50,945 bases of DNA from Microbacterium sp. Leaf159 (GTDB taxonomy: Bacteria > Actinomycetota > Actinomycetes > Actinomycetales > Microbacteriaceae), in contig NZ_LMOU01000001.1 in assembly GCF_001423615.1 (NCBI RefSeq), positions 1-50,945 of the forward strand, written 5' to 3'. Under the pieces are notes generated by a model that searched no databases, was not told where the DNA came from, and worked only from the letters and a program-made list of their open reading frames with translations. Positions 1 through 50,945 of this stretch are shown piece after piece (the stretch's first letter is position 1; every line of letters starts with the position of its first letter). The position numbers and the translations under genes are program-made.

Positions 1-54
1 AGCGCCGATGGTACTGCAGGGGGGACCCTGTGGGAGAGTAGGACACCGCCGGAC
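1..54 (+). rRNA. rrf: 5S ribosomal RNA, 3' part
   Basis: The window opens inside a 5S rRNA gene. The 3' half is recognisable by GCGCCGATGGTACTGC, GGGAGAGTAGG and the closing CACCGCCG that pairs with the missing 5' end. It is followed at once by a terminator, so this is the end of an rRNA operon. The exact 3' end is estimated to within a few bases. Confidence 0.9.
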
Positions 55-65
55 TTCTTTTAAGC

Positions 66-96
66 AAATGGCCACCCATCGTTGGGTGGCCATTTT
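66..96 (+). terminator. Rho-independent terminator of the rRNA operon
   Basis: A perfect 13-bp stem (AAATGGCCACCCA, 66-78, with its complement at 83-95) closes on a four-base loop and runs into TTTT. It lies directly downstream of the 5S gene and separates it from the next coding region. Confidence 0.9.
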
Positions 97-126
97 GCGT
101 TAACAACATCTAGAACAGGGAGCATC

Positions 127-2436
127 ATGCCGGAAGACCAAGAGCGCCGTCCGCGTCGCAACGACGACAATGGATCGCGCGGTCACCGTCCTTCCGGCGG
201 ACGCCCCGACCAGAACCGCAGCAGCGGCCCCCGTCGCGATGACGCTCCTCGTTCGGGTGGGTACAACCGCGATAACCGTGATGGTGGTGCTCCTCGTTCG
301 GGTGGGTACAACCGCGACAACCGTGACGGTGGTGCTCCCCGTTCCGGTGGGTACAACCGCGATAGTGGTGCTCCCCGTTCGGGCGGCTACAACCGCGATG
401 GTGGTGCTCCCCGCTCGGGTGGGTACAACCGCGACGACCGTGACGGTGGTGCTCCCCGCACGGGTGGCTACAGCCGTGACAACCGCGATGGTGGTGCTCC
501 CCGCACGGGTGGCTACAGCCGTGACGGCGGTGCCCCTCGCTCTGGTGGGTACAACCGCGACAACCGCGATGGTGGTGCACCTCGCTCGGGTGGGTACAAC
601 CGCGACAACCGCGACGGAGGAGCCCCTCGCTCCGGTGGGTACAACCGCGACGGTGCTGCTCCTCGCACGGGTGGGTACAACCGCGACAACCGTGATGGTG
701 GTGCTCCTCGCACGGGTGGGTACAACCGCGATAACCGCGACGGTGGTGCTCCTCGTTCGGGTGGGTACAACCGCGACAACCGCGATGGTGGTGCACCTCG
801 CTCGGGCGGGTACAACCGCGACAACCGCGACGGCGGTGCCCCTCGTTCGGGCGGTTACAACCGTGACGGCGGTGCTCCCCGTTCCGGTGGGTACAACCGT
901 GATGGCGGTGCACCTCGCACGGGTGGCTACAACCGGGACAACCGCGATGGCGGTGCTCCCCGCACAGGTGGCTACAACGGGGACAACCGCGATGGCGGTG
1001 CTCCCCGTTCCGGTGGGTATAACCGCGATGGTGGTGCCCCTCGCTCCGGTGGGTACAACCGCGACGGCGGTGCTCCCCGTACGGGTGGCTATAACCGTGA
1101 CAACCGCGACGGCGGTGCCCCTCGCTCCGGTGGGTACAACCGCGATGGCGGTGCTCCTCGCACGGGTGGGTACAACCGGGACAACCGCGATGGTGGTGCT
1201 CCCCGCACGGGTGGGTACAACCGGGACAACCGCGATGGCGGTGCGCCCCGTACGGGTGGCTACAACCGTGACAACCGCGATGGCGGTGCGCCCCGCACCG
1301 GTGGGTACAACCGCGACAACCGCGATGGTGGTGCGCCCCGCCAGGACCGTGACTCGTCTCGCTCCTACCCGCAGCGCGGGGGAGCGGGTCGCGAACGTCC
1401 CGTCCAGGCCGATGGTGATCGTCCGCGGTTCAACGACCCGCACATCCCTGATGAGGTCACTGCGCGCGATCTGCACACCTCTGCTCGCAACGAGCTGAAG
1501 ACGCTGAGCAAGGAGAACGCCGACCTCGTCGCGCGTCACCTGGCCATGGCATCCCGTCTCATCGACGAAGACCCTGCACTCGCCCACGAGCACGCCCTCG
1601 CGGCGTCGCGTCGCGCAGGTCGTATCGCCATCGTCCGCGAGACGCTCGGCATCACGGCCTATGCGACCGAGGACTTCGCTCTTGCTCTCCGCGAGCTGCG
1701 CACGTACCGTCGCATCTCCGGCAAGGACGATCAGATCGCCCTCATGGTCGACAGCGAGCGCGGGATCGGTCGCCCCGACCGAGCGCTCGAGACCGGCCGC
1801 GCGATCGACCGTTCCGCTCTCACCACCCCCGTTCGCGTCTCGCTGGCGATCGCCATGTCGGGCGCACGTCTCGACCAGGGCGACCTGGAACTCGCACTCG
1901 GCGAGCTCGAGATCCCGGAACTCGACCCGGATCGCGCGTTCGAGTGGAGCCCCGCGCTCTTCGCCGCTCGCGCCGCGGTTCTCGAAGATCTGGGACGCAC
2001 CGACGAGGCCGAGTTCTGGGCGCACCGCGCCGAGGTCGCTGCCGAAGCACTCGGTGTCGACGAGGCCGGCGACGAGGAGATCTTCATCGAGGACGGCCTC
2101 ATCGAGGGCGACTTCGACGATGAGGATCACGCTGAGCAGCCCGGCGCTGACGACTCTCACGCTGATGCGGCTGAAGCCGTCACGGACGACGCAGATGCAG
2201 ATGCAGATGCAGATGCAGACGCCAACGACGACGCAGACATCGAGCCCGAACCCTCGATCGACGACGAGGTGCGCGAGCTTCTCGGCGAAGACGACGATGA
2301 GTCCGAGTCCGATGAGTCCGAGTCCGATGAGTCCGGGTCCGATGAGTCCGGGACCGACGAGTCCGAGTCCGACGAGTCAGACGTTGCCCGGGAGGACGAG
2401 AAGCGCTCCGCGTCCGAGTCCTCCGAGGATGCGTAG
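127..2436 (+). CDS. Repeat-rich disordered protein with TPR-like middle and acidic tail
   Basis: The 769-residue protein has three parts. Residues about 39-409 are 26 units of GGAPR(S/T)GGYNRD, alternating 12 and 15 residues, rich in Gly, Arg, Tyr and Asp like RGG-type disordered RNA-binding segments. Residues about 440-660 are an ordered, helix-rich, Ala/Leu/Glu region resembling TPR pairs. The end is acidic, with Asp-Ala and Asp-Glu-Ser repeats. The ATG at 127 is preferred to an in-frame TTG at 82 because AGGGAG lies just upstream and the TTG sits inside the terminator. Its place before the HAD gene matches the TPR-like gene (Rv1691 position) of the actinobacterial block. Known relatives have no firm function; RNA or ribosome association is inference from composition. 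Confidence 0.85.
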   Translation: MPEDQERRPRRNDDNGSRGHRPSGGRPDQNRSSGPRRDDAPRSGGYNRDNRDGGAPRSGGYNRDNRDGGAPRSGGYNRDSGAPRSGGYNRDGGAPRSGGYNRDDRDGGAPRTGGYSRDNRDGGAPRTGGYSRDGGAPRSGGYNRDNRDGGAPRSGGYNRDNRDGGAPRSGGYNRDGAAPRTGGYNRDNRDGGAPRTGGYNRDNRDGGAPRSGGYNRDNRDGGAPRSGGYNRDNRDGGAPRSGGYNRDGGAPRSGGYNRDGGAPRTGGYNRDNRDGGAPRTGGYNGDNRDGGAPRSGGYNRDGGAPRSGGYNRDGGAPRTGGYNRDNRDGGAPRSGGYNRDGGAPRTGGYNRDNRDGGAPRTGGYNRDNRDGGAPRTGGYNRDNRDGGAPRTGGYNRDNRDGGAPRQDRDSSRSYPQRGGAGRERPVQADGDRPRFNDPHIPDEVTARDLHTSARNELKTLSKENADLVARHLAMASRLIDEDPALAHEHALAASRRAGRIAIVRETLGITAYATEDFALALRELRTYRRISGKDDQIALMVDSERGIGRPDRALETGRAIDRSALTTPVRVSLAIAMSGARLDQGDLELALGELEIPELDPDRAFEWSPALFAARAAVLEDLGRTDEAEFWAHRAEVAAEALGVDEAGDEEIFIEDGLIEGDFDDEDHAEQPGADDSHADAAEAVTDDADADADADADANDDADIEPEPSIDDEVRELLGEDDDESESDESESDESGSDESGTDESESDESDVAREDEKRSASESSEDA
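241..1353 (+). repeat. In-frame tandem repeat array, 36/45-bp units
   Basis: Twenty-six complete copies plus one degenerate copy encode GGAPR(S/T)GGYNRD with or without an extra NRD. The 45-bp and 36-bp forms are interspersed. Synonymous changes (GGTGGT versus GGCGGT, CGTTCG versus CGCTCC) show the units have diverged while the peptide stayed nearly fixed. One copy has GD for RD and one has GAAPR. Confidence 0.97.
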
Positions 2437-3473
2437 TGGGGTTGTTCTCCAAGAAGCCTGCGCTTCGGACGCCTCTCGACGGGGTGGATGCCGTGCTGGC
2501 GGACCTCGACGGTGTCGTCTATGCGGGGCCGGGCGCTCTGCCGTACGCAGTGGAGAGCCTGAACGCCGCCGCGGCATCTGCGCGACTCGGGTACATCACG
2601 AACAACGCGTCGCGCACGGATGCCTCGGTCGCCGAGCACCTGACGAGCCTCGGCCTCGAAGTCGCGCCGGCCGATGTGATCACCAGCCCGCAGGCGGCGA
2701 TGCGCCTGCTCGCCGGGATCGTTCCGCCACCGGCGACGCTGCTGATCGTCGGGGGAGCAGGACTCGTCGACGAGGCGGAGAAAGCCGGCTACACGGTGAC
2801 CCGCAGCGCTGAGGATGCTCCGGACGCCGTCGTGCAGGGCTTCGCTCCCGAAGTGGCCTGGACCGATCTGGCCGAGGCCGCCTTCGCGCTGAAGGTGCCG
2901 GAGGAAGACGGCGGCATCCCCTGGATCGCCACCAACACCGACTGGACGATCCCGCGCGAACGCGGTGTCGCGCCCGGCAACGGGACGCTCGTGTCCGCCG
3001 TGCACACGGCCATCGGCCGTCTCGCGACCGTTGCAGGAAAGCCCGAGACCCCGATCTTCGAAGAGGCGACGGAGCGTTTCGGCGCGAAGAAGCCCCTGTT
3101 CATCGGAGACCGCCTCGACACCGACATCCTCGGTGCCGTCCGCGCAGGCATCGACTCCGCGCTCGTGCTCACGGGCATCGACCGCCCCAAGCACGTGCTC
3201 GCGGCTCCTGAAGGATCCCGGCCGACGTACATCCTCAGCGATCTTCGGGAACTGCATGAGCCGTACCCCGAGGTCACGTCGAGGGACGGCATCCATTCGG
3301 TGAACGGTGCATCCGTCCGTGTCGTCGGGGCTGACGTCGAGATCGTCGACGAGGGCGACTCGCAGATCGACCTGCTGCGCGCCGGTGCGGCCGCGATCTG
3401 GGCATCCGGAACTCCGGTGTTCGTGCTTCGCGTCCCCGAGCGTCTCTACGACGACCCGTTCCACCGTCCCTGA
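2436..3473 (+). CDS. HAD-IIA (NagD-like) phosphatase
   Basis: A 345-residue protein of the HAD superfamily, subclass IIA, predicted to be a soluble Mg-dependent phosphatase; the substrate cannot be read from sequence. The nucleophile motif DLDGVV is at residues 23-28 (Asp23 and Asp25), TNNAS is motif II, and the acidic motif GDRLDTDILGA lies near residue 225. About 60 residues follow the HAD fold, a tail usual in the actinobacterial version of this gene. The GTG start overlaps the preceding stop by one base (TAGTG), so the two genes are probably translationally coupled. This corresponds to the Rv1692 position of the conserved block. Confidence 0.9.
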   Translation: MGLFSKKPALRTPLDGVDAVLADLDGVVYAGPGALPYAVESLNAAAASARLGYITNNASRTDASVAEHLTSLGLEVAPADVITSPQAAMRLLAGIVPPPATLLIVGGAGLVDEAEKAGYTVTRSAEDAPDAVVQGFAPEVAWTDLAEAAFALKVPEEDGGIPWIATNTDWTIPRERGVAPGNGTLVSAVHTAIGRLATVAGKPETPIFEEATERFGAKKPLFIGDRLDTDILGAVRAGIDSALVLTGIDRPKHVLAAPEGSRPTYILSDLRELHEPYPEVTSRDGIHSVNGASVRVVGADVEIVDEGDSQIDLLRAGAAAIWASGTPVFVLRVPERLYDDPFHRP

Positions 3474-3539
3474 TCAGCACCGGCGCGTGCCAGGTGGCTT
3501 CTGCCGCCGTGGCTCCGCCGACGTGTCGGCGCCGCCGCG

Positions 3540-3545
3540 TACAGT
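3540..3545 (+). promoter_or_regulatory. -10 box (TACAGT) of a leaderless promoter, with upstream palindrome
   Basis: TACAGT ends seven bases before the GTG at 3552, so the transcript should start at the start codon. A perfect palindrome, CGCCGAC-GT-GTCGGCG (3516-3531), sits over the -35 region and could be an operator or a short hairpin. No good -35 box is visible. Confidence 0.6.
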
Positions 3546-3551
3546 AGAACC

Positions 3552-3728
3552 GTGAGCGAAGAGACGACGAATGCACCGACCGACGGTCTGTGGAGTCGCC
3601 TGCGCCTGATCGAGGGTCAGCCTCTCGCTGCCCGGGCGGGCGCATACTCCGGGCTGCACGACGAGCTCTCCCGCCGCCTCGACAGCGGCACGAAGCTCGA
3701 TCAGCGCGACGCGCCGGGTGCCCGATGA
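3552..3728 (+). CDS. 58-residue conserved small protein upstream of tlyA
   Basis: A short soluble protein (MSEETTNAPTDGLWSRLRLI at the start) with no recognisable catalytic motif; it looks mostly helical. A gene of this kind sits between the HAD phosphatase and tlyA in other actinobacteria (Rv1693 position). Its stop overlaps the tlyA start as ATGA (3725-3728), so it is probably coupled to tlyA. The GTG start is supported by the TACAGT box seven bases upstream. It could serve mainly as a translated leader for tlyA; its own role is unknown. Confidence 0.75.
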   Translation: MSEETTNAPTDGLWSRLRLIEGQPLAARAGAYSGLHDELSRRLDSGTKLDQRDAPGAR

Positions 3729-4522
3729 CGCGACTCGACGCCGCCCTCGCCGCGCGAGGTCTCGCCCGTTCGCGCACCCACGCCGCCACTCTGATCGCAG
3801 AAGGCGTGGTGAGCATCGACGGCCGACCGGTGGTGAAGGCGTCGACGCCCGTCGCTGATTCCGCCGAGATCACCGTCGCGGCGACCGATCACTACGTCGG
3901 CCGCGCGGCCCACAAGCTGATCGCCGCACTCGACGGCTTCGCGATCTCTGTCGAGGGGCGCCTCGCGCTCGACATGGGAGCCTCCACGGGCGGATTCACC
4001 CAGGTGCTCCGCGAGCGCGGAGCTCGTCGGGTTCTCGCTGTCGACGTCGGGCACGACCAGATGGCGTCGTCCATCGCGGCCGACCCGGCCGTCGTGCTCG
4101 TCGAGGGCTACAACGTCCGTCACATGACGCCCGAGAACCTGACGGACGTCACGGGTGAGACCGAGGCTCCCGACCTGATCGTCGGCGATCTCTCCTTCAT
4201 CTCCCTCGAGCTCGTGCTTCCCGCAGTCGCGGATGTCGCGGCTCCCACGGCCGACATCGTGCTGCTGGTGAAGCCGCAGTTCGAGGTCGGGCGCACCGCG
4301 GTGCGCGGCGGGCTCGTCACCGACCCCGCGACTCGCGCGGACGCCGTGGCTCGCACCGCATGGAGCGCATTCGACGCAGGGCTCGGGATGCTCGGCATCC
4401 TTCCCTCCCCGATCCTGGGGACCCACGGCAACTCGGAGTATCTTCTGCACCTCGCGCCGGGGCGCGGAAGCGATCCGTCAGAATGGTCGGACCGCATCAA
4501 CACACTGGCAGGGAGACGATGA
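3725..4522 (+). CDS. tlyA: TlyA family rRNA 2'-O-methyltransferase / hemolysin-like
   Basis: The 265-residue protein has an N-terminal S4 RNA-binding domain (about residues 1-62, RLDAALAARGLARSRTHAATL) and a C-terminal FtsJ-like Rossmann methyltransferase domain. The SAM site is seen in LDMGASTGGFTQVL. The Lys-Asp-Lys-Glu set expected for ribose methylation fits GRAAHK, GDLSFIS, VKPQFE and a late Glu. Mycobacterial TlyA methylates 16S C1409 and 23S C1920 and this confers capreomycin sensitivity; the same role is inferred here. It overlaps both neighbours by ATGA. Confidence 0.93.
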   Translation: MTRLDAALAARGLARSRTHAATLIAEGVVSIDGRPVVKASTPVADSAEITVAATDHYVGRAAHKLIAALDGFAISVEGRLALDMGASTGGFTQVLRERGARRVLAVDVGHDQMASSIAADPAVVLVEGYNVRHMTPENLTDVTGETEAPDLIVGDLSFISLELVLPAVADVAAPTADIVLLVKPQFEVGRTAVRGGLVTDPATRADAVARTAWSAFDAGLGMLGILPSPILGTHGNSEYLLHLAPGRGSDPSEWSDRINTLAGRR

Positions 4523-5433
4523 ACGAGCGCAACATCCTGGTCGTCGCCCACGCCGGGCGCGAAGACACCGTCGACGCGGCCCGGAAGGTGATCGATGAAC
4601 TCCGCGGCGCCGGTGCGCGTCCGGTGCTCGCGGCCGACGACAGCGTCGACCTGCGCGCGGTCGACCCTCGCTTCGCCGACGTCGACGTGCTCGGCGAGAC
4701 GGTGCAGCAGGAAGAACTCGAACTCGCCATCGTCCTCGGAGGCGACGGTACGATCCTCCGCGCCGCCGAGCTCGTGCGCGGCTGCGCGGCACCGGTGCTC
4801 GGGATCAACATGGGCCACGTCGGGTTCCTCGCCGAGATCGATCGGGACGACATGGACGCTGCCGTGCGCCGCGTCATCGACCGCGACTACGAGGTCGAGG
4901 ATCGTCTGGCGCTGTCCGTGCGGGTCAAGGACGTCGACGGCACGGTCGTCTACGAGACCTTCGCCCTCAACGAGGCGACGGTCGAGAAGGCCAGTCGTGA
5001 GCGCATGATCGAGGTCGTGCTCGAGATCGACGGACTCCCGCTGTCGAGTTTCGGCTGCGACGGCATGGTCGTGTCGACCCCGACCGGGTCCACCGCCTAC
5101 AACTTCTCGGCAGGAGGCCCTGTCATCTGGCCGAGCGTCGAGGCCATCGCCGTCGTGCCGCTCTCAGCCCACGCACTGTTCGCGAAGCCGCTCGTCGTCA
5201 GCCCGGACGCCGCAGTGGCGATCGAGATGCTCGAAGGCACTTCGGGCGCCGGCATCCTCTGGTGCGACGGGCGACGATCGCACGATCTTCCGCCGGGCGC
5301 CCGCGTGGTGGTGCGGCGCTCGTCGCGCCCCGTGCGGCTCGCCCGTCTGCACCCCACCGAGTTCACGAACCGGTTGGTGCGCAAGTTCCAGCTGCCGGTC
5401 GCGGGCTGGAGAGGACAGGGGCCGACCGCATGA
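4519..5433 (+). CDS. nadK: NAD kinase
   Basis: ATP (or polyphosphate) dependent NAD kinase that makes NADP, cytosolic, 304 residues, the normal family length. The diagnostic GGDGT motif is at residues 74-78, followed by GINMGHVGFLAEI, the NEATV motif and STPTGSTAY of the NAD site. The ATG at 4519 overlaps the tlyA stop by four bases (ATGA), and its own stop overlaps recN the same way, so tlyA-nadK-recN form a coupled chain as in mycobacteria. Confidence 0.96.
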   Translation: MNERNILVVAHAGREDTVDAARKVIDELRGAGARPVLAADDSVDLRAVDPRFADVDVLGETVQQEELELAIVLGGDGTILRAAELVRGCAAPVLGINMGHVGFLAEIDRDDMDAAVRRVIDRDYEVEDRLALSVRVKDVDGTVVYETFALNEATVEKASRERMIEVVLEIDGLPLSSFGCDGMVVSTPTGSTAYNFSAGGPVIWPSVEAIAVVPLSAHALFAKPLVVSPDAAVAIEMLEGTSGAGILWCDGRRSHDLPPGARVVVRRSSRPVRLARLHPTEFTNRLVRKFQLPVAGWRGQGPTA

Positions 5434-7121
5434 TCGAGGAGATGCGGATGCAGGGGCTCGGCGTGATCGCCGATGCCGTGCTGCCTCTCGGCGCAGGGTT
5501 CACCGCCATCACCGGCGAGACCGGTGCGGGCAAGACCATGGTCGTTACAGGGTTGGGGTTGCTGCTCGGTCAGCGTGCGGATTCCGGTGCAGTGCGGGCA
5601 GGAGCGATGCAGGCATCGGTCGCCGGAGTCTGGATCGTCCCCGAGACCGGCGAGGTCGCCGACATCGTCGCGGACGCCGGGGGAGAGCTGGAGCCCGCAG
5701 GAGCGGGCGCTGCCGAGCTGTACGTGTCGCGCACTCTCAGTGCCGAAGGGCGCAGCCGCGCGAGCGTCGGAGGCCGCGCAGCGCCTGCCGGGGTGCTCTC
5801 CGCCCTCGCCGAGGAACTCGTCGTCGTCCACGGACAGTCCGAGCAGCTTCGACTGCGCTCGTCCGCGGCTCAGCGCGATGCTCTCGACCGCTTCGGAGGT
5901 GCCTCCATCGCCACAGCGCTCGAGGCTTACGCGTCGTCGTTCGCGCACTGGCGCGAGCTCGACGCCGAGATCATCGACATCACGGAGAACCGCGATCGGC
6001 GGGCCGAAGAGGCCGCGCGTCTGCGCGAGGCCCTCGCTCTGATCGAGGCCGCTGCGCCCGAGCCGGGCGAGGACGTCGAGCTGTCCGCGCGGGCCGAACG
6101 CCTGGCGAATGCCGAGGAGCTCCGTCTCGCCGCCTCCCTGGCCCACGGCGCGCTCTCGAACGAAGAGGGCGAGCCCGACGCATCCGCTCTGATCGCCGAA
6201 GCGCGTCGAGCGCTCGAGCGCGTCTCCGACACGTCTCTCACCGAGATCTCCGCCGGCCTCGCCGACATCGGCTATCGCATCGCCGATGTCGCAGGCCAGC
6301 TGTCCGCGTACCTCGCCGATCTCGACGAGACCGGCCCTCATGAGCTCGCAGCGGTCGAGGAGCGCCGCGCGGCCCTCGGCACCCTGATCCGCGCGCACGG
6401 TTCGCTCGACGAGGCTCTGGAGCTGTGGCAGACGGGTTCTGCTCGACTCGCCGAACTCGACGACGACGGCGAGCGACTGGATCGGCTCGAGGCGGAGCGC
6501 GACGCCGCTCGCACCGAACTCGACGCCCATGCGGATGCACTGACCGCCGAGCGCACGGCATCCGCCGCGAAGCTCGGCGTCGCCGTGAGCGATGAGCTGC
6601 ACGCGCTCGCGATGCCCGACGCGCGACTCGAGGTCGCCGTCACGCCGGGCGCCGAGAGCGCGCACGGCCGCGATGACGTCGCGATCCTGCTCGCGCCGCA
6701 TCCCGGAGCCGAGCCGCGATCGGTCGGCAAGGGGGCGTCCGGAGGAGAGCTTTCCCGTGTCATGCTCGCGATCGAGGTCGTGATCGCCGGGACAGACCCT
6801 GTGCCGACCTTCGTGTTCGACGAGGTCGATGCCGGCATCGGCGGGGCTGCGGCGATCGAAGTCGGACGACGACTCGCCCGACTCGCCGAGAAGTCTCAGG
6901 TCATCGCGGTGACGCATCTCGCACAGGTCGCGGCGTTCGCCACGAACCATCTGTCGGTCGTCAAATCCCACGATGGCGCGGTCACGGCGTCCAGTGTCCG
7001 CCGTCTGGAAGGGGAGGAGCGCGAGGCAGAGATGGCCCGACTGCTCTCCGGACTGACCGATTCGGATGCAGCGATCACCCATGCTCGGGAACTTCTCACC
7101 CTCGGCACCTCCACTGACTGA
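5430..7121 (+). CDS. recN: DNA repair protein RecN
   Basis: SMC-like ATPase for double-strand break repair, 563 residues, typical RecN length. The Walker A motif GETGAGKT is near residue 30, a long charged helical middle provides the coiled coil, and the C-terminal half holds the ABC signature ([16 protein letters not shown]) and Walker B ([12 protein letters not shown]). The ATG overlaps the nadK stop (ATGA). No SOS box is visible in front of it, as expected for a gene inside a coupled operon. Confidence 0.96.
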
Positions 7122-7127
7122 TAGGAT
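7122..7127 (+). promoter_or_regulatory. Candidate -10 box (TAGGAT) for pyrG
   Basis: TAGGAT lies in the 14-base gap between recN and pyrG and ends nine bases before the GTG at 7136. It would give pyrG its own start with almost no leader. It could also be read through from recN. Confidence 0.45.
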
Positions 7128-7135
7128 CGAAGCCC

Positions 7136-8836
7136 GTGATGAACTCTTCTTCTGCGGGGCCCAAGAACGACACGACCAAGCACATCTTTGTGACGGGTGG
7201 TGTCGTTTCGTCTTTGGGTAAGGGGCTCACTGCCGCAAGCCTCGGAAACCTTCTGACGGCACGCGGACTCCGCGTCGTCATGCAGAAGCTCGACCCGTAC
7301 CTGAACGTCGATCCGGGCACGATGAACCCGTTCCAGCACGGCGAGGTCTTCGTCACGGACGACGGCGCCGAGACCGATCTCGACATCGGACACTACGAGC
7401 GCTTCCTCGACATCAACCTGTCGCAGGCCGCCAACGTCACGACCGGCCAGATCTACTCGCAGGTCATCGCCCGCGAGCGCCGCGGCGAGTACCTCGGCGA
7501 CACCGTGCAGGTCATCCCGCACATCACCGACGAGATCAAGCGACGCATGCGTCTGCAGGCGACCGAGGATCCCCGTCCCGACGTGATCATCACCGAGGTC
7601 GGCGGCACGGTCGGTGACATCGAATCGCAGCCGTTCCTCGAGGCGGCACGCCAGCTCCGCCACGAACTCGGTCGCGACAGCGTGTTCTTCGTCCACGTGT
7701 CGCTCGTGCCCTTCATGGGTGCGTCGGGCGAGCAGAAGACCAAGCCCACCCAGCACTCGGTCGCAGCCCTCCGCCAGGTCGGCATCCAGCCCGACGCGCT
7801 CGTGCTGCGCAGCGATCGTCCGGTCAGCGAGAGCAACCGCAACAAGATCGCGCTCATGTGCGACGTCGACGCCGAAGGCGTCATCAACACCGTCGACCTG
7901 CCGAGCATCTACGACATCCCGTCGACGCTCAACGACCAGGGACTCGACACGTACATCGTGCGCCGCCTCGGCCTCGATCAGAAGGCCGCGGACGAGGTCG
8001 ACTGGTCGCGTTGGAGCAAGGTTCTGCACGCGGTGCACAACCCCAAGCACGAGGTGACGATCGGCCTGGTCGGCAAGTACATCGACCTCCCCGACGCCTA
8101 CCTCTCGGTCACCGAGGCGCTGAAGGCCGGCGGCTTCGCCCAGGAGACCAAGGTCAACATCCGCTGGATCCCCTCGGACCGCTGCGAGACCCCCGAGGGC
8201 GCGCAGGAGCAGCTCGCCGCACTCGACGGCATCTGCGTGCCCGGTGGATTCGGCATCCGCGGCATCGAGGGCAAGCTCGGTGCGCTGAAGTTCGCACGCG
8301 AGCAGGGCATCCCCACCCTCGGACTCTGCCTCGGCCTGCAGTGCATGGTCATCGAGTACGCCCGCGACGTGGCCGGCATCGCCGGAGCATCCTCGAGCGA
8401 GTTCGACCCCGAGACCACAGAGCCCGTCATCGCGACGATGGCCGAGCAGGTCGAGATCCTCGACGGCGGCGACCTGGGTGGAACCATGCGCCTCGGGCTC
8501 TACCAGGCCGCACTCGCCGAGGGATCGCTGGCGCGCGAGCTGTACGGAGCCCCGGAGGCCTCGGAGCGCCACCGCCACCGCTACGAGGTCAACAACGCGT
8601 ACCGCACGCGTCTCTCCGAGGCCGGTCTCGTGTTCTCCGGGCTGAACCCCGAACTCGACCTCGTCGAGTACGTCGAGCTTCCGCGCGACGTGCACCCGTA
8701 CTACATCGCCACGCAGGCCCACCCCGAGCTCCGCTCGCGTCCGACCGACCCGCACCCGCTGTTCCGCGGTCTGGTCGGAGCCGCGATCGAGCGTCACCGG
8801 TCGAGCGAGCTGTTCGACGTGGAAGCCGATGCATGA
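7136..8836 (+). CDS. pyrG: CTP synthase
   Basis: Makes CTP from UTP, ATP and glutamine; 566 residues. The N-terminal amidoligase domain begins with [13 protein letters not shown], and the C-terminal class I glutamine amidotransferase domain has the oxyanion strand PGGFGIRG, the nucleophile elbow LGLCLGLQ (catalytic Cys) and the HPE motif (AHPELRSR). GTG 7136 is followed directly by ATG 7139, and either could be used; the shared overlap of its stop with the next gene is ATGA. Cytosolic, last step of pyrimidine nucleotide synthesis. Confidence 0.97.
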
Positions 8837-9429
8837 GTTCGGCGGAGCCGATGCCTGATCTCGACGCGCTGCGGGACGAGCCCTTCGAGCCCGAGGTCCT
8901 CCACAGCGAGGTCGGGTTCGAGGGCGTCGTCTGGAACGTGCGTGACGACCGCGTGCGCTACGGCGACGGCGAGATCCGCCGCCAGTATGTCGCGCACACG
9001 GGGGCCGTCGCGATCCTCGCGCTCGATGACGACGGGCGCGTGCTGCTGATCCAGCAGTATCGGCACCCGATCCGTCACCGCGACTGGGAGCTGCCCGCCG
9101 GCCTGCTCGACATGCCGGGGGAGGAGCCCGTCGAGGCTGCTCGCCGCGAGCTCGCCGAGGAGGCCGACCTGGTCGCCGCCGACTGGGAGCCCCTCGTCTC
9201 GTCGTGGACCACACCCGGCGGCAACGACGAGGTGATCCACATCTTCCTCGCTACGGGTATCTCGGCAGCACCGTCCGCGCATGCGCGGGAGGACGAAGAG
9301 GCCGACATCCGCGTCGAATGGGTTGCTCTCGACGACGCGGTCAGCGCCGTGCTCGACGGCCGCATGCGCAACGGCATCCTCAGCATCGGTGTGCTCGCGG
9401 CCGCGCAGAGGCTGCGCGACCGGAGCTGA
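8833..9429 (+). CDS. NUDIX hydrolase, ADP-ribose pyrophosphatase type
   Basis: A 198-residue NUDIX protein. The box reads [20 protein letters not shown] followed by EEAD, with the one-residue insertion seen in the mycobacterial Rv1700 ADP-ribose pyrophosphatase, which occupies the same position after pyrG. Metal-binding Glu residues of the REL-EE core are intact. Predicted to cleave ADP-ribose to AMP and ribose phosphate; the substrate is inferred from context and box shape. The ATG overlaps the pyrG stop (ATGA). Confidence 0.88.
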
Positions 9430-9431
9430 GC

Positions 9432-10334
9432 ATGCAGCTCGATCGTGCGTTGGACACGTACCTGCGTCACGTCACGATCGAACGCGGGCTGAGCGAGCAC
9501 ACGATCTCCGCCTATCGTCGAGATCTCGGCGGTTACCTCGAGTGGTTGGATGCTGCGAGCATCGTCGACACCGCCGAGATCACGCCGGCGGTCGTCGGAC
9601 GCTTCATCGCAGATCGCTCCTCCGCCGACCCGGCACCGGCCGCGACGAGTCTCGCCCGACTGCAGTCATCCGTGCGGGGGTGGCACCGGTTCCTCGCCCG
9701 CGAGGGCATCGAGAGCGACGACCCCAGTGGCCGGCTGAGACCACCCAAGGCTCCGCAGCGCCTGCCCAAGGCGCTGACCATCGATCAGATCGAGCGGCTC
9801 CTCGCCGCCCCGTCGGGCGATGACCCCCTCGGCATCCGCGACCGGGCCCTTCTCGAGCTGCTCTACGCGACCGGGGCGCGGGTGTCGGAGGCCGTGGGCC
9901 TCGACGTCGACGACCTCGCCCACGGCGATGTCCTGCGGCTTCGGGGCAAGGGGTCGAAGGAGCGCATCGTCCCGATCGGATCGTTCGCCCGCACGGCGGT
10001 GGATGCGTACCTCACGCGGGTGCGGCCAGGGCTCGCGGCGAAGGGGAGAGCGTCGGCCCGCCTGTTCCTCGGTGCGCGCGGTGCCCCGCTGTCTCGGCAG
10101 AGCGCGTGGCTCGTGATCCGTGCGGCCGCCGAGCAGGCGCAGATCACCGCAGAGGTCTCGCCGCACACCCTGCGCCATTCTTTCGCGACGCATCTGCTGC
10201 AGGGCGGCGCCGATGTGCGCGTCGTGCAGGAGCTGCTCGGGCACGCGTCGGTGGCGACGACCCAGATCTACACCCACGTGTCGGTGGACACCCTGCGCGA
10301 CATCTACGCGACCTCCCACCCCCGAGCACGCTGA
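9432..10334 (+). CDS. xerD: Tyrosine recombinase XerD
   Basis: Site-specific recombinase that resolves chromosome dimers at dif; 300 residues. The N-terminal SAM-like DNA-binding domain is followed by the catalytic domain with Arg150 (ATGARVSE), His245 and Arg248 (HTLRHSF), His in LLGHAS, and the nucleophile Tyr280 (TQIYTHV). All required residues are present. It starts two bases after the NUDIX stop and lies before parA-scpAB, the standard actinobacterial place, which argues for the housekeeping XerD rather than a phage integrase. Confidence 0.94.
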
Positions 10335-10408
10335 CCCGCCACGCGCGGGCGGCACGGCGAAAACGCGGGATCGCCGGGGCTGAGGCGTCGATCCCCCCGG
10401 GCGATCGC

Positions 10409-10414
10409 TAGAAT
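10409..10414 (+). promoter_or_regulatory. -10 box (TAGAAT) for parA-scpAB operon
   Basis: TAGAAT is a near-perfect -10 box, followed by a short leader holding GAAGGAG before the GTG at 10444. The 109-base gap after xerD is the first real gap in the block, so a new transcription unit probably starts here. Confidence 0.6.
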
Positions 10415-10443
10415 CGACCAAGCACGAAGGAGCAGGAGAATCG

Positions 10444-11334
10444 GTGGCTGAGAACGCGGCGAAGTCCAGGGCGAAGACGTCGAAGACCGACGACACACCC
10501 ATGGGACCCACCGGGCGTCCCTATCACGGCTTCGCGACCCCGGAACCGCTCGCCTCGCACGGTCCCGCTCGCATCATCGCCCTGTGCAACCAGAAGGGCG
10601 GCGTCGGCAAGACGACGACCTCGATCAACCTCGCCGCGGCACTGGCCGAATACGGGCGCAAGGTCCTCGCCGTCGACTTCGACCCGCAGGGTGCGCTGTC
10701 GGCCGGTCTCGGCATCCAGACGCACGACGTGCCCACGATCTACGATCTGCTGCTCGACACCAAGCGTGACGCACACGATGCGATCGTGCAGTCGGGCGTC
10801 GAGGGGCTCGACGTGATGCCCGCCAACATCGACCTGTCCGCCGCCGAGGTGCACCTCGTCAACGAGGTCGCGCGTGAGACGATCCTCGCCCGCGTGCTGC
10901 GTCAGGTGGCGGGGGAGTACGACGTTATCCTCATCGACTGCCAGCCGTCGCTCGGTCTGCTGACCGTCAACGCGCTGACCGCGGCGCACGGCGTGATCAT
11001 CCCGCTGGAATGCGAGTTCTTCGCGCTGCGTGGCGTGGCCCTGCTGATCGAGACCATCGACAAGGTGCGCGACCGGCTGAACCCGTCGATCACGATGGAC
11101 GGCCTTCTCGCCACGATGTACGACCCGCGCACGCTGCACTCGCGCGAGGTTCTCGAGCGTGTGGTCGAGGCGTTCGGCGACGATGTGCTCGAGACCGTGA
11201 TCGGTCGTACGGTGAAGTTCCCCGACGCATCGGTGTCCGGTGTGCCCATCACCGAGTTCGCTCCGGAGCACGCCGCCGCCCAGGCGTACCTGCGGCTGGC
11301 GCGGGAGCTGGTCGCCCGTGGCGCTGTCGCCTGA
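10444..11334 (+). CDS. parA: ParA/Soj-family ATPase next to scpAB
   Basis: A 296-residue Walker-type ATPase. After a 40-residue basic, disordered N-terminus comes the deviant Walker A CNQKGGVGKTTT with its signature Lys, then VDFDPQGALS (A') and VILIDCQPSLG (Walker B). This is the Rv1708-type ParA that always travels with scpA and scpB in actinobacteria and differs from the oriC-proximal ParA. A role in chromosome organisation with condensin is inferred. The scpA start lies 17 bases inside this gene. The start is GTG, with GAAGGAGCAGGAG upstream. Confidence 0.92.
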   Translation: MAENAAKSRAKTSKTDDTPMGPTGRPYHGFATPEPLASHGPARIIALCNQKGGVGKTTTSINLAAALAEYGRKVLAVDFDPQGALSAGLGIQTHDVPTIYDLLLDTKRDAHDAIVQSGVEGLDVMPANIDLSAAEVHLVNEVARETILARVLRQVAGEYDVILIDCQPSLGLLTVNALTAAHGVIIPLECEFFALRGVALLIETIDKVRDRLNPSITMDGLLATMYDPRTLHSREVLERVVEAFGDDVLETVIGRTVKFPDASVSGVPITEFAPEHAAAQAYLRLARELVARGAVA

Positions 11335-12205
11335 GGTCGAGCCGTCCGACACAGCGGCTGAGGCCGCAGCCACGGCTGCCGAGGGACCGGCACCTGCCGA
11401 TCTCAGCGATCCACCGGTCGCCGATCCGGGATTCCGGGTGTCGTTGACGAACTTCGACGGACCCTTCGACCTGCTGCTCACCCTCATCTCGAAGCATGAG
11501 ATGGACATCACCGAGGTGTCGCTGAGCGCCGTCACGAACGAGTTCATCGCATATCTCAAAGAGCTCGACGACGACGAGGAGCTCGACCAGGCCTCTGAGT
11601 TCCTCGTGGTCGCGGCGACCCTGCTCGACATGAAGGTCGCGGGGCTCCTGCCGCAGGGCGAGCTGGTGGATGCCGAGGCTGTCGCACTGCTCGAAGCCCG
11701 CGATCTGCTCTTCGCGCGCCTCCTGCAGTACCGTGCCTTCAAAGAGGTCGCGTCATGGTTCGCCCGCTGCCTGCAGCGCGAGGATCGCCGCCATGTGCGG
11801 GCCGTGCGTCTGGACGAGAAGCATCGCAAGAAGACACCCGAGCTCGTCTGGTCGCTCAGCGCCGACGACTTCGCCGCTCTGGCGCTGCTGGCGTTCGCGC
11901 CGAAGGAGATCCCGCATGTCGGGCTCGACCACCTGCACGCGCCGCTCGTGAGCATCCGGGAGCAGGCAGCGATCGTCGTGACCCTGTTGCGCACTGCCGA
12001 ATCGGTGAGCTTCCGCGAGCTGGTCGCGGGCGTGACCGAGCCGGGGATCGTGGTCGCGCGATTCATCTCCGTGCTGGAGCTGTATCGCCACGCCGCCCTG
12101 TCCTTCGAACAACTGGAACCGCTCGGCGAGCTGACACTCCGCTGGGCCGCCGACTCCTGGTCGGACGAGACTCTGGCATCGCTGGGAGCCGACTATGACC
12201 GATGA
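11318..12205 (+). CDS. scpA: Segregation and condensation protein A (ScpA)
   Basis: Kleisin subunit that bridges the SMC heads; 295 residues. The core begins at FRVSLTNFDGPFDLLLTLIS, the family signature, after a 35-residue Ala/Glu/Pro-rich leader. The GTG at 11318 (MALSPEVE) is chosen as the nearest start upstream of the conserved core that is compatible with the parA overlap of 17 bases. The stop is 11 bases inside scpB. Confidence 0.93.
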   Translation: MALSPEVEPSDTAAEAAATAAEGPAPADLSDPPVADPGFRVSLTNFDGPFDLLLTLISKHEMDITEVSLSAVTNEFIAYLKELDDDEELDQASEFLVVAATLLDMKVAGLLPQGELVDAEAVALLEARDLLFARLLQYRAFKEVASWFARCLQREDRRHVRAVRLDEKHRKKTPELVWSLSADDFAALALLAFAPKEIPHVGLDHLHAPLVSIREQAAIVVTLLRTAESVSFRELVAGVTEPGIVVARFISVLELYRHAALSFEQLEPLGELTLRWAADSWSDETLASLGADYDR

Positions 12206-12797
12206 CGTGACAGAAGCCCCGACCGACGAGGTCGTCCGTGAATCGCCTCTCTCCGAACGGATCGAGGCGATCCTGCTGATCATCGACGAGCCGATCGGGC
12301 TCGTCGCACTCGCGGCCGCAGTCGGCTCGCCCGTCGCCGCAGTTCGTCAGACGATCGAGACGCTCGTCGACGACTACGACGGCAAGGGGCAAGGACCGCG
12401 GCGCGGTTTCGAGCTCCGCGAGGTCGGCGGCGGGTGGCGTCTCTACGTCCGCGAGGATCACGACGACGTGGTCGCCGAGTTCGTCGGTGGCCAGGCGCCT
12501 GCGCGGCTGTCGCAGGCGGCGCTCGAGACGCTCGCGGTGATCGCCTACAAGCAGCCGGTCACTCGCAGCCAGGTGGCGTCGATCCGTGCGGTGAACGTCG
12601 ATTCCGTGGTGCGCACGCTGCTTGCGCGCGGCCTCATCACGGAGCTGTTCTCGGACTCCGAGACCGGTGCGATCAACTACGGCACCAGCGACGCACTCCT
12701 GCAGCATCTGGGCATCAACTCGCTCGACGAGCTGCCCCCCATCTCTCCTCTGCTCGACGACGGCGCGGACGGCTTCGACGAAGGGACCATCCGATGA
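12195..12797 (+). CDS. scpB: Segregation and condensation protein B (ScpB)
   Basis: Winged-helix KITE partner of ScpA in the condensin complex; 200 residues. Recognised by RIEAILLIIDEPI at the N-terminus and by LSQAALETLAVIAYKQPVTR with the following AIRAVNVDSV-type region in the second winged helix. It starts 11 bases before the scpA stop. The last residues, DEGTIR, and the overlapping ATGA are part of an 18-base sequence found twice more before rluB (see the repeat entry). Confidence 0.94.
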   Translation: MTDDVTEAPTDEVVRESPLSERIEAILLIIDEPIGLVALAAAVGSPVAAVRQTIETLVDDYDGKGQGPRRGFELREVGGGWRLYVREDHDDVVAEFVGGQAPARLSQAALETLAVIAYKQPVTRSQVASIRAVNVDSVVRTLLARGLITELFSDSETGAINYGTSDALLQHLGINSLDELPPISPLLDDGADGFDEGTIR

Positions 12798-12874
12798 CGT
12801 CATCCGATCCGATCGGATCGAACGCGGTCGGTACGGCACAGCGTCGCGGTTCCGATGAAGGGACCATCCGATGA
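12794..12874 (+). CDS. 26-residue mini-ORF 1 between scpB and rluB
   Basis: Begins at the ATG that overlaps the scpB stop and ends in SDEGTIR at the next ATGA. It has AAGGGA eight bases before the start. The peptide (MTSSDPIGSNAVG at its start) is Ser/Gly rich with no family I know. A perfect 16-bp palindrome, CGATCCGATCGGATCG, lies within it at 12805-12820. Translation is plausible from the layout, but a meaningless by-product of the repeat is also possible. Confidence 0.45.
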   Translation: MTSSDPIGSNAVGTAQRRGSDEGTIR

Positions 12875-12948
12875 TCCCGGTACCGATGACGGCCGTTCGC
12901 GTGGCCACGACGCAGAGTTTCAGTTTCAACGAAGGGACCATCCGATGA
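12871..12948 (+). CDS. 25-residue mini-ORF 2 between scpB and rluB
   Basis: Begins at the second repeat copy's ATG (MIPVPMTAVRVATT) and ends in NEGTIR at the TGA that overlaps the rluB ATG. Upstream AAGGGA has the same spacing as for mini-ORF 1 and rluB. Unlike mini-ORF 1 the peptide is hydrophobic at its start. Its likely function, if any, is to hand ribosomes on to rluB. Confidence 0.45.
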   Translation: MIPVPMTAVRVATTQSFSFNEGTIR

Positions 12949-13733
12949 GCGGCTTCGAGACACCCGAGGGCGTGCGCCTGCAGAAGGTGCTGTCAGCGGC
13001 GGGCGTGGCCTCGCGGCGCGTGATCGAGCAGTACATCGTCGAAGGACGAATCCGTGTCAACGGCGTGACCGTGACCGAGCTCGGTCGGCGCGTCGACCCC
13101 GAGAACGACCTCATCGACGTCGACGGCACCGCTGTGCAGCTCGATGTGTCGAAGCGCTATGTGATGCTCAACAAGCCCACCGGCGTCGTGAGCAGCCTGC
13201 GTGACGAGAACGGCCGCCCCGACCTCCGCCGGTTCACCGATGACTACGAGGAGCGCCTCTACAACGTCGGACGTCTGGACGCCGAGACCAGCGGCCTGCT
13301 GGTCCTGACGAACGACGGCGACCTCGCACACGTGCTCGCGCACCCGTCGTTCGGCGTCACCAAGGTCTACATCGCCAAGGTCGAAGGCGAGGTGACGGCT
13401 CAGACGATCTCGAAGCTCACCAAGGGGATCGAGCTCGAGGACGGGCCGATCGCCGCAGACAAGGCGCGCCTGCTGGACACCTCCCGCGGGTCGAGCCTCG
13501 TGGAGCTGACCCTGCACTCGGGGCGCAACCGGATCGTGCGCAGGATGCTGGCCGCGGTCGGCCACCCTGTCACCGAGCTCGTGCGTCGGCAGTTCGGCCC
13601 GCTGCACCTGGGAACCCTCCCGGTTGGGAAGACGCGCGAACTGACTAAAATCGAACTGGGCGCGCTCTTGACTCTGTCGCGCCGTGATTCCGGTGTCGCC
13701 GAGGCGCCAGGCGAGCAGCAGGAGAACGAGTGA
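12945..13733 (+). CDS. rluB: 23S rRNA pseudouridine synthase RluB type
   Basis: A 262-residue RsuA/RluB-family enzyme. The S4 domain spans about residues 8-55 (RLQKVLSAAGVASRR), and the catalytic domain contains VGRLDAETSGLLVLTNDG, whose Asp is the nucleophile, then the late motif HSGRNRIVRRML. It modifies 23S rRNA in the cytosol. The ATG at 12945 is inside the third junction repeat; longer in-frame extension upstream is rejected because the S4 domain begins here. The stop overlaps tyrA (GTGA). Confidence 0.93.
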   Translation: MSGFETPEGVRLQKVLSAAGVASRRVIEQYIVEGRIRVNGVTVTELGRRVDPENDLIDVDGTAVQLDVSKRYVMLNKPTGVVSSLRDENGRPDLRRFTDDYEERLYNVGRLDAETSGLLVLTNDGDLAHVLAHPSFGVTKVYIAKVEGEVTAQTISKLTKGIELEDGPIAADKARLLDTSRGSSLVELTLHSGRNRIVRRMLAAVGHPVTELVRRQFGPLHLGTLPVGKTRELTKIELGALLTLSRRDSGVAEAPGEQQENE

Positions 13734-14875
13734 CCGATACGACGAGTGCGCCCACGGGGGCCCGGAGTTCTGTCGCGCCGCGAATCGCGGCCAGGCTCTC
13801 CGGAACCGTGCGCGTCGTCGGCGCCGGTCTGCTCGGTGCGAGCATCGGCCACGCGCTCCGCGCCAAGGGCATCGACGTCGTCCTCGCCGACACCTCACCC
13901 GCACAGCTGCGCCTGGCGATCGACTACGGCGCAGGTCGTGCCGTGGCCGACGACGACGCACCGACGCTCATCGTCGTCGCCGTGCCGCCTGATGTCACGG
14001 CCGACGTGATCGAGGCGGAGCTTGCCCGATTTCCCGATGCGGTCGTCACCGACGTCGCGAGCGTGAAGCTCGAACCCTTCCGCAGCCTGCGCGACCGCGG
14101 CGTCGACATCACCCGCTACATCGGCTCTCACCCGCTCGCCGGACGCGAGCGCGGCGGAGCGATCTCCGCGCGCGCCGACCTCTTCATCGGTCGTCCCTGG
14201 GTCGTCTGCCGCGATGCCGACACCAGGGCTGCAGACCTCGCTCTCGTCGAGGCCCTCGCTCTCGATGTCGGCGCGATGCCGCTCGAGATGACCCCGGAGG
14301 AGCACGACCGCTCCGTCGCTCTCACGTCGCACGTTCCGCAGGTCGTCGCCAGCCTCCTCGCCGGACGGCTCGCGGTGGCCGATGAGGGCGCGCTGCGCCT
14401 GTCGGGCCAGGGAGTGCGTGACACGACGCGCATCGCGGCATCCGCTCCTGAGCTCTGGGTGCAGATCCTCGGTGCGAACGCCGAGCCCGTCGTGGAGATC
14501 CTCGACGCTTTGGCAGCCGATCTCCGTGAGGTGTCGGATGCGCTGCGCGCGCCCGAGGCGCCCGGTGCCCGGCGCGTGGTCGCCGAGACGATCCGGCAGG
14601 GCAATGACGGCGTCGAACGTCTGCCGGGCAAGCACGGTCAGAACCAGAGGTTCGAGTCCCTCGTCGTCATGATCGACGACACCGCAGGTCAGCTCGGTCG
14701 ACTGTTCGGTGAGCTCGGCGAGCTCGGTGTGAACGTCGAGGACCTCCGCCTCGAGCACTCGCCGGGCGCTCAGTTCGGTCTCGCCGAGATCAGCGTCGAG
14801 CCCGCTGCACTGCACGGGGCGATCACCGGACTCCAGGAACGCGGCTGGCGGATTGCAGGTACCACCAATGACTGA
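13730..14875 (+). CDS. tyrA: Prephenate dehydrogenase with C-terminal ACT domain
   Basis: Converts prephenate to 4-hydroxyphenylpyruvate for tyrosine synthesis; 381 residues. An NAD-binding Rossmann motif is at [13 protein letters not shown], the substrate region includes [11 protein letters not shown] and [12 protein letters not shown], and an ACT domain ([17 protein letters not shown] onwards, about residues 306-376) suggests allosteric feedback by tyrosine. The GTG start overlaps the rluB stop. It overlaps cmk by eight bases. Aromatic synthesis beside cmk is common in bacteria. Confidence 0.93.
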
Positions 14876-15542
14876 CTTCATCGCCATCGACGGACCCGCC
14901 GGCTCCGGCAAATCCAGCGTCTCCAAGGCCGTCGCCCGCAAGCTCGGATTCGGCTACCTCGACACCGGTTCCGCCTACCGTGCACTCGCCTGGCATGTTC
15001 TCGACCGGGGTGCGGACACGGCGGATGCCGAAGCGGTCCTCGCCGCCGTCGCCGAGTTCCCGGTGCGACTGGGCCTCGATCCTGACGACCGCACAGTTCA
15101 GGTAGGAGACGCGGATGTCACCGACGCGATCCGCGAGCCGTCGGTTTCCGGCGCCGTGAGCGGTGTCGCGCGCGTGCCCGAGGTGCGCGAGCAGGTCAAT
15201 CGTCTGTTCCGTTCTCTCGTCGCCGACGCGCCGTACCCGGCCGTCGTCGTCGAGGGGCGGGACATCACGACCGTCGTCGCCCCGGATGCGCCTGTGCGCA
15301 TCCTTCTCACGGCCGCTCCCGAGGTGCGCGCCGCACGACGTGCCGGCGAGCTCGCCGGCGAGAACGCCGAGGCCGTCGCCGCCGCATTGCACAAGCGCGA
15401 CGCATCCGACAGCGCCGTCGTCGACTTCCTGAACGCCGCAGAGGGCGTCGAGGTCGTCGATTCGACGGAGCTCGATTTCCCACAGACCATCGACGCCGTC
15501 CTCACGGTGATCGAACGAATCCGAGGAGTACAGCATGGCTGA
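14868..15542 (+). CDS. cmk: Cytidylate kinase
   Basis: Phosphorylates CMP and dCMP; 224 residues, the normal bacterial length. The P-loop [14 protein letters not shown] is at residues 7-20, then [11 protein letters not shown] of the NMP site and [11 protein letters not shown], and the lid HKRDASDS. The ATG at 14868 is eight bases inside tyrA and gives the expected N-terminus directly before the P-loop strand. It overlaps der by eight bases. Confidence 0.95.
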
Positions 15543-17055
15543 CGACGAATACGAAGGCGGCCCCGACCAGCTCGCCGAGAAGATGGAGCAGCTCGACGAG
15601 CAGCTCGCCGAGGCGCGCGCCGAGACGCTGCGCGCCGGTCTCGCCGACTATGACCTGGACGACGAGGATGCTGCGCTCCTCGCCGGGATCACGATGGGCG
15701 AGGACGGGATCCAGTTCTTCCCCGCACTGCCGGTCGTGGCGATCGTCGGTCGACCGAACGTCGGCAAGTCCGCTCTCGTGAACCGCATCCTCGGCCGCCG
15801 TGAGGCCGTCGTCGAGGACACCCCCGGTGTGACCCGCGACCGCGTGACGTACAAGGCCGAGTGGGCCGACCGTCGCTTCTCGCTCGTCGACACCGGCGGC
15901 TGGGAGCCCGACGCTCGCGGTATCGACCGCTCCGTCGCCGCTCAGGCCGAGGTCGCGATCGATCTCGCCGACGTCGTGCTGTTCGTCGTCGACGCGATGG
16001 TCGGCGCCACGTCGACCGACGAGCACGTCGTGAAGCTGCTCCGCAAGAGCGGCAAGCCCGTCTTCCTCGTCGCGAACAAGATCGACGATGCCCGCCAGGA
16101 GCCCGAGGCCGCGGCTCTCTGGAACCTCGGACTCGGCGAGCCGCACCCGGTCTCGGCCATCCACGGTCGTGGAGTCGCCGACCTGCTCGACGCTCTGCTG
16201 AAGACGCTTCCTGATGTCTCCGCGGTCGCGAAGGCGGAGATCGGAGGACCTCGTCGCGTTGCGATCCTCGGTCGCCCGAACGTCGGCAAGTCCTCGCTGC
16301 TCAACAAGGCAGCAGGTGAGGAGCGTGTGGTCGTCAACGACCTCGCGGGTACGACCCGCGACCCGGTCGACGAGATCGTCGAGCTCGGCGGCAAGCTGTG
16401 GCGTCTGGTCGACACCGCCGGCATCCGTCGTCGCGTGCACATGGCGCAGGGTGCTGACTTCTACGCCTCGCTGCGCACCTCGGCCGCTCTCGAGAAGGCC
16501 GAGGTCGCAGTCGTCGTCCTCGATGTGTCCGAGACGATCAGCGAGCAGGACGTGCGGATCATCGATCTCGTGCTCGAGTCCGGTCGCTCGCTCGTGCTCG
16601 CGTTCAACAAGTGGGATCGTCTGAACGACGACGATCTCGAGAACGCCGACCGCCGACGCTACCTCGAGCGTGAGATCGAGCAGGACCTGGCGCACGTCGC
16701 CTGGGCCCCGCGCGTGAACATCTCGGCCAAGACGGGTCGTCACCTCGACAAGCTGGTGCCTGCGCTCGAGACGGCTCTCGAGAACTGGGACCGTCGCATC
16801 CCGACCGGCAAGTTCAACGCCTTCCTCGCCGAGCTCGTCGCCGAGCACCCGCATCCGCTGCGTGGAGGAAAGCAGCCGCGCATCCTGTTCGGTACCCAGG
16901 CGTCGACGCGTCCGCCGACGTTCGTGCTGTTCACCACCGGCTTCCTCGACCCGGGATACCGCCGATTCATCCAGCGTCGCCTCCGCGAGCTGTACGAGTT
17001 CGACGGAACCCCGATCGTCATCAACATGCGTGTCCGCGAGAAGCGCCAGCGCTGA
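15535..17055 (+). CDS. der: Ribosome biogenesis GTPase Der (EngA)
   Basis: Essential 50S-assembly GTPase with two G domains in tandem. P-loops are GRPNVGKS at residues 72-79 and about 246-253, with DTGGW and DTAG as G3 motifs and NKID and NKWD as G4 motifs. A KH-like domain follows. The first 65 residues are an acidic helical extension usual in actinobacteria, which makes the protein 506 residues long. The conserved block ends here; a GC-rich hairpin follows. Confidence 0.96.
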
Positions 17056-17071
17056 GTCGCAGCCGAGACGT

Positions 17072-17107
17072 CAGTTGTGCCCGCGCGAACTCGCGCGGGC
17101 ACAGCTG
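17072..17107 (+). terminator. Strong GC-rich hairpin after der
   Basis: GTGCCCGCGCGA (17077-17088) pairs perfectly with 17091-17102, and the stem can be extended on both sides to CAG/CTG with one wobble. There is no T-run, so it may act as a Rho-assisted or mRNA-stabilising 3' end for the 17-kb operon rather than as an intrinsic terminator. Confidence 0.55.
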
Positions 17108-17112
17108 TGTCT

Positions 17113-17300
17113 GCGGGCATCCACACGAATGCGCAGGACATGCAGCGCTGCGGTTACGGCCGTTCCGGCGTCCGGCGTCCCGCGTGCTGCGTGCATCCGC
17201 CCGAATGCCCATGACGTGCGATCTGCCGATACGGCTGTGCCCGCGTGCTTCGTGCATCCGCCCGAATGCCCGATGTGCAGCCTGCGCGCACGGCTGTTCC
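17113..17300. repeat. Imperfect direct repeats in the der-NUDIX gap
   Basis: GTGCATCCGCCCGAATGCCC occurs exactly at 17191-17210 and 17252-17271, inside two similar units (17181-17241 and 17242-17300) that both end in a variant of ACGGCTGTKCC. A more diverged unit with GCATCCACACGAATGCGC starts near 17113. The units are about 60-75 bases long. No coding function is evident; the 298-base gap holds only the hairpin and these repeats. Confidence 0.7.
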
Positions 17301-17353
17301 CGCATATGACCCGCGCGGATGCCGTTACCCGGATGCTGTGACAGGCTGAAGGG

Positions 17354-18292
17354 GTGACTGTCGTACCTCCCGCTGCCGGTGAACCGCGTCGCCCGGACGG
17401 GCCGCGGAACCCTGGCGATGCCTGGGTGATCGCGCCGTCGGGGGAGAAGTACTGGGGACGCTTCGGCGCAGCCGGTCTGCTGGCGGTCGATCCGGACCGC
17501 GGGATTCTGCTGCAGCACCGGGTCTCGTGGAGCCACTTCGGCGGCACCTGGGGTCTGCCGGGTGGTGCTCTGCATGCGGGCGAGAGCGCGATCGTGGGTG
17601 CCGTGCGCGAGGCGCAGGAGGAAGCGGGTGTGCCAGACGGCTCTGTGCGGCCCCGCTTCACGAGCGTTCTCGATCTGGATGTCTGGTCGTACACGACCGT
17701 GATCGCCGACGTGGTGCGGCCGTTCGAACCGGTGATCAGCGACCCGGAGAGTGTGGCTCTCGAGTGGGTGCCGGTCGACGAGGTTGACTCGCGTCCGTTG
17801 CACCCGGGGTTCGGCAGCGCCTGGCCTGTCTTGCGGGAACTGCTCAGCCTGCGCCCGGCGCTGGTCGTCGACAGCGCGAACGTCGTCGGTTCCGTGCCGG
17901 ACGGATGGTGGAAGGACCGTGCCGGTGCGGCGACGCGTCTCGCCTCGCGCCTGGATGGGCTTGTTGTGCCGGCGTCTGACCTCGGCCTTGGCGGAACGAC
18001 TTGGTTCCCGGAGATCGCTCTCGTGGTGGAAGGGCAGGCGCGAGGGATCACTGCCCCTTTGTCGGATGCTGATGCGGAAGTGCCGGAGCTGCTGCCGGCG
18101 GGTGGCGTCTCGGTCGTGCGCGCCGAAGCGGCAGGAGACGATGCGATCGTCGCCGAGGTCGAGCGACGAGCGAGTGCGGGACAGCATGTCGTGGTCGTCA
18201 CGAGCGACCGCGAGCTGCAGAGTCGGGTCGAGGCGGCAGGCACCGTGCAGATCCACTCGGCCGGCTGGCTGCAGGAACTGCTGCCGCAGTAG
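17354..18292 (+). CDS. NUDIX hydrolase with C-terminal PIN/NYN-like domain
   Basis: A 312-residue two-part protein. The N-terminal NUDIX domain carries the complete box GALHAGESAIVGAVREAQEE followed by AG (about residues 73-95). From residue 170 the protein changes to a Rossmann-like domain with LVVDSANVVGSVP at its start and VVVVTSDRELQSRV near its end, the Asp-containing strands expected of PIN/NYN (YacP-like) nucleases. Activity of either domain is unproven. The gene stands alone between the repeats and a convergent HNH gene. A CAGGCT box ending seven bases before the GTG suggests a leaderless start. Confidence 0.8.
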   Translation: MTVVPPAAGEPRRPDGPRNPGDAWVIAPSGEKYWGRFGAAGLLAVDPDRGILLQHRVSWSHFGGTWGLPGGALHAGESAIVGAVREAQEEAGVPDGSVRPRFTSVLDLDVWSYTTVIADVVRPFEPVISDPESVALEWVPVDEVDSRPLHPGFGSAWPVLRELLSLRPALVVDSANVVGSVPDGWWKDRAGAATRLASRLDGLVVPASDLGLGGTTWFPEIALVVEGQARGITAPLSDADAEVPELLPAGGVSVVRAEAAGDDAIVAEVERRASAGQHVVVVTSDRELQSRVEAAGTVQIHSAGWLQELLPQ

Positions 18293-18453
18293 CCGGTGCC
18301 GGGTGCGGCGCGCAGACTGACGCGGAGTGAGACCCATCTGTCTCGGTGTGGGCGCGAGCGCGAAGCACTGCTCGGTGGGCTCGGGCGCGATGTGTTCCTC
18401 GGGGGCGTGGGGTCGATGCATCCCTCGGCGCGCACGATCACGCGACAGAGCCC

Positions 18454-19908
18454 TCAGACGAACATGACCCGTCGACGCGGTGGGTCGGCGTAGCTCCGAC
18501 CGAGTGGACTCGTCCAGGTGACTGTCCCATCGGGAGTCTGCTGGGCGGTCCATCGAAAGCGTTCATCGATGTCAGGGTGCTTGAGCGAGTGGTGCGTGGC
18601 GCAGAAATGACTGAGATTGTCGATGCGTGTTCGTCCGCCGCGGGCATGGTCGTGGTTGTGGTCGATCTCGCATCGGTGCACCGGCATCCTGCATCCGGGG
18701 AACCTGCAGTGCTCATCTCGCGCTCGAAGGAAGCGCTTCATCTGCTCTGTGGGGGAGTATGAGTCGGTCTCGGCGACCAGGCCGGTCGCGTCGAGGAACA
18801 GGCGCGCCCATCCCTTGCAGTGGCCTGCGAGCCCGCGCGCGACATCGGGATCCAGTGGTCCGTGACCGTCGAGTTCGGCCGGTCGGTCGTCGTCTCCGGC
18901 GAGAGTACTCGCGGCAACGGTGACCTGGATCCGGGCCGAGATGTTCTCGAGCCCGGTGCCGTTCGCTTCACTCGGATCGGCCGTAAGTAGGAGGTCTGCG
19001 AGGACGTCAGCGCGGATCTGGTCGAAAGTGCGTACGTCACCGGAGAGATGCTCGATGTCGGGGCTGGACGGATCGGTCATCGGGTCGATCAGACCGGCGA
19101 GCGGATCGACGACGAACGTGCCGTCGGCGGCGATGACTCCGGCTTCGAAGTAGGCGTCGTATCGCGGGTCTTCGGGAGAGAGGTCGGAGAGGCGGAGCGA
19201 GTTCTCGGTGTCGTCGAGAGGCTTGAGGATCGGCTCTCGCTCGTCGCGGGTGCGAGCGATCTGTCGCGCCATCTGCGTGAGCCGATCGGAGATCGCCACC
19301 GCGACCCATTCGGGCAGAATCGCTGTGAGCGCCGCCAGGCCGTCGCCGACGGACCTGACGCTGACGCAGCGTTCGGTCGCTGCGCGCCGCTGAGTCTCGA
19401 CGACGGTCTCGCCCACGAGGCCCGCCGCGACCTTGCGAGCGTGGGGCTTCGTGCGCGAAGCAGTGTCCTGTTCGGCGACCACGAGCACTGCGGTCTCGTA
19501 GAGCCCCATCGTCGCGGCTTCCACACGGCCGTCTCGGATGGCGTCGTCGACGATCTCGCTGGCGCGCACGATCTCACGGACATGGTGCGCACTGATCGAG
19601 CCCGCGGCAAACGAAGCCTGTATGGCAGGGAGCGCTCGTGACAGGGTGCGCGCGTCGGTGAAGGCGTATTCGATCGACCCCTTCGGGATGTGCCCGGCCG
19701 CGGAGTACTCCGCGATCATCGAGCGGTAGATCGCATCGCGGTGGTGAGGGCTTTCGGAGACGTCGCTGTCGTGCACGCCTATGCGCTCGACGAGGAGTGC
19801 ATAGGATTCAGCCTCGAGGGCAGCGATCCGACGTCGCGTGTCGACCCACTCGTCAAGCAGTCGGCAGCGCTCCTCGAGATCGAGGTCGAGATCGGTGCGC
19901 TGAGCCAT
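18454..19908 (-). CDS. DUF222 / HNH endonuclease domain protein (13E12-like)
   Basis: A 484-residue protein with a long Ala/Glu/Arg-rich helical DUF222 region and a C-terminal HNH nuclease motif. The nuclease part reads RDEHCRFPGCRMPVHRCEID with HNHDHARGGRT and NLSHFCATHHSLKH, so the two Cys pairs and the His-Asn-His core are present. This is the actinobacterial family called 13E12 repeat proteins in M. tuberculosis, several members of which are SOS-induced. A candidate LexA box lies nine bases upstream of its ATG. Biological role unknown. Confidence 0.88.
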   Translation of the reverse strand: MAQRTDLDLDLEERCRLLDEWVDTRRRIAALEAESYALLVERIGVHDSDVSESPHHRDAIYRSMIAEYSAAGHIPKGSIEYAFTDARTLSRALPAIQASFAAGSISAHHVREIVRASEIVDDAIRDGRVEAATMGLYETAVLVVAEQDTASRTKPHARKVAAGLVGETVVETQRRAATERCVSVRSVGDGLAALTAILPEWVAVAISDRLTQMARQIARTRDEREPILKPLDDTENSLRLSDLSPEDPRYDAYFEAGVIAADGTFVVDPLAGLIDPMTDPSSPDIEHLSGDVRTFDQIRADVLADLLLTADPSEANGTGLENISARIQVTVAASTLAGDDDRPAELDGHGPLDPDVARGLAGHCKGWARLFLDATGLVAETDSYSPTEQMKRFLRARDEHCRFPGCRMPVHRCEIDHNHDHARGGRTRIDNLSHFCATHHSLKHPDIDERFRWTAQQTPDGTVTWTSPLGRSYADPPRRRVMFV

Positions 19909-19917
19909 ACCTCAGTT

Positions 19918-19933
19918 TAGGATATATGTTCGA
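19918..19933 (-). promoter_or_regulatory. Candidate SOS (LexA) box before the HNH gene
   Basis: On the minus strand the site reads TCGAACATATATCCTA. It matches 9 of 12 arm positions of the actinobacterial consensus TCGAAC-N4-GTTCGA, with a perfect left half. A -10-like TATCCT overlaps it, so LexA binding would block the promoter. It shares the ATATAT core with the imuA site at 38625-38640. Confidence 0.55.
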
Positions 19934-19945
19934 ATGATCCCAGGG

Positions 19946-20332
19946 TCAGCCGTGGAATATGCCGTCATCCTCCGCGCCGCGCCCGCGCAGCCGGTCGATG
20001 TCCCGGCGCTCGCGTTTCGTGGGCCTGCCCGCGCCTCGATCGCGCAGTCCGAGTGCCGCCTGAGGCTCGCGCTCCGGCGTGCGGTCTTCGTATGCCAGCG
20101 CGGCGAGAGGCGCGCCGACGCGCTTGACGAGCAGCTGTCGCACGAAGAGGATGCGGTCGAAGCCGGCGATGCGCACGCGCAGTTCGTCACCGATGCGGAT
20201 GTGCTGTGCGGCCTTGACCTTGTCGCCGTTGACGCGTACATGCCCCGCGCGGCATGCGGTCGTCGCGGCCGAACGTGTCTTGTAGACGCGGATCGCCCAG
20301 AGCCAGCTGTCGACCCGTGCGGCATCAGCCAT
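19946..20332 (-). CDS. hslR: S4-domain RNA-binding protein, Hsp15 (HslR) type
   Basis: A 128-residue protein with an N-terminal S4 domain (VDSWLWAIRVYKTRSAATTA then GHVRVNG) and a basic tail ending in RPTKRERRDIDRLRG, the layout of Hsp15/RqcP-like proteins that bind 50S subunits carrying stalled nascent chains. Its ATG shares one base with the stop of the lysoplasmalogenase gene upstream (TGATG), so the two are probably translated together. Confidence 0.85.
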   Translation of the reverse strand: MADAARVDSWLWAIRVYKTRSAATTACRAGHVRVNGDKVKAAQHIRIGDELRVRIAGFDRILFVRQLLVKRVGAPLAALAYEDRTPEREPQAALGLRDRGAGRPTKRERRDIDRLRGRGAEDDGIFHG

Positions 20333-20997
20333 CAGGCTCCTCGCTTTCTCAGGGTGATCAGCGCACCGGCGATGATCAGCCCCTGCCCGATCGTATAGGT
20401 CGCCATGATCGCCGGGCTGCTCCAGGAGGGGAGTGAGTCAGGGAGGAAGAGTCGCAGAGCCAGAAGGGTGTCGCTGGTGAGGAAGAACGCACCACCGACG
20501 GCGACGAGTGGGTGACACCGGGTCGAGAGCGCGGCGGTCGCGCCGAGGACGAGCCCGTAGACCGCGACGGCGATGAGCAGCGCTCCCGTGTGCGGGCCGA
20601 GGAAGGCGAGCATCGCGACCCACCATGCGGCGTATACCAGCGCCCACCACGGCATCCGGCCGCGGCTGAGATGGCGGATGAAGAGGGCGATGTATGCCAG
20701 ATGCGCGATCCCGAAGAAGAGGAGCATGAGCGGCACCTCGGGAGCGTCGGGGAAGAGTGCTCCCGCGCTGTCGCCGAGCCAGGAGAACACGATCGCCGCG
20801 AAGAGCAGGGCCAAGGCGGCGCGTGAGCGGATCGCGCGCATCGACACGAGCACGGGGAGCGCGAGCAGCGGCATCAACAGCAGCTTGCTCGGGCCTGCCG
20901 CAGGGCTCTCGAGAGCGAGCAACGCCACATGGATCGCCGACACTGTGATGTACGGGACGAAGGCCCACAGAGGCGGGGAGGTCGGGCGGCGCTGCAT
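20332..20997 (-). CDS. YhhN family lysoplasmalogenase-like membrane protein
   Basis: A 221-residue integral membrane protein with about seven or eight hydrophobic helices; the motif FSWLGDSAGALFP and later TSDTLLALRLF are typical of the YhhN/TMEM86 family, which hydrolyses the vinyl-ether bond of lysoplasmalogen. Whether this organism makes plasmalogens is unknown. The ATG at 20997 is fixed by TACGAT seven bases upstream, which excludes a 42-residue upstream extension. Confidence 0.82.
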   Translation of the reverse strand: MQRRPTSPPLWAFVPYITVSAIHVALLALESPAAGPSKLLLMPLLALPVLVSMRAIRSRAALALLFAAIVFSWLGDSAGALFPDAPEVPLMLLFFGIAHLAYIALFIRHLSRGRMPWWALVYAAWWVAMLAFLGPHTGALLIAVAVYGLVLGATAALSTRCHPLVAVGGAFFLTSDTLLALRLFLPDSLPSWSSPAIMATYTIGQGLIIAGALITLRKRGA

Positions 20998-21003
20998 CCT
21001 CCC

Positions 21004-21009
21004 ATCGTA
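21004..21009 (-). promoter_or_regulatory. -10 box (TACGAT), leaderless promoter of the YhhN-hslR pair
   Basis: TACGAT on the minus strand ends seven bases before the ATG at 20997. The GGGAGG between them abuts the ATG with no spacer and so cannot serve as a normal ribosome-binding site. Confidence 0.6.
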
Positions 21010-21035
21010 TGGCGGGCGGGATGGCGTCTGCCCGT

Positions 21036-21491
21036 TCAGGACTCGACGGTCACCTGCGTGATCTGACCGTCGGTGCCGAGATGCACTGCGGGCCAGTAGC
21101 CCTCGGGGAAGTGCTCGCCGCACGAGTCGATGAAGTGCAGCACGATGGTTCCGTCGGCGGAAGCCTCGAGGGTCTCGAGGGTGAGATCGGATGCGGCGTC
21201 GTCGAGCTCGTGCTGCTCAGGCGTTCCCGTGCTGAAGGCCGCGACGATGGCGTCGGAGGCGAGGCGACGGAGAACCGCGAGAGCGGCGATGGTCTCGTGG
21301 ACGTGGGGGAGCAGGGCGCTCGCCTCGTCCGAGTTCGTGCCCTCGATCATGAGGTCGAGAGGTGCGCCCTGAGCGACGGTTCCGCCGGCGTACCAGTCAT
21401 GAGTGAGGACCGTGCCGTCGGAGAGCTCGGTCGTCGCGCGGATGAAGGTGCCGAGCTCGGGGTCGTCGATGGTCGGATGCTCTTCGCTCAT
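21036..21491 (-). CDS. Hypothetical protein, 151 residues
   Basis: Soluble acidic protein with no family that I can name. It has a helical centre (HVHETIAALAVLRRLASDAI) and a C-terminal strand-rich part ending in GYWPAVHLGTDGQITQVTV. The composition and codon bias match neighbouring genes, so it is probably real. TAGCGT seven bases before the ATG supports the start. Confidence 0.75.
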   Translation of the reverse strand: MSEEHPTIDDPELGTFIRATTELSDGTVLTHDWYAGGTVAQGAPLDLMIEGTNSDEASALLPHVHETIAALAVLRRLASDAIVAAFSTGTPEQHELDDAASDLTLETLEASADGTIVLHFIDSCGEHFPEGYWPAVHLGTDGQITQVTVES

Positions 21492-21497
21492 GCTCCC

Positions 21498-21503
21498 ACG
21501 CTA
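21498..21503 (-). promoter_or_regulatory. -10 box (TAGCGT) of a leaderless promoter
   Basis: Ends seven bases upstream of the ATG at 21491 on the minus strand, the spacing seen at many other genes here. It lies in the 20-base gap after the HhH gene. Confidence 0.55.
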
Positions 21504-21511
21504 GTCGTCGG

Positions 21512-21709
21512 TCAGGGTGCGAGCGAGCGGCTCTGGAGCTCGAGGCACTCTCGAAGGATGCGGATCGCCTTCGGCCCCACGCCGTGAATGGCGAGGAGCT
21601 CCCGCTCTGAGGCGCCGTCGAACTGATCGAGACGCGTGAAGCCGTGCAGGGCCAGCTCACGTCGCGCGACCTTGCCCATCGACGCTGGGAGCTCCGAGTC
21701 GTCGGTCAC
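21512..21709 (-). CDS. Small helix-hairpin-helix protein, 65 residues
   Basis: The core LLAIHGVGPKAIRILRECL is a helix-hairpin-helix motif of the type found in the RNA polymerase alpha C-terminal domain and in many DNA-binding proteins. The GTG start (VTDDSELPAS) overlaps the stop of the GNAT gene as GTGA, so it is coupled to it. Too small for an enzyme; non-specific DNA binding is the most likely property. Confidence 0.75.
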   Translation of the reverse strand: MTDDSELPASMGKVARRELALHGFTRLDQFDGASERELLAIHGVGPKAIRILRECLELQSRSLAP

Positions 21710-22293
21710 GCCGTCAGCTCCAACGCGACGAGGGCTCGGCCGGGCTTCATCTCGGCCTGCTCTTCGAAGCCGGCGGCCAGGAATGTGCCCAGCGTGCCGT
21801 GGAAAAGATCGTTGGTGCGCTTCTTCTCGCCTCGGGTGTCGACCGGGTAGCCCTCTATGAGTCGCGCTCCGGATGCTCGGGCGAAATCGACTGCGGCACG
21901 CAGCAACTCGTGGTTGAGTCCTGCACCTCGATGCTCGCGGCGGACGACGAAACACGTCACCGCCCAGACCGAGACGTCGTCGTCGAACGGCTCCGCCGTG
22001 GCGGCGGCGATCATGCGGGTGCGCGGAATCCGCGCCTGCATCGAACGCGGTCCGATGCGGATCCACCCCGCGGCCTCGCCGTCGACATAGGCGATCAGGC
22101 CCGGAGGGGGACCATCGGCGATCTCGTCGCGGAGCATCTCCGTTCGCTGCGGGGTCGTCGTCTCGTTCCAGTCCTTGTTGCTCAGCATCGGCCAGATGCA
22201 CTGACAGCTGGCGCCGTCGCCGCCGCCGGTGAGCGCATGCTGCACATCATCCCATCGGGCGGTCGTCGCCACCTCTGTCGTGATCGTCACCAT
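21706..22293 (-). CDS. GNAT family N-acetyltransferase
   Basis: A 195-residue GNAT protein. The acetyl-CoA-binding motif A region reads VWAVTCFVVRREHRGAGLNH, with the R-x-x-G-x-G/A pattern. The early segment CQCIWPML is common in a subgroup that also has GWIRIGPR. Acceptor substrate unknown. The ATG at 22293 is supported by TACCGT eight bases upstream; a longer reading frame would run into the tRNA. Confidence 0.85.
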   Translation of the reverse strand: MVTITTEVATTARWDDVQHALTGGGDGASCQCIWPMLSNKDWNETTTPQRTEMLRDEIADGPPPGLIAYVDGEAAGWIRIGPRSMQARIPRTRMIAAATAEPFDDDVSVWAVTCFVVRREHRGAGLNHELLRAAVDFARASGARLIEGYPVDTRGEKKRTNDLFHGTLGTFLAAGFEEQAEMKPGRALVALELTA

Positions 22294-22373
22294 GCATGCG
22301 ACGGTACGCCGGGCCTCCGACACCCCGCAACGCCCGGCGGTCGCTCGGTTCGCGGAGCGCGCGCGAGTGGGGC

Positions 22374-22379
22374 TAAGAT
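22374..22379 (+). promoter_or_regulatory. -10 box (TAAGAT) for tRNA-Pro
   Basis: TAAGAT lies 32 bases upstream of the mature tRNA 5' end, in a short, gene-free gap. The -35 region is not clear. Confidence 0.5.
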
Positions 22380-22411
22380 AGGGGAGTTGCCTGCGCGAGA
22401 GTGCAGAACAA

Positions 22412-22488
<77 letters not shown>

Positions 22489-22526
22489 CAAAGACTGTTC
22501 GCAGATCGATTGCAGAACAGCGAGAG

Positions 22527-22569
22527 AAAAGGGAAGGGCACCTGCGTCGAGCAGGTGCCCTTCCCTTTT
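22527..22569. terminator. Bidirectional Rho-independent terminator
   Basis: A perfect 19-bp stem (AAAAGGGAAGGGCACCTGC, 22527-22545, against 22551-22569) with a five-base loop. A-run on one side and T-run on the other let it stop both the tRNA transcript and the convergent corA transcript. Confidence 0.95.
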
Positions 22570-22574
22570 GCCTC

Positions 22575-23681
22575 TTACATCCACTTCTGGCGCTTGAAGA
22601 TGACGTAGAGCACGAGTGCGAATGCGATCATGCCGCCGATGGCGAGCGGGTATCCGAAGGACCAGTGCAGCTCGGGCATGTTGTCGAAGTTCATGCCGTA
22701 GATCGCGCCGATCAGTGTCGGGGCGAACAGGATCGCCGCCCATCCGGAGATCTTCTTCATGTCCTCGTTCTGCCGCTGCGCGACCAGGGTGCCGTTGACG
22801 GTGAGGATCTGCGAGAGCGACTCGCGGAGTTCGCTGACCTGCGTCTCGACGCGGCTGAGATGATCGGCGACGTCCTGCAGGTAGGACTGCAGCGGTTCGG
22901 GGATGTCGTAGCGCCGGAAGCCCTTCCTCAAGGCGGCGAGCACCTCGGAGAGGCCTGACGTCGCCTGCTGCAGGTCTATGACCTCCTGGCTCAGGCGGTA
23001 GATGCGTTCGGTGACGGTCGCGTCTCCGCCGAACACCTGGCGCTCGATCTGTTCGCGGTCGATGGCGAGCCCGCGAAGGACGGGGGTGTACCCGTCGACG
23101 ATCGCGTCGAGCAGCCTGTAGACGATGGCCTCAGGTCCGTGGTGCAGCAGCTGCTCGTCGTCGAGGAGGGTCTGGTCGCCGCGGTCGGCAGCGCCGGAGG
23201 CGTCGTCGGCGTCGAGCCCGTCGATCCAGCGGCCGTCCTGGCAGAAGACAGCCACGGCTCGGGGCCGCACGAGTACATGGAACTCGGCGAAGTCGACGTC
23301 TTCTGTCGCGTCGATGTACCAGGCGGATCGGATGACGAGGAAGAGAGTGTCTTCGTAGCGCTCGAGTTTCGGGCGCTGCCCGGCGTGCAGGAGGTCTTCG
23401 ACGAGCAGCGGGTGGAGGTGCCAGGTGCTCGCGAGCTCGGCGATGTCCTCGGGGGTGGGCTTGGGGTAGAGCAGGAGTGCGGTGCGGTTCTCGCTGGCAT
23501 TGGTGAACGCCTGAGCGCTCTCGACGGTGGTATCGCGCGGCGCCCTGACGAGGTGCCCCTGATCGACGTAGCGCGTCCGCAGGGTCGTCGCTCCAGCTGC
23601 CGACGACGCTGCGCTCTGCGCCCGGCGGCGGAAGACCCCACCACGGCGGGGGATCGCCTCGTCGTTCGCTGATTGCATCAT
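22575..23681 (-). CDS. corA: CorA-type magnesium/cobalt transporter
   Basis: A 368-residue CorA protein. A long soluble N-terminal funnel precedes two transmembrane helices at the C-terminus; the signature YGMNF with MPEL on the loop between them is intact, and a basic tail (FKRQKWM) follows. Forms pentamers that carry Mg or Co ions across the inner membrane. GAGAGGAA lies just before the first of two adjacent ATG codons; the first is chosen. Confidence 0.94.
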   Translation of the reverse strand: MMQSANDEAIPRRGGVFRRRAQSAASSAAGATTLRTRYVDQGHLVRAPRDTTVESAQAFTNASENRTALLLYPKPTPEDIAELASTWHLHPLLVEDLLHAGQRPKLERYEDTLFLVIRSAWYIDATEDVDFAEFHVLVRPRAVAVFCQDGRWIDGLDADDASGAADRGDQTLLDDEQLLHHGPEAIVYRLLDAIVDGYTPVLRGLAIDREQIERQVFGGDATVTERIYRLSQEVIDLQQATSGLSEVLAALRKGFRRYDIPEPLQSYLQDVADHLSRVETQVSELRESLSQILTVNGTLVAQRQNEDMKKISGWAAILFAPTLIGAIYGMNFDNMPELHWSFGYPLAIGGMIAFALVLYVIFKRQKWM

Positions 23682-23730
23682 GCCGGTTCCTCTCGCTCAC
23701 TTCGGAGTATGCCGCACTCGCGGCGCGGGC

Positions 23731-24345
23731 TCAGTCCCCTCGAGGTGCGAGCACTTCTTGGAGTGCGGGTCCGACGACCCGCACGAGGTCCTCGATGCCC
23801 GCGTCGACGAGCGTGGGGACGCCGATGATGCGGCGGGCCGTGACGATGCCGACGAGCATCGCAGAGGCGAGGCCGGTGCGGAGTGCGGCATCGGTATCGC
23901 TGTGGGCTCGCGTGCCGTCGCTCAGGCGGGACTGGATGAAGTCCCGGAGCAGGTCGTTGGCGTGCTGATTCACGATGGCCCCTCGGAGCATCGCCATCAG
24001 CGGCTCGGATTCCTCTTCAGGGCCCTCCCACGCGCGCAGGTAAGCGCGGACGACGCGTTCTCCGAGATGCTCGTCGGGTCCGTCGAAAGCGGTGTCGAAG
24101 CGTTCCAACGCGGATGCGGGCACGGCCATGACGGCGGCGAAGAGCTCGTCTTTCGACCGGAAGAACTGCATCACCTGCGACGCGTCGACCCCGGCGTCCG
24201 CTGCGACGCGACGGATGGTCGTCGCGGCGAATCCGTCGGCAGCGAAACGTGCACGCGCGGACTCCAGGACGGCGAGACGCGTGCTGCCGGGCCCGGGGCG
24301 ACGGCCGGGGCGCCGGGCGGCCGTGGACGATTCCTGTGCATTCAC
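23731..24345 (-). CDS. TetR family regulator, divergent from the CocE hydrolase
   Basis: A 204-residue TetR repressor. The basic N-terminal tail leads into a helix-turn-helix (FAATTIRRVAADAGVDASQV then MQFFRSKDELF); the C-terminal ligand domain resembles the TetR group with LMAMLRGAIVNQHAND. The GTG start is fixed by TAGATT seven bases upstream. A perfect inverted repeat in the intergenic region is its likely operator, so it probably controls both itself and the hydrolase at 24466. Confidence 0.87.
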   Translation of the reverse strand: MNAQESSTAARRPGRRPGPGSTRLAVLESARARFAADGFAATTIRRVAADAGVDASQVMQFFRSKDELFAAVMAVPASALERFDTAFDGPDEHLGERVVRAYLRAWEGPEEESEPLMAMLRGAIVNQHANDLLRDFIQSRLSDGTRAHSDTDAALRTGLASAMLVGIVTARRIIGVPTLVDAGIEDLVRVVGPALQEVLAPRGD

Positions 24346-24351
24346 AGTCTC

Positions 24352-24357
24352 AATCTA
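24352..24357 (-). promoter_or_regulatory. -10 box (TAGATT), leaderless tetR promoter
   Basis: TAGATT on the minus strand ends seven bases before the GTG at 24345. The operator palindrome at 24376-24391 lies just upstream, where the -35 box would be. Confidence 0.6.
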
Positions 24358-24375
24358 CGCCTCGTTCCGGTAGTT

Positions 24376-24415
24376 CTCAACAGGTGTTGAGTTTTGTGGA
24401 GATCGGACGTACGCT
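24376..24415 (+). promoter_or_regulatory. Operator palindrome and promoter for the CocE-type hydrolase
   Basis: CTCAACA-GG-TGTTGAG (24376-24391) is a perfect 16-base inverted repeat. Its right arm overlaps a -35 box TTGAGT (24387-24392), which is followed after 17 bases by the -10 box TACGCT (24410-24415). A TetR dimer bound here would block both divergent promoters. Confidence 0.75.
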
Positions 24416-24465
24416 CGCAGCGACCCGAGATCCTGGGCCGCATCCGCCGAGATGAAGGAACCGCC

Positions 24466-26205
24466 ATGTCCACCGAACAGAAGATCTTCACGCCCTCGTA
24501 CCCCCTTCCGGCCGGGCGCACCGGACTCCTCACGGGATTCGAGCCCGGAACGCGCACTCTCGAAGCCGGCTACCGGGTCGCACCCCCGTTCCGCCCGCTG
24601 CCGGTGGATGTCATCTTCGAGAAGGACGTCGCCGTCCCGCTGCGCGACGGCGTGACGATCTACGTCGACGTCTTCCGTCCCATCGGCTCGGCGAAGGTGC
24701 CGGTCATCATGGGGTGGAGTCCGTACGGAAAGGCGCAAGGAACCTCGATGAGCGTCATGGGCGTCTTCGGCCTCGTGGGGCTGGCGAACTCCGTCGTCTC
24801 GGGGTTGGAGAAGTTCGAGGGGCCCGATCCCGCGTACTGGTGCGCGCAGGGCTATGCCGTATGCAACCCCGACATCCGCGGTGTCGTGGATTCCGAGGGG
24901 GACAGTGTGCTCTGGGACCGGCAGGACGGCCGCGATGCGTACGACCTGATCGAGTGGCTCGCCGAGCAGGAATGGTGCAGCGGGAAGGTTGGGATGACCG
25001 GCACCTCCTACCTCGCGGTCTCCCAGTGGTTCACCGCGGCCGAGCAGCCGCCGCACCTCGCCGCGATCAACCCGTGGGAGGGCGTGAGCGACGTCTACCG
25101 CGACCTCGTGATGCGAGGAGGGATGCCCGACACCGGTTTCGCACGCCAGCTGCAGGAGGGCAGCTTCTTCGGCAAGAACCGCAAGGAGGACATCCTCGCC
25201 GAGGTCGAGGAGCATCCGCTGTTCGACGGTCTCTGGGCCGAAAAGGTTCCCGCCTTCGATCGGATCACCGTTCCGGCGTACGTGGTGGCCAGCTATTCGA
25301 ACACGCTCCACACCGCCGGCACCTTCCGTGCGTGGCGCCGCATCGCCTCCGACGAGAAGTGGCTGCGCATCCACAACGGCCAGGAGTGGCCGGACTACTA
25401 CGACGAGGGGAACGTCGAGGACCTGCGCCGATTCTTCGATCACTACCTGAAGGGTGTCGACAACTGCTGGGAGACGACGCCGCGAGTGCGCTACTCGGTG
25501 CTCGACCTTCGCGGGGGAGACAGGATCAGTGTTCCGGACGACGAGTTCCCCCCGGCCGAGACGGTGTCGACGAAGTTCTACCTCGACGGCCGCGGCCGGC
25601 GCCTGGTCACCGACGCTCCGGCCGAATCGTCTGCCGTGACCTATGACGTCGACACGAACCCGAACGCGGCGTCATTCCTCATGCGATTCGACCGTGACAC
25701 CGAGCTCGTCGGTTATCCGAAGGCGCACCTGTTCGTGGAAGCCCGCGACGCCGACGACATGGATCTCTTCGTCCTGATCCAGAAGCTCGACGCCTTCGGG
25801 ACGCCCCTGCAGCAGTTCACCGTGCCGAACCAGAGCGCGATGGCGCATGACCTCACCGACCACGGTGCCACGATCCTGAAGTACAAGGGGTCAGACGGAC
25901 GTCTGCGCATCTCCGCCCGTCACCTCGACGAGGCGTTGACGACCGAGGATGTTCCGGCTCACTCGTTCGATCGGGTCGAGAAGCTCACCCCGGGTGAGGT
26001 CGTGGAGGTCGACATCGATCTGCTCCCGCTGGGGCTCGCCTTCGGAGCGGGCGAGCAGCTGCGATTCATCGTCAGCGCGCGTAACCTCCTGGGAACCCTC
26101 ATGCCCGGCATCGACGAATACGCCCCCGAGAATCGGGGTGCACACGTCATCCACACCGGTGAAGGGCGGGCCTCGTACCTGCAACTGCCCGTTCGCGCGG
26201 CGTGA
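24466..26205 (+). CDS. CocE/NonD family alpha/beta hydrolase (X-Pro dipeptidyl-peptidase-like)
   Basis: A 579-residue hydrolase. The N-terminal alpha/beta fold has the nucleophile elbow GMTGTSYLAVS with Ser181; Asp and His of the triad fit the VRYSVLD and IHNGQEWPDYYD regions but are not certain. The last 230 residues form the jelly-roll typical of the family (CocE, Xaa-Pro peptidase). Known members cleave esters or peptides; the substrate here is unknown. GAAGGAACC precedes the ATG at 24466. Expression is probably controlled by the divergent TetR. Confidence 0.88.
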   Translation: MSTEQKIFTPSYPLPAGRTGLLTGFEPGTRTLEAGYRVAPPFRPLPVDVIFEKDVAVPLRDGVTIYVDVFRPIGSAKVPVIMGWSPYGKAQGTSMSVMGVFGLVGLANSVVSGLEKFEGPDPAYWCAQGYAVCNPDIRGVVDSEGDSVLWDRQDGRDAYDLIEWLAEQEWCSGKVGMTGTSYLAVSQWFTAAEQPPHLAAINPWEGVSDVYRDLVMRGGMPDTGFARQLQEGSFFGKNRKEDILAEVEEHPLFDGLWAEKVPAFDRITVPAYVVASYSNTLHTAGTFRAWRRIASDEKWLRIHNGQEWPDYYDEGNVEDLRRFFDHYLKGVDNCWETTPRVRYSVLDLRGGDRISVPDDEFPPAETVSTKFYLDGRGRRLVTDAPAESSAVTYDVDTNPNAASFLMRFDRDTELVGYPKAHLFVEARDADDMDLFVLIQKLDAFGTPLQQFTVPNQSAMAHDLTDHGATILKYKGSDGRLRISARHLDEALTTEDVPAHSFDRVEKLTPGEVVEVDIDLLPLGLAFGAGEQLRFIVSARNLLGTLMPGIDEYAPENRGAHVIHTGEGRASYLQLPVRAA

Positions 26206-26320
26206 CGGTCGGCTTCTGAGTGCTGCAGTGCTGACCGCATCCGGATTCTCCCGCCCGTCAACCCCCTCCGCCGATCGGCAACGCGCGCGTAGCGTCGGTC
26301 TCTCCGACAGAGGAGATGCG

Positions 26321-26488
26321 ATGAGTGATCTGCAGAACACGCACGGAACATCCGGCGGCGACGATGAGGCGGACACCGCCTCCGGTGGCGCCCCCGAGGA
26401 GTCGACGTCGAAGAGCACCGAGGAGATCCTCGAGGACGAGACCACCGACGACGACGGCAAGCCGCTCGAGAACCCGTCGGGCGGCTGA
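26321..26488 (+). CDS. Small acidic disordered protein, 55 residues
   Basis: Thr/Ser/Gly/Asp/Glu-rich protein (STEEILEDETTDDDGKPLEN near the end) without hydrophobic core. AGAGGAG is placed well before the ATG, and TAGCGT at 26290-26295 gives a possible -10 box with a 19-base leader, so it is probably expressed. Similar short acidic proteins are common in Microbacteriaceae; function unknown. Confidence 0.7.
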   Translation: MSDLQNTHGTSGGDDEADTASGGAPEESTSKSTEEILEDETTDDDGKPLENPSGG

Positions 26489-26510
26489 GTCGACCCGCAC
26501 TTTCCCATGA

Positions 26511-26546
26511 AGACCCCTATCCGACCTTCGGGCCGGATGGGGGTCT
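26511..26546. terminator. Hairpin between convergent small genes
   Basis: AGACCCCTATCCG pairs with CGGATGGGGGTCT around a CC-TTCG-GG tetraloop core, with one wobble and one mismatch. There is no T-run. It lies between two convergent genes and probably ends both transcripts. Confidence 0.6.
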
Positions 26547-26572
26547 CGTGCGTGCGAGAGCTGGGGCGGGAG

Positions 26573-26848
26573 TTACGCCGTGCGCACCGTGAGCATCCGC
26601 CAGCCCTCGGGGACCTTCGCCCGGAGGGATGTCATGTCGTCGGCTTCGATCTGCTCGATGCCGTCGACCCGCTTGAACGTGCCCATGGCCTCCATCTTCG
26701 CCTCGCCCTTGAGCATCCGCACGGGGGCCGACGCCAGATCGAACCCGGGCTTGCGATGCTGCTCGAGCTCCACGAGCACTTCTGCGAGGGTCGTCCCGAT
26801 CACGTCGGCGGTGCTGGACTCGACGGGGCGGATCAGGGCGATGAGCAT
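26573..26848 (-). CDS. Hypothetical protein, 91 residues
   Basis: Starts MLIALIRPVESSTADVIGTT and contains strand-helix patterns (RMLKGEAKMEAMGTFKRVDG). No family recognised. Codon use fits the region, and TAGGCT seven bases upstream of the ATG supports expression and the start. It lies next to, but is not co-directional overlap with, the marR gene; both are on the minus strand. Confidence 0.65.
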   Translation of the reverse strand: MLIALIRPVESSTADVIGTTLAEVLVELEQHRKPGFDLASAPVRMLKGEAKMEAMGTFKRVDGIEQIEADDMTSLRAKVPEGWRMLTVRTA

Positions 26849-26854
26849 CGTCCC

Positions 26855-26860
26855 AGCCTA
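26855..26860 (-). promoter_or_regulatory. -10 box (TAGGCT) of a leaderless promoter
   Basis: Ends seven bases before the ATG at 26848. The same hexamer at the same spacing precedes lpdA and copC. Confidence 0.55.
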
Positions 26861-26912
26861 TGCCGCGATCGCAGCGCTGCCCGGTGCCGCACCGGTGCGG
26901 GTCGCCGAGCGT

Positions 26913-27398
26913 TCACCGAGGCACAGGGGAGCGATGCTCTCCATCCGTGAGGCGCCCGGTGATCGCACTCGTGATCTCAGCGAGCGACTCGAGCTGCGAC
27001 GGCGTCAGCGCATCGATCACGAGCCGTCGGGCCGTGTCTATGTGACCGGGCATCGCACGGATCAGCTGCCGTCGCCCCTCGGCGGTGAGGCGGACGTTCG
27101 TCGCGCGCCTGTCTTCGGGGCTGGGGAAGCGGTCGACGATGCCGCGCGTCGCGAGCCGGGTGCACACGTGCGAGAGCCGGGGGAGCGTGGCGTTCGTCGA
27201 TGCGGCGAGCTCGGTCATCCGCAGGGTGTTCTCTGGTGCGAAGCGCAGGGAGGTCAGCACCATGAACTCGAAATGCGTCAGGTGTGCATCCTTCTGCAGC
27301 TGTGAATCCAGTGCGGCGGGCAGCAGTTGGGACACGGCGATCAGCCCGAGCCACGCGTCGGACTCGCGCTCGTCCATTCGAGGAACCCGGAATACCAT
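26913..27398 (-). CDS. MarR family transcriptional regulator
   Basis: A 161-residue winged-helix regulator. The recognition region is RMTELAASTNATLPRLSHVC with a wing at RGIVDRFPSPEDRRATNVRL, whose D-R-R is typical of MarR proteins. It is divergent from a two-domain VOC dioxygenase and probably represses it until a phenolic or quinone-like ligand is bound, as MhqR does for catE-type genes; the ligand is inferred. The ATG at 27398 is fixed by TACGAT seven bases upstream, against an upstream ATG at 27428. Confidence 0.87.
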   Translation of the reverse strand: MVFRVPRMDERESDAWLGLIAVSQLLPAALDSQLQKDAHLTHFEFMVLTSLRFAPENTLRMTELAASTNATLPRLSHVCTRLATRGIVDRFPSPEDRRATNVRLTAEGRRQLIRAMPGHIDTARRLVIDALTPSQLESLAEITSAITGRLTDGEHRSPVPR

Positions 27399-27404
27399 GG
27401 GCTC

Positions 27405-27410
27405 ATCGTA
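27405..27410 (-). promoter_or_regulatory. -10 box (TACGAT), leaderless marR promoter
   Basis: TACGAT on the minus strand ends seven bases before the marR ATG at 27398. The imperfect palindrome at 27415-27430 starts five bases further upstream, so autoregulation is likely. Confidence 0.6.
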
Positions 27411-27414
27411 CGTT

Positions 27415-27430
27415 ACTTGTAGCGACAATT
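27415..27430. promoter_or_regulatory. Candidate MarR operator
   Basis: ACTTGT-AGCG-ACAATT is a 16-base inverted repeat with one mismatch, placed between the divergent marR and VOC genes and next to the marR -10 box. It overlaps the 10-base palindrome CAATTAATTG (27426-27435). Confidence 0.6.
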
Positions 27431-27472
27431 AATTGCGACGACGGCCCGATCTCGGGCGGAACGGAGCCGATC

Positions 27473-28372
27473 ATGACAGGAACGATCGACGCCTGGCGTG
27501 CCCCGGCCGTAGCCACGGCAGGTTCCGCGCCCGATGGCGCGCGCATGAACGCGGTCGAGCTGCTGGTCCGAGACCTCGATGCGATGACGGCCTACTACCA
27601 GCAGGCCGTGACCCTCGACATCCTCGACCAGTCCGGAGCGACCGCGACACTCGGTCGTGCCGGCGAACCGATCATGCGGCTGCGCCAGGAGAAGGCCCTT
27701 CCGGCGGCCGATCCCCGTGCCGCCGGGCTCTATCACACGGCGATCCTGTTCCAGGATGAGTCGCGCCTGGCCGCCGCGCTGCTGTCTGTGGCCCAGCGCG
27801 CCCCGCAGACCTTCACGGGGTCCGCCGATCACCTCGTCAGCGAGGCGTTCTACTTCACCGACCCCGAGGGCAACGGCCTGGAGCTCTATCACGACCGTCC
27901 GCGCGAGCAGTGGCAGGTCGCGCCAGACGGCTCGGTGCGCATGGACTCGCTCGCACTCGACCCGAATAAGTTCCTCAGGCAGTGGCTGACGCCGGATGCC
28001 GCGGACGACGGCCAGACGGCGACGATCGGTCACGTGCACCTGCAGGTCGGCGACATCCCGACGGCCCGCCGGTTCTACTCCGACATCCTCGGATTCGACG
28101 TGACCGCAGCTCTCGGGAACTCCGCGCTGTTCGTGTCCGCGGGCGGGTACCACCACCACATCGGCATGAACACCTGGCAGAGCGCCGGAGCAGGACCACG
28201 TGCGGCTTCGCTCGGTCTCGGCGACGTGCGAGTGACCGTGCCCACGCGCTCCGACATCGACGAGCTCGCCGACCGACTCTCGTTCCACGGCATCCCGTCG
28301 GAGGACGACGGGCGCGCGCTGCGGCTGAGCGACCCGTGGGGAACCCGGCTGGCGCTCAGTCCGGACGAGTGA
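27473..28372 (+). CDS. VOC family ring-cleavage dioxygenase, CatE-like
   Basis: A 299-residue protein made of two glyoxalase/VOC modules (about residues 25-145 and 178-298). Metal ligands fit His in LYHTAILF and GHVHLQV, His in GGYHHHIGMN and a Glu in GNGLELYHD. The layout matches catechol 2,3-dioxygenase CatE of Bacillus and related quinone-detoxifying enzymes controlled by a MarR protein. Extradiol cleavage is inferred. ACGGAG eight bases before the ATG is the likely ribosome-binding site. Confidence 0.85.
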   Translation: MTGTIDAWRAPAVATAGSAPDGARMNAVELLVRDLDAMTAYYQQAVTLDILDQSGATATLGRAGEPIMRLRQEKALPAADPRAAGLYHTAILFQDESRLAAALLSVAQRAPQTFTGSADHLVSEAFYFTDPEGNGLELYHDRPREQWQVAPDGSVRMDSLALDPNKFLRQWLTPDAADDGQTATIGHVHLQVGDIPTARRFYSDILGFDVTAALGNSALFVSAGGYHHHIGMNTWQSAGAGPRAASLGLGDVRVTVPTRSDIDELADRLSFHGIPSEDDGRALRLSDPWGTRLALSPDE

Positions 28373-28391
28373 CCGGAGCTGACGGCCGGCG

Positions 28392-28432
28392 GACGGAGGA
28401 GCCCCAGTCGGACAGGCCGCGGCTCCTCCGTC
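28392..28432. terminator. Hairpin between convergent VOC and amidohydrolase genes
   Basis: GACGGAGGAGCC (28392-28403) pairs perfectly with 28421-28432 around a 17-base loop. It lies between two convergent stops and most likely terminates both. Confidence 0.7.
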
Positions 28433-28438
28433 TCGATC

Positions 28439-30028
28439 TCAGGCCTCGTACGCCGTGCGTCCGGCGATCACCGTCTGCACGACCCGCGCCGTGAGCAGCG
28501 AAACGTCGCCCGCGGTGAACGGATCGGTGTCGAGCACCGCGAAGTCCGCTGCCTGACCGACAGCGATGCGACCGCGCCAGGCTCCGTCGCCGATCGATGC
28601 CGCGGCATCGCGGGTGGCATGAGCGATCGCGCGATCGAGCGGCAGCGCGAACTGCGGATGCACAGCCGCCACGTCCGGGTCCAGGGCCGATGCCCGCGTT
28701 GCGGCGACGTACATGTTCGCGAGAGCCTCGTGCGGGGCGGTCGGCGCATCGGTCGAGAACGCGAGCAGCGCTCCGGCATCCTCATACTCCGGCCAGGCGA
28801 ACGCACGATCGGCGCGGTCGTCGCCGAGCTGTGCGGCCCAGTTCGCGAAGATCGCCGGGTCCGCATGCACCGGCTGCATGGATGCCGTCACGCCGAGCCG
28901 CGCCATCCGCTCGGCCGTCCCGGGCGCCGCGTACTCGAGGTGCTCGATCCGGTGACGGCGTGGGCGGGCTCCGTTCACGGCGATCGCGTGCTCGATGGCG
29001 TCGAGTGCGAGGGTGCTCGCCTCGTCGCCGATCGCATGCATCGCCACCTGCAACCCGGCGGCATCCGCGGCAGCGACCACCGGCAACAGGCGCTCGGCGG
29101 GCCAGATCGGAGCAGCGTTCGTCCCGTCTGCGTATGGTGCCCGCATCGCGGCTGTGCACGCGTCGATCGTGCCGTCGAGGACGAGCTTGATGCCGATCAC
29201 GCTGACACCCGTCGTGGCGGTCTCGGCGTGCTGCGCCGCCTCGGCGACCTGAGCCAGGTTGGCCTCGTCGTCGCCGGTGTTCGCCACGAACCAGTGCGCG
29301 GCGATCCGCAGCGGCAGTCCGCCGCGTTCTGCTGCCCGCCCGAGTGCGTCCAGGGCGAGACCGTCGAAGGCCATGTCGACGGCGCCGGTGACCCCCGAGG
29401 CGAGATACGCCTCGATGACCCGCTCGACGGCGGCATCCCGCTGCGCGTCCGTCGTCACCGCGTCGCGGTGGGCCCACGCGTGCTGCTGCGCCGCAGTCTC
29501 GTAGAGCATCCCGGTCGCATCTCCATCGGCATCCCTCTCGATGCGTCCGCCGATCGGATCCGGCGTGTCGCGGGTGATTCCGAGAGCGATCAGCGCGGCC
29601 GAGTTGACCCAGCAGGAGTGATAGTCGTTCGCGTCGAGGTAGACCGGGATGTCCGAGACCACCGAGTCGATCATCGCGGCCGTCGGAGCGCCGCCTGGTA
29701 TCGCGTCGAAGAGCCATCCACGTCCGCGCAGTTCTCCGTCGGCGCTCTGTCTGGCCGCGCTCAATCTGCTCTGGATCTCCTCGAGCGAGCCCGCATCGGT
29801 GAGCCCCACCTGGCCGAGCGCCTCGCCCATCATGAGCAGATGGGTGTGCGCATCGGTGAAGCCGGGGAGCACGGTGCGGCCACCGAGGTCGACGGTGTCG
29901 TCGGCAGGAGGTGCATCGACCTCTGCGCCGACGAAGGCGAACGACTCGCCGTCGACGACTACGGCATCGGCCCAGGCGGCGTCATCGGCGGTGAAGAAGC
30001 GGGCGTTGCGGAACAGGGTGCGGGGCAT
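28439..30028 (-). CDS. Amidohydrolase, YtcJ (amidohydrolase 3) type
   Basis: A 529-residue metal-dependent hydrolase. The motif PGFTDAHTHLLMMG gives the first metal ligands, IGIKLVLDGTID and AMHAIGDEA supply later ones, and FSTDAPTAPHEA holds the catalytic Asp region. A C-terminal strand segment (LDTDPFTAGDVSLL) closes the composite beta domain. Substrate unknown; relatives act on N-formyl or hydantoin-like compounds. Its ATG shares one base with the MFS stop (TGATG), so transporter and hydrolase are made together. Confidence 0.88.
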   Translation of the reverse strand: MPRTLFRNARFFTADDAAWADAVVVDGESFAFVGAEVDAPPADDTVDLGGRTVLPGFTDAHTHLLMMGEALGQVGLTDAGSLEEIQSRLSAARQSADGELRGRGWLFDAIPGGAPTAAMIDSVVSDIPVYLDANDYHSCWVNSAALIALGITRDTPDPIGGRIERDADGDATGMLYETAAQQHAWAHRDAVTTDAQRDAAVERVIEAYLASGVTGAVDMAFDGLALDALGRAAERGGLPLRIAAHWFVANTGDDEANLAQVAEAAQHAETATTGVSVIGIKLVLDGTIDACTAAMRAPYADGTNAAPIWPAERLLPVVAAADAAGLQVAMHAIGDEASTLALDAIEHAIAVNGARPRRHRIEHLEYAAPGTAERMARLGVTASMQPVHADPAIFANWAAQLGDDRADRAFAWPEYEDAGALLAFSTDAPTAPHEALANMYVAATRASALDPDVAAVHPQFALPLDRAIAHATRDAAASIGDGAWRGRIAVGQAADFAVLDTDPFTAGDVSLLTARVVQTVIAGRTAYEA

Positions 30029-31263
30029 CAGTGGGACTCCGGGGTGGTGATGGCACGCTCGAGGCGTGTGGAGAGAAGGGCGATCGCGCTCGCGGGCACG
30101 GCGAGGACGAAGCTCGCGATGCCGAGGGCGACGGCGAAGCCCTGGAATCCGAGCACGCTCACGAGCGCGGCGCCGATCACGGGCGTGAGCGCCGAGCCCA
30201 CCAGGTAGACGGCGAGAAGTGGTCCCGACCAGCGACCGTCGGCGTCGAGCGCCGCCGAGGTCGACACGAAGTACATGAAGGCGATCGCGTACACGGTGTT
30301 CCAGGCGATGAAGACGACGATGAACGCGGTGGGGTCGGTCATGAACCCCTCGACGATCTTGAGCACGCCTCCGGCGACCAGCAGCACCGCCAGCGGCAGC
30401 GCGCGTCCGAGTCGGGATCCCACGATCATGAGCAGCAGCGATCCGATCAGACCGCCCGCGGTGGCTCCGCTGAGGGCGATGCCGAGCCCCTCGGGGGTCA
30501 GCCCTGTCTGCTCGGCGCCCATGACTCCGGCCATCGCCCAGAGGGAGTCCTCACTCGCCGCCCACAGTGCGAACACGACCAGCAGACCGAAGCCGGCGAT
30601 CGTGACCGTGCGTGAACGGGCGGGGGAGAGTCGGACCGTGCCGGTCGGCGGCACCTCGATCGGCATCGCCTCGGCCACAGCGGCCGCTGCCTGAGGATCC
30701 ACGACCGGGGCGGCAGGCAGCCACGCAGAGACGACGAGACCGAGGACGCTGAACAGGGCCAGCGCGCCGAAGACATCGATCGGGGCGAGGCCGACGAGGG
30801 GGATGACCGCGAGGACGATCGTGATCACGCCGCGGTTCGCGAGACCGTTGAAGCCGGCGACGCGGTCGGGGTTGCGGAAAGCGGCGAGGGCGGCGCCGGA
30901 GGCCGCTACGGCGCCGCCGGCGCCCGCACCGCCGAGGAGGAGCGCCGGAAGCATGAGCGAGGGGACGAGTGCGGCCGTGGCGAAGCCGAGGGCCGCGATC
31001 GCGAGCCCCGCCCGCGCGACGGTGCGTCGGTGCGCTCCGGCGCAGAGGGGCGCGATGGCGAGGCCGGTCACCGCGGTGAGCAGCAGAGTCGCGGTCACGA
31101 GCCAGCTCGCGGCGAGCACGTCGATGCCGAGTCCGGTCTGCGCGGCCGTGATCATGTAGGGCGAAAGGTTGACGCCGAGGTATCCGGCGATGCCGATCGC
31201 AAAGGTCGCGGTGGCGGTGGGCAGCCGAAGGGGGACTCGGGTGCTGAGGTCGATGGCGGTCAT
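30028..31263 (-). CDS. MFS transporter
   Basis: A 411-residue major facilitator with about twelve hydrophobic helices and a central cytoplasmic loop (PVVDPQAAAAVAEAMPIEVP). The Arg/His-rich turn AGAHRRTVARAGL is the loop 2-3 motif. It is first gene of a two-gene operon with the amidohydrolase and divergent from a TetR gene. It probably imports the hydrolase's substrate or exports a toxic compound. GGGAG lies before the ATG. Confidence 0.87.
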   Translation of the reverse strand: MTAIDLSTRVPLRLPTATATFAIGIAGYLGVNLSPYMITAAQTGLGIDVLAASWLVTATLLLTAVTGLAIAPLCAGAHRRTVARAGLAIAALGFATAALVPSLMLPALLLGGAGAGGAVAASGAALAAFRNPDRVAGFNGLANRGVITIVLAVIPLVGLAPIDVFGALALFSVLGLVVSAWLPAAPVVDPQAAAAVAEAMPIEVPPTGTVRLSPARSRTVTIAGFGLLVVFALWAASEDSLWAMAGVMGAEQTGLTPEGLGIALSGATAGGLIGSLLLMIVGSRLGRALPLAVLLVAGGVLKIVEGFMTDPTAFIVVFIAWNTVYAIAFMYFVSTSAALDADGRWSGPLLAVYLVGSALTPVIGAALVSVLGFQGFAVALGIASFVLAVPASAIALLSTRLERAITTPESH

Positions 31264-31340
31264 GAATCTCCCACGGAGAGGGGCACGGCGATGTGCGCGG
31301 AGGTGATGCCGGAGTGCGTCGGGTGGAGCACGGTTTCATA

Positions 31341-31379
31341 AACGAATGGTGTTCGTCAACGAATGGTGTTCACTATTAT
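31341..31379. promoter_or_regulatory. Two tandem operators and promoter between mfs and tetR
   Basis: AACGAATGGTGTTC occurs twice, at 31341-31354 and 31358-31371, with a 17-base step. The first copy is itself inside a perfect inverted repeat, ACGAA-TGGTG-TTCGT (31342-31356). TATTAT (31374-31379) is a strong -10 box for tetR, with TTCGTC 16 bases upstream. The mfs side has TATGAA on the minus strand at 31335-31340. Confidence 0.7.
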
Positions 31380-31445
31380 GCACAGGTGGGATGCCGCGGG
31401 GAAGACCTTTCTCGCCACCCCACCGGATCAGAGAGCGAGCGTGCG

Positions 31446-32048
31446 ATGCCCAGGCCGTCGAGTCCCCTTCTGTCGCCCGAGATCATCGGCGCGGCTGGCC
31501 TCGAGCTGTCGAGGGCGGGAGAACCCTTCGGAGTGAACGCGATCGCCCGCAGGCTGGGAGTGCGCCCCTCGTCTCTGTACAACCACGTCGACGGCATGGA
31601 CGGCATCATCGAGCTCATGCGCGGCAGGCTCATCGAGGACTACCGCGTCGAACCGCACGGCGAACCCTGGGATCGGTTCCTCATCGAACTGCTCCGGCGG
31701 CAGCGTCACATGTACGCCGATCACCCGGCGCTCGTGCCTCTGCTGATCGGCAAGACCATCACCCATCCCGCGGTGATCGCGGCATATGACGACCTCGCGA
31801 CCGTGCTCGTCGAGGGCGGCTTCCCCGAGGACGAGGTGCTCACCGTGATAGCGGTCATCGACGCCTTCGCGATCGGCTTCGGTCTCGACCTGGCCTCACC
31901 GGACGAGGTGTGGGAGCCAGGGGAAGGCACGCGCACACTCCGTCGGGTGCTCGACGGGGCGGAGCGAGGCACCGCGAGGGCCGACCGCACGTTCGAACTC
32001 GGTGTCGGGTTGCTTCTCGACTCGCTGCGCGCGCGCCTCGTTCGCTGA
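31446..32048 (+). CDS. TetR family regulator of the MFS-amidohydrolase operon
   Basis: A 200-residue regulator. The helix-turn-helix reads FGVNAIARRLGVRPSSLYNH with VDGMDGIIELMRG following, the TetR-class pattern including Tyr-Asn-His, and the C-terminal domain matches the TetR_C group (HPALVPLLIGKTITHPAVI). It is divergent from mfs, across tandem operator-like repeats. The ATG at 31446 has a leader of about 60 bases from the TATTAT box. Confidence 0.87.
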   Translation: MPRPSSPLLSPEIIGAAGLELSRAGEPFGVNAIARRLGVRPSSLYNHVDGMDGIIELMRGRLIEDYRVEPHGEPWDRFLIELLRRQRHMYADHPALVPLLIGKTITHPAVIAAYDDLATVLVEGGFPEDEVLTVIAVIDAFAIGFGLDLASPDEVWEPGEGTRTLRRVLDGAERGTARADRTFELGVGLLLDSLRARLVR

Positions 32049-32115
32049 TCCGATATCGGGACGGCGACGGCGGATGATCGCACGCGCGTGCGCCCCGAGC
32101 TGAGCGGGACTGGTT

Positions 32116-32161
32116 GCCCTCTCGAGTCATCCAAACCCCATTTTGGATCGCTCGAGAGGGC
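32116..32161. terminator. Nested 20-bp hairpin after tetR
   Basis: GCCCTCTCGAG (32116-32126) pairs with 32151-32161; after a two-base imperfect step, ATCCAAA (32129-32135) pairs with 32142-32148 around the loop CCCCAT. It could be the terminator of tetR, but no T-run follows and the length is unusual. Confidence 0.6.
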
Positions 32162-32338
32162 TCACCGTCCTTCCCGGACGGTAGGGGAGGCGGCGAAAGA
32201 CTTTCGCTGCTCTCTCGACTGATATCCCCAGATGTTCAGCCGGTAGCCCCCGCTACTTCTTGCAGAATATCGCTTAATCGGCTTGTCCGCCATTTGGGGG
32301 ACAAAGAAATCTACGAATATTTCTTCCGAGACTGGGGC

Positions 32339-32368
32339 TTGCCGCGAGAACGTCCACTCATAGAGTGG
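32339..32368 (+). promoter_or_regulatory. Leaderless promoter with overlapping palindrome
   Basis: -35 TTGCCG (32339-32344), 16-base spacer, -10 TAGAGT (32361-32366), which ends seven bases before the ATG at 32373. A perfect inverted repeat, CCACTC-ATA-GAGTGG (32354-32368), covers the -10 box and may be an operator. Confidence 0.65.
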
Positions 32369-32372
32369 TTTC

Positions 32373-32765
32373 ATGGATAGAAAGCTCGTTGTCAACGCGC
32401 CCCTCGCCATCGCGCATGGGCACCGCGTCGAGGTGTCGGAGCGCATCGACGAGCTGACCGGGGAGGCCGTGATCCTCTCTGTCATCGACCTCGACACCCG
32501 CATCCGGTATCGCCGGCCGGAAGAGCCGCGCGGGCAGGTCAGCCGGTGGCTGGGCCGCGTCGTCGACTGCACGGTGACGATCGGCGCCGGCCACGGATCG
32601 CACACCTCGCTCACGGTCGAAGCCGATGGCGACGGACGTGGTGCGACCAGTGCACGGACGGCTCTGCACGGCGCGGATGCCGCGGTGGACGCGGCGAAGG
32701 CTGAAGCCGACCGGTGGGGTGGCGGGGACCGCGTGCCCGAACCGGAGCCTGAGCGCTTCTGGTGA
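32373..32765 (+). CDS. Hypothetical protein, 130 residues
   Basis: A soluble protein that starts MDRKLVVNAPLAIAHGHRVE and is predicted to be mostly strands up to residue 95 (CTVTIGAGHGSHTSLTVEAD), then an Ala-rich helix and a Pro/Glu tail ending in ERFW. No family recognised. The strong promoter and leaderless start support expression. It is convergent with dnaE2. Confidence 0.7.
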   Translation: MDRKLVVNAPLAIAHGHRVEVSERIDELTGEAVILSVIDLDTRIRYRRPEEPRGQVSRWLGRVVDCTVTIGAGHGSHTSLTVEADGDGRGATSARTALHGADAAVDAAKAEADRWGGGDRVPEPEPERFW

Positions 32766-32808
32766 GTGCTCTGCGGATCCCCTGAGCGGCGGTGCGCCGA
32801 CAGCACGC

Positions 32809-35800
32809 TCATCGGAAGTCCCGCGAGCGATGGGTCACTCCGGTGCGTAGGTCCTCGAAGGCATCCGCGAGGACGTTCACGACGCCCTCCGCCGAGCGCT
32901 CGAGGATGCCGCGGATGATGAGGGCGGGCGAATCGCGCGCCACCCGGTGGTAGCGGCTCCACACTCCCGTCGAGCAGATGACGTTGACCAGGCCGCTCTC
33001 ATCCTCGAGGTTGAGGAACGTCACCCCCGCTGCGGTGGCCGGTCGCTGACGGTGGGTCACGAGCCCGGCGACCTCGATGCGTCGTCCCGTCTCATGGCTC
33101 TGGAGATCGGCGGAGGTGAGCACACCCCGCTCGCGGAGGAGAGCGCGGAAGTGCGCCATCGGATGGTCGTCGGTCGAGACGCCGGTCGCCCAGAGATCGG
33201 CGGAGAGGCGCTCGTAGCTGGACTGATCCGTGAACAGCGGCGGCTGCACCGCGACGGTCGTTCCCGGGAGGAATAGCGAACGGTCTTCCGCTGCCGCTCC
33301 GGACAGCCAGATCGCCTCCCGGCGCTGGAGCCCGAGGCACTCGAACGCCCCGGCGGTCGCCAGAGCCTCCAACTGCGCAGCCGTGGCATCCGTCCGCCTC
33401 ACCAGATCGTTGAGATCACGGAAGAGGCCGCCGGACTCGCGCTCGGAGACGATCCGCTCCGCCAACGGCAGACCGATGCCGCGGACTCCGCTGAGCCCCA
33501 TGCGCACCGCGTACCCGCCGTCCCTGCGGTGCGCCGCCGATTCGTCGGGCAGCGACCTGTCGAAGCGAGGCACGCGTGGTTGCAGCGGTTCGGGGCAGGA
33601 GTCCAGGCCGGTCGGAGCTCGCAGGGGCGCCCCCTCGAGCGGCTCCAGGGTCTCGGTCGCCCCCGAGGCGTGCAGATCGGGACGACGGACGTCGACTCCG
33701 TGTCGACGGGCGTCTGCGGTGAGCGTCGATGCGGAGTAGAAGCCCATCGGCTGCGACCGCAGCAGACCCGCGAGGAACGCCGCCGGGTAGTGCAGTTTGA
33801 GCCAGGAGCTGGCGTAGACGAGCAGGGCGAAGGACAGCGAGTGCGATTCGGCGAAACCGAAGTTCGAGAACGCCTGGATCTGCGCGTAGATGCGATCCGA
33901 CTGCTCGGCGGAGAGCCCGCGCCGGGTCATCCCCGCATAGAGCTTGTCTCGGACCTTCTCGATCTTCTCGAGTCCCCGCTTGGACCCCATGGCTCGGCGG
34001 AGCAGGTCGGCCTCGTCTGCCGTGCAGTCGCCGATGGCCGTCGCCATCTGGATCAGCTGCTCCTGGAAGATCGGGATGCCCAGCGTGCGCTCGAGGATCG
34101 GCTTGAGATCGTCGTGCGGATAGGGGATCTCGAGCACCACCGGCTCTTCGCCCCTGGCAGCCCTGGCCCGGTTCTCCTCGTCGAGTGCGTCCTTCGCCAT
34201 CTTCCGTCGGACGAAGGGGTGCACGGCGCCGCCCTGGATGGGCCCTGGGCGGATGAGTGCGATCTGGATGGCGAGGTCGTAGAAGGCACGCGGCTGCAGG
34301 CGGGGGAGTAGGCCGATCTGGGCACGCGACTCGACCTGGAACACCCCGATCGAGTCCGCACGGCAGAGCATGTCGTAGACCGCCGGCTCTTCTTTGGGTA
34401 GCGTCTCGAGAGTCCACCGCTCACCCGTGGCGTCATGGATGAGATCGAAGCAGTGCTGGAGGGCCGCCAGCATCCCGAGACCCAGCAGGTCGAACTTGAC
34501 GAGCCCCATCCAGGCCGCATCGTCTTTGTCCCACTGGATGACGGTGCGGTTCTCCATGCGCGCATGCTCCACGGGCACGACCTCACCCACGGGCCTCGCG
34601 GTCAGCACCATGCCGCCGGAGTGGATGCCGAGATGCCGAGGCGCCTTCAGCAGCTCGCCCGCGTAGTCGAGCACATTCGCGGGGATGTCGTGTTCGTCGG
34701 CGACCTCGAGACCCGCGCTCCAGCCGTCGACCTGCCGGGACCAGGCATCCTGCTGACCGGGCGAGTGGCCGAGAGCCCTCGCCATGTCGCGTACGGCGTT
34801 CTTCGGCCGGTACTGGATGACATTCGCCACCTGCGCCGCGCGTTCCCTCCCGTACTCGCGGTACACCCACTGGATGATCTCCTCGCGGCGGTCGGAGTCG
34901 AAGTCCACATCGATGTCCGGCTCCTCCTGACGTGTGGTCGCGAGGAAGCGCTCGAAGGGCAGGCGATAGAGGATCGGGTCGACGGCGGTGATCCCGAGCA
35001 GGTAGCAGACGGCGCTCGCCGCAGCCGAGCCACGGCCCTGACAGAGGATGCCGCGACGCTTCGCCTCGGTGACGATCCCGTGCACGATGAGGAAGTAGCC
35101 GGGGAAGTCCTTCTCCTCGATGACGTCGAGCTCGCGTCCGATCCTGCGGCGACCGTCGGCATCCAGACGGGGATACTTCGTCGGCACGGCCTCCCACACC
35201 AGGTGTCGCAGCCAGCTCATCGGAGTGTGGCCGTCTGGCACCTCCTGCTTCGGGAGCGCAGGGCGCGCTCGGCGGAGCGGGAAGGCGGATGCCGCGGCGA
35301 GCTCCAGCCCGTAGGAGATCGCGCCGGGGTGACGCCGGAAACGCGCCGCCATCTCCGCACCGCTGCGCAGATGCGCCCCTCCGTGTGCAGGGAGCCAGCC
35401 GTCGAGGTCGTCCATGCTGCGCACGGCCCGCACCGCGGCGACGGCTTCGGCGAGCGATGCCCGCTCGGGTGCGGCGTAGTGCACGTTGTTCGTCGCCACC
35501 ACGGGCAGTCGCACCCGCCTGGCGAGGTCTGCGAGAGCATCGTTGCGGCGGGAGTCCTGCGGGTCGCCGTGGTCGAAGAGCTCGACGGCGACGTGGTCCT
35601 GCCCGAACAGATCGACCAGGCGGCGCAGCGGGGTGTGCGCGTCTCCGGCTTCGAGTCCGCGGCGGACGCCGCCCTTGCGGCATCCGGTGAGGATCGTCCA
35701 GTGCCCGTCTGCGGCGGCGGCCAGCTCGTCGAGGTCGTAGACGGGGCGGCCCTTCTCTCCGCCGCGGAGATGGGCGGCCGTCATCGCGCCGGAGAGCCGG

Positions 35801-36282
35801 TGGTAACCCTCCAACCCGTCGGCAAGCACGAGCAGATGGTCGCCGATCGGATCGGGGGTGCCCCGCTGCGGCGCGTCGAGTCCGAGCGAGAGCTCGGCTC
35901 CGTACACGGTCTGCACCTTCACATCCATCAGCTCTGCGACCTCGGCGAAGCGGGCCGCACCGTAGAAGCCGTCGTGGTCGGTGAGTGCCAGAGCGGTCAG
36001 GCCCAGCCGCTCGGCCTCGGCGAGGAGGTCTTCGGGTGAGGAGGCCCCGTCGAGGAAGGAATACGACGAATGCGCATGCAGCTCGGCGTAGGGGACGGCG
36101 CCCGTCGGCCGCTCGACCGTGGTCGGAGGATTCCTCTTGCGTCGGGTGCTGATGGGGCCGGGGTCCGGTCGTGTGCCCGGTCGCGTGCTCGGCGGCGTCC
36201 CGCCGGTCGGGTAGGGCGACTCCTCACCGCTGAGGGTGCGTTCCAGCTCGTTCCATGACAGAGGCGGATTGTGCCAGCCCAT
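32809..36282 (-). CDS. dnaE2: Error-prone DNA polymerase DnaE2 (ImuC)
   Basis: C-family polymerase alpha subunit used for mutagenic bypass; 1157 residues. An N-terminal PHP domain ([17 protein letters not shown]) follows a 65-residue Pro/Thr/Arg-rich leader. The palm has [20 protein letters not shown] with the catalytic acids; a helix-hairpin-helix and a C-terminal OB domain ([20 protein letters not shown]) follow. The start ([10 protein letters not shown]) is chosen because its ATG shares one base with the imuB stop (TGATG). Third gene of imuA-imuB-dnaE2. Confidence 0.95.
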   Translation of the reverse strand: [1157 protein letters not shown]

Positions 36283-37820
36283 CAGCGATACCTCCCCTCG
36301 GCCCACCAGCGATCGCCCGTGCAGAAGACGAGCCAGGCGCGGTCATGATCGTCGATGATCTGCAGGCGGTGTCCTCGCTTTCCGCCGCCGGCATCCCATC
36401 GGCGCTCGTGGATGGGCCACGGGCCCGCCCACGCCTGCACATCGTCACCGTCTATGCGGGTCGGTGCCGCGGAGAGCGCCCCTCGCTCGTCGACGAGGAC
36501 AGTCGCACCATCGGGAGCGAGCACTCCGATCGGCCGAGGCGGTCGGAACACCTCCGCAGGAAGGGGATCCGGAAGGCTCCCCGGCCAGGGGCGCCCGGGG
36601 TCACGCGGTGCGACCGCGCGCTCTCCCCAGGGTGTGAGCACCTGTCGGTCGGCGAGCCAGCGCCCGCCGGAGAGCGCTGCGGTGACGACGCCCTCGTGGC
36701 CGAGCATCGTCTGCACGCGGGAGATGGCGTGGTGCAGGCGCTCGTCGGTGCCTGAGCCGAAGAGTCCCGGCTGGTGGTGTGCGGCATCATCGACGGCCAC
36801 AGGGGTGATGCGCACCAGTTCGATGCCGCCGAAAGCCCGTGCCTCATCGATCGGCTCCTTGGCGGACTCGGCCCCCAGAGCTTCGAGCTGCCAGCGCACC
36901 CTGTCTACGAGGTCGGCGGCATCGAAGCAGGTCGGGTGCAGCCAGGGGCGGGAGAACACGGTGCCGTTGTCGTCGATCAGGTCGATGCGCACCTCGGTGC
37001 ATACGACCGATGCGTCGCCGAGAGCGAGCATCACCGCATCTGCCGTCTGCCGGACCGCGAACGCCACCTGGTCGGCTCCGGCCAGAGCGGGCTCGAACTC
37101 GACGGAGCGCACGAGCTCGGGGTCGGGCGGTCGCGGCACCACGGCGCGGGAGTCCGCTCCGGCGGCGAGGGCGTGCAGACGGGCGCCGCGCTCGCCGAAA
37201 CGATCACGCACCTCGATCTCGTCGAGGCCGGCGAACTCGCCGAGCGTGCGCACCCCCAGTCGGATAAGAAGACCGGTGAGCTGTTCGTCGCGCAGCACGC
37301 TCACGGGCAGCGGGTCGAGGAAGTCCTTCGCGTGCCCCGCGGGCACGACGGTGCAGGGGGTGCGGCCCCTGGCGGCGAGCTCTGCCGTGAAGGGGCCGTC
37401 GGCGATGCCCACGCGAACCTCGGGGAAGCCGGCGTCGGCGAGGACGTCGATCAGCGCCCTGCCTGCTTCGGCCTCACCGTCGTGGTACCGGGAGATGCCC
37501 CGCGCGCGCACCGCCGCGAGCCCAGGACGCAGCAGGGCCGCACCGGGAGCGTGCTTCTCGATGAGCTGAAGCACCGGCAGGAAGGCCCGCTCATCTCTGG
37601 CGGCATCGTGGGGGAGCACTCGCAGCGACGAGATGTGCCCCTGTGCGACACGGCGACGCTGACCCGCGCGTACCCCGTGCTCCCTGGCCGATGCGGTGCA
37701 GGCGATGACGGTGTTCGCCTGTACCAGGGCTGTCGGCGCATGCGGTGGGGGTCCGCCCAGAGCAGCTCGCAACGGCCAGTCGGGGAACCACAGGACCAGG
37801 ACGCGGAGAGGCGAGGTCAT
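36282..37820 (-). CDS. imuB: ImuB, Y-family-like mutasome subunit
   Basis: A 512-residue protein that resembles Y-family polymerases (VLVLWFPDWPLRAALGG at the N-terminus) but lacks the usual DxD metal site, as known for ImuB, which acts as a scaffold. A beta-clamp binding motif, QPGLF, is at residues 350-354. The start MTSPLRVLVL at 37820 overlaps the imuA stop by four bases (ATGA); a 74-residue upstream extension is rejected as imuA shadow. Confidence 0.93.
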   Translation of the reverse strand: MTSPLRVLVLWFPDWPLRAALGGPPPHAPTALVQANTVIACTASAREHGVRAGQRRRVAQGHISSLRVLPHDAARDERAFLPVLQLIEKHAPGAALLRPGLAAVRARGISRYHDGEAEAGRALIDVLADAGFPEVRVGIADGPFTAELAARGRTPCTVVPAGHAKDFLDPLPVSVLRDEQLTGLLIRLGVRTLGEFAGLDEIEVRDRFGERGARLHALAAGADSRAVVPRPPDPELVRSVEFEPALAGADQVAFAVRQTADAVMLALGDASVVCTEVRIDLIDDNGTVFSRPWLHPTCFDAADLVDRVRWQLEALGAESAKEPIDEARAFGGIELVRITPVAVDDAAHHQPGLFGSGTDERLHHAISRVQTMLGHEGVVTAALSGGRWLADRQVLTPWGERAVAPRDPGRPWPGSLPDPLPAEVFRPPRPIGVLAPDGATVLVDERGALSAAPTRIDGDDVQAWAGPWPIHERRWDAGGGKRGHRLQIIDDHDRAWLVFCTGDRWWAEGRYR

Positions 37821-38614
37821 CCGGCCACCGCCAGGCGTGGGTACTCGAGCGGGGTGCCGGCTCCACCGCGCAGGCCGTGCAGCGTGGTCGGCTCGGTCGT
37901 GATCTCTCCGACGCTCTTCTCGGTCGGCAGCTCTTCGACCGCTCCGTGTGTTCCGGGAAGGCGCACACGAACGCTCGAGGACAACGGGCTGTGCCGCGTC
38001 CTCGCGGTCACGGTCGCCGTCGATCCCTCGATCAGCCCCCACCCCTCGCCGACCCCGAGCCAGTGCTGGTCATGGAGCCGGATCGCGCCCTCGCTCTGCG
38101 GCCAGGCACCTGTGGCGGTGGACTCGGTGACCAGGAGCGTGCTCCCACGGTCGCGGAGTCGGGCGCTCAGGCGGGACACATCGGCATCGCGTGCCCTGCT
38201 GCCCGGCTGCACGGCGATCAGCGGGACGACCTCGGCGAGTGCGGAGGTCGCGGCGAGCCAGCGGTCTCCCGGCTCGGGGACGAGGATGAGTCGGGCGAGC
38301 TCGATTCCGAAGGCGGCTGCGGCCTCGACCCCCAGCGTGGGCATACCGACCACGGCGCACCAGAGCCCCTTGCTCGACGCGGCGGCGAGCAAGGCGAGGA
38401 TGAGGCTGGGCGAGGGGGAGACGGTATAGGCCGTGCCGGTCTGCAGCCCCTCTTCGGGAAGCAGGGAGGAGAAGGCCGGATCGAGGGGCAGCAGCGGATG
38501 CTCGCTGCGTCTGCGCTGCATGCGGCTGATCTCCCGGCGCAGCCGAAGCACCTCTCCGGCGCGGGAGTCGCCAGCCGGAGAGAGCGCGGTCACCGCATCG
38601 AGCCCGATCCCCAT
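37817..38614 (-). CDS. imuA: ImuA-type RecA-fold mutasome accessory protein
   Basis: A 265-residue protein with a RecA-like core (LQTGTAYTVSPSPSLILALL and VVPLIAVQPGSRARDADVSR) but no complete Walker A. In mycobacteria ImuA' is needed for the induced mutagenesis carried out by ImuB and DnaE2. It is the first gene of the operon and is preceded by a LexA-like box ten bases upstream of the ATG. Confidence 0.88.
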   Translation of the reverse strand: MGIGLDAVTALSPAGDSRAGEVLRLRREISRMQRRRSEHPLLPLDPAFSSLLPEEGLQTGTAYTVSPSPSLILALLAAASSKGLWCAVVGMPTLGVEAAAAFGIELARLILVPEPGDRWLAATSALAEVVPLIAVQPGSRARDADVSRLSARLRDRGSTLLVTESTATGAWPQSEGAIRLHDQHWLGVGEGWGLIEGSTATVTARTRHSPLSSSVRVRLPGTHGAVEELPTEKSVGEITTEPTTLHGLRGGAGTPLEYPRLAVAG

Positions 38615-38624
38615 GAATCCATCC

Positions 38625-38640
38625 TCGAATATATGTACTA
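38625..38640 (-). promoter_or_regulatory. Candidate SOS (LexA) box of imuA-imuB-dnaE2
   Basis: On the minus strand TAGTACATATATTCGA, 9 of 12 arm positions matching TCGAAC-N4-GTTCGA. LexA control of this operon is established in mycobacteria. A separate 8-base palindrome, GTTCGAAC, lies at 38668-38675. Confidence 0.65.
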
Positions 38641-38734
38641 ATAAAGCAACTGGAGATGATCACGATAGTTCGAACCTCCGACATGGAAGCGGACGGTTAT
38701 CCACACCCGGTCGAGGACGGCATCCGTCTTCTCC

Positions 38735-38740
38735 TACCCT
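38735..38740 (+). promoter_or_regulatory. -10 box (TACCCT), leaderless promoter
   Basis: Ends seven bases before the ATG at 38747; no ribosome-binding site lies between. Confidence 0.55.
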
Positions 38741-38746
38741 TCCGGG

Positions 38747-39217
38747 ATGGATCTCCGCAGCGTGCTCGTCGTGACCGTCCACCTGATGCTGTTCGCGGTC
38801 GGCTGCCGGCTCGTCGTGGTCGACATCCGCACCCATCGGCTGCCGGACCGGATCGTCCTGCCGACCCTCGCTGCCCTCCTCGCGCTCACGGCGGCCGACG
38901 CCCTCGTGCTCGGCGACAGCGGTGCGCTGACCAGAGCCGCACTCGGGATGCTGATCCTCGGCGGCTTCTACGCGATGCTCCGCCTGCTCGGGCGAGAGGG
39001 GATGGGCGGGGGAGACGTCAAGCTCGCCGCCGTGATCGGTCTGGTGCTCGGATGGCACAGCTGGCAGGCGCTCGCCGTGGGCGCGGCTTCGGCCTTCGTC
39101 CTCGGAGCGCTGTACGCGCTGGCGCTGATGGCATCGCACGCGGCCGACCGATCCACGCGCATCGCCTTCGGGCCGTGGATGATCCTCGGCACCCTCCTGG
39201 GCATACTCGGGGGATGA
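38747..39217 (+). CDS. Small A24 (prepilin-peptidase-like) membrane protein
   Basis: A 156-residue membrane protein with about five or six hydrophobic helices. The two aspartates of A24 peptidases are present in DIRTHRLPD and GMGGGDVKLA. It lacks the N-terminal methylase domain of PilD, so it resembles TadV-type peptidases. No pilin, secretion ATPase or other pilus gene is visible in this window. Function as a pilin processing enzyme is inferred. Confidence 0.82.
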   Translation: MDLRSVLVVTVHLMLFAVGCRLVVVDIRTHRLPDRIVLPTLAALLALTAADALVLGDSGALTRAALGMLILGGFYAMLRLLGREGMGGGDVKLAAVIGLVLGWHSWQALAVGAASAFVLGALYALALMASHAADRSTRIAFGPWMILGTLLGILGG

Positions 39218-39240
39218 CCCCTCATCCGCGACGACGGGGA

Positions 39241-39246
39241 TAGGGT
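39241..39246 (+). promoter_or_regulatory. -10 box (TAGGGT), leaderless promoter
   Basis: Ends seven bases before the ATG at 39253, which leaves no room for a ribosome-binding site. Confidence 0.6.
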
Positions 39247-39252
39247 GAGCAC

Positions 39253-39465
39253 ATGGCACTCGCACGACTTCACGGCGGCCCGCTCGACGGGCAGATCATT
39301 CCTCTCGACGACGCGGACGACAAGCTGATCGTCCCCTACAGCGAGACCCAGGTGGTGTACAACCGACGCGGTGAGGAGCAGAACACCGGCGACGCCGACG
39401 GCCCCACCGAGATCGACTACTGGTTCGAGGAGTCCCTCGAGGACCTCACCCTCACGGATGACTGA
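39253..39465 (+). CDS. Small conserved protein with GGPLDG motif, 70 residues
   Basis: Begins MALARLHGGPLDGQIIPLDD and ends in an acidic tail. The HGGPLDG start followed by a Tyr-rich middle (VPYSETQVVYNRRG) is a pattern seen in many short actinobacterial proteins of unknown role. Its stop is eight bases inside the CYTH gene, so the two are likely co-translated. Confidence 0.75.
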   Translation: MALARLHGGPLDGQIIPLDDADDKLIVPYSETQVVYNRRGEEQNTGDADGPTEIDYWFEESLEDLTLTDD

Positions 39466-40102
39466 GAGCGGCACTCCTTCGCAGTCCGGCTCCGAGCCGA
39501 CCAGGGTCGTCGAGGTCGAGCGCAAGTACGACGTCGACGAGGCCACGCCTCTTCCCGAGTGGGACGGGCTGCCCGGTGTCGACGCGGTGTCCGAGGGCGA
39601 GGTGCGCGAGCTCGACGCCCGCTATCTCGACACCGATGACGCCGAGCTCTCGCGTGCCGGAGTGGCGCTTCGTCGCCGCACCGGCGGCCCGGATGCCGGA
39701 TGGCACATCAAAGGACCCCGCGAAGGTGACGGGCGTCTCGAGATCGGCTGGCCTCTGGGCGACGACGACAGCATCCCGGATGCGGTGACCGACACCCTCT
39801 CCCGATGGACGACGGGGCGGTTGACGCCGCTCGCGCGCATCGAGAACAGCCGCACCGCCTATCTGCTCTCGGGGGCCGACGGCGTGATCGCCGAGTTCGT
39901 CGACGATCGGGTCCGCGCGACCGACCTCCGGCAGGACGTCCTGCGCGAGTGGCGTGAGTGGGAGTTCGAACTCGGCCCGGCCGCCCCGGCGGATGCGGCA
40001 GGGCGCGAGGCTCTGTTCGATGCCGTCGAGAGGGCGATCTTCGCCGTCGGCGGTCGTGAGGCGGAATCCGGCTCGAAGCTCGCCCGTGCTCTCGGTTTCT
40101 GA
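39458..40102 (+). CDS. CYTH domain protein (triphosphate-tunnel family)
   Basis: A 214-residue protein of the CYTH/TTM superfamily. The ExExK signature is VEVERKYDVD near the N-terminus; conserved pairs follow in YLDTDDAELSRAGVALRRR and WHIKGPREGDGRLEI. Members hydrolyse inorganic triphosphate or thiamine triphosphate or bind polyphosphate; which applies here cannot be told. The ATG overlaps the preceding gene by eight bases. Confidence 0.87.
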   Translation: MTESGTPSQSGSEPTRVVEVERKYDVDEATPLPEWDGLPGVDAVSEGEVRELDARYLDTDDAELSRAGVALRRRTGGPDAGWHIKGPREGDGRLEIGWPLGDDDSIPDAVTDTLSRWTTGRLTPLARIENSRTAYLLSGADGVIAEFVDDRVRATDLRQDVLREWREWEFELGPAAPADAAGREALFDAVERAIFAVGGREAESGSKLARALGF

Positions 40103-40147
40103 CACACGGCGCAAGCCCCTTCCGTCTCGACGCGCGATGGTGCTTGA

Positions 40148-41311
40148 GTGACTGACATGAGCCGTTCCGCCGTCCTCCGCTCGCTGCAGACGATCGTTCC
40201 CGACACTGTCCTCGAGCAGAACGAGGTGCGCGAGATCTTCGCCTCGCAGCCGGATGTCGGAAGGCTCGCGCAGCGGATCATCGGAGCCTCATTCAACGGT
40301 TCGGGTATCGACACGCGGCACACGGTCATCGACGAGTTCTCGTCGCATCCGCAGCCGGACGAGCCGATCTTCTTCGAGCGGGAGAAGAACCTTCTCCGCT
40401 CGCCCGGGACCAAGGCGCGCAACGACCTCTACGTGCGGGAGGCGTCGCGTCTCTTCGTCGAGGTCGCGCGCCGCGCCCTGGATGCCGATCCGGACGTGTC
40501 CGCCGCCGACATCACGCACGTCATCACGGCATCGTGCACGGGCTTCCACGCCCCCGGCCCGGAGTACGAGATCGTGCGAGGGCTCGGGCTCCCGGACAGC
40601 GTGCAGCGCTATCACCTGGGGTTCATGGGGTGCTACGCGTCGATGCCGGCGCTCCGCGCCGCGAGCCAGTTCTGCGCGGCCGACCCCGACGCCGTGGTCC
40701 TGGTCGTCAGCGTCGAGCTGTGCACGGTGCACCTGAGATCGACCGAGGATCCGGACCTCATCGTCGCCAATTCCCTCTTCGCCGACGGAGCGGCCGCGGG
40801 CATCGTCACGGCTCGTGATCTTCCCACGCCGGCTCCGGGGGTCCGTCTCGACGGCTTCCACACGGCGATCGCCGCAGAGGGCGAGCAGGACATGGCGTGG
40901 ACGATCGGCGACAACGGCTTCGAGATGATCCTGTCGACCAGGGTGCCGCAGATCATCGGCGAGACCATCGTCGGGGCGATCCGCCCGCTCTACGCCCGCG
41001 AAGGAGAACTCGCCGAGGCCTTCGACGAGGGACGGGTCGGGGATCGCGTCGAGCACTGGGCCATCCATCCCGGTGGCCGGAGCATCCTCGATCGGGTGCA
41101 GGAGCGACTGAATCTCTCGGATGCTCAGCTGCATCCCGCGCGCGAGACACTGCGGGTGAACGGCAACATGTCGAGTGCGACGATCCTGTTCGTCATCAAG
41201 CGCATCCTGGATGACGGCGCAGCCGAGGGGTCGCGCGTCGCGGCGATGGCCTTCGGGCCGGGGCTGACAGCCGAGAGTGCCCTGATGACGGTCGCCGCCG
41301 GCGTCGCATGA
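40148..41311 (+). CDS. Type III polyketide synthase
   Basis: Chalcone-synthase-like enzyme, 387 residues. The catalytic triad is intact: Cys162 in GFMGCYASM, His307 in WAIHPGG and Asn340 in NGNMSSAT. It would extend an acyl-CoA starter with malonyl-CoA to a resorcinol or pyrone. The GTG at 40148 is used, with a later ATG (40157) possible. The stop overlaps a methyltransferase gene as ATGA. The family is known for alkylresorcinol synthesis in actinobacteria; product unknown. Confidence 0.93.
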   Translation: MTDMSRSAVLRSLQTIVPDTVLEQNEVREIFASQPDVGRLAQRIIGASFNGSGIDTRHTVIDEFSSHPQPDEPIFFEREKNLLRSPGTKARNDLYVREASRLFVEVARRALDADPDVSAADITHVITASCTGFHAPGPEYEIVRGLGLPDSVQRYHLGFMGCYASMPALRAASQFCAADPDAVVLVVSVELCTVHLRSTEDPDLIVANSLFADGAAAGIVTARDLPTPAPGVRLDGFHTAIAAEGEQDMAWTIGDNGFEMILSTRVPQIIGETIVGAIRPLYAREGELAEAFDEGRVGDRVEHWAIHPGGRSILDRVQERLNLSDAQLHPARETLRVNGNMSSATILFVIKRILDDGAAEGSRVAAMAFGPGLTAESALMTVAAGVA

Positions 41312-42018
41312 GGCACGACCTCTCGATCCGCGCATCCGATGCGCGAGAGCTCATGGACGACCCCGACGCGGACATCGCGATGCTCGAGCGCACCTACGAG
41401 CGCTTCCGCCTCGTGAACGCCCTGGTGTCGGGTCCTGGGGGGTTCTATCGACGAGACATCCGTCCCCGTGCTCGGCGCGGTCCTCTCCGCATCCTCGACA
41501 TCGGGGCCGGCGGCGGCGACGTGTGCCGGATGATCGCGGCGAAGCTGCGCCGCGACGGACTGACCGCCGAGATCACCGCGCTGGACGCGGATGAGCGCGC
41601 CATCCGGTGGGCCGCCGGTCACGACGGGGGATCCGGCGTGCGGTACCGCTGCGCTCTGTCGGAGGAACTCGTCGCGGAGGGGGAGCAGTACGACGTGGTC
41701 TTCTCGAACCACCTGCTTCATCACCTCACGGAGCAGGAGCTGCAGAGCCTGCTGCTCGACTCGCGACGCCTCGTCGGCGAAGACGGGATGGTGGTGCATC
41801 GCGACATCGCCCGAAGTCGGGCCGCGTACGCGCTCTACGGTGCGATGACCTGGCTCTTCTCAGGAACGCTCTTGCGAGGATCGTTCATCCGAGAGGACGG
41901 CCTCATCAGCATCCGCCGCTCGTACACGCCGAAAGAGCTGACGTCGATCGCGCCGTCCGGATGGACCGTGCGGTTCGCTCTTCCGTCGCGGCTCGAGCTG
42001 CGGCGCGCCGGACGGTGA
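41308..42018 (+). CDS. SAM-dependent methyltransferase paired with the type III PKS
   Basis: A 236-residue class I methyltransferase. SAM motif I is ILDIGAGGGDVCRM (about residues 53-66), motif II ITALDADERAI, and VVFSNHLLHHL marks motif IV. Translational coupling to the PKS (ATGA at 41308) says it modifies the PKS product, by O- or C-methylation. It is followed by a terminator, so the operon ends here. The FAD monooxygenase often found third in such clusters is absent. Confidence 0.9.
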   Translation: MRHDLSIRASDARELMDDPDADIAMLERTYERFRLVNALVSGPGGFYRRDIRPRARRGPLRILDIGAGGGDVCRMIAAKLRRDGLTAEITALDADERAIRWAAGHDGGSGVRYRCALSEELVAEGEQYDVVFSNHLLHHLTEQELQSLLLDSRRLVGEDGMVVHRDIARSRAAYALYGAMTWLFSGTLLRGSFIREDGLISIRRSYTPKELTSIAPSGWTVRFALPSRLELRRAGR

Positions 42019-42020
42019 CG

Positions 42021-42061
42021 CACGAAGGCCCGGTCACGCGTGAGCGTGCCGGGCCTTCGTG
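42021..42061. terminator. Bidirectional hairpin between PKS operon and lpdA
   Basis: CACGAAGGCCCGG (42021-42033) pairs perfectly with 42049-42061, with a further inner ACG/CGT pairing. It sits between the convergent methyltransferase and lpdA stops. Confidence 0.85.
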
Positions 42062-42075
42062 CTGATCGGGTGGGA

Positions 42076-43473
<1,398 letters not shown>

Positions 43474-43479
43474 GCCTTA

Positions 43480-43485
43480 AGCCTA
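43480..43485 (-). promoter_or_regulatory. -10 box (TAGGCT), leaderless lpdA promoter
   Basis: On the minus strand TAGGCT ends seven bases before the lpdA ATG, and its TAG is at the same time the copC stop codon. Confidence 0.6.
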
Positions 43486-44133
43486 TCGCTCCGTGGGGGC
43501 GTCGGAATCGGTCGATCCGGGGCTGCGGCGACCGCGGATCACGAGCCAGACGACGATGCCGACGATCACGAGCACACCCGTGATCGCGAGTACCCAGATC
43601 ATGGTCGTCGCGGGGGACGAGTCGCTCTCCTCCGGTGCGGACGTGGCGTCCGTTCCGGGGCCGGCGGTCGCGGCGGGAGTCGGCTCGGCGGTCGTGGGCG
43701 ATGCCGTCGGCTCCGCGGTCGCGATGCTCTCCGTGCCGGTGGTGACGGTGAAGTCGAACTCGCCGGAGGTGGGGTGGCCGTCGCTCGATACGACCTTCCA
43801 GATCACGTGATAGGCGCCGGCCGGCGCCTCGGATGCGAGCGGCTGGGTGACGATCGCACCGTTCAGGGTCGGCGCACCATCGGTGACGGGGCTGCCCGCG
43901 GGGTCTGTCACGACGATCTCGGTCGCGCCTTCGCCGTCGATGAGCTTCGCGCTGAAGGTGAGGGTGAGCTCGGCCGGAAGCGTCTCGACCATGCTGTCCG
44001 CCTCGGGGGACGACGCGAGGAGGCTGTCGTGCGCTGAGGCGGAGAGCGGCGCGAACAGCACCAGGAACGCTGTCAGAAGGGCTGCTGCGAGAGCGATCGG
44101 GGCTGCGGGGAGGCGGCGAGCTGTGGTTTTCAC
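43483..44133 (-). CDS. CopC-domain copper-binding membrane-anchored protein
   Basis: A 216-residue secreted protein. A signal peptide (residues 1-34) ends in SASA before His35, which would be the N-terminal copper ligand of the mature CopC domain (HDSLLASSPEADS). DGHPTSGEF supplies the second His. A Thr/Pro/Ala-rich linker leads to one transmembrane helix and a basic cytoplasmic tail (VIRGRRSP). Copper handling at the cell surface is inferred. No copD partner is next to it. Confidence 0.87.
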   Translation of the reverse strand: MKTTARRLPAAPIALAAALLTAFLVLFAPLSASAHDSLLASSPEADSMVETLPAELTLTFSAKLIDGEGATEIVVTDPAGSPVTDGAPTLNGAIVTQPLASEAPAGAYHVIWKVVSSDGHPTSGEFDFTVTTGTESIATAEPTASPTTAEPTPAATAGPGTDATSAPEESDSSPATTMIWVLAITGVLVIVGIVVWLVIRGRRSPGSTDSDAPTER

Positions 44134-44139
44134 ATGCTC

Positions 44140-44145
44140 AGCCTA
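44140..44145 (-). promoter_or_regulatory. -10 box (TAGGCT), leaderless copC promoter
   Basis: Ends seven bases before the GTG at 44133, identical in sequence and spacing to the lpdA promoter. Confidence 0.6.
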
Positions 44146-44207
44146 TGAAGCATCGGTATGCGATGGCTGAGTGTGAAGGGAGCTCCCGCACGGGGTCGCT
44201 GATCAGT

Positions 44208-44213
44208 TAGTCT
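44208..44213 (+). promoter_or_regulatory. Candidate -10 box (TAGTCT) for garA
   Basis: TAGTCT is followed by a short leader with the strong ribosome-binding site GGAGGACTAGGAGGG before the GTG at 44233, a normal leadered start unlike many neighbours. Confidence 0.5.
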
Positions 44214-44232
44214 GGAGGACTAGGAGGGCAAA

Positions 44233-44718
44233 GTGACAGACAGCGAAACCCGATCGGGCGGAGACGCCGCGATCCATCGTGCCGGCGAGCAGAGGCACGA
44301 CGTGACGCAGACGTTCGGGCATGACTCGGACCTTTCCTTCGTGCCCTTCGGCGCGGAGTTGACGGATGTGGAGCAGGCCGCGATCTCGGCCCTTCCCTCC
44401 GGTTCCGCATTGCTGCTGGTGCGCTCCGGAGCACTGGCGGGTGCGCGTTACCTGCTCGACACGGACGTGACGACCGTGGGTCGCCACCCCGAGGCGGACA
44501 TCTTCTTCGACGATGTGACCGTCTCGCGTCGTCACGCCGAGGTCACCCGCACCGGCTCGACTTTCGAGATCATCGATCAGCGCTCCCTCAACGGCACGTA
44601 CGTGAACGGTGAGCGCGTCGACCGCAGTGCTCTGGTCGACGGCACCGAGCTTCGCGTCGGCAAGTTCCGGCTGAACTTCTTCGCCTCTCCCGTCGATCGC
44701 GTCGCGGCGATCGACTGA
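44233..44718 (+). CDS. garA: FHA protein GarA/OdhI
   Basis: A 161-residue forkhead-associated protein. In related actinobacteria it inhibits 2-oxoglutarate dehydrogenase and controls glutamate metabolism, and is switched off when a Ser/Thr kinase phosphorylates a Thr near the N-terminus; DVTQTFGHD is the likely phospho-site here. The FHA domain shows TVGRHPEADI, VSRRHAEV and LNGTYVNG. Its TGA shares one base with the next ATG (TGATGG). Confidence 0.93.
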   Translation: MTDSETRSGGDAAIHRAGEQRHDVTQTFGHDSDLSFVPFGAELTDVEQAAISALPSGSALLLVRSGALAGARYLLDTDVTTVGRHPEADIFFDDVTVSRRHAEVTRTGSTFEIIDQRSLNGTYVNGERVDRSALVDGTELRVGKFRLNFFASPVDRVAAID

Positions 44719-45404
44719 TGGCGGCTTCCCCCGCCCGCGAACGCTCGGCGTCCGCGGGCCTTCTGAGCATCGGTCAGGTCCTGGCGCGACTCACGCCAGA
44801 GTTCCCCGAGCTCACCTCGAGCAAGCTCCGCTTCCTCGAGGTCCAGGGGATCGTCACGCCGTCGCGCACCGAGTCGGGCTACCGCAAGTTCTCGCAGGCA
44901 GACATCGAGCGGCTGCGCCTCGGCCTCACCCTGCAGCGGGATCATTACCTTCCTCTCAGCGTCATCCGCGAGCAGCTCGACGAGGCCGAGGCGAGCGGCG
45001 AATCCGCGACTCTCGTGCCGCCGCCCTCGATCACCCCGACGCCGCGTCGCTACCGCCGGAGCGAACTCCTGTCAGCGGCAGGCGCGGGCCCGCAGCTGCT
45101 CAACGACGCGATCAGCACCGGTGTGATCGTGGCGCAGGAGAGCTACCCGGAATCCACGGTCACGCTGCTGCGCGGTCTGGTCGCTCTCGACCGTCACGGC
45201 ATCGAGCCTCGGCACCTTCGCTCACTGCGACAGGGCGCCGAGCGCGAGGTGGCGCTGATCGAATCGGCACTGTCTTCGCTGCTGCGTCGCACCGACGCCG
45301 CGTCGCGTGCCAAGGCGAGCGACATGGCCCCCAACCTGGCTTCGAAGATCGACGAAGTGCGTTCGCTCTTCGTCAAAGACGCGATCGCACGGTTGCTTTC
45401 GTAA
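44718..45404 (+). CDS. ftsR: MerR family regulator, FtsR type
   Basis: A 228-residue MerR protein that begins with an Ala/Ser-rich leader, then SIGQVLARLTPEFPELTSSK and FLEVQGIVTPSRTESGYRKF, the MerR helix-turn-helix and wing. The gene directly after garA is FtsR in Corynebacterium, an activator of ftsZ, and Rv1828 in M. tuberculosis. The effector domain has no Cys pattern. It is coupled to garA by a one-base overlap. Confidence 0.88.
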   Translation: MAASPARERSASAGLLSIGQVLARLTPEFPELTSSKLRFLEVQGIVTPSRTESGYRKFSQADIERLRLGLTLQRDHYLPLSVIREQLDEAEASGESATLVPPPSITPTPRRYRRSELLSAAGAGPQLLNDAISTGVIVAQESYPESTVTLLRGLVALDRHGIEPRHLRSLRQGAEREVALIESALSSLLRRTDAASRAKASDMAPNLASKIDEVRSLFVKDAIARLLS

Positions 45405-45445
45405 CGAACTGATTGCGACACACCTTCGGAGTCGCACGGATGTCA

Positions 45446-45474
45446 TTGCTGGTGCCGGAGGGCTGCTCTAGCGT
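45446..45474 (+). promoter_or_regulatory. Promoter of the second merR gene
   Basis: -35 TTGCTG (45446-45451), 17-base spacer, -10 TAGCGT (45469-45474). The 22-base leader contains AGGGAGG before the ATG at 45504. Confidence 0.7.
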
Positions 45475-45503
45475 GGAGGTAACGGCTCCAGGGAGGATTT
45501 CAG

Positions 45504-46049
45504 ATGAATGCGGATGAGCGTGCAGGCGACCCGCGGTTCGTACCCGAACTCCTCTTCACCGACGGCCTGCCGGCGATGGATGACGAGGTCGGCTATCGCG
45601 GTGCCGTAGCTGCTCGTGCAGCGGGCATCACCTACCGTCAGCTGGATTACTGGGCACGCACCGAGCTGGTGGAGCCCACCGTTCGCGGCGCAAGCGGCTC
45701 CGGCTCGCAGCGTCTCTACGGTTTCCGTGACATCCTCGTTCTCAAGCTCGTGAAGAGCCTTCTCGACACGGGCATCTCGCTGCAGCAGATCCGCACCGCG
45801 GTCGACGAGCTCCGGCGCGCGGGCATCCGCGATCTTGCGGGGACGACCCTGATGAGCGACGGCGCCTCGGTCTACCTCTGCACCTCCAACGACGAGGTCA
45901 TCGACCTGGTCAGCCGCGGTCAGGGCGTCTTCGGGATCGCTGTCGGCAAGGTGCTCCGCGAAGTGGAATCCACGCTGGTCGCGTTCGATGCGACGTCGCC
46001 GGACCCGGTCGACGAGCTGTCGGCGCGTCGCACCAAGCGCTCCGCCTGA
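45504..46049 (+). CDS. MerR family regulator (Rv1830-like)
   Basis: A 181-residue MerR protein. The DNA-binding part is YRGAVAARAAGITYRQLDYW with ARTELVEPTVRGASGSGSQR, where Tyr-Trp-Ala-Arg is typical of this actinobacterial subgroup, followed by the dimer helix and a small effector domain. In mycobacteria the Rv1828 and Rv1830 homologues flank a DUF151 nuclease gene; that gene is absent between the two regulators here. Own promoter and leader. Confidence 0.88.
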   Translation: MNADERAGDPRFVPELLFTDGLPAMDDEVGYRGAVAARAAGITYRQLDYWARTELVEPTVRGASGSGSQRLYGFRDILVLKLVKSLLDTGISLQQIRTAVDELRRAGIRDLAGTTLMSDGASVYLCTSNDEVIDLVSRGQGVFGIAVGKVLREVESTLVAFDATSPDPVDELSARRTKRSA

Positions 46050-46084
46050 GCATCCGCGGCCTCGAGCCGCGCACAGACGAAGAA

Positions 46085-46112
46085 ACGGCCACCCTCGCGA
46101 GAGGATGGCCGT
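46085..46112. terminator. Hairpin between convergent merR and parA-like genes
   Basis: ACGGCCA (46085-46091) pairs with 46106-46112, with an inner CCTC/GAGG helix (46093-46096 and 46101-46104). TTCT follows on the plus strand, AGAA precedes it. Confidence 0.75.
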
Positions 46113-46130
46113 TCTGGTGTCTGCGGTCGG

Positions 46131-46943
46131 TCAGGCCTGTGCGCCCGATTCCGCGACCTGGATGCGTCCCGTACGGATGATCCGGTCGAGCAGCTGGTCG
46201 AAGTCCGAGGCGAGTTCCTGAGCCGAGTCTCCCGGCCAGATGTGGAGCGGCTTGGCCGCGCCCTGTGCCTGCTGCAGCGATGTGCGCTCCGGCAGCTGCG
46301 GGGAGAGGACGAGCGGGCCGAACATGTCGCGCAGCTCCTTGATGCGGAACTGGTGCTCGATCGACTGCGGGCGCACACGGTTGACCACGATGCCGAGCGG
46401 CTGCAGGCGAGGAGAGAGACCTCGACGGATCTCCTCGATCGCACGGAGAGCGCGGTCTGCGGCGGCGACCGAGAAGAGGCCGGGCTCAGTCACGACCATG
46501 ACGCGGTCGCTGGCGGCCCATGCCGTGCGGGTGAGGGCGTTCAGCGAGGGCGCGCAGTCGACGAGCACCAGGTCGTAGTCGGCCTCGACGGCTGCCAGCG
46601 CCTCTTCGAGCTTCCAGACGTCGCGCACGCTCGGGTGCGGTCCGTCGAAGTTGATCGCGGAGGGGCTTCCGATCAGCACGTCGATGGTCCCGGGGTGCAC
46701 CTTGGCCCAGCCGCTGGAGGTGATCGCCTGACGGACGACCTTCTCCTTCGGGTTCGCCAGGACATCGGCGATGTTGAGCCGACCGGCCACCTGGATGTCC
46801 ATTCCGGTGGACACATCGGACTGCGGGTCGAGGTCGACGACGAGCGTTCGGACACCACGGGCGAAGGCCGCTGAGGCCAAGCCGAGGGTCACGGTCGTCT
46901 TGCCGACGCCTCCCTTGAGAGAGCTGACGCTGAGTACGTGCAC
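46131..46943 (-). CDS. Second ParA-type ATPase
   Basis: A 270-residue ParA/MinD-family ATPase. Deviant Walker A SLKGGVGKTT near the N-terminus, VVDLDPQSDVSTG and LVLVDCAPSLN as A' and B motifs. No ParB or centromere-like partner is adjacent. Several GTG codons (46943, 46949, 46952) could start it; the one at 46943 gives HVLSVSSLKGG directly, the usual N-terminus. A TAACGT box lies eight bases upstream. Possible roles include positioning of a cell structure; not known. Confidence 0.87.
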   Translation of the reverse strand: MHVLSVSSLKGGVGKTTVTLGLASAAFARGVRTLVVDLDPQSDVSTGMDIQVAGRLNIADVLANPKEKVVRQAITSSGWAKVHPGTIDVLIGSPSAINFDGPHPSVRDVWKLEEALAAVEADYDLVLVDCAPSLNALTRTAWAASDRVMVVTEPGLFSVAAADRALRAIEEIRRGLSPRLQPLGIVVNRVRPQSIEHQFRIKELRDMFGPLVLSPQLPERTSLQQAQGAAKPLHIWPGDSAQELASDFDQLLDRIIRTGRIQVAESGAQA

Positions 46944-47036
46944 GAACACCACGTTACCTTCCCCTAGGCTGGGTGCACACTCAGCCCCGCCCCATGCGCG
47001 ACGATTCAGGCGTGCATCGAGCCCCCAGAGGTGTGC

Positions 47037-50000
47037 ATGTTCCAGAAGATCCTTGTGGCGAACCGCGGCGAGATCGCGATCCGTGCCTTCCGTGCGGCTT
47101 TCGAGGTCGGTGCCAGGACCGTCGCCGTCTTCCCTCATGAGGACCGCGGGTCGGTCCATCGGCTCAAGGCCGACGAGGCGTACGAGATCGGCGAGCGGGG
47201 CCATCCCGTGCGCGCCTACCTCGACGTCGATGAGATCATCCGCGTCGCGAAGGATGCCGGGGCGGATGCGATCTACCCGGGCTACGGGTTCCTCTCCGAG
47301 AACCCGGAGCTGGCGGAGAAAGCGGCCGCGAACGGAATCACCTTCATCGGCCCGCCGGCGAAGGTCCTCGAGATGGCAGGCAACAAGGTCGAGGCCAAAC
47401 GCCACGCGCTCGAGGCCGGCGTCCCCGTGCTCCGCTCGACAGAGGCGTCCGACGACGTCGACGCTCTCGTCGCGCAGGCTGCCGACATCGGGTTCCCGCT
47501 CTTCGCCAAGGCCGTCGCCGGTGGTGGCGGCCGCGGCATGCGTCGCGTCGAGACGGCCGCGGAGCTCGCCCCCGCACTCGCCGAGGCGATGCGCGAGGCC
47601 GAGAGCGCCTTCGGAGACCCCCGGATGTTCCTCGAGCAGGCCGTGCTCCGGCCGCGCCACATCGAGGTCCAGATCCTCGCCGACAAGTCCGGTGAGACCG
47701 TGCACCTGTTCGAGCGCGACTGCTCGGTGCAGCGTCGCCACCAGAAGGTGGTCGAGATCGCACCGGCCCCGAATCTCGATGACGGCATCCGCACGGCCCT
47801 TCACGGCTACGCGGTCGCGTTCGCCCGCTCGATCGGGTACGAGAACGCCGGGACCGTGGAGTTCCTTCTGGAGACCGCGGGGGAGCGCACCGGCGAGGTC
47901 GTCTTCATCGAGATGAATCCGCGCATCCAGGTCGAGCACACGGTCACAGAAGAGGTCACCGATGTCGACCTCGTGCAGAGCCAGATGCGCATCGCCGCCG
48001 GTCAGACTCTCGCCGAGCTGGGACTCGAGCAGAAGAACCTCCAGGTGCGGGGCGCAGCCCTGCAGTGCCGCATCACGACCGAGGACCCGACGCAGGGGTT
48101 CCGCCCCGACACCGGGAAGATCACGACCTACCGCTCGCCCGGCGGCGCCGGAATCCGCCTCGACGGCGGCACGGTCCACCAGGGCGCGCAGATCAGCCCG
48201 CACTTCGACTCGATGCTCGCCAAGCTCACCTGTCGAGGGCGTGACTTCCCGGCGGCGGTCGCCCGCGCGCGGCGTGCGCTGGCGGAGTTCCGCATCCGCG
48301 GCGTCTCGACGAACATCCCCTTCCTGCAGGCGTTGCTTGACGATGACGCCTTCATCGCCGGCGACGTGAGCACATCGTTCATCGACGAGCGCCCCGATCT
48401 GCTCCGAGGCCGAGAGTCGAAGGACCGCGGCACGAGGATCCTCAACTGGCTGGTCGACGTCACGGTCAACAAGCCGCACGGCACGCATCCGGGGTCGCTC
48501 GACCCGCGGACCAAGCTGCCGGCGATCGACCTCTCCGTCGAGCCGGCCGCGGGGTCGCGTCAGCGGCTCCTCGAGCTCGGCCCCGAGGGATTCGCCAGAA
48601 GTCTGCGTGAGCAGAGCGCTCTGGCCATCACCGACACGACTTTCCGTGATGCCCACCAGTCGCTGCTCGCCACCCGGGTGCGCACGAGGGACCTCGTCGC
48701 CGTCGCCCCGCACATCGCCAGGATGACGCCCGGACTGCTCTCGGTCGAGGCCTGGGGCGGCGCGACCTACGACGTCGCACTGCGGTTCCTCGGAGAAGAC
48801 CCGTGGGAGCGTCTCGACAAGCTCCGGGCAGCTCTGCCGAACGTCGCGATCCAGATGCTGCTCCGAGGACGCAACACTGTGGGGTACACCCCGTACCCGA
48901 CTGCTGTGACCGAGGCCTTCGTGCAGGAGGCGGCCGCAAGCGGCGTCGACATCTTCCGCATCTTCGATGCACTGAACGACGTCGAGCAGATGCGTCCGGC
49001 GATCGAGGCCGTCCGGAACACCGGCACGGCAGTCGCCGAGGTGGCACTCTGCTACACGGGCGACCTGCTCAACCCCGCCGAGGATCTCTACACGCTCGAC
49101 TACTACCTGAAGCTCGCGGACCAGATCGTCGCGGCCGGCGCCCACATCATCGCCATCAAGGACATGGCAGGACTGTTGCGCCCCGCGGCAGCGGCGAAGC
49201 TCGTCGCAGCACTGCGAGAGCGCTTCGACCTCCCCGTGCACCTCCACACGCACGACACCCCCGGCGGACAGCTCGCGACACTTCTGGCCGCCAGCGCTGC
49301 GGGCGTGGATGCGGTGGATGCGGCATCCGCACCGCTCTCCGGCACGACGAGTCAGCCGTCGCTCTCGTCGCTCGTCGCGGCGCTCGCGCACACCGACCGT
49401 GACAGCGGCATCGACCTCGGCAGCGTCTCGGACCTCGAACCGTACTGGGAGGCCGTCCGTCGGGTCTACGCTCCGTTCGAGTCCGGTCTGCCCGGACCCA
49501 CGGGGCGCGTCTACCGTCACGAGATCCCGGGTGGCCAACTCTCCAACCTCCGGCAGCAGGCGAAGGCGCTGGGTCTCGCAGACGACTTCGAGCTCATCGA
49601 GGACATGTACGCCGCCGCCGATCGCATCCTCGGACGTGTTCCCAAGGTGACTCCGTCGTCGAAGGTCGTCGGCGACCTGGCGCTGCACCTCGCGGCGGTC
49701 AAAGCCGATCCTGCCGACTTCGAGGCGAACCCCGAGAAGTACGACGTGCCGGATTCCGTCGTGGGATTCATGGCCGGCGAGCTCGGTGACCTCCCCGGCG
49801 GCTGGCCTGAGCCCTTCCGCACGAAGGTGCTCGCCGGTCGGTCGGTGCGCATCGGACTCACCGAGATCTCGGCGGAGGACGAAGCGGCGCTCGCGGGCGA
49901 CAGTGCCACCCGTCGGGCTCGTCTGAACACCCTTCTGTTCCCGGCTCCGATGCGCGAGTTCACTCAGATGAGGGAGCAGTTCGGCGATCTTTCGGTGCTC

Positions 50001-50444
50001 GACACCAGCGACTACCTCTACGGACTCGTGCAGGGGCAGGAGCATCTGGTCGAGATCGACCGAGGAGTGCAGCTGTTCGTCGGCCTGGAGGCCATCGGCG
50101 ACGCGGACGACAAAGGCATGCGCACGGTGATGACCACCCTCAACGGTCAGCTTCGGCCGGTGTTCGTGAGGGACAGGGCGGTCGCCGTCGACACCCATGA
50201 GGTCGAGAAGGCCGACACCTCGGTCGCCGGTCACGTGGCCGCCCCGTTCTCAGGCGTGGTCACGCTCAAGGTCGAGGTCGGCACCGCGGTGCGGGCCGGC
50301 GAACCGGTCGCATCCATCGAAGCGATGAAGATGGAGGCGGCCATCACCGCCTCCGTCGACGGCGTGATCGAGCGCCTCGCCATCGGGGCGACGCAGCAGG
50401 TCGAAGCAGGAGATCTTTTGGTCGTCATCAGTCCGGCGCACTAA
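47037..50444 (+). CDS. pyc: Pyruvate carboxylase
   Basis: Biotin-dependent anaplerotic enzyme that makes oxaloacetate; 1135 residues, full length. Biotin carboxylase domain about residues 1-450 (ILVANRGEIAIRAFRAA, ATP grasp loop GGGGRGMR, EMNPRIQVEH), carboxyltransferase TIM barrel about 530-800 (TDTTFRDAHQSLLATRVR), conserved tail, and biotinyl domain at the end with the biotin-Lys in SIEAMKMEAAI. The ATG at 47037 is preferred to GTG 47031 because AGAGG lies at the right distance. Confidence 0.97.
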   Translation: MFQKILVANRGEIAIRAFRAAFEVGARTVAVFPHEDRGSVHRLKADEAYEIGERGHPVRAYLDVDEIIRVAKDAGADAIYPGYGFLSENPELAEKAAANGITFIGPPAKVLEMAGNKVEAKRHALEAGVPVLRSTEASDDVDALVAQAADIGFPLFAKAVAGGGGRGMRRVETAAELAPALAEAMREAESAFGDPRMFLEQAVLRPRHIEVQILADKSGETVHLFERDCSVQRRHQKVVEIAPAPNLDDGIRTALHGYAVAFARSIGYENAGTVEFLLETAGERTGEVVFIEMNPRIQVEHTVTEEVTDVDLVQSQMRIAAGQTLAELGLEQKNLQVRGAALQCRITTEDPTQGFRPDTGKITTYRSPGGAGIRLDGGTVHQGAQISPHFDSMLAKLTCRGRDFPAAVARARRALAEFRIRGVSTNIPFLQALLDDDAFIAGDVSTSFIDERPDLLRGRESKDRGTRILNWLVDVTVNKPHGTHPGSLDPRTKLPAIDLSVEPAAGSRQRLLELGPEGFARSLREQSALAITDTTFRDAHQSLLATRVRTRDLVAVAPHIARMTPGLLSVEAWGGATYDVALRFLGEDPWERLDKLRAALPNVAIQMLLRGRNTVGYTPYPTAVTEAFVQEAAASGVDIFRIFDALNDVEQMRPAIEAVRNTGTAVAEVALCYTGDLLNPAEDLYTLDYYLKLADQIVAAGAHIIAIKDMAGLLRPAAAAKLVAALRERFDLPVHLHTHDTPGGQLATLLAASAAGVDAVDAASAPLSGTTSQPSLSSLVAALAHTDRDSGIDLGSVSDLEPYWEAVRRVYAPFESGLPGPTGRVYRHEIPGGQLSNLRQQAKALGLADDFELIEDMYAAADRILGRVPKVTPSSKVVGDLALHLAAVKADPADFEANPEKYDVPDSVVGFMAGELGDLPGGWPEPFRTKVLAGRSVRIGLTEISAEDEAALAGDSATRRARLNTLLFPAPMREFTQMREQFGDLSVLDTSDYLYGLVQGQEHLVEIDRGVQLFVGLEAIGDADDKGMRTVMTTLNGQLRPVFVRDRAVAVDTHEVEKADTSVAGHVAAPFSGVVTLKVEVGTAVRAGEPVASIEAMKMEAAITASVDGVIERLAIGATQQVEAGDLLVVISPAH

Positions 50445-50445
50445 T

Positions 50446-50496
50446 CTTGTGCGGGCGAGGCCGCGCTCGACGCAGCGCACCCGAGGCCCGCACAAG
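50446..50496 (+). terminator. Long-loop stem after pyc
   Basis: CTTGTGCGGGC (50446-50456) pairs perfectly with GCCCGCACAAG (50486-50496); the 29-base loop contains a short GCGC/GCGC helix. It lies between pyc and the next start and overlaps a TAATCT hexamer (50442-50447) that could be the next gene's -10 box. It may be a terminator for pyc or a 5' leader structure. Confidence 0.5.
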
Positions 50497-50510
50497 CTTG
50501 GAGCGACAAC

Positions 50511-50945
50511 GTGACCCCGAAGAACGTGGCAGAACCGCCGGACGAGGAGTCCAGAGGGGTGCTCGACGACGCCGCATCCCTGGACACTGCGGGCATCGGC
50601 ATCCTCGGCAACACCGCTCAGGTGAGCGTCATCCTCCCGAAGGACGACGATGACGACCTCGAAGACGACAGTGTCATCGACGGCGAGGTCGTCGCTGATC
50701 TGATCATCGACGAGCCCGTGGCCGCTGCCAAGGCGGCCGCAGACACCGCGGCTGCGGAGATCTCTCAGCCGGTGCTGGGATCTGCCCCGATGATCATTGA
50801 GCTACCCGCGGAACCTGTGGGCGCGGTGGCAGCGGCCGATGAGGATGCGGCGCCGGAGCCGGACGACGAGGCTGACATCGCCGCTGAGGCTGAGGCTGAG
50901 GCTGAGGCTGAGGCTGAGGCTGAGGCTGAGGCTGAGGCTGAGGCT
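50511..50945 (+). CDS. Acidic protein with Ala-Glu repeats, 5' part only
   Basis: An open frame that begins at GTG 50511 (VTPKNVAEPPDEE), with GGAG nine bases upstream, and runs off the window end after 145 codons. The visible part is acidic and disordered, with one hydrophobic patch (VVADLIIDEPVAAAKAAA), and ends in at least ten Glu-Ala pairs. The real domain must lie downstream; the family cannot be named. Confidence 0.7.
   Translation, partial: MTPKNVAEPPDEESRGVLDDAASLDTAGIGILGNTAQVSVILPKDDDDDLEDDSVIDGEVVADLIIDEPVAAAKAAADTAAAEISQPVLGSAPMIIELPAEPVGAVAAADEDAAPEPDDEADIAAEAEAEAEAEAEAEAEAEAEA
50886..50945 (+). repeat. GAGGCT hexanucleotide repeat, at least 10 copies
   Basis: Ten perfect GAGGCT units fill the last 60 bases and continue beyond the window. 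They are in frame and encode alternating Glu and Ala. Perfect identity suggests recent expansion, and copy number may vary between strains. Confidence 0.95.

Follow-up and report, generated by a model that had tools for sequence, protein, structure and literature searches.

The stretch of DNA analysed here, hereafter the window, comprises 50,945 nucleotides of Microbacterium sp. Leaf159 (contig NZ_LMOU01000001.1, positions 1 to 50,945 of the forward strand) and contains a gene cluster with the Pfam families SMC_ScpA, SMC_ScpB, PseudoU_synth_2 plus S4, and prephenate dehydrogenase. Within this cluster, the junction between scpB and rluB is present in three copies (Table 1). The name rluB was adopted from an earlier reader of the sequence, and the family assignment is by Pfam.

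Table 1. Features of the scpB–rluB region (positions in the window)
Feature	Position	Strand	Evidence
scpB (segregation and condensation protein ScpB), upstream gene	12195..12797	+	Pfam SMC_ScpB E 3.2e-45; ORF list
Junction copy 1: SD-like GAAGGGA, codons EGTIR, ATGA stop/start overlap	12780..12797	+	
Mini-ORF 1, 26 aa, MTSSDPIGSNAVGTAQRRGSDEGTIR, predicted bridge	12794..12874	+	
Junction copy 2	12857..12874	+	
Mini-ORF 2, 25 aa, MIPVPMTAVRVATTQSFSFNEGTIR, predicted bridge	12871..12948	+	
Junction copy 3: SD-like site and rluB start	12931..12948	+	
rluB (RNA pseudouridine synthase, S4 domain), downstream gene	12945..13733	+	Pfam PseudoU_synth_2 E 2e-24, S4 E 1.5e-12
GTGA overlap rluB/tyrA (prephenate dehydrogenase), control junction	13730..13733	+	

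A preliminary description of this DNA had reported three identical junctions (starting at 12780, 12857, and 12931), and an exact-match search confirmed them as copies of the 18-mer GAAGGGACCATCCGATGA. There is no fourth site in the window, even with up to three mismatches allowed. The chance expectation at that tolerance is 0.07 sites in the window, and none of 100 shuffled sequences gave three sites; a chance repeat was therefore rejected. The order is scpB, mini-ORF 1, mini-ORF 2, and rluB, with stop and start sharing four nucleotides at all three junctions—the geometry of termination–reinitiation—and the coordinates agree with the earlier reading of 26- and 25-codon ORFs joined by four-base overlaps. 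The steps between the junction copies (77 and 74 bases) are both 2 mod 3 and thus keep the phase, as had been claimed. The last codons of scpB (GAA GGG) are the source of the SD-like site. In contrast, the claim that the two spacers are independent was not borne out: their alignment score was equalled by just one of 1000 shuffled pairs, and they are therefore probably diverged copies of one unit. Elsewhere in the window, positions 264–1271 hold in-frame 18-mer repeats (e.g. GGGTGGCTACAACCGTGA), which suggest a repeat-rich coding region at the window start.

Homologues of rluB are present in 361 of 366 genomes of the genus. Junctions were drawn from the 130 best-matching rluB genomes (the window's own included) and from 80 named records; of 212 loci one (L112) was dropped, and the remaining 211 represent 151 distinct junction regions. 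The other 231 genomes with rluB were covered at scpB–rluB by the junction-repeat pattern search alone (see below). Junctions were classified by a chain test, that is, by reading on from the start codon that shares bases with the scpB stop. By this test, 120 of the 151 distinct junctions are direct, 25 are relays, 2 are broken, with chains ending at a plain stop (L200 and L212), and 4 have no overlapping start (L081, L087, L206, and L207). Each relay mini-ORF ends on the next overlapping start; 22 relays have one mini-ORF, two have two, and one has three, and the count of 25 includes a trivial case (L060, VTL). When a single genome is taken per species (n = 130), the corresponding numbers are 104, 21, 2, and 3. 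Mini-ORF number varies between species, being two in L001, one in both L003 and L004, three in L017, and zero in L011; one unit is also seen in L032 (Leaf320). On a tree computed without the ScpB tail, at least 17 state changes separate relay and broken junctions from the rest, and the window's relatives (L001 and L003–L010) form one clade. SD-like sites are weak at some of the relays of element type described below. At another relay, L046, the first junction has GAGCCC in place of the SD-like GAAGGG, with ATGA and phase retained. In the rows nearest to L046 on the tree (L120, L130, and L135), a junction copy has seemingly been absorbed into the RluB frame (MTGFHEGTHPMNDSE), perhaps marking a former relay.

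At the family level, 69 loci (three of them from the same genus) were sorted by the same test: the tested overlap is lacking in 35, 12 are direct, 11 are out of frame, 9 have no RluB core that could be recognised, and 2 have one mini-ORF. The latter two are L290, from another genus and with a short duplication (MIQTR), and L277, a single frame extending beyond 100 codons that we do not count as a relay. In other genera, overlaps of types not scored by the chain test seem to be in use.

Whether inserts fall into the phase that permits hand-off can be judged in two ways. Firstly, 28 distinct junctions measure >75 nt from the scpB stop to the RluB core (L060, L095, and L212 fall under this cut), and 23 of these are relays; two are fused in frame to rluB (L028 and L135), one is broken (L200), and two are uncoupled (L206 and L207). 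We grouped these into independent events from tree neighbours and sequence, obtaining 11 relay events: the window clade with L046 and L135; L012; L017; L026; L027 with L127; L113; L182 with L200; L105 with L110; L111 with L199; L093; and L168. Relays thus account for 11 of 14 independent inserts (the others being L028, L206, and L207) against an expectation of one-third (p = 6.9e-4), or for 11 of 16 (p = 4.0e-3) if L135 and L200 are taken as separate events. Secondly, a junction-repeat pattern that was derived from known relays, and that allowed all gaps from 32 to 62 without any phase rule, matched 22 sites in 19 of the 366 genomes, the reversed-pattern control matching none. The unit length is 2 mod 3—the sole phase allowing hand-off—at all 22 sites, of which 16 lie at scpB–rluB (13 genomes), 4 at E1-beta/E2, and 2 (L339 and L342, with no long ORF upstream) at no clear junction. 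The 20 matches at gene junctions amount to about seven independent events in our grouping, for which (1/3)^7 = 4.6e-4.

Together with the window clade, in which the chain is intact in nine of nine members, these counts uphold the claim that in-phase hand-off is kept. We consider it very unlikely that duplications of any length are retained and that those found are in phase by accident: the independent events are few (7 to 16) and their groupings our own, but the pattern matches share one phase without exception, most inserts are relays by either count, and the same phase recurs at three other gene pairs (one of which, scpA–scpB, was noticed via the chain test). Ordinary coupling through a single junction, which the preliminary description had held to count against its reading if found in close relatives together with frame breaks in the spacer, is common among the relatives, whereas frame breaks are rare among duplicated junctions. 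Such frame trouble is seen in L200, in which a later change broke the chain, and in L120, L130, and L135 through the absorbed copy.

Sequence comparison among close relatives indicates that frame and junction, rather than the mini-peptide, are what is kept. In the window clade, the mini-ORF adjoining rluB is intact in every member at 63, 66, 78, 84, or 90 nt, the chain being kept through all five lengths. Mini-ORF 2 has an aligned counterpart in sister species, and the extra unit of mini-ORF 1 is found in none of the other members of this nine-member clade. Over six close species pairs, the last junction shows no difference in 18 nt in any pair, and the spacer shows 6–9 differences in 56–68 nt. 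By hand sums over six pairs of close relatives, which have species in common and are thus not independent, pN is ~0.11 and pS ~0.12 for mini-ORF 2, compared with pN ~0.013 (range 0–0.035) and pS ~0.19 for scpB. The spacer diverges somewhat less than scpB silent sites, and weak constraint on it is possible.

These values bear directly on the suggestion that the mini-ORFs specify micropeptides with a function and a shared C-terminus. Both run open from a start to a stop codon and have an SD-like site, and both end in EGTIR; yet this ending is explained by the SD-like site, which the EGTIR codons encode, and peptide length ranges from 20 to 29 aa within the clade. Moreover, amino-acid change per site about equals silent change over the six pairs, while scpB hardly changes in its protein. 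Purifying selection on the mini-ORF 2 peptide was thus not detected (pN ~ pS, six pairs), conserved micropeptides were rejected on the same ground, and a functional micropeptide of any kind strikes us as most improbable.

An equally small chance is left to the spacer acting as a leader-type attenuator or regulatory RNA, the former also envisaged in the preliminary description, or to RluB having an N-terminal extension. The rluB frame is indeed open further upstream, with an ATG at 12855 yielding a 292-codon ORF, so automatic annotation might set the rluB start there. Across the long relay loci, however, the frame stays open as far back as the first overlap in just 10 of 23, and an extension was rejected as a general explanation. 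No strong RNA structure was detected at the spacer (fold z-score 0.23), and a search of positions 12000–14000 against Rfam gave no family at threshold, the sole match lying far below it and inside scpB; an RNA structure or Rfam element was rejected on these results, which lend the attenuator no support.

The extra units appear to have more than one origin. Many relays have an extra junction copy similar to the scpB end of the same species (GAAGGAGTGGTCCG in L026; the GAGGGTCTGGTTCG type in L017). In L012, the first residues of the mini-ORF product MTSPVSADAAQPEGVRLQKVLFDEGTIR match the RluB start and the last residues the ScpB end; judged by its sequence, this locus looks like the birth step itself, a fresh tandem duplication carrying the first rluB and the last scpB codons. 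From L012 and the copies that resemble scpB ends, the unit appears to stem from tandem duplication across the junction, and we infer that the extra copies were made in this way. Other relays (L093, L095, L105, L110, L111, and L168) have inserts unlike junction copies in which the chain is still kept, and in L199 an insert occurs together with a final copy that resembles a junction. Relays have thus arisen repeatedly, through duplication of a species' own junction or through other inserts. The window's second unit may derive from recombination between identical copies; the sisters L003 and L004 have one unit. Since such recombination would add or remove units in phase, extra units in an existing relay are not independent evidence for phase selection.

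A mobile, dispersed element of the mycobacterial MIRU type, inserting at start codons, is a further candidate. The inserts of L110 (1871–1985) and L105 do contain a dispersed element of ~73 bp, palindromic by eye (TGTCCC ... GGGACA), with 5 and 9 further genomic sites, respectively (E up to 0.01), and with the ATGA chain kept; moreover, MIRUs likewise carry an ORF with −4 nt coupling, according to the consulted part of a review (PMC12548453). The window's unit, on the other hand, was not found elsewhere in its own genome, the next best match having E 0.013 over 24 bases, and extra copies resemble the scpB end of their own species. A dispersed or MIRU-type element was rejected for the window unit in view of its single genomic site, and as an account of these relays it is hardly to be entertained.

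The overlap between rluB and tyrA served as a control. Among loci L002–L111, that junction is direct in 86 cases, a relay in 1, out of frame in 1, disrupted in 1, and without overlap in 8, while scpB–rluB of the same loci is direct in 75, a relay in 20, and lacks the overlap in 3. The frequency of relays among distinct junctions is 20 of 98 at scpB–rluB versus 1 of 97 at rluB–tyrA (Fisher 8e-6, with loci that are not independent). In L087, the tyrA frame is seemingly disrupted near its start, reflecting either a biological frameshift or a sequencing error. Purifying selection on phase alone does not explain the difference between the two junctions; something favours relays at scpB–rluB, be it a mutational hot spot, tolerance, or a benefit.

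The last of these possibilities can be phrased as adaptive tuning, in which each hop loses ribosomes, the mini-ORFs lower rluB relative to scpB, and units are gained and lost to set the ratio. The recurrence of relays at scpB–rluB in scattered lineages (by the above count of state changes, which places broken with relay junctions), their rarity at rluB–tyrA, and the differing copy numbers of close relatives (2, 1, and 1 mini-ORFs in L001, L003, and L004) are all in keeping with it. A mutational hot spot, or tolerant variable tails of ScpB and RluB, would yield the same recurrence, though, and copy number, length, and peptide are all unconserved, with 120 of 151 distinct junctions having no mini-ORF. 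We regard tuning as rather unlikely. Its extension, namely that tandem junction duplication is a recurrent evolutionary device of Microbacterium operons, in which added non-functional, in-phase mini-ORFs make the relay longer and thereby reset the output ratio of neighbouring genes with promoter and RBS untouched, is offered as a speculation of much the same, perhaps very slightly better, standing.

Additionally, the same architecture occurs at E1-alpha/E1-beta, E1-beta/E2, and scpA/scpB of other Microbacterium species. Four other species have a 20-aa mini-ORF between E1-beta and E2 of a 2-oxoacid dehydrogenase operon (genomes G035, G319, G346, and G351; loci L332, L347, L349, and L350, around 1501–1577), with Pfam assignment made at one locus (L332). 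In three of the four it begins MIAE, as does E2 (MIAEFLL), and in the remaining one it begins VIRE, corresponding to MIRE in E2; it ends in EGGVR in G346, like the upstream gene, and in the variants ERVVR, EGAAR, and EGGRR in the other three. In G074 (L381, around 1501–1575), a 20-aa mini-ORF (MTIRHIEVDRATILVSGGVR) lies between E1-alpha, which ends SGGVR, and E1-beta, which starts MTIT, and G188 (C34, 114306–114380) looks like the same duplication, judged from the repeat match alone. Both genomes were chosen by their visible repeat from a different pattern, which has matches in 184 of 366 genomes; by eye, most among the matches listed are chance or in-frame repeats. Finally, L025 contains an in-phase tandem duplication of the scpA–scpB overlap with a mini-ORF ending ASLGADYDR, like ScpA (by eye). 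This junction is a longer overlap, so the chain test cannot count relays there and L025 was read singly; L025 and L290 came to notice by way of that test and so do not bear independently on phase.

A scan of 400,490 of the 3,887,207 bases of the window's own genome found 39 direct RTGA gene pairs and 6 single-mini-ORF candidates, the latter without a repeated junction. It also gave 53 pairs of repeated RTGA 18-mers. Besides the window's own, the pairs at 2 mod 3 are L221, L226 on the plus strand, and window position 31151 (3–4 mismatches), and those at 1 mod 3 are L223 (4 mismatches) and L226 on the minus strand (1 mismatch). With long ORFs checked on both sides, no gene-to-gene relay was found among L221, L226 on either strand, and window 31151.

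The reading that we favour, and think likely on the strength of these sequence comparisons, is that the extra in-phase junction copies are stepping stones: duplications and inserts would survive mainly if ribosome hand-off continues, the peptides being by-products. A ribosome ending scpB would restart on mini-ORF 1 (at 12794), then on mini-ORF 2 (at 12871), and then on rluB, which presumably depends on ribosomes delivered from scpB, as the conserved phase indirectly suggests. An insert between the two genes would be tolerated mainly with a length and frame permitting this hand-off, and the mini-ORFs would be bridges under purifying selection for coupling. For gene pairs measured in Escherichia coli and H. 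volcanii, the consulted portion of one study reports that reinitiation is largely or wholly lost at a spacing of ~20–40 nt (PMC10666635); a review, in the part consulted, cites coupling that persists at about +40 nt though reduced 3- to 10-fold, together with a study that saw no reduction up to +25 nt (PMC12548453). As far as these sources go, an untranslated gap of 70–150 nt would be expected to uncouple rluB, whereas a series of ORFs, each terminating on the following start, would keep it coupled, and the mini-ORFs are accordingly read as bridges. Coupling is not indispensable, since L206 and L207 are uncoupled, L200 is broken, and L212 ends at a plain stop; rluB might also start independently from its own SD-like site at copy 3.

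The scpB–rluB inserts amount to a natural experiment on the importance of stop/start overlaps: whatever their origin, they persist mostly in the length class that would allow hand-off, although their codons drift. Long coupling chains thereby become directly testable, a source of spurious small ORFs is indicated, and it is suggested that MIRU-like units could be born with no mobile element involved.

Among the literature matches listed, judged by title and the opening of the abstract, no description of duplicated coupling junctions was found. The preliminary assertion that no such relay had been described is nonetheless too strong: MIRUs are described as units with an ORF that, on insertion, becomes joined to the adjacent gene by −4 nt coupling (PMC12548453, part consulted), and 41 locations are given for Mycobacterium tuberculosis H37Rv in the corresponding part of another source (PMC2734929). 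Like MIRUs as portrayed there (PMC12548453), the window's unit is short, lies between co-directional genes, and has an internal ORF coupled at −4 nt; and just as the number of MIRU copies differs among isolates at certain loci (PMC2734929, same part), so the window's unit varies in number between species. MIRUs are dispersed, however, whereas the window's unit is at one site and looks like a local duplicate of the junction, and junction copies here follow the scpB end of each lineage. MIRUs are thus the nearest precedent in the sources as consulted, and what is new here is a unit that is not dispersed and looks to have been made from the junction at which it lies. The junction itself is of a familiar kind, an overlap of −4 nt being the commonest prokaryotic coupling geometry (PMC10666635, PMC12548453; parts consulted). 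As in ATGA termination–reinitiation coupling, it combines that overlap with an SD-like site inside the upstream gene, but here it is repeated, and a ribosome would reinitiate two to three times through ORFs without a conserved product. Short upstream ORFs, too, can serve merely to deliver ribosomes to a coupled gene, according to the portion of the review consulted (PMC12548453), and bringing a ribosome to the next start is the likely role of the short ORFs here; the difference is that those of the window are intra-operonic, lying between two full genes and bounded by junction copies.
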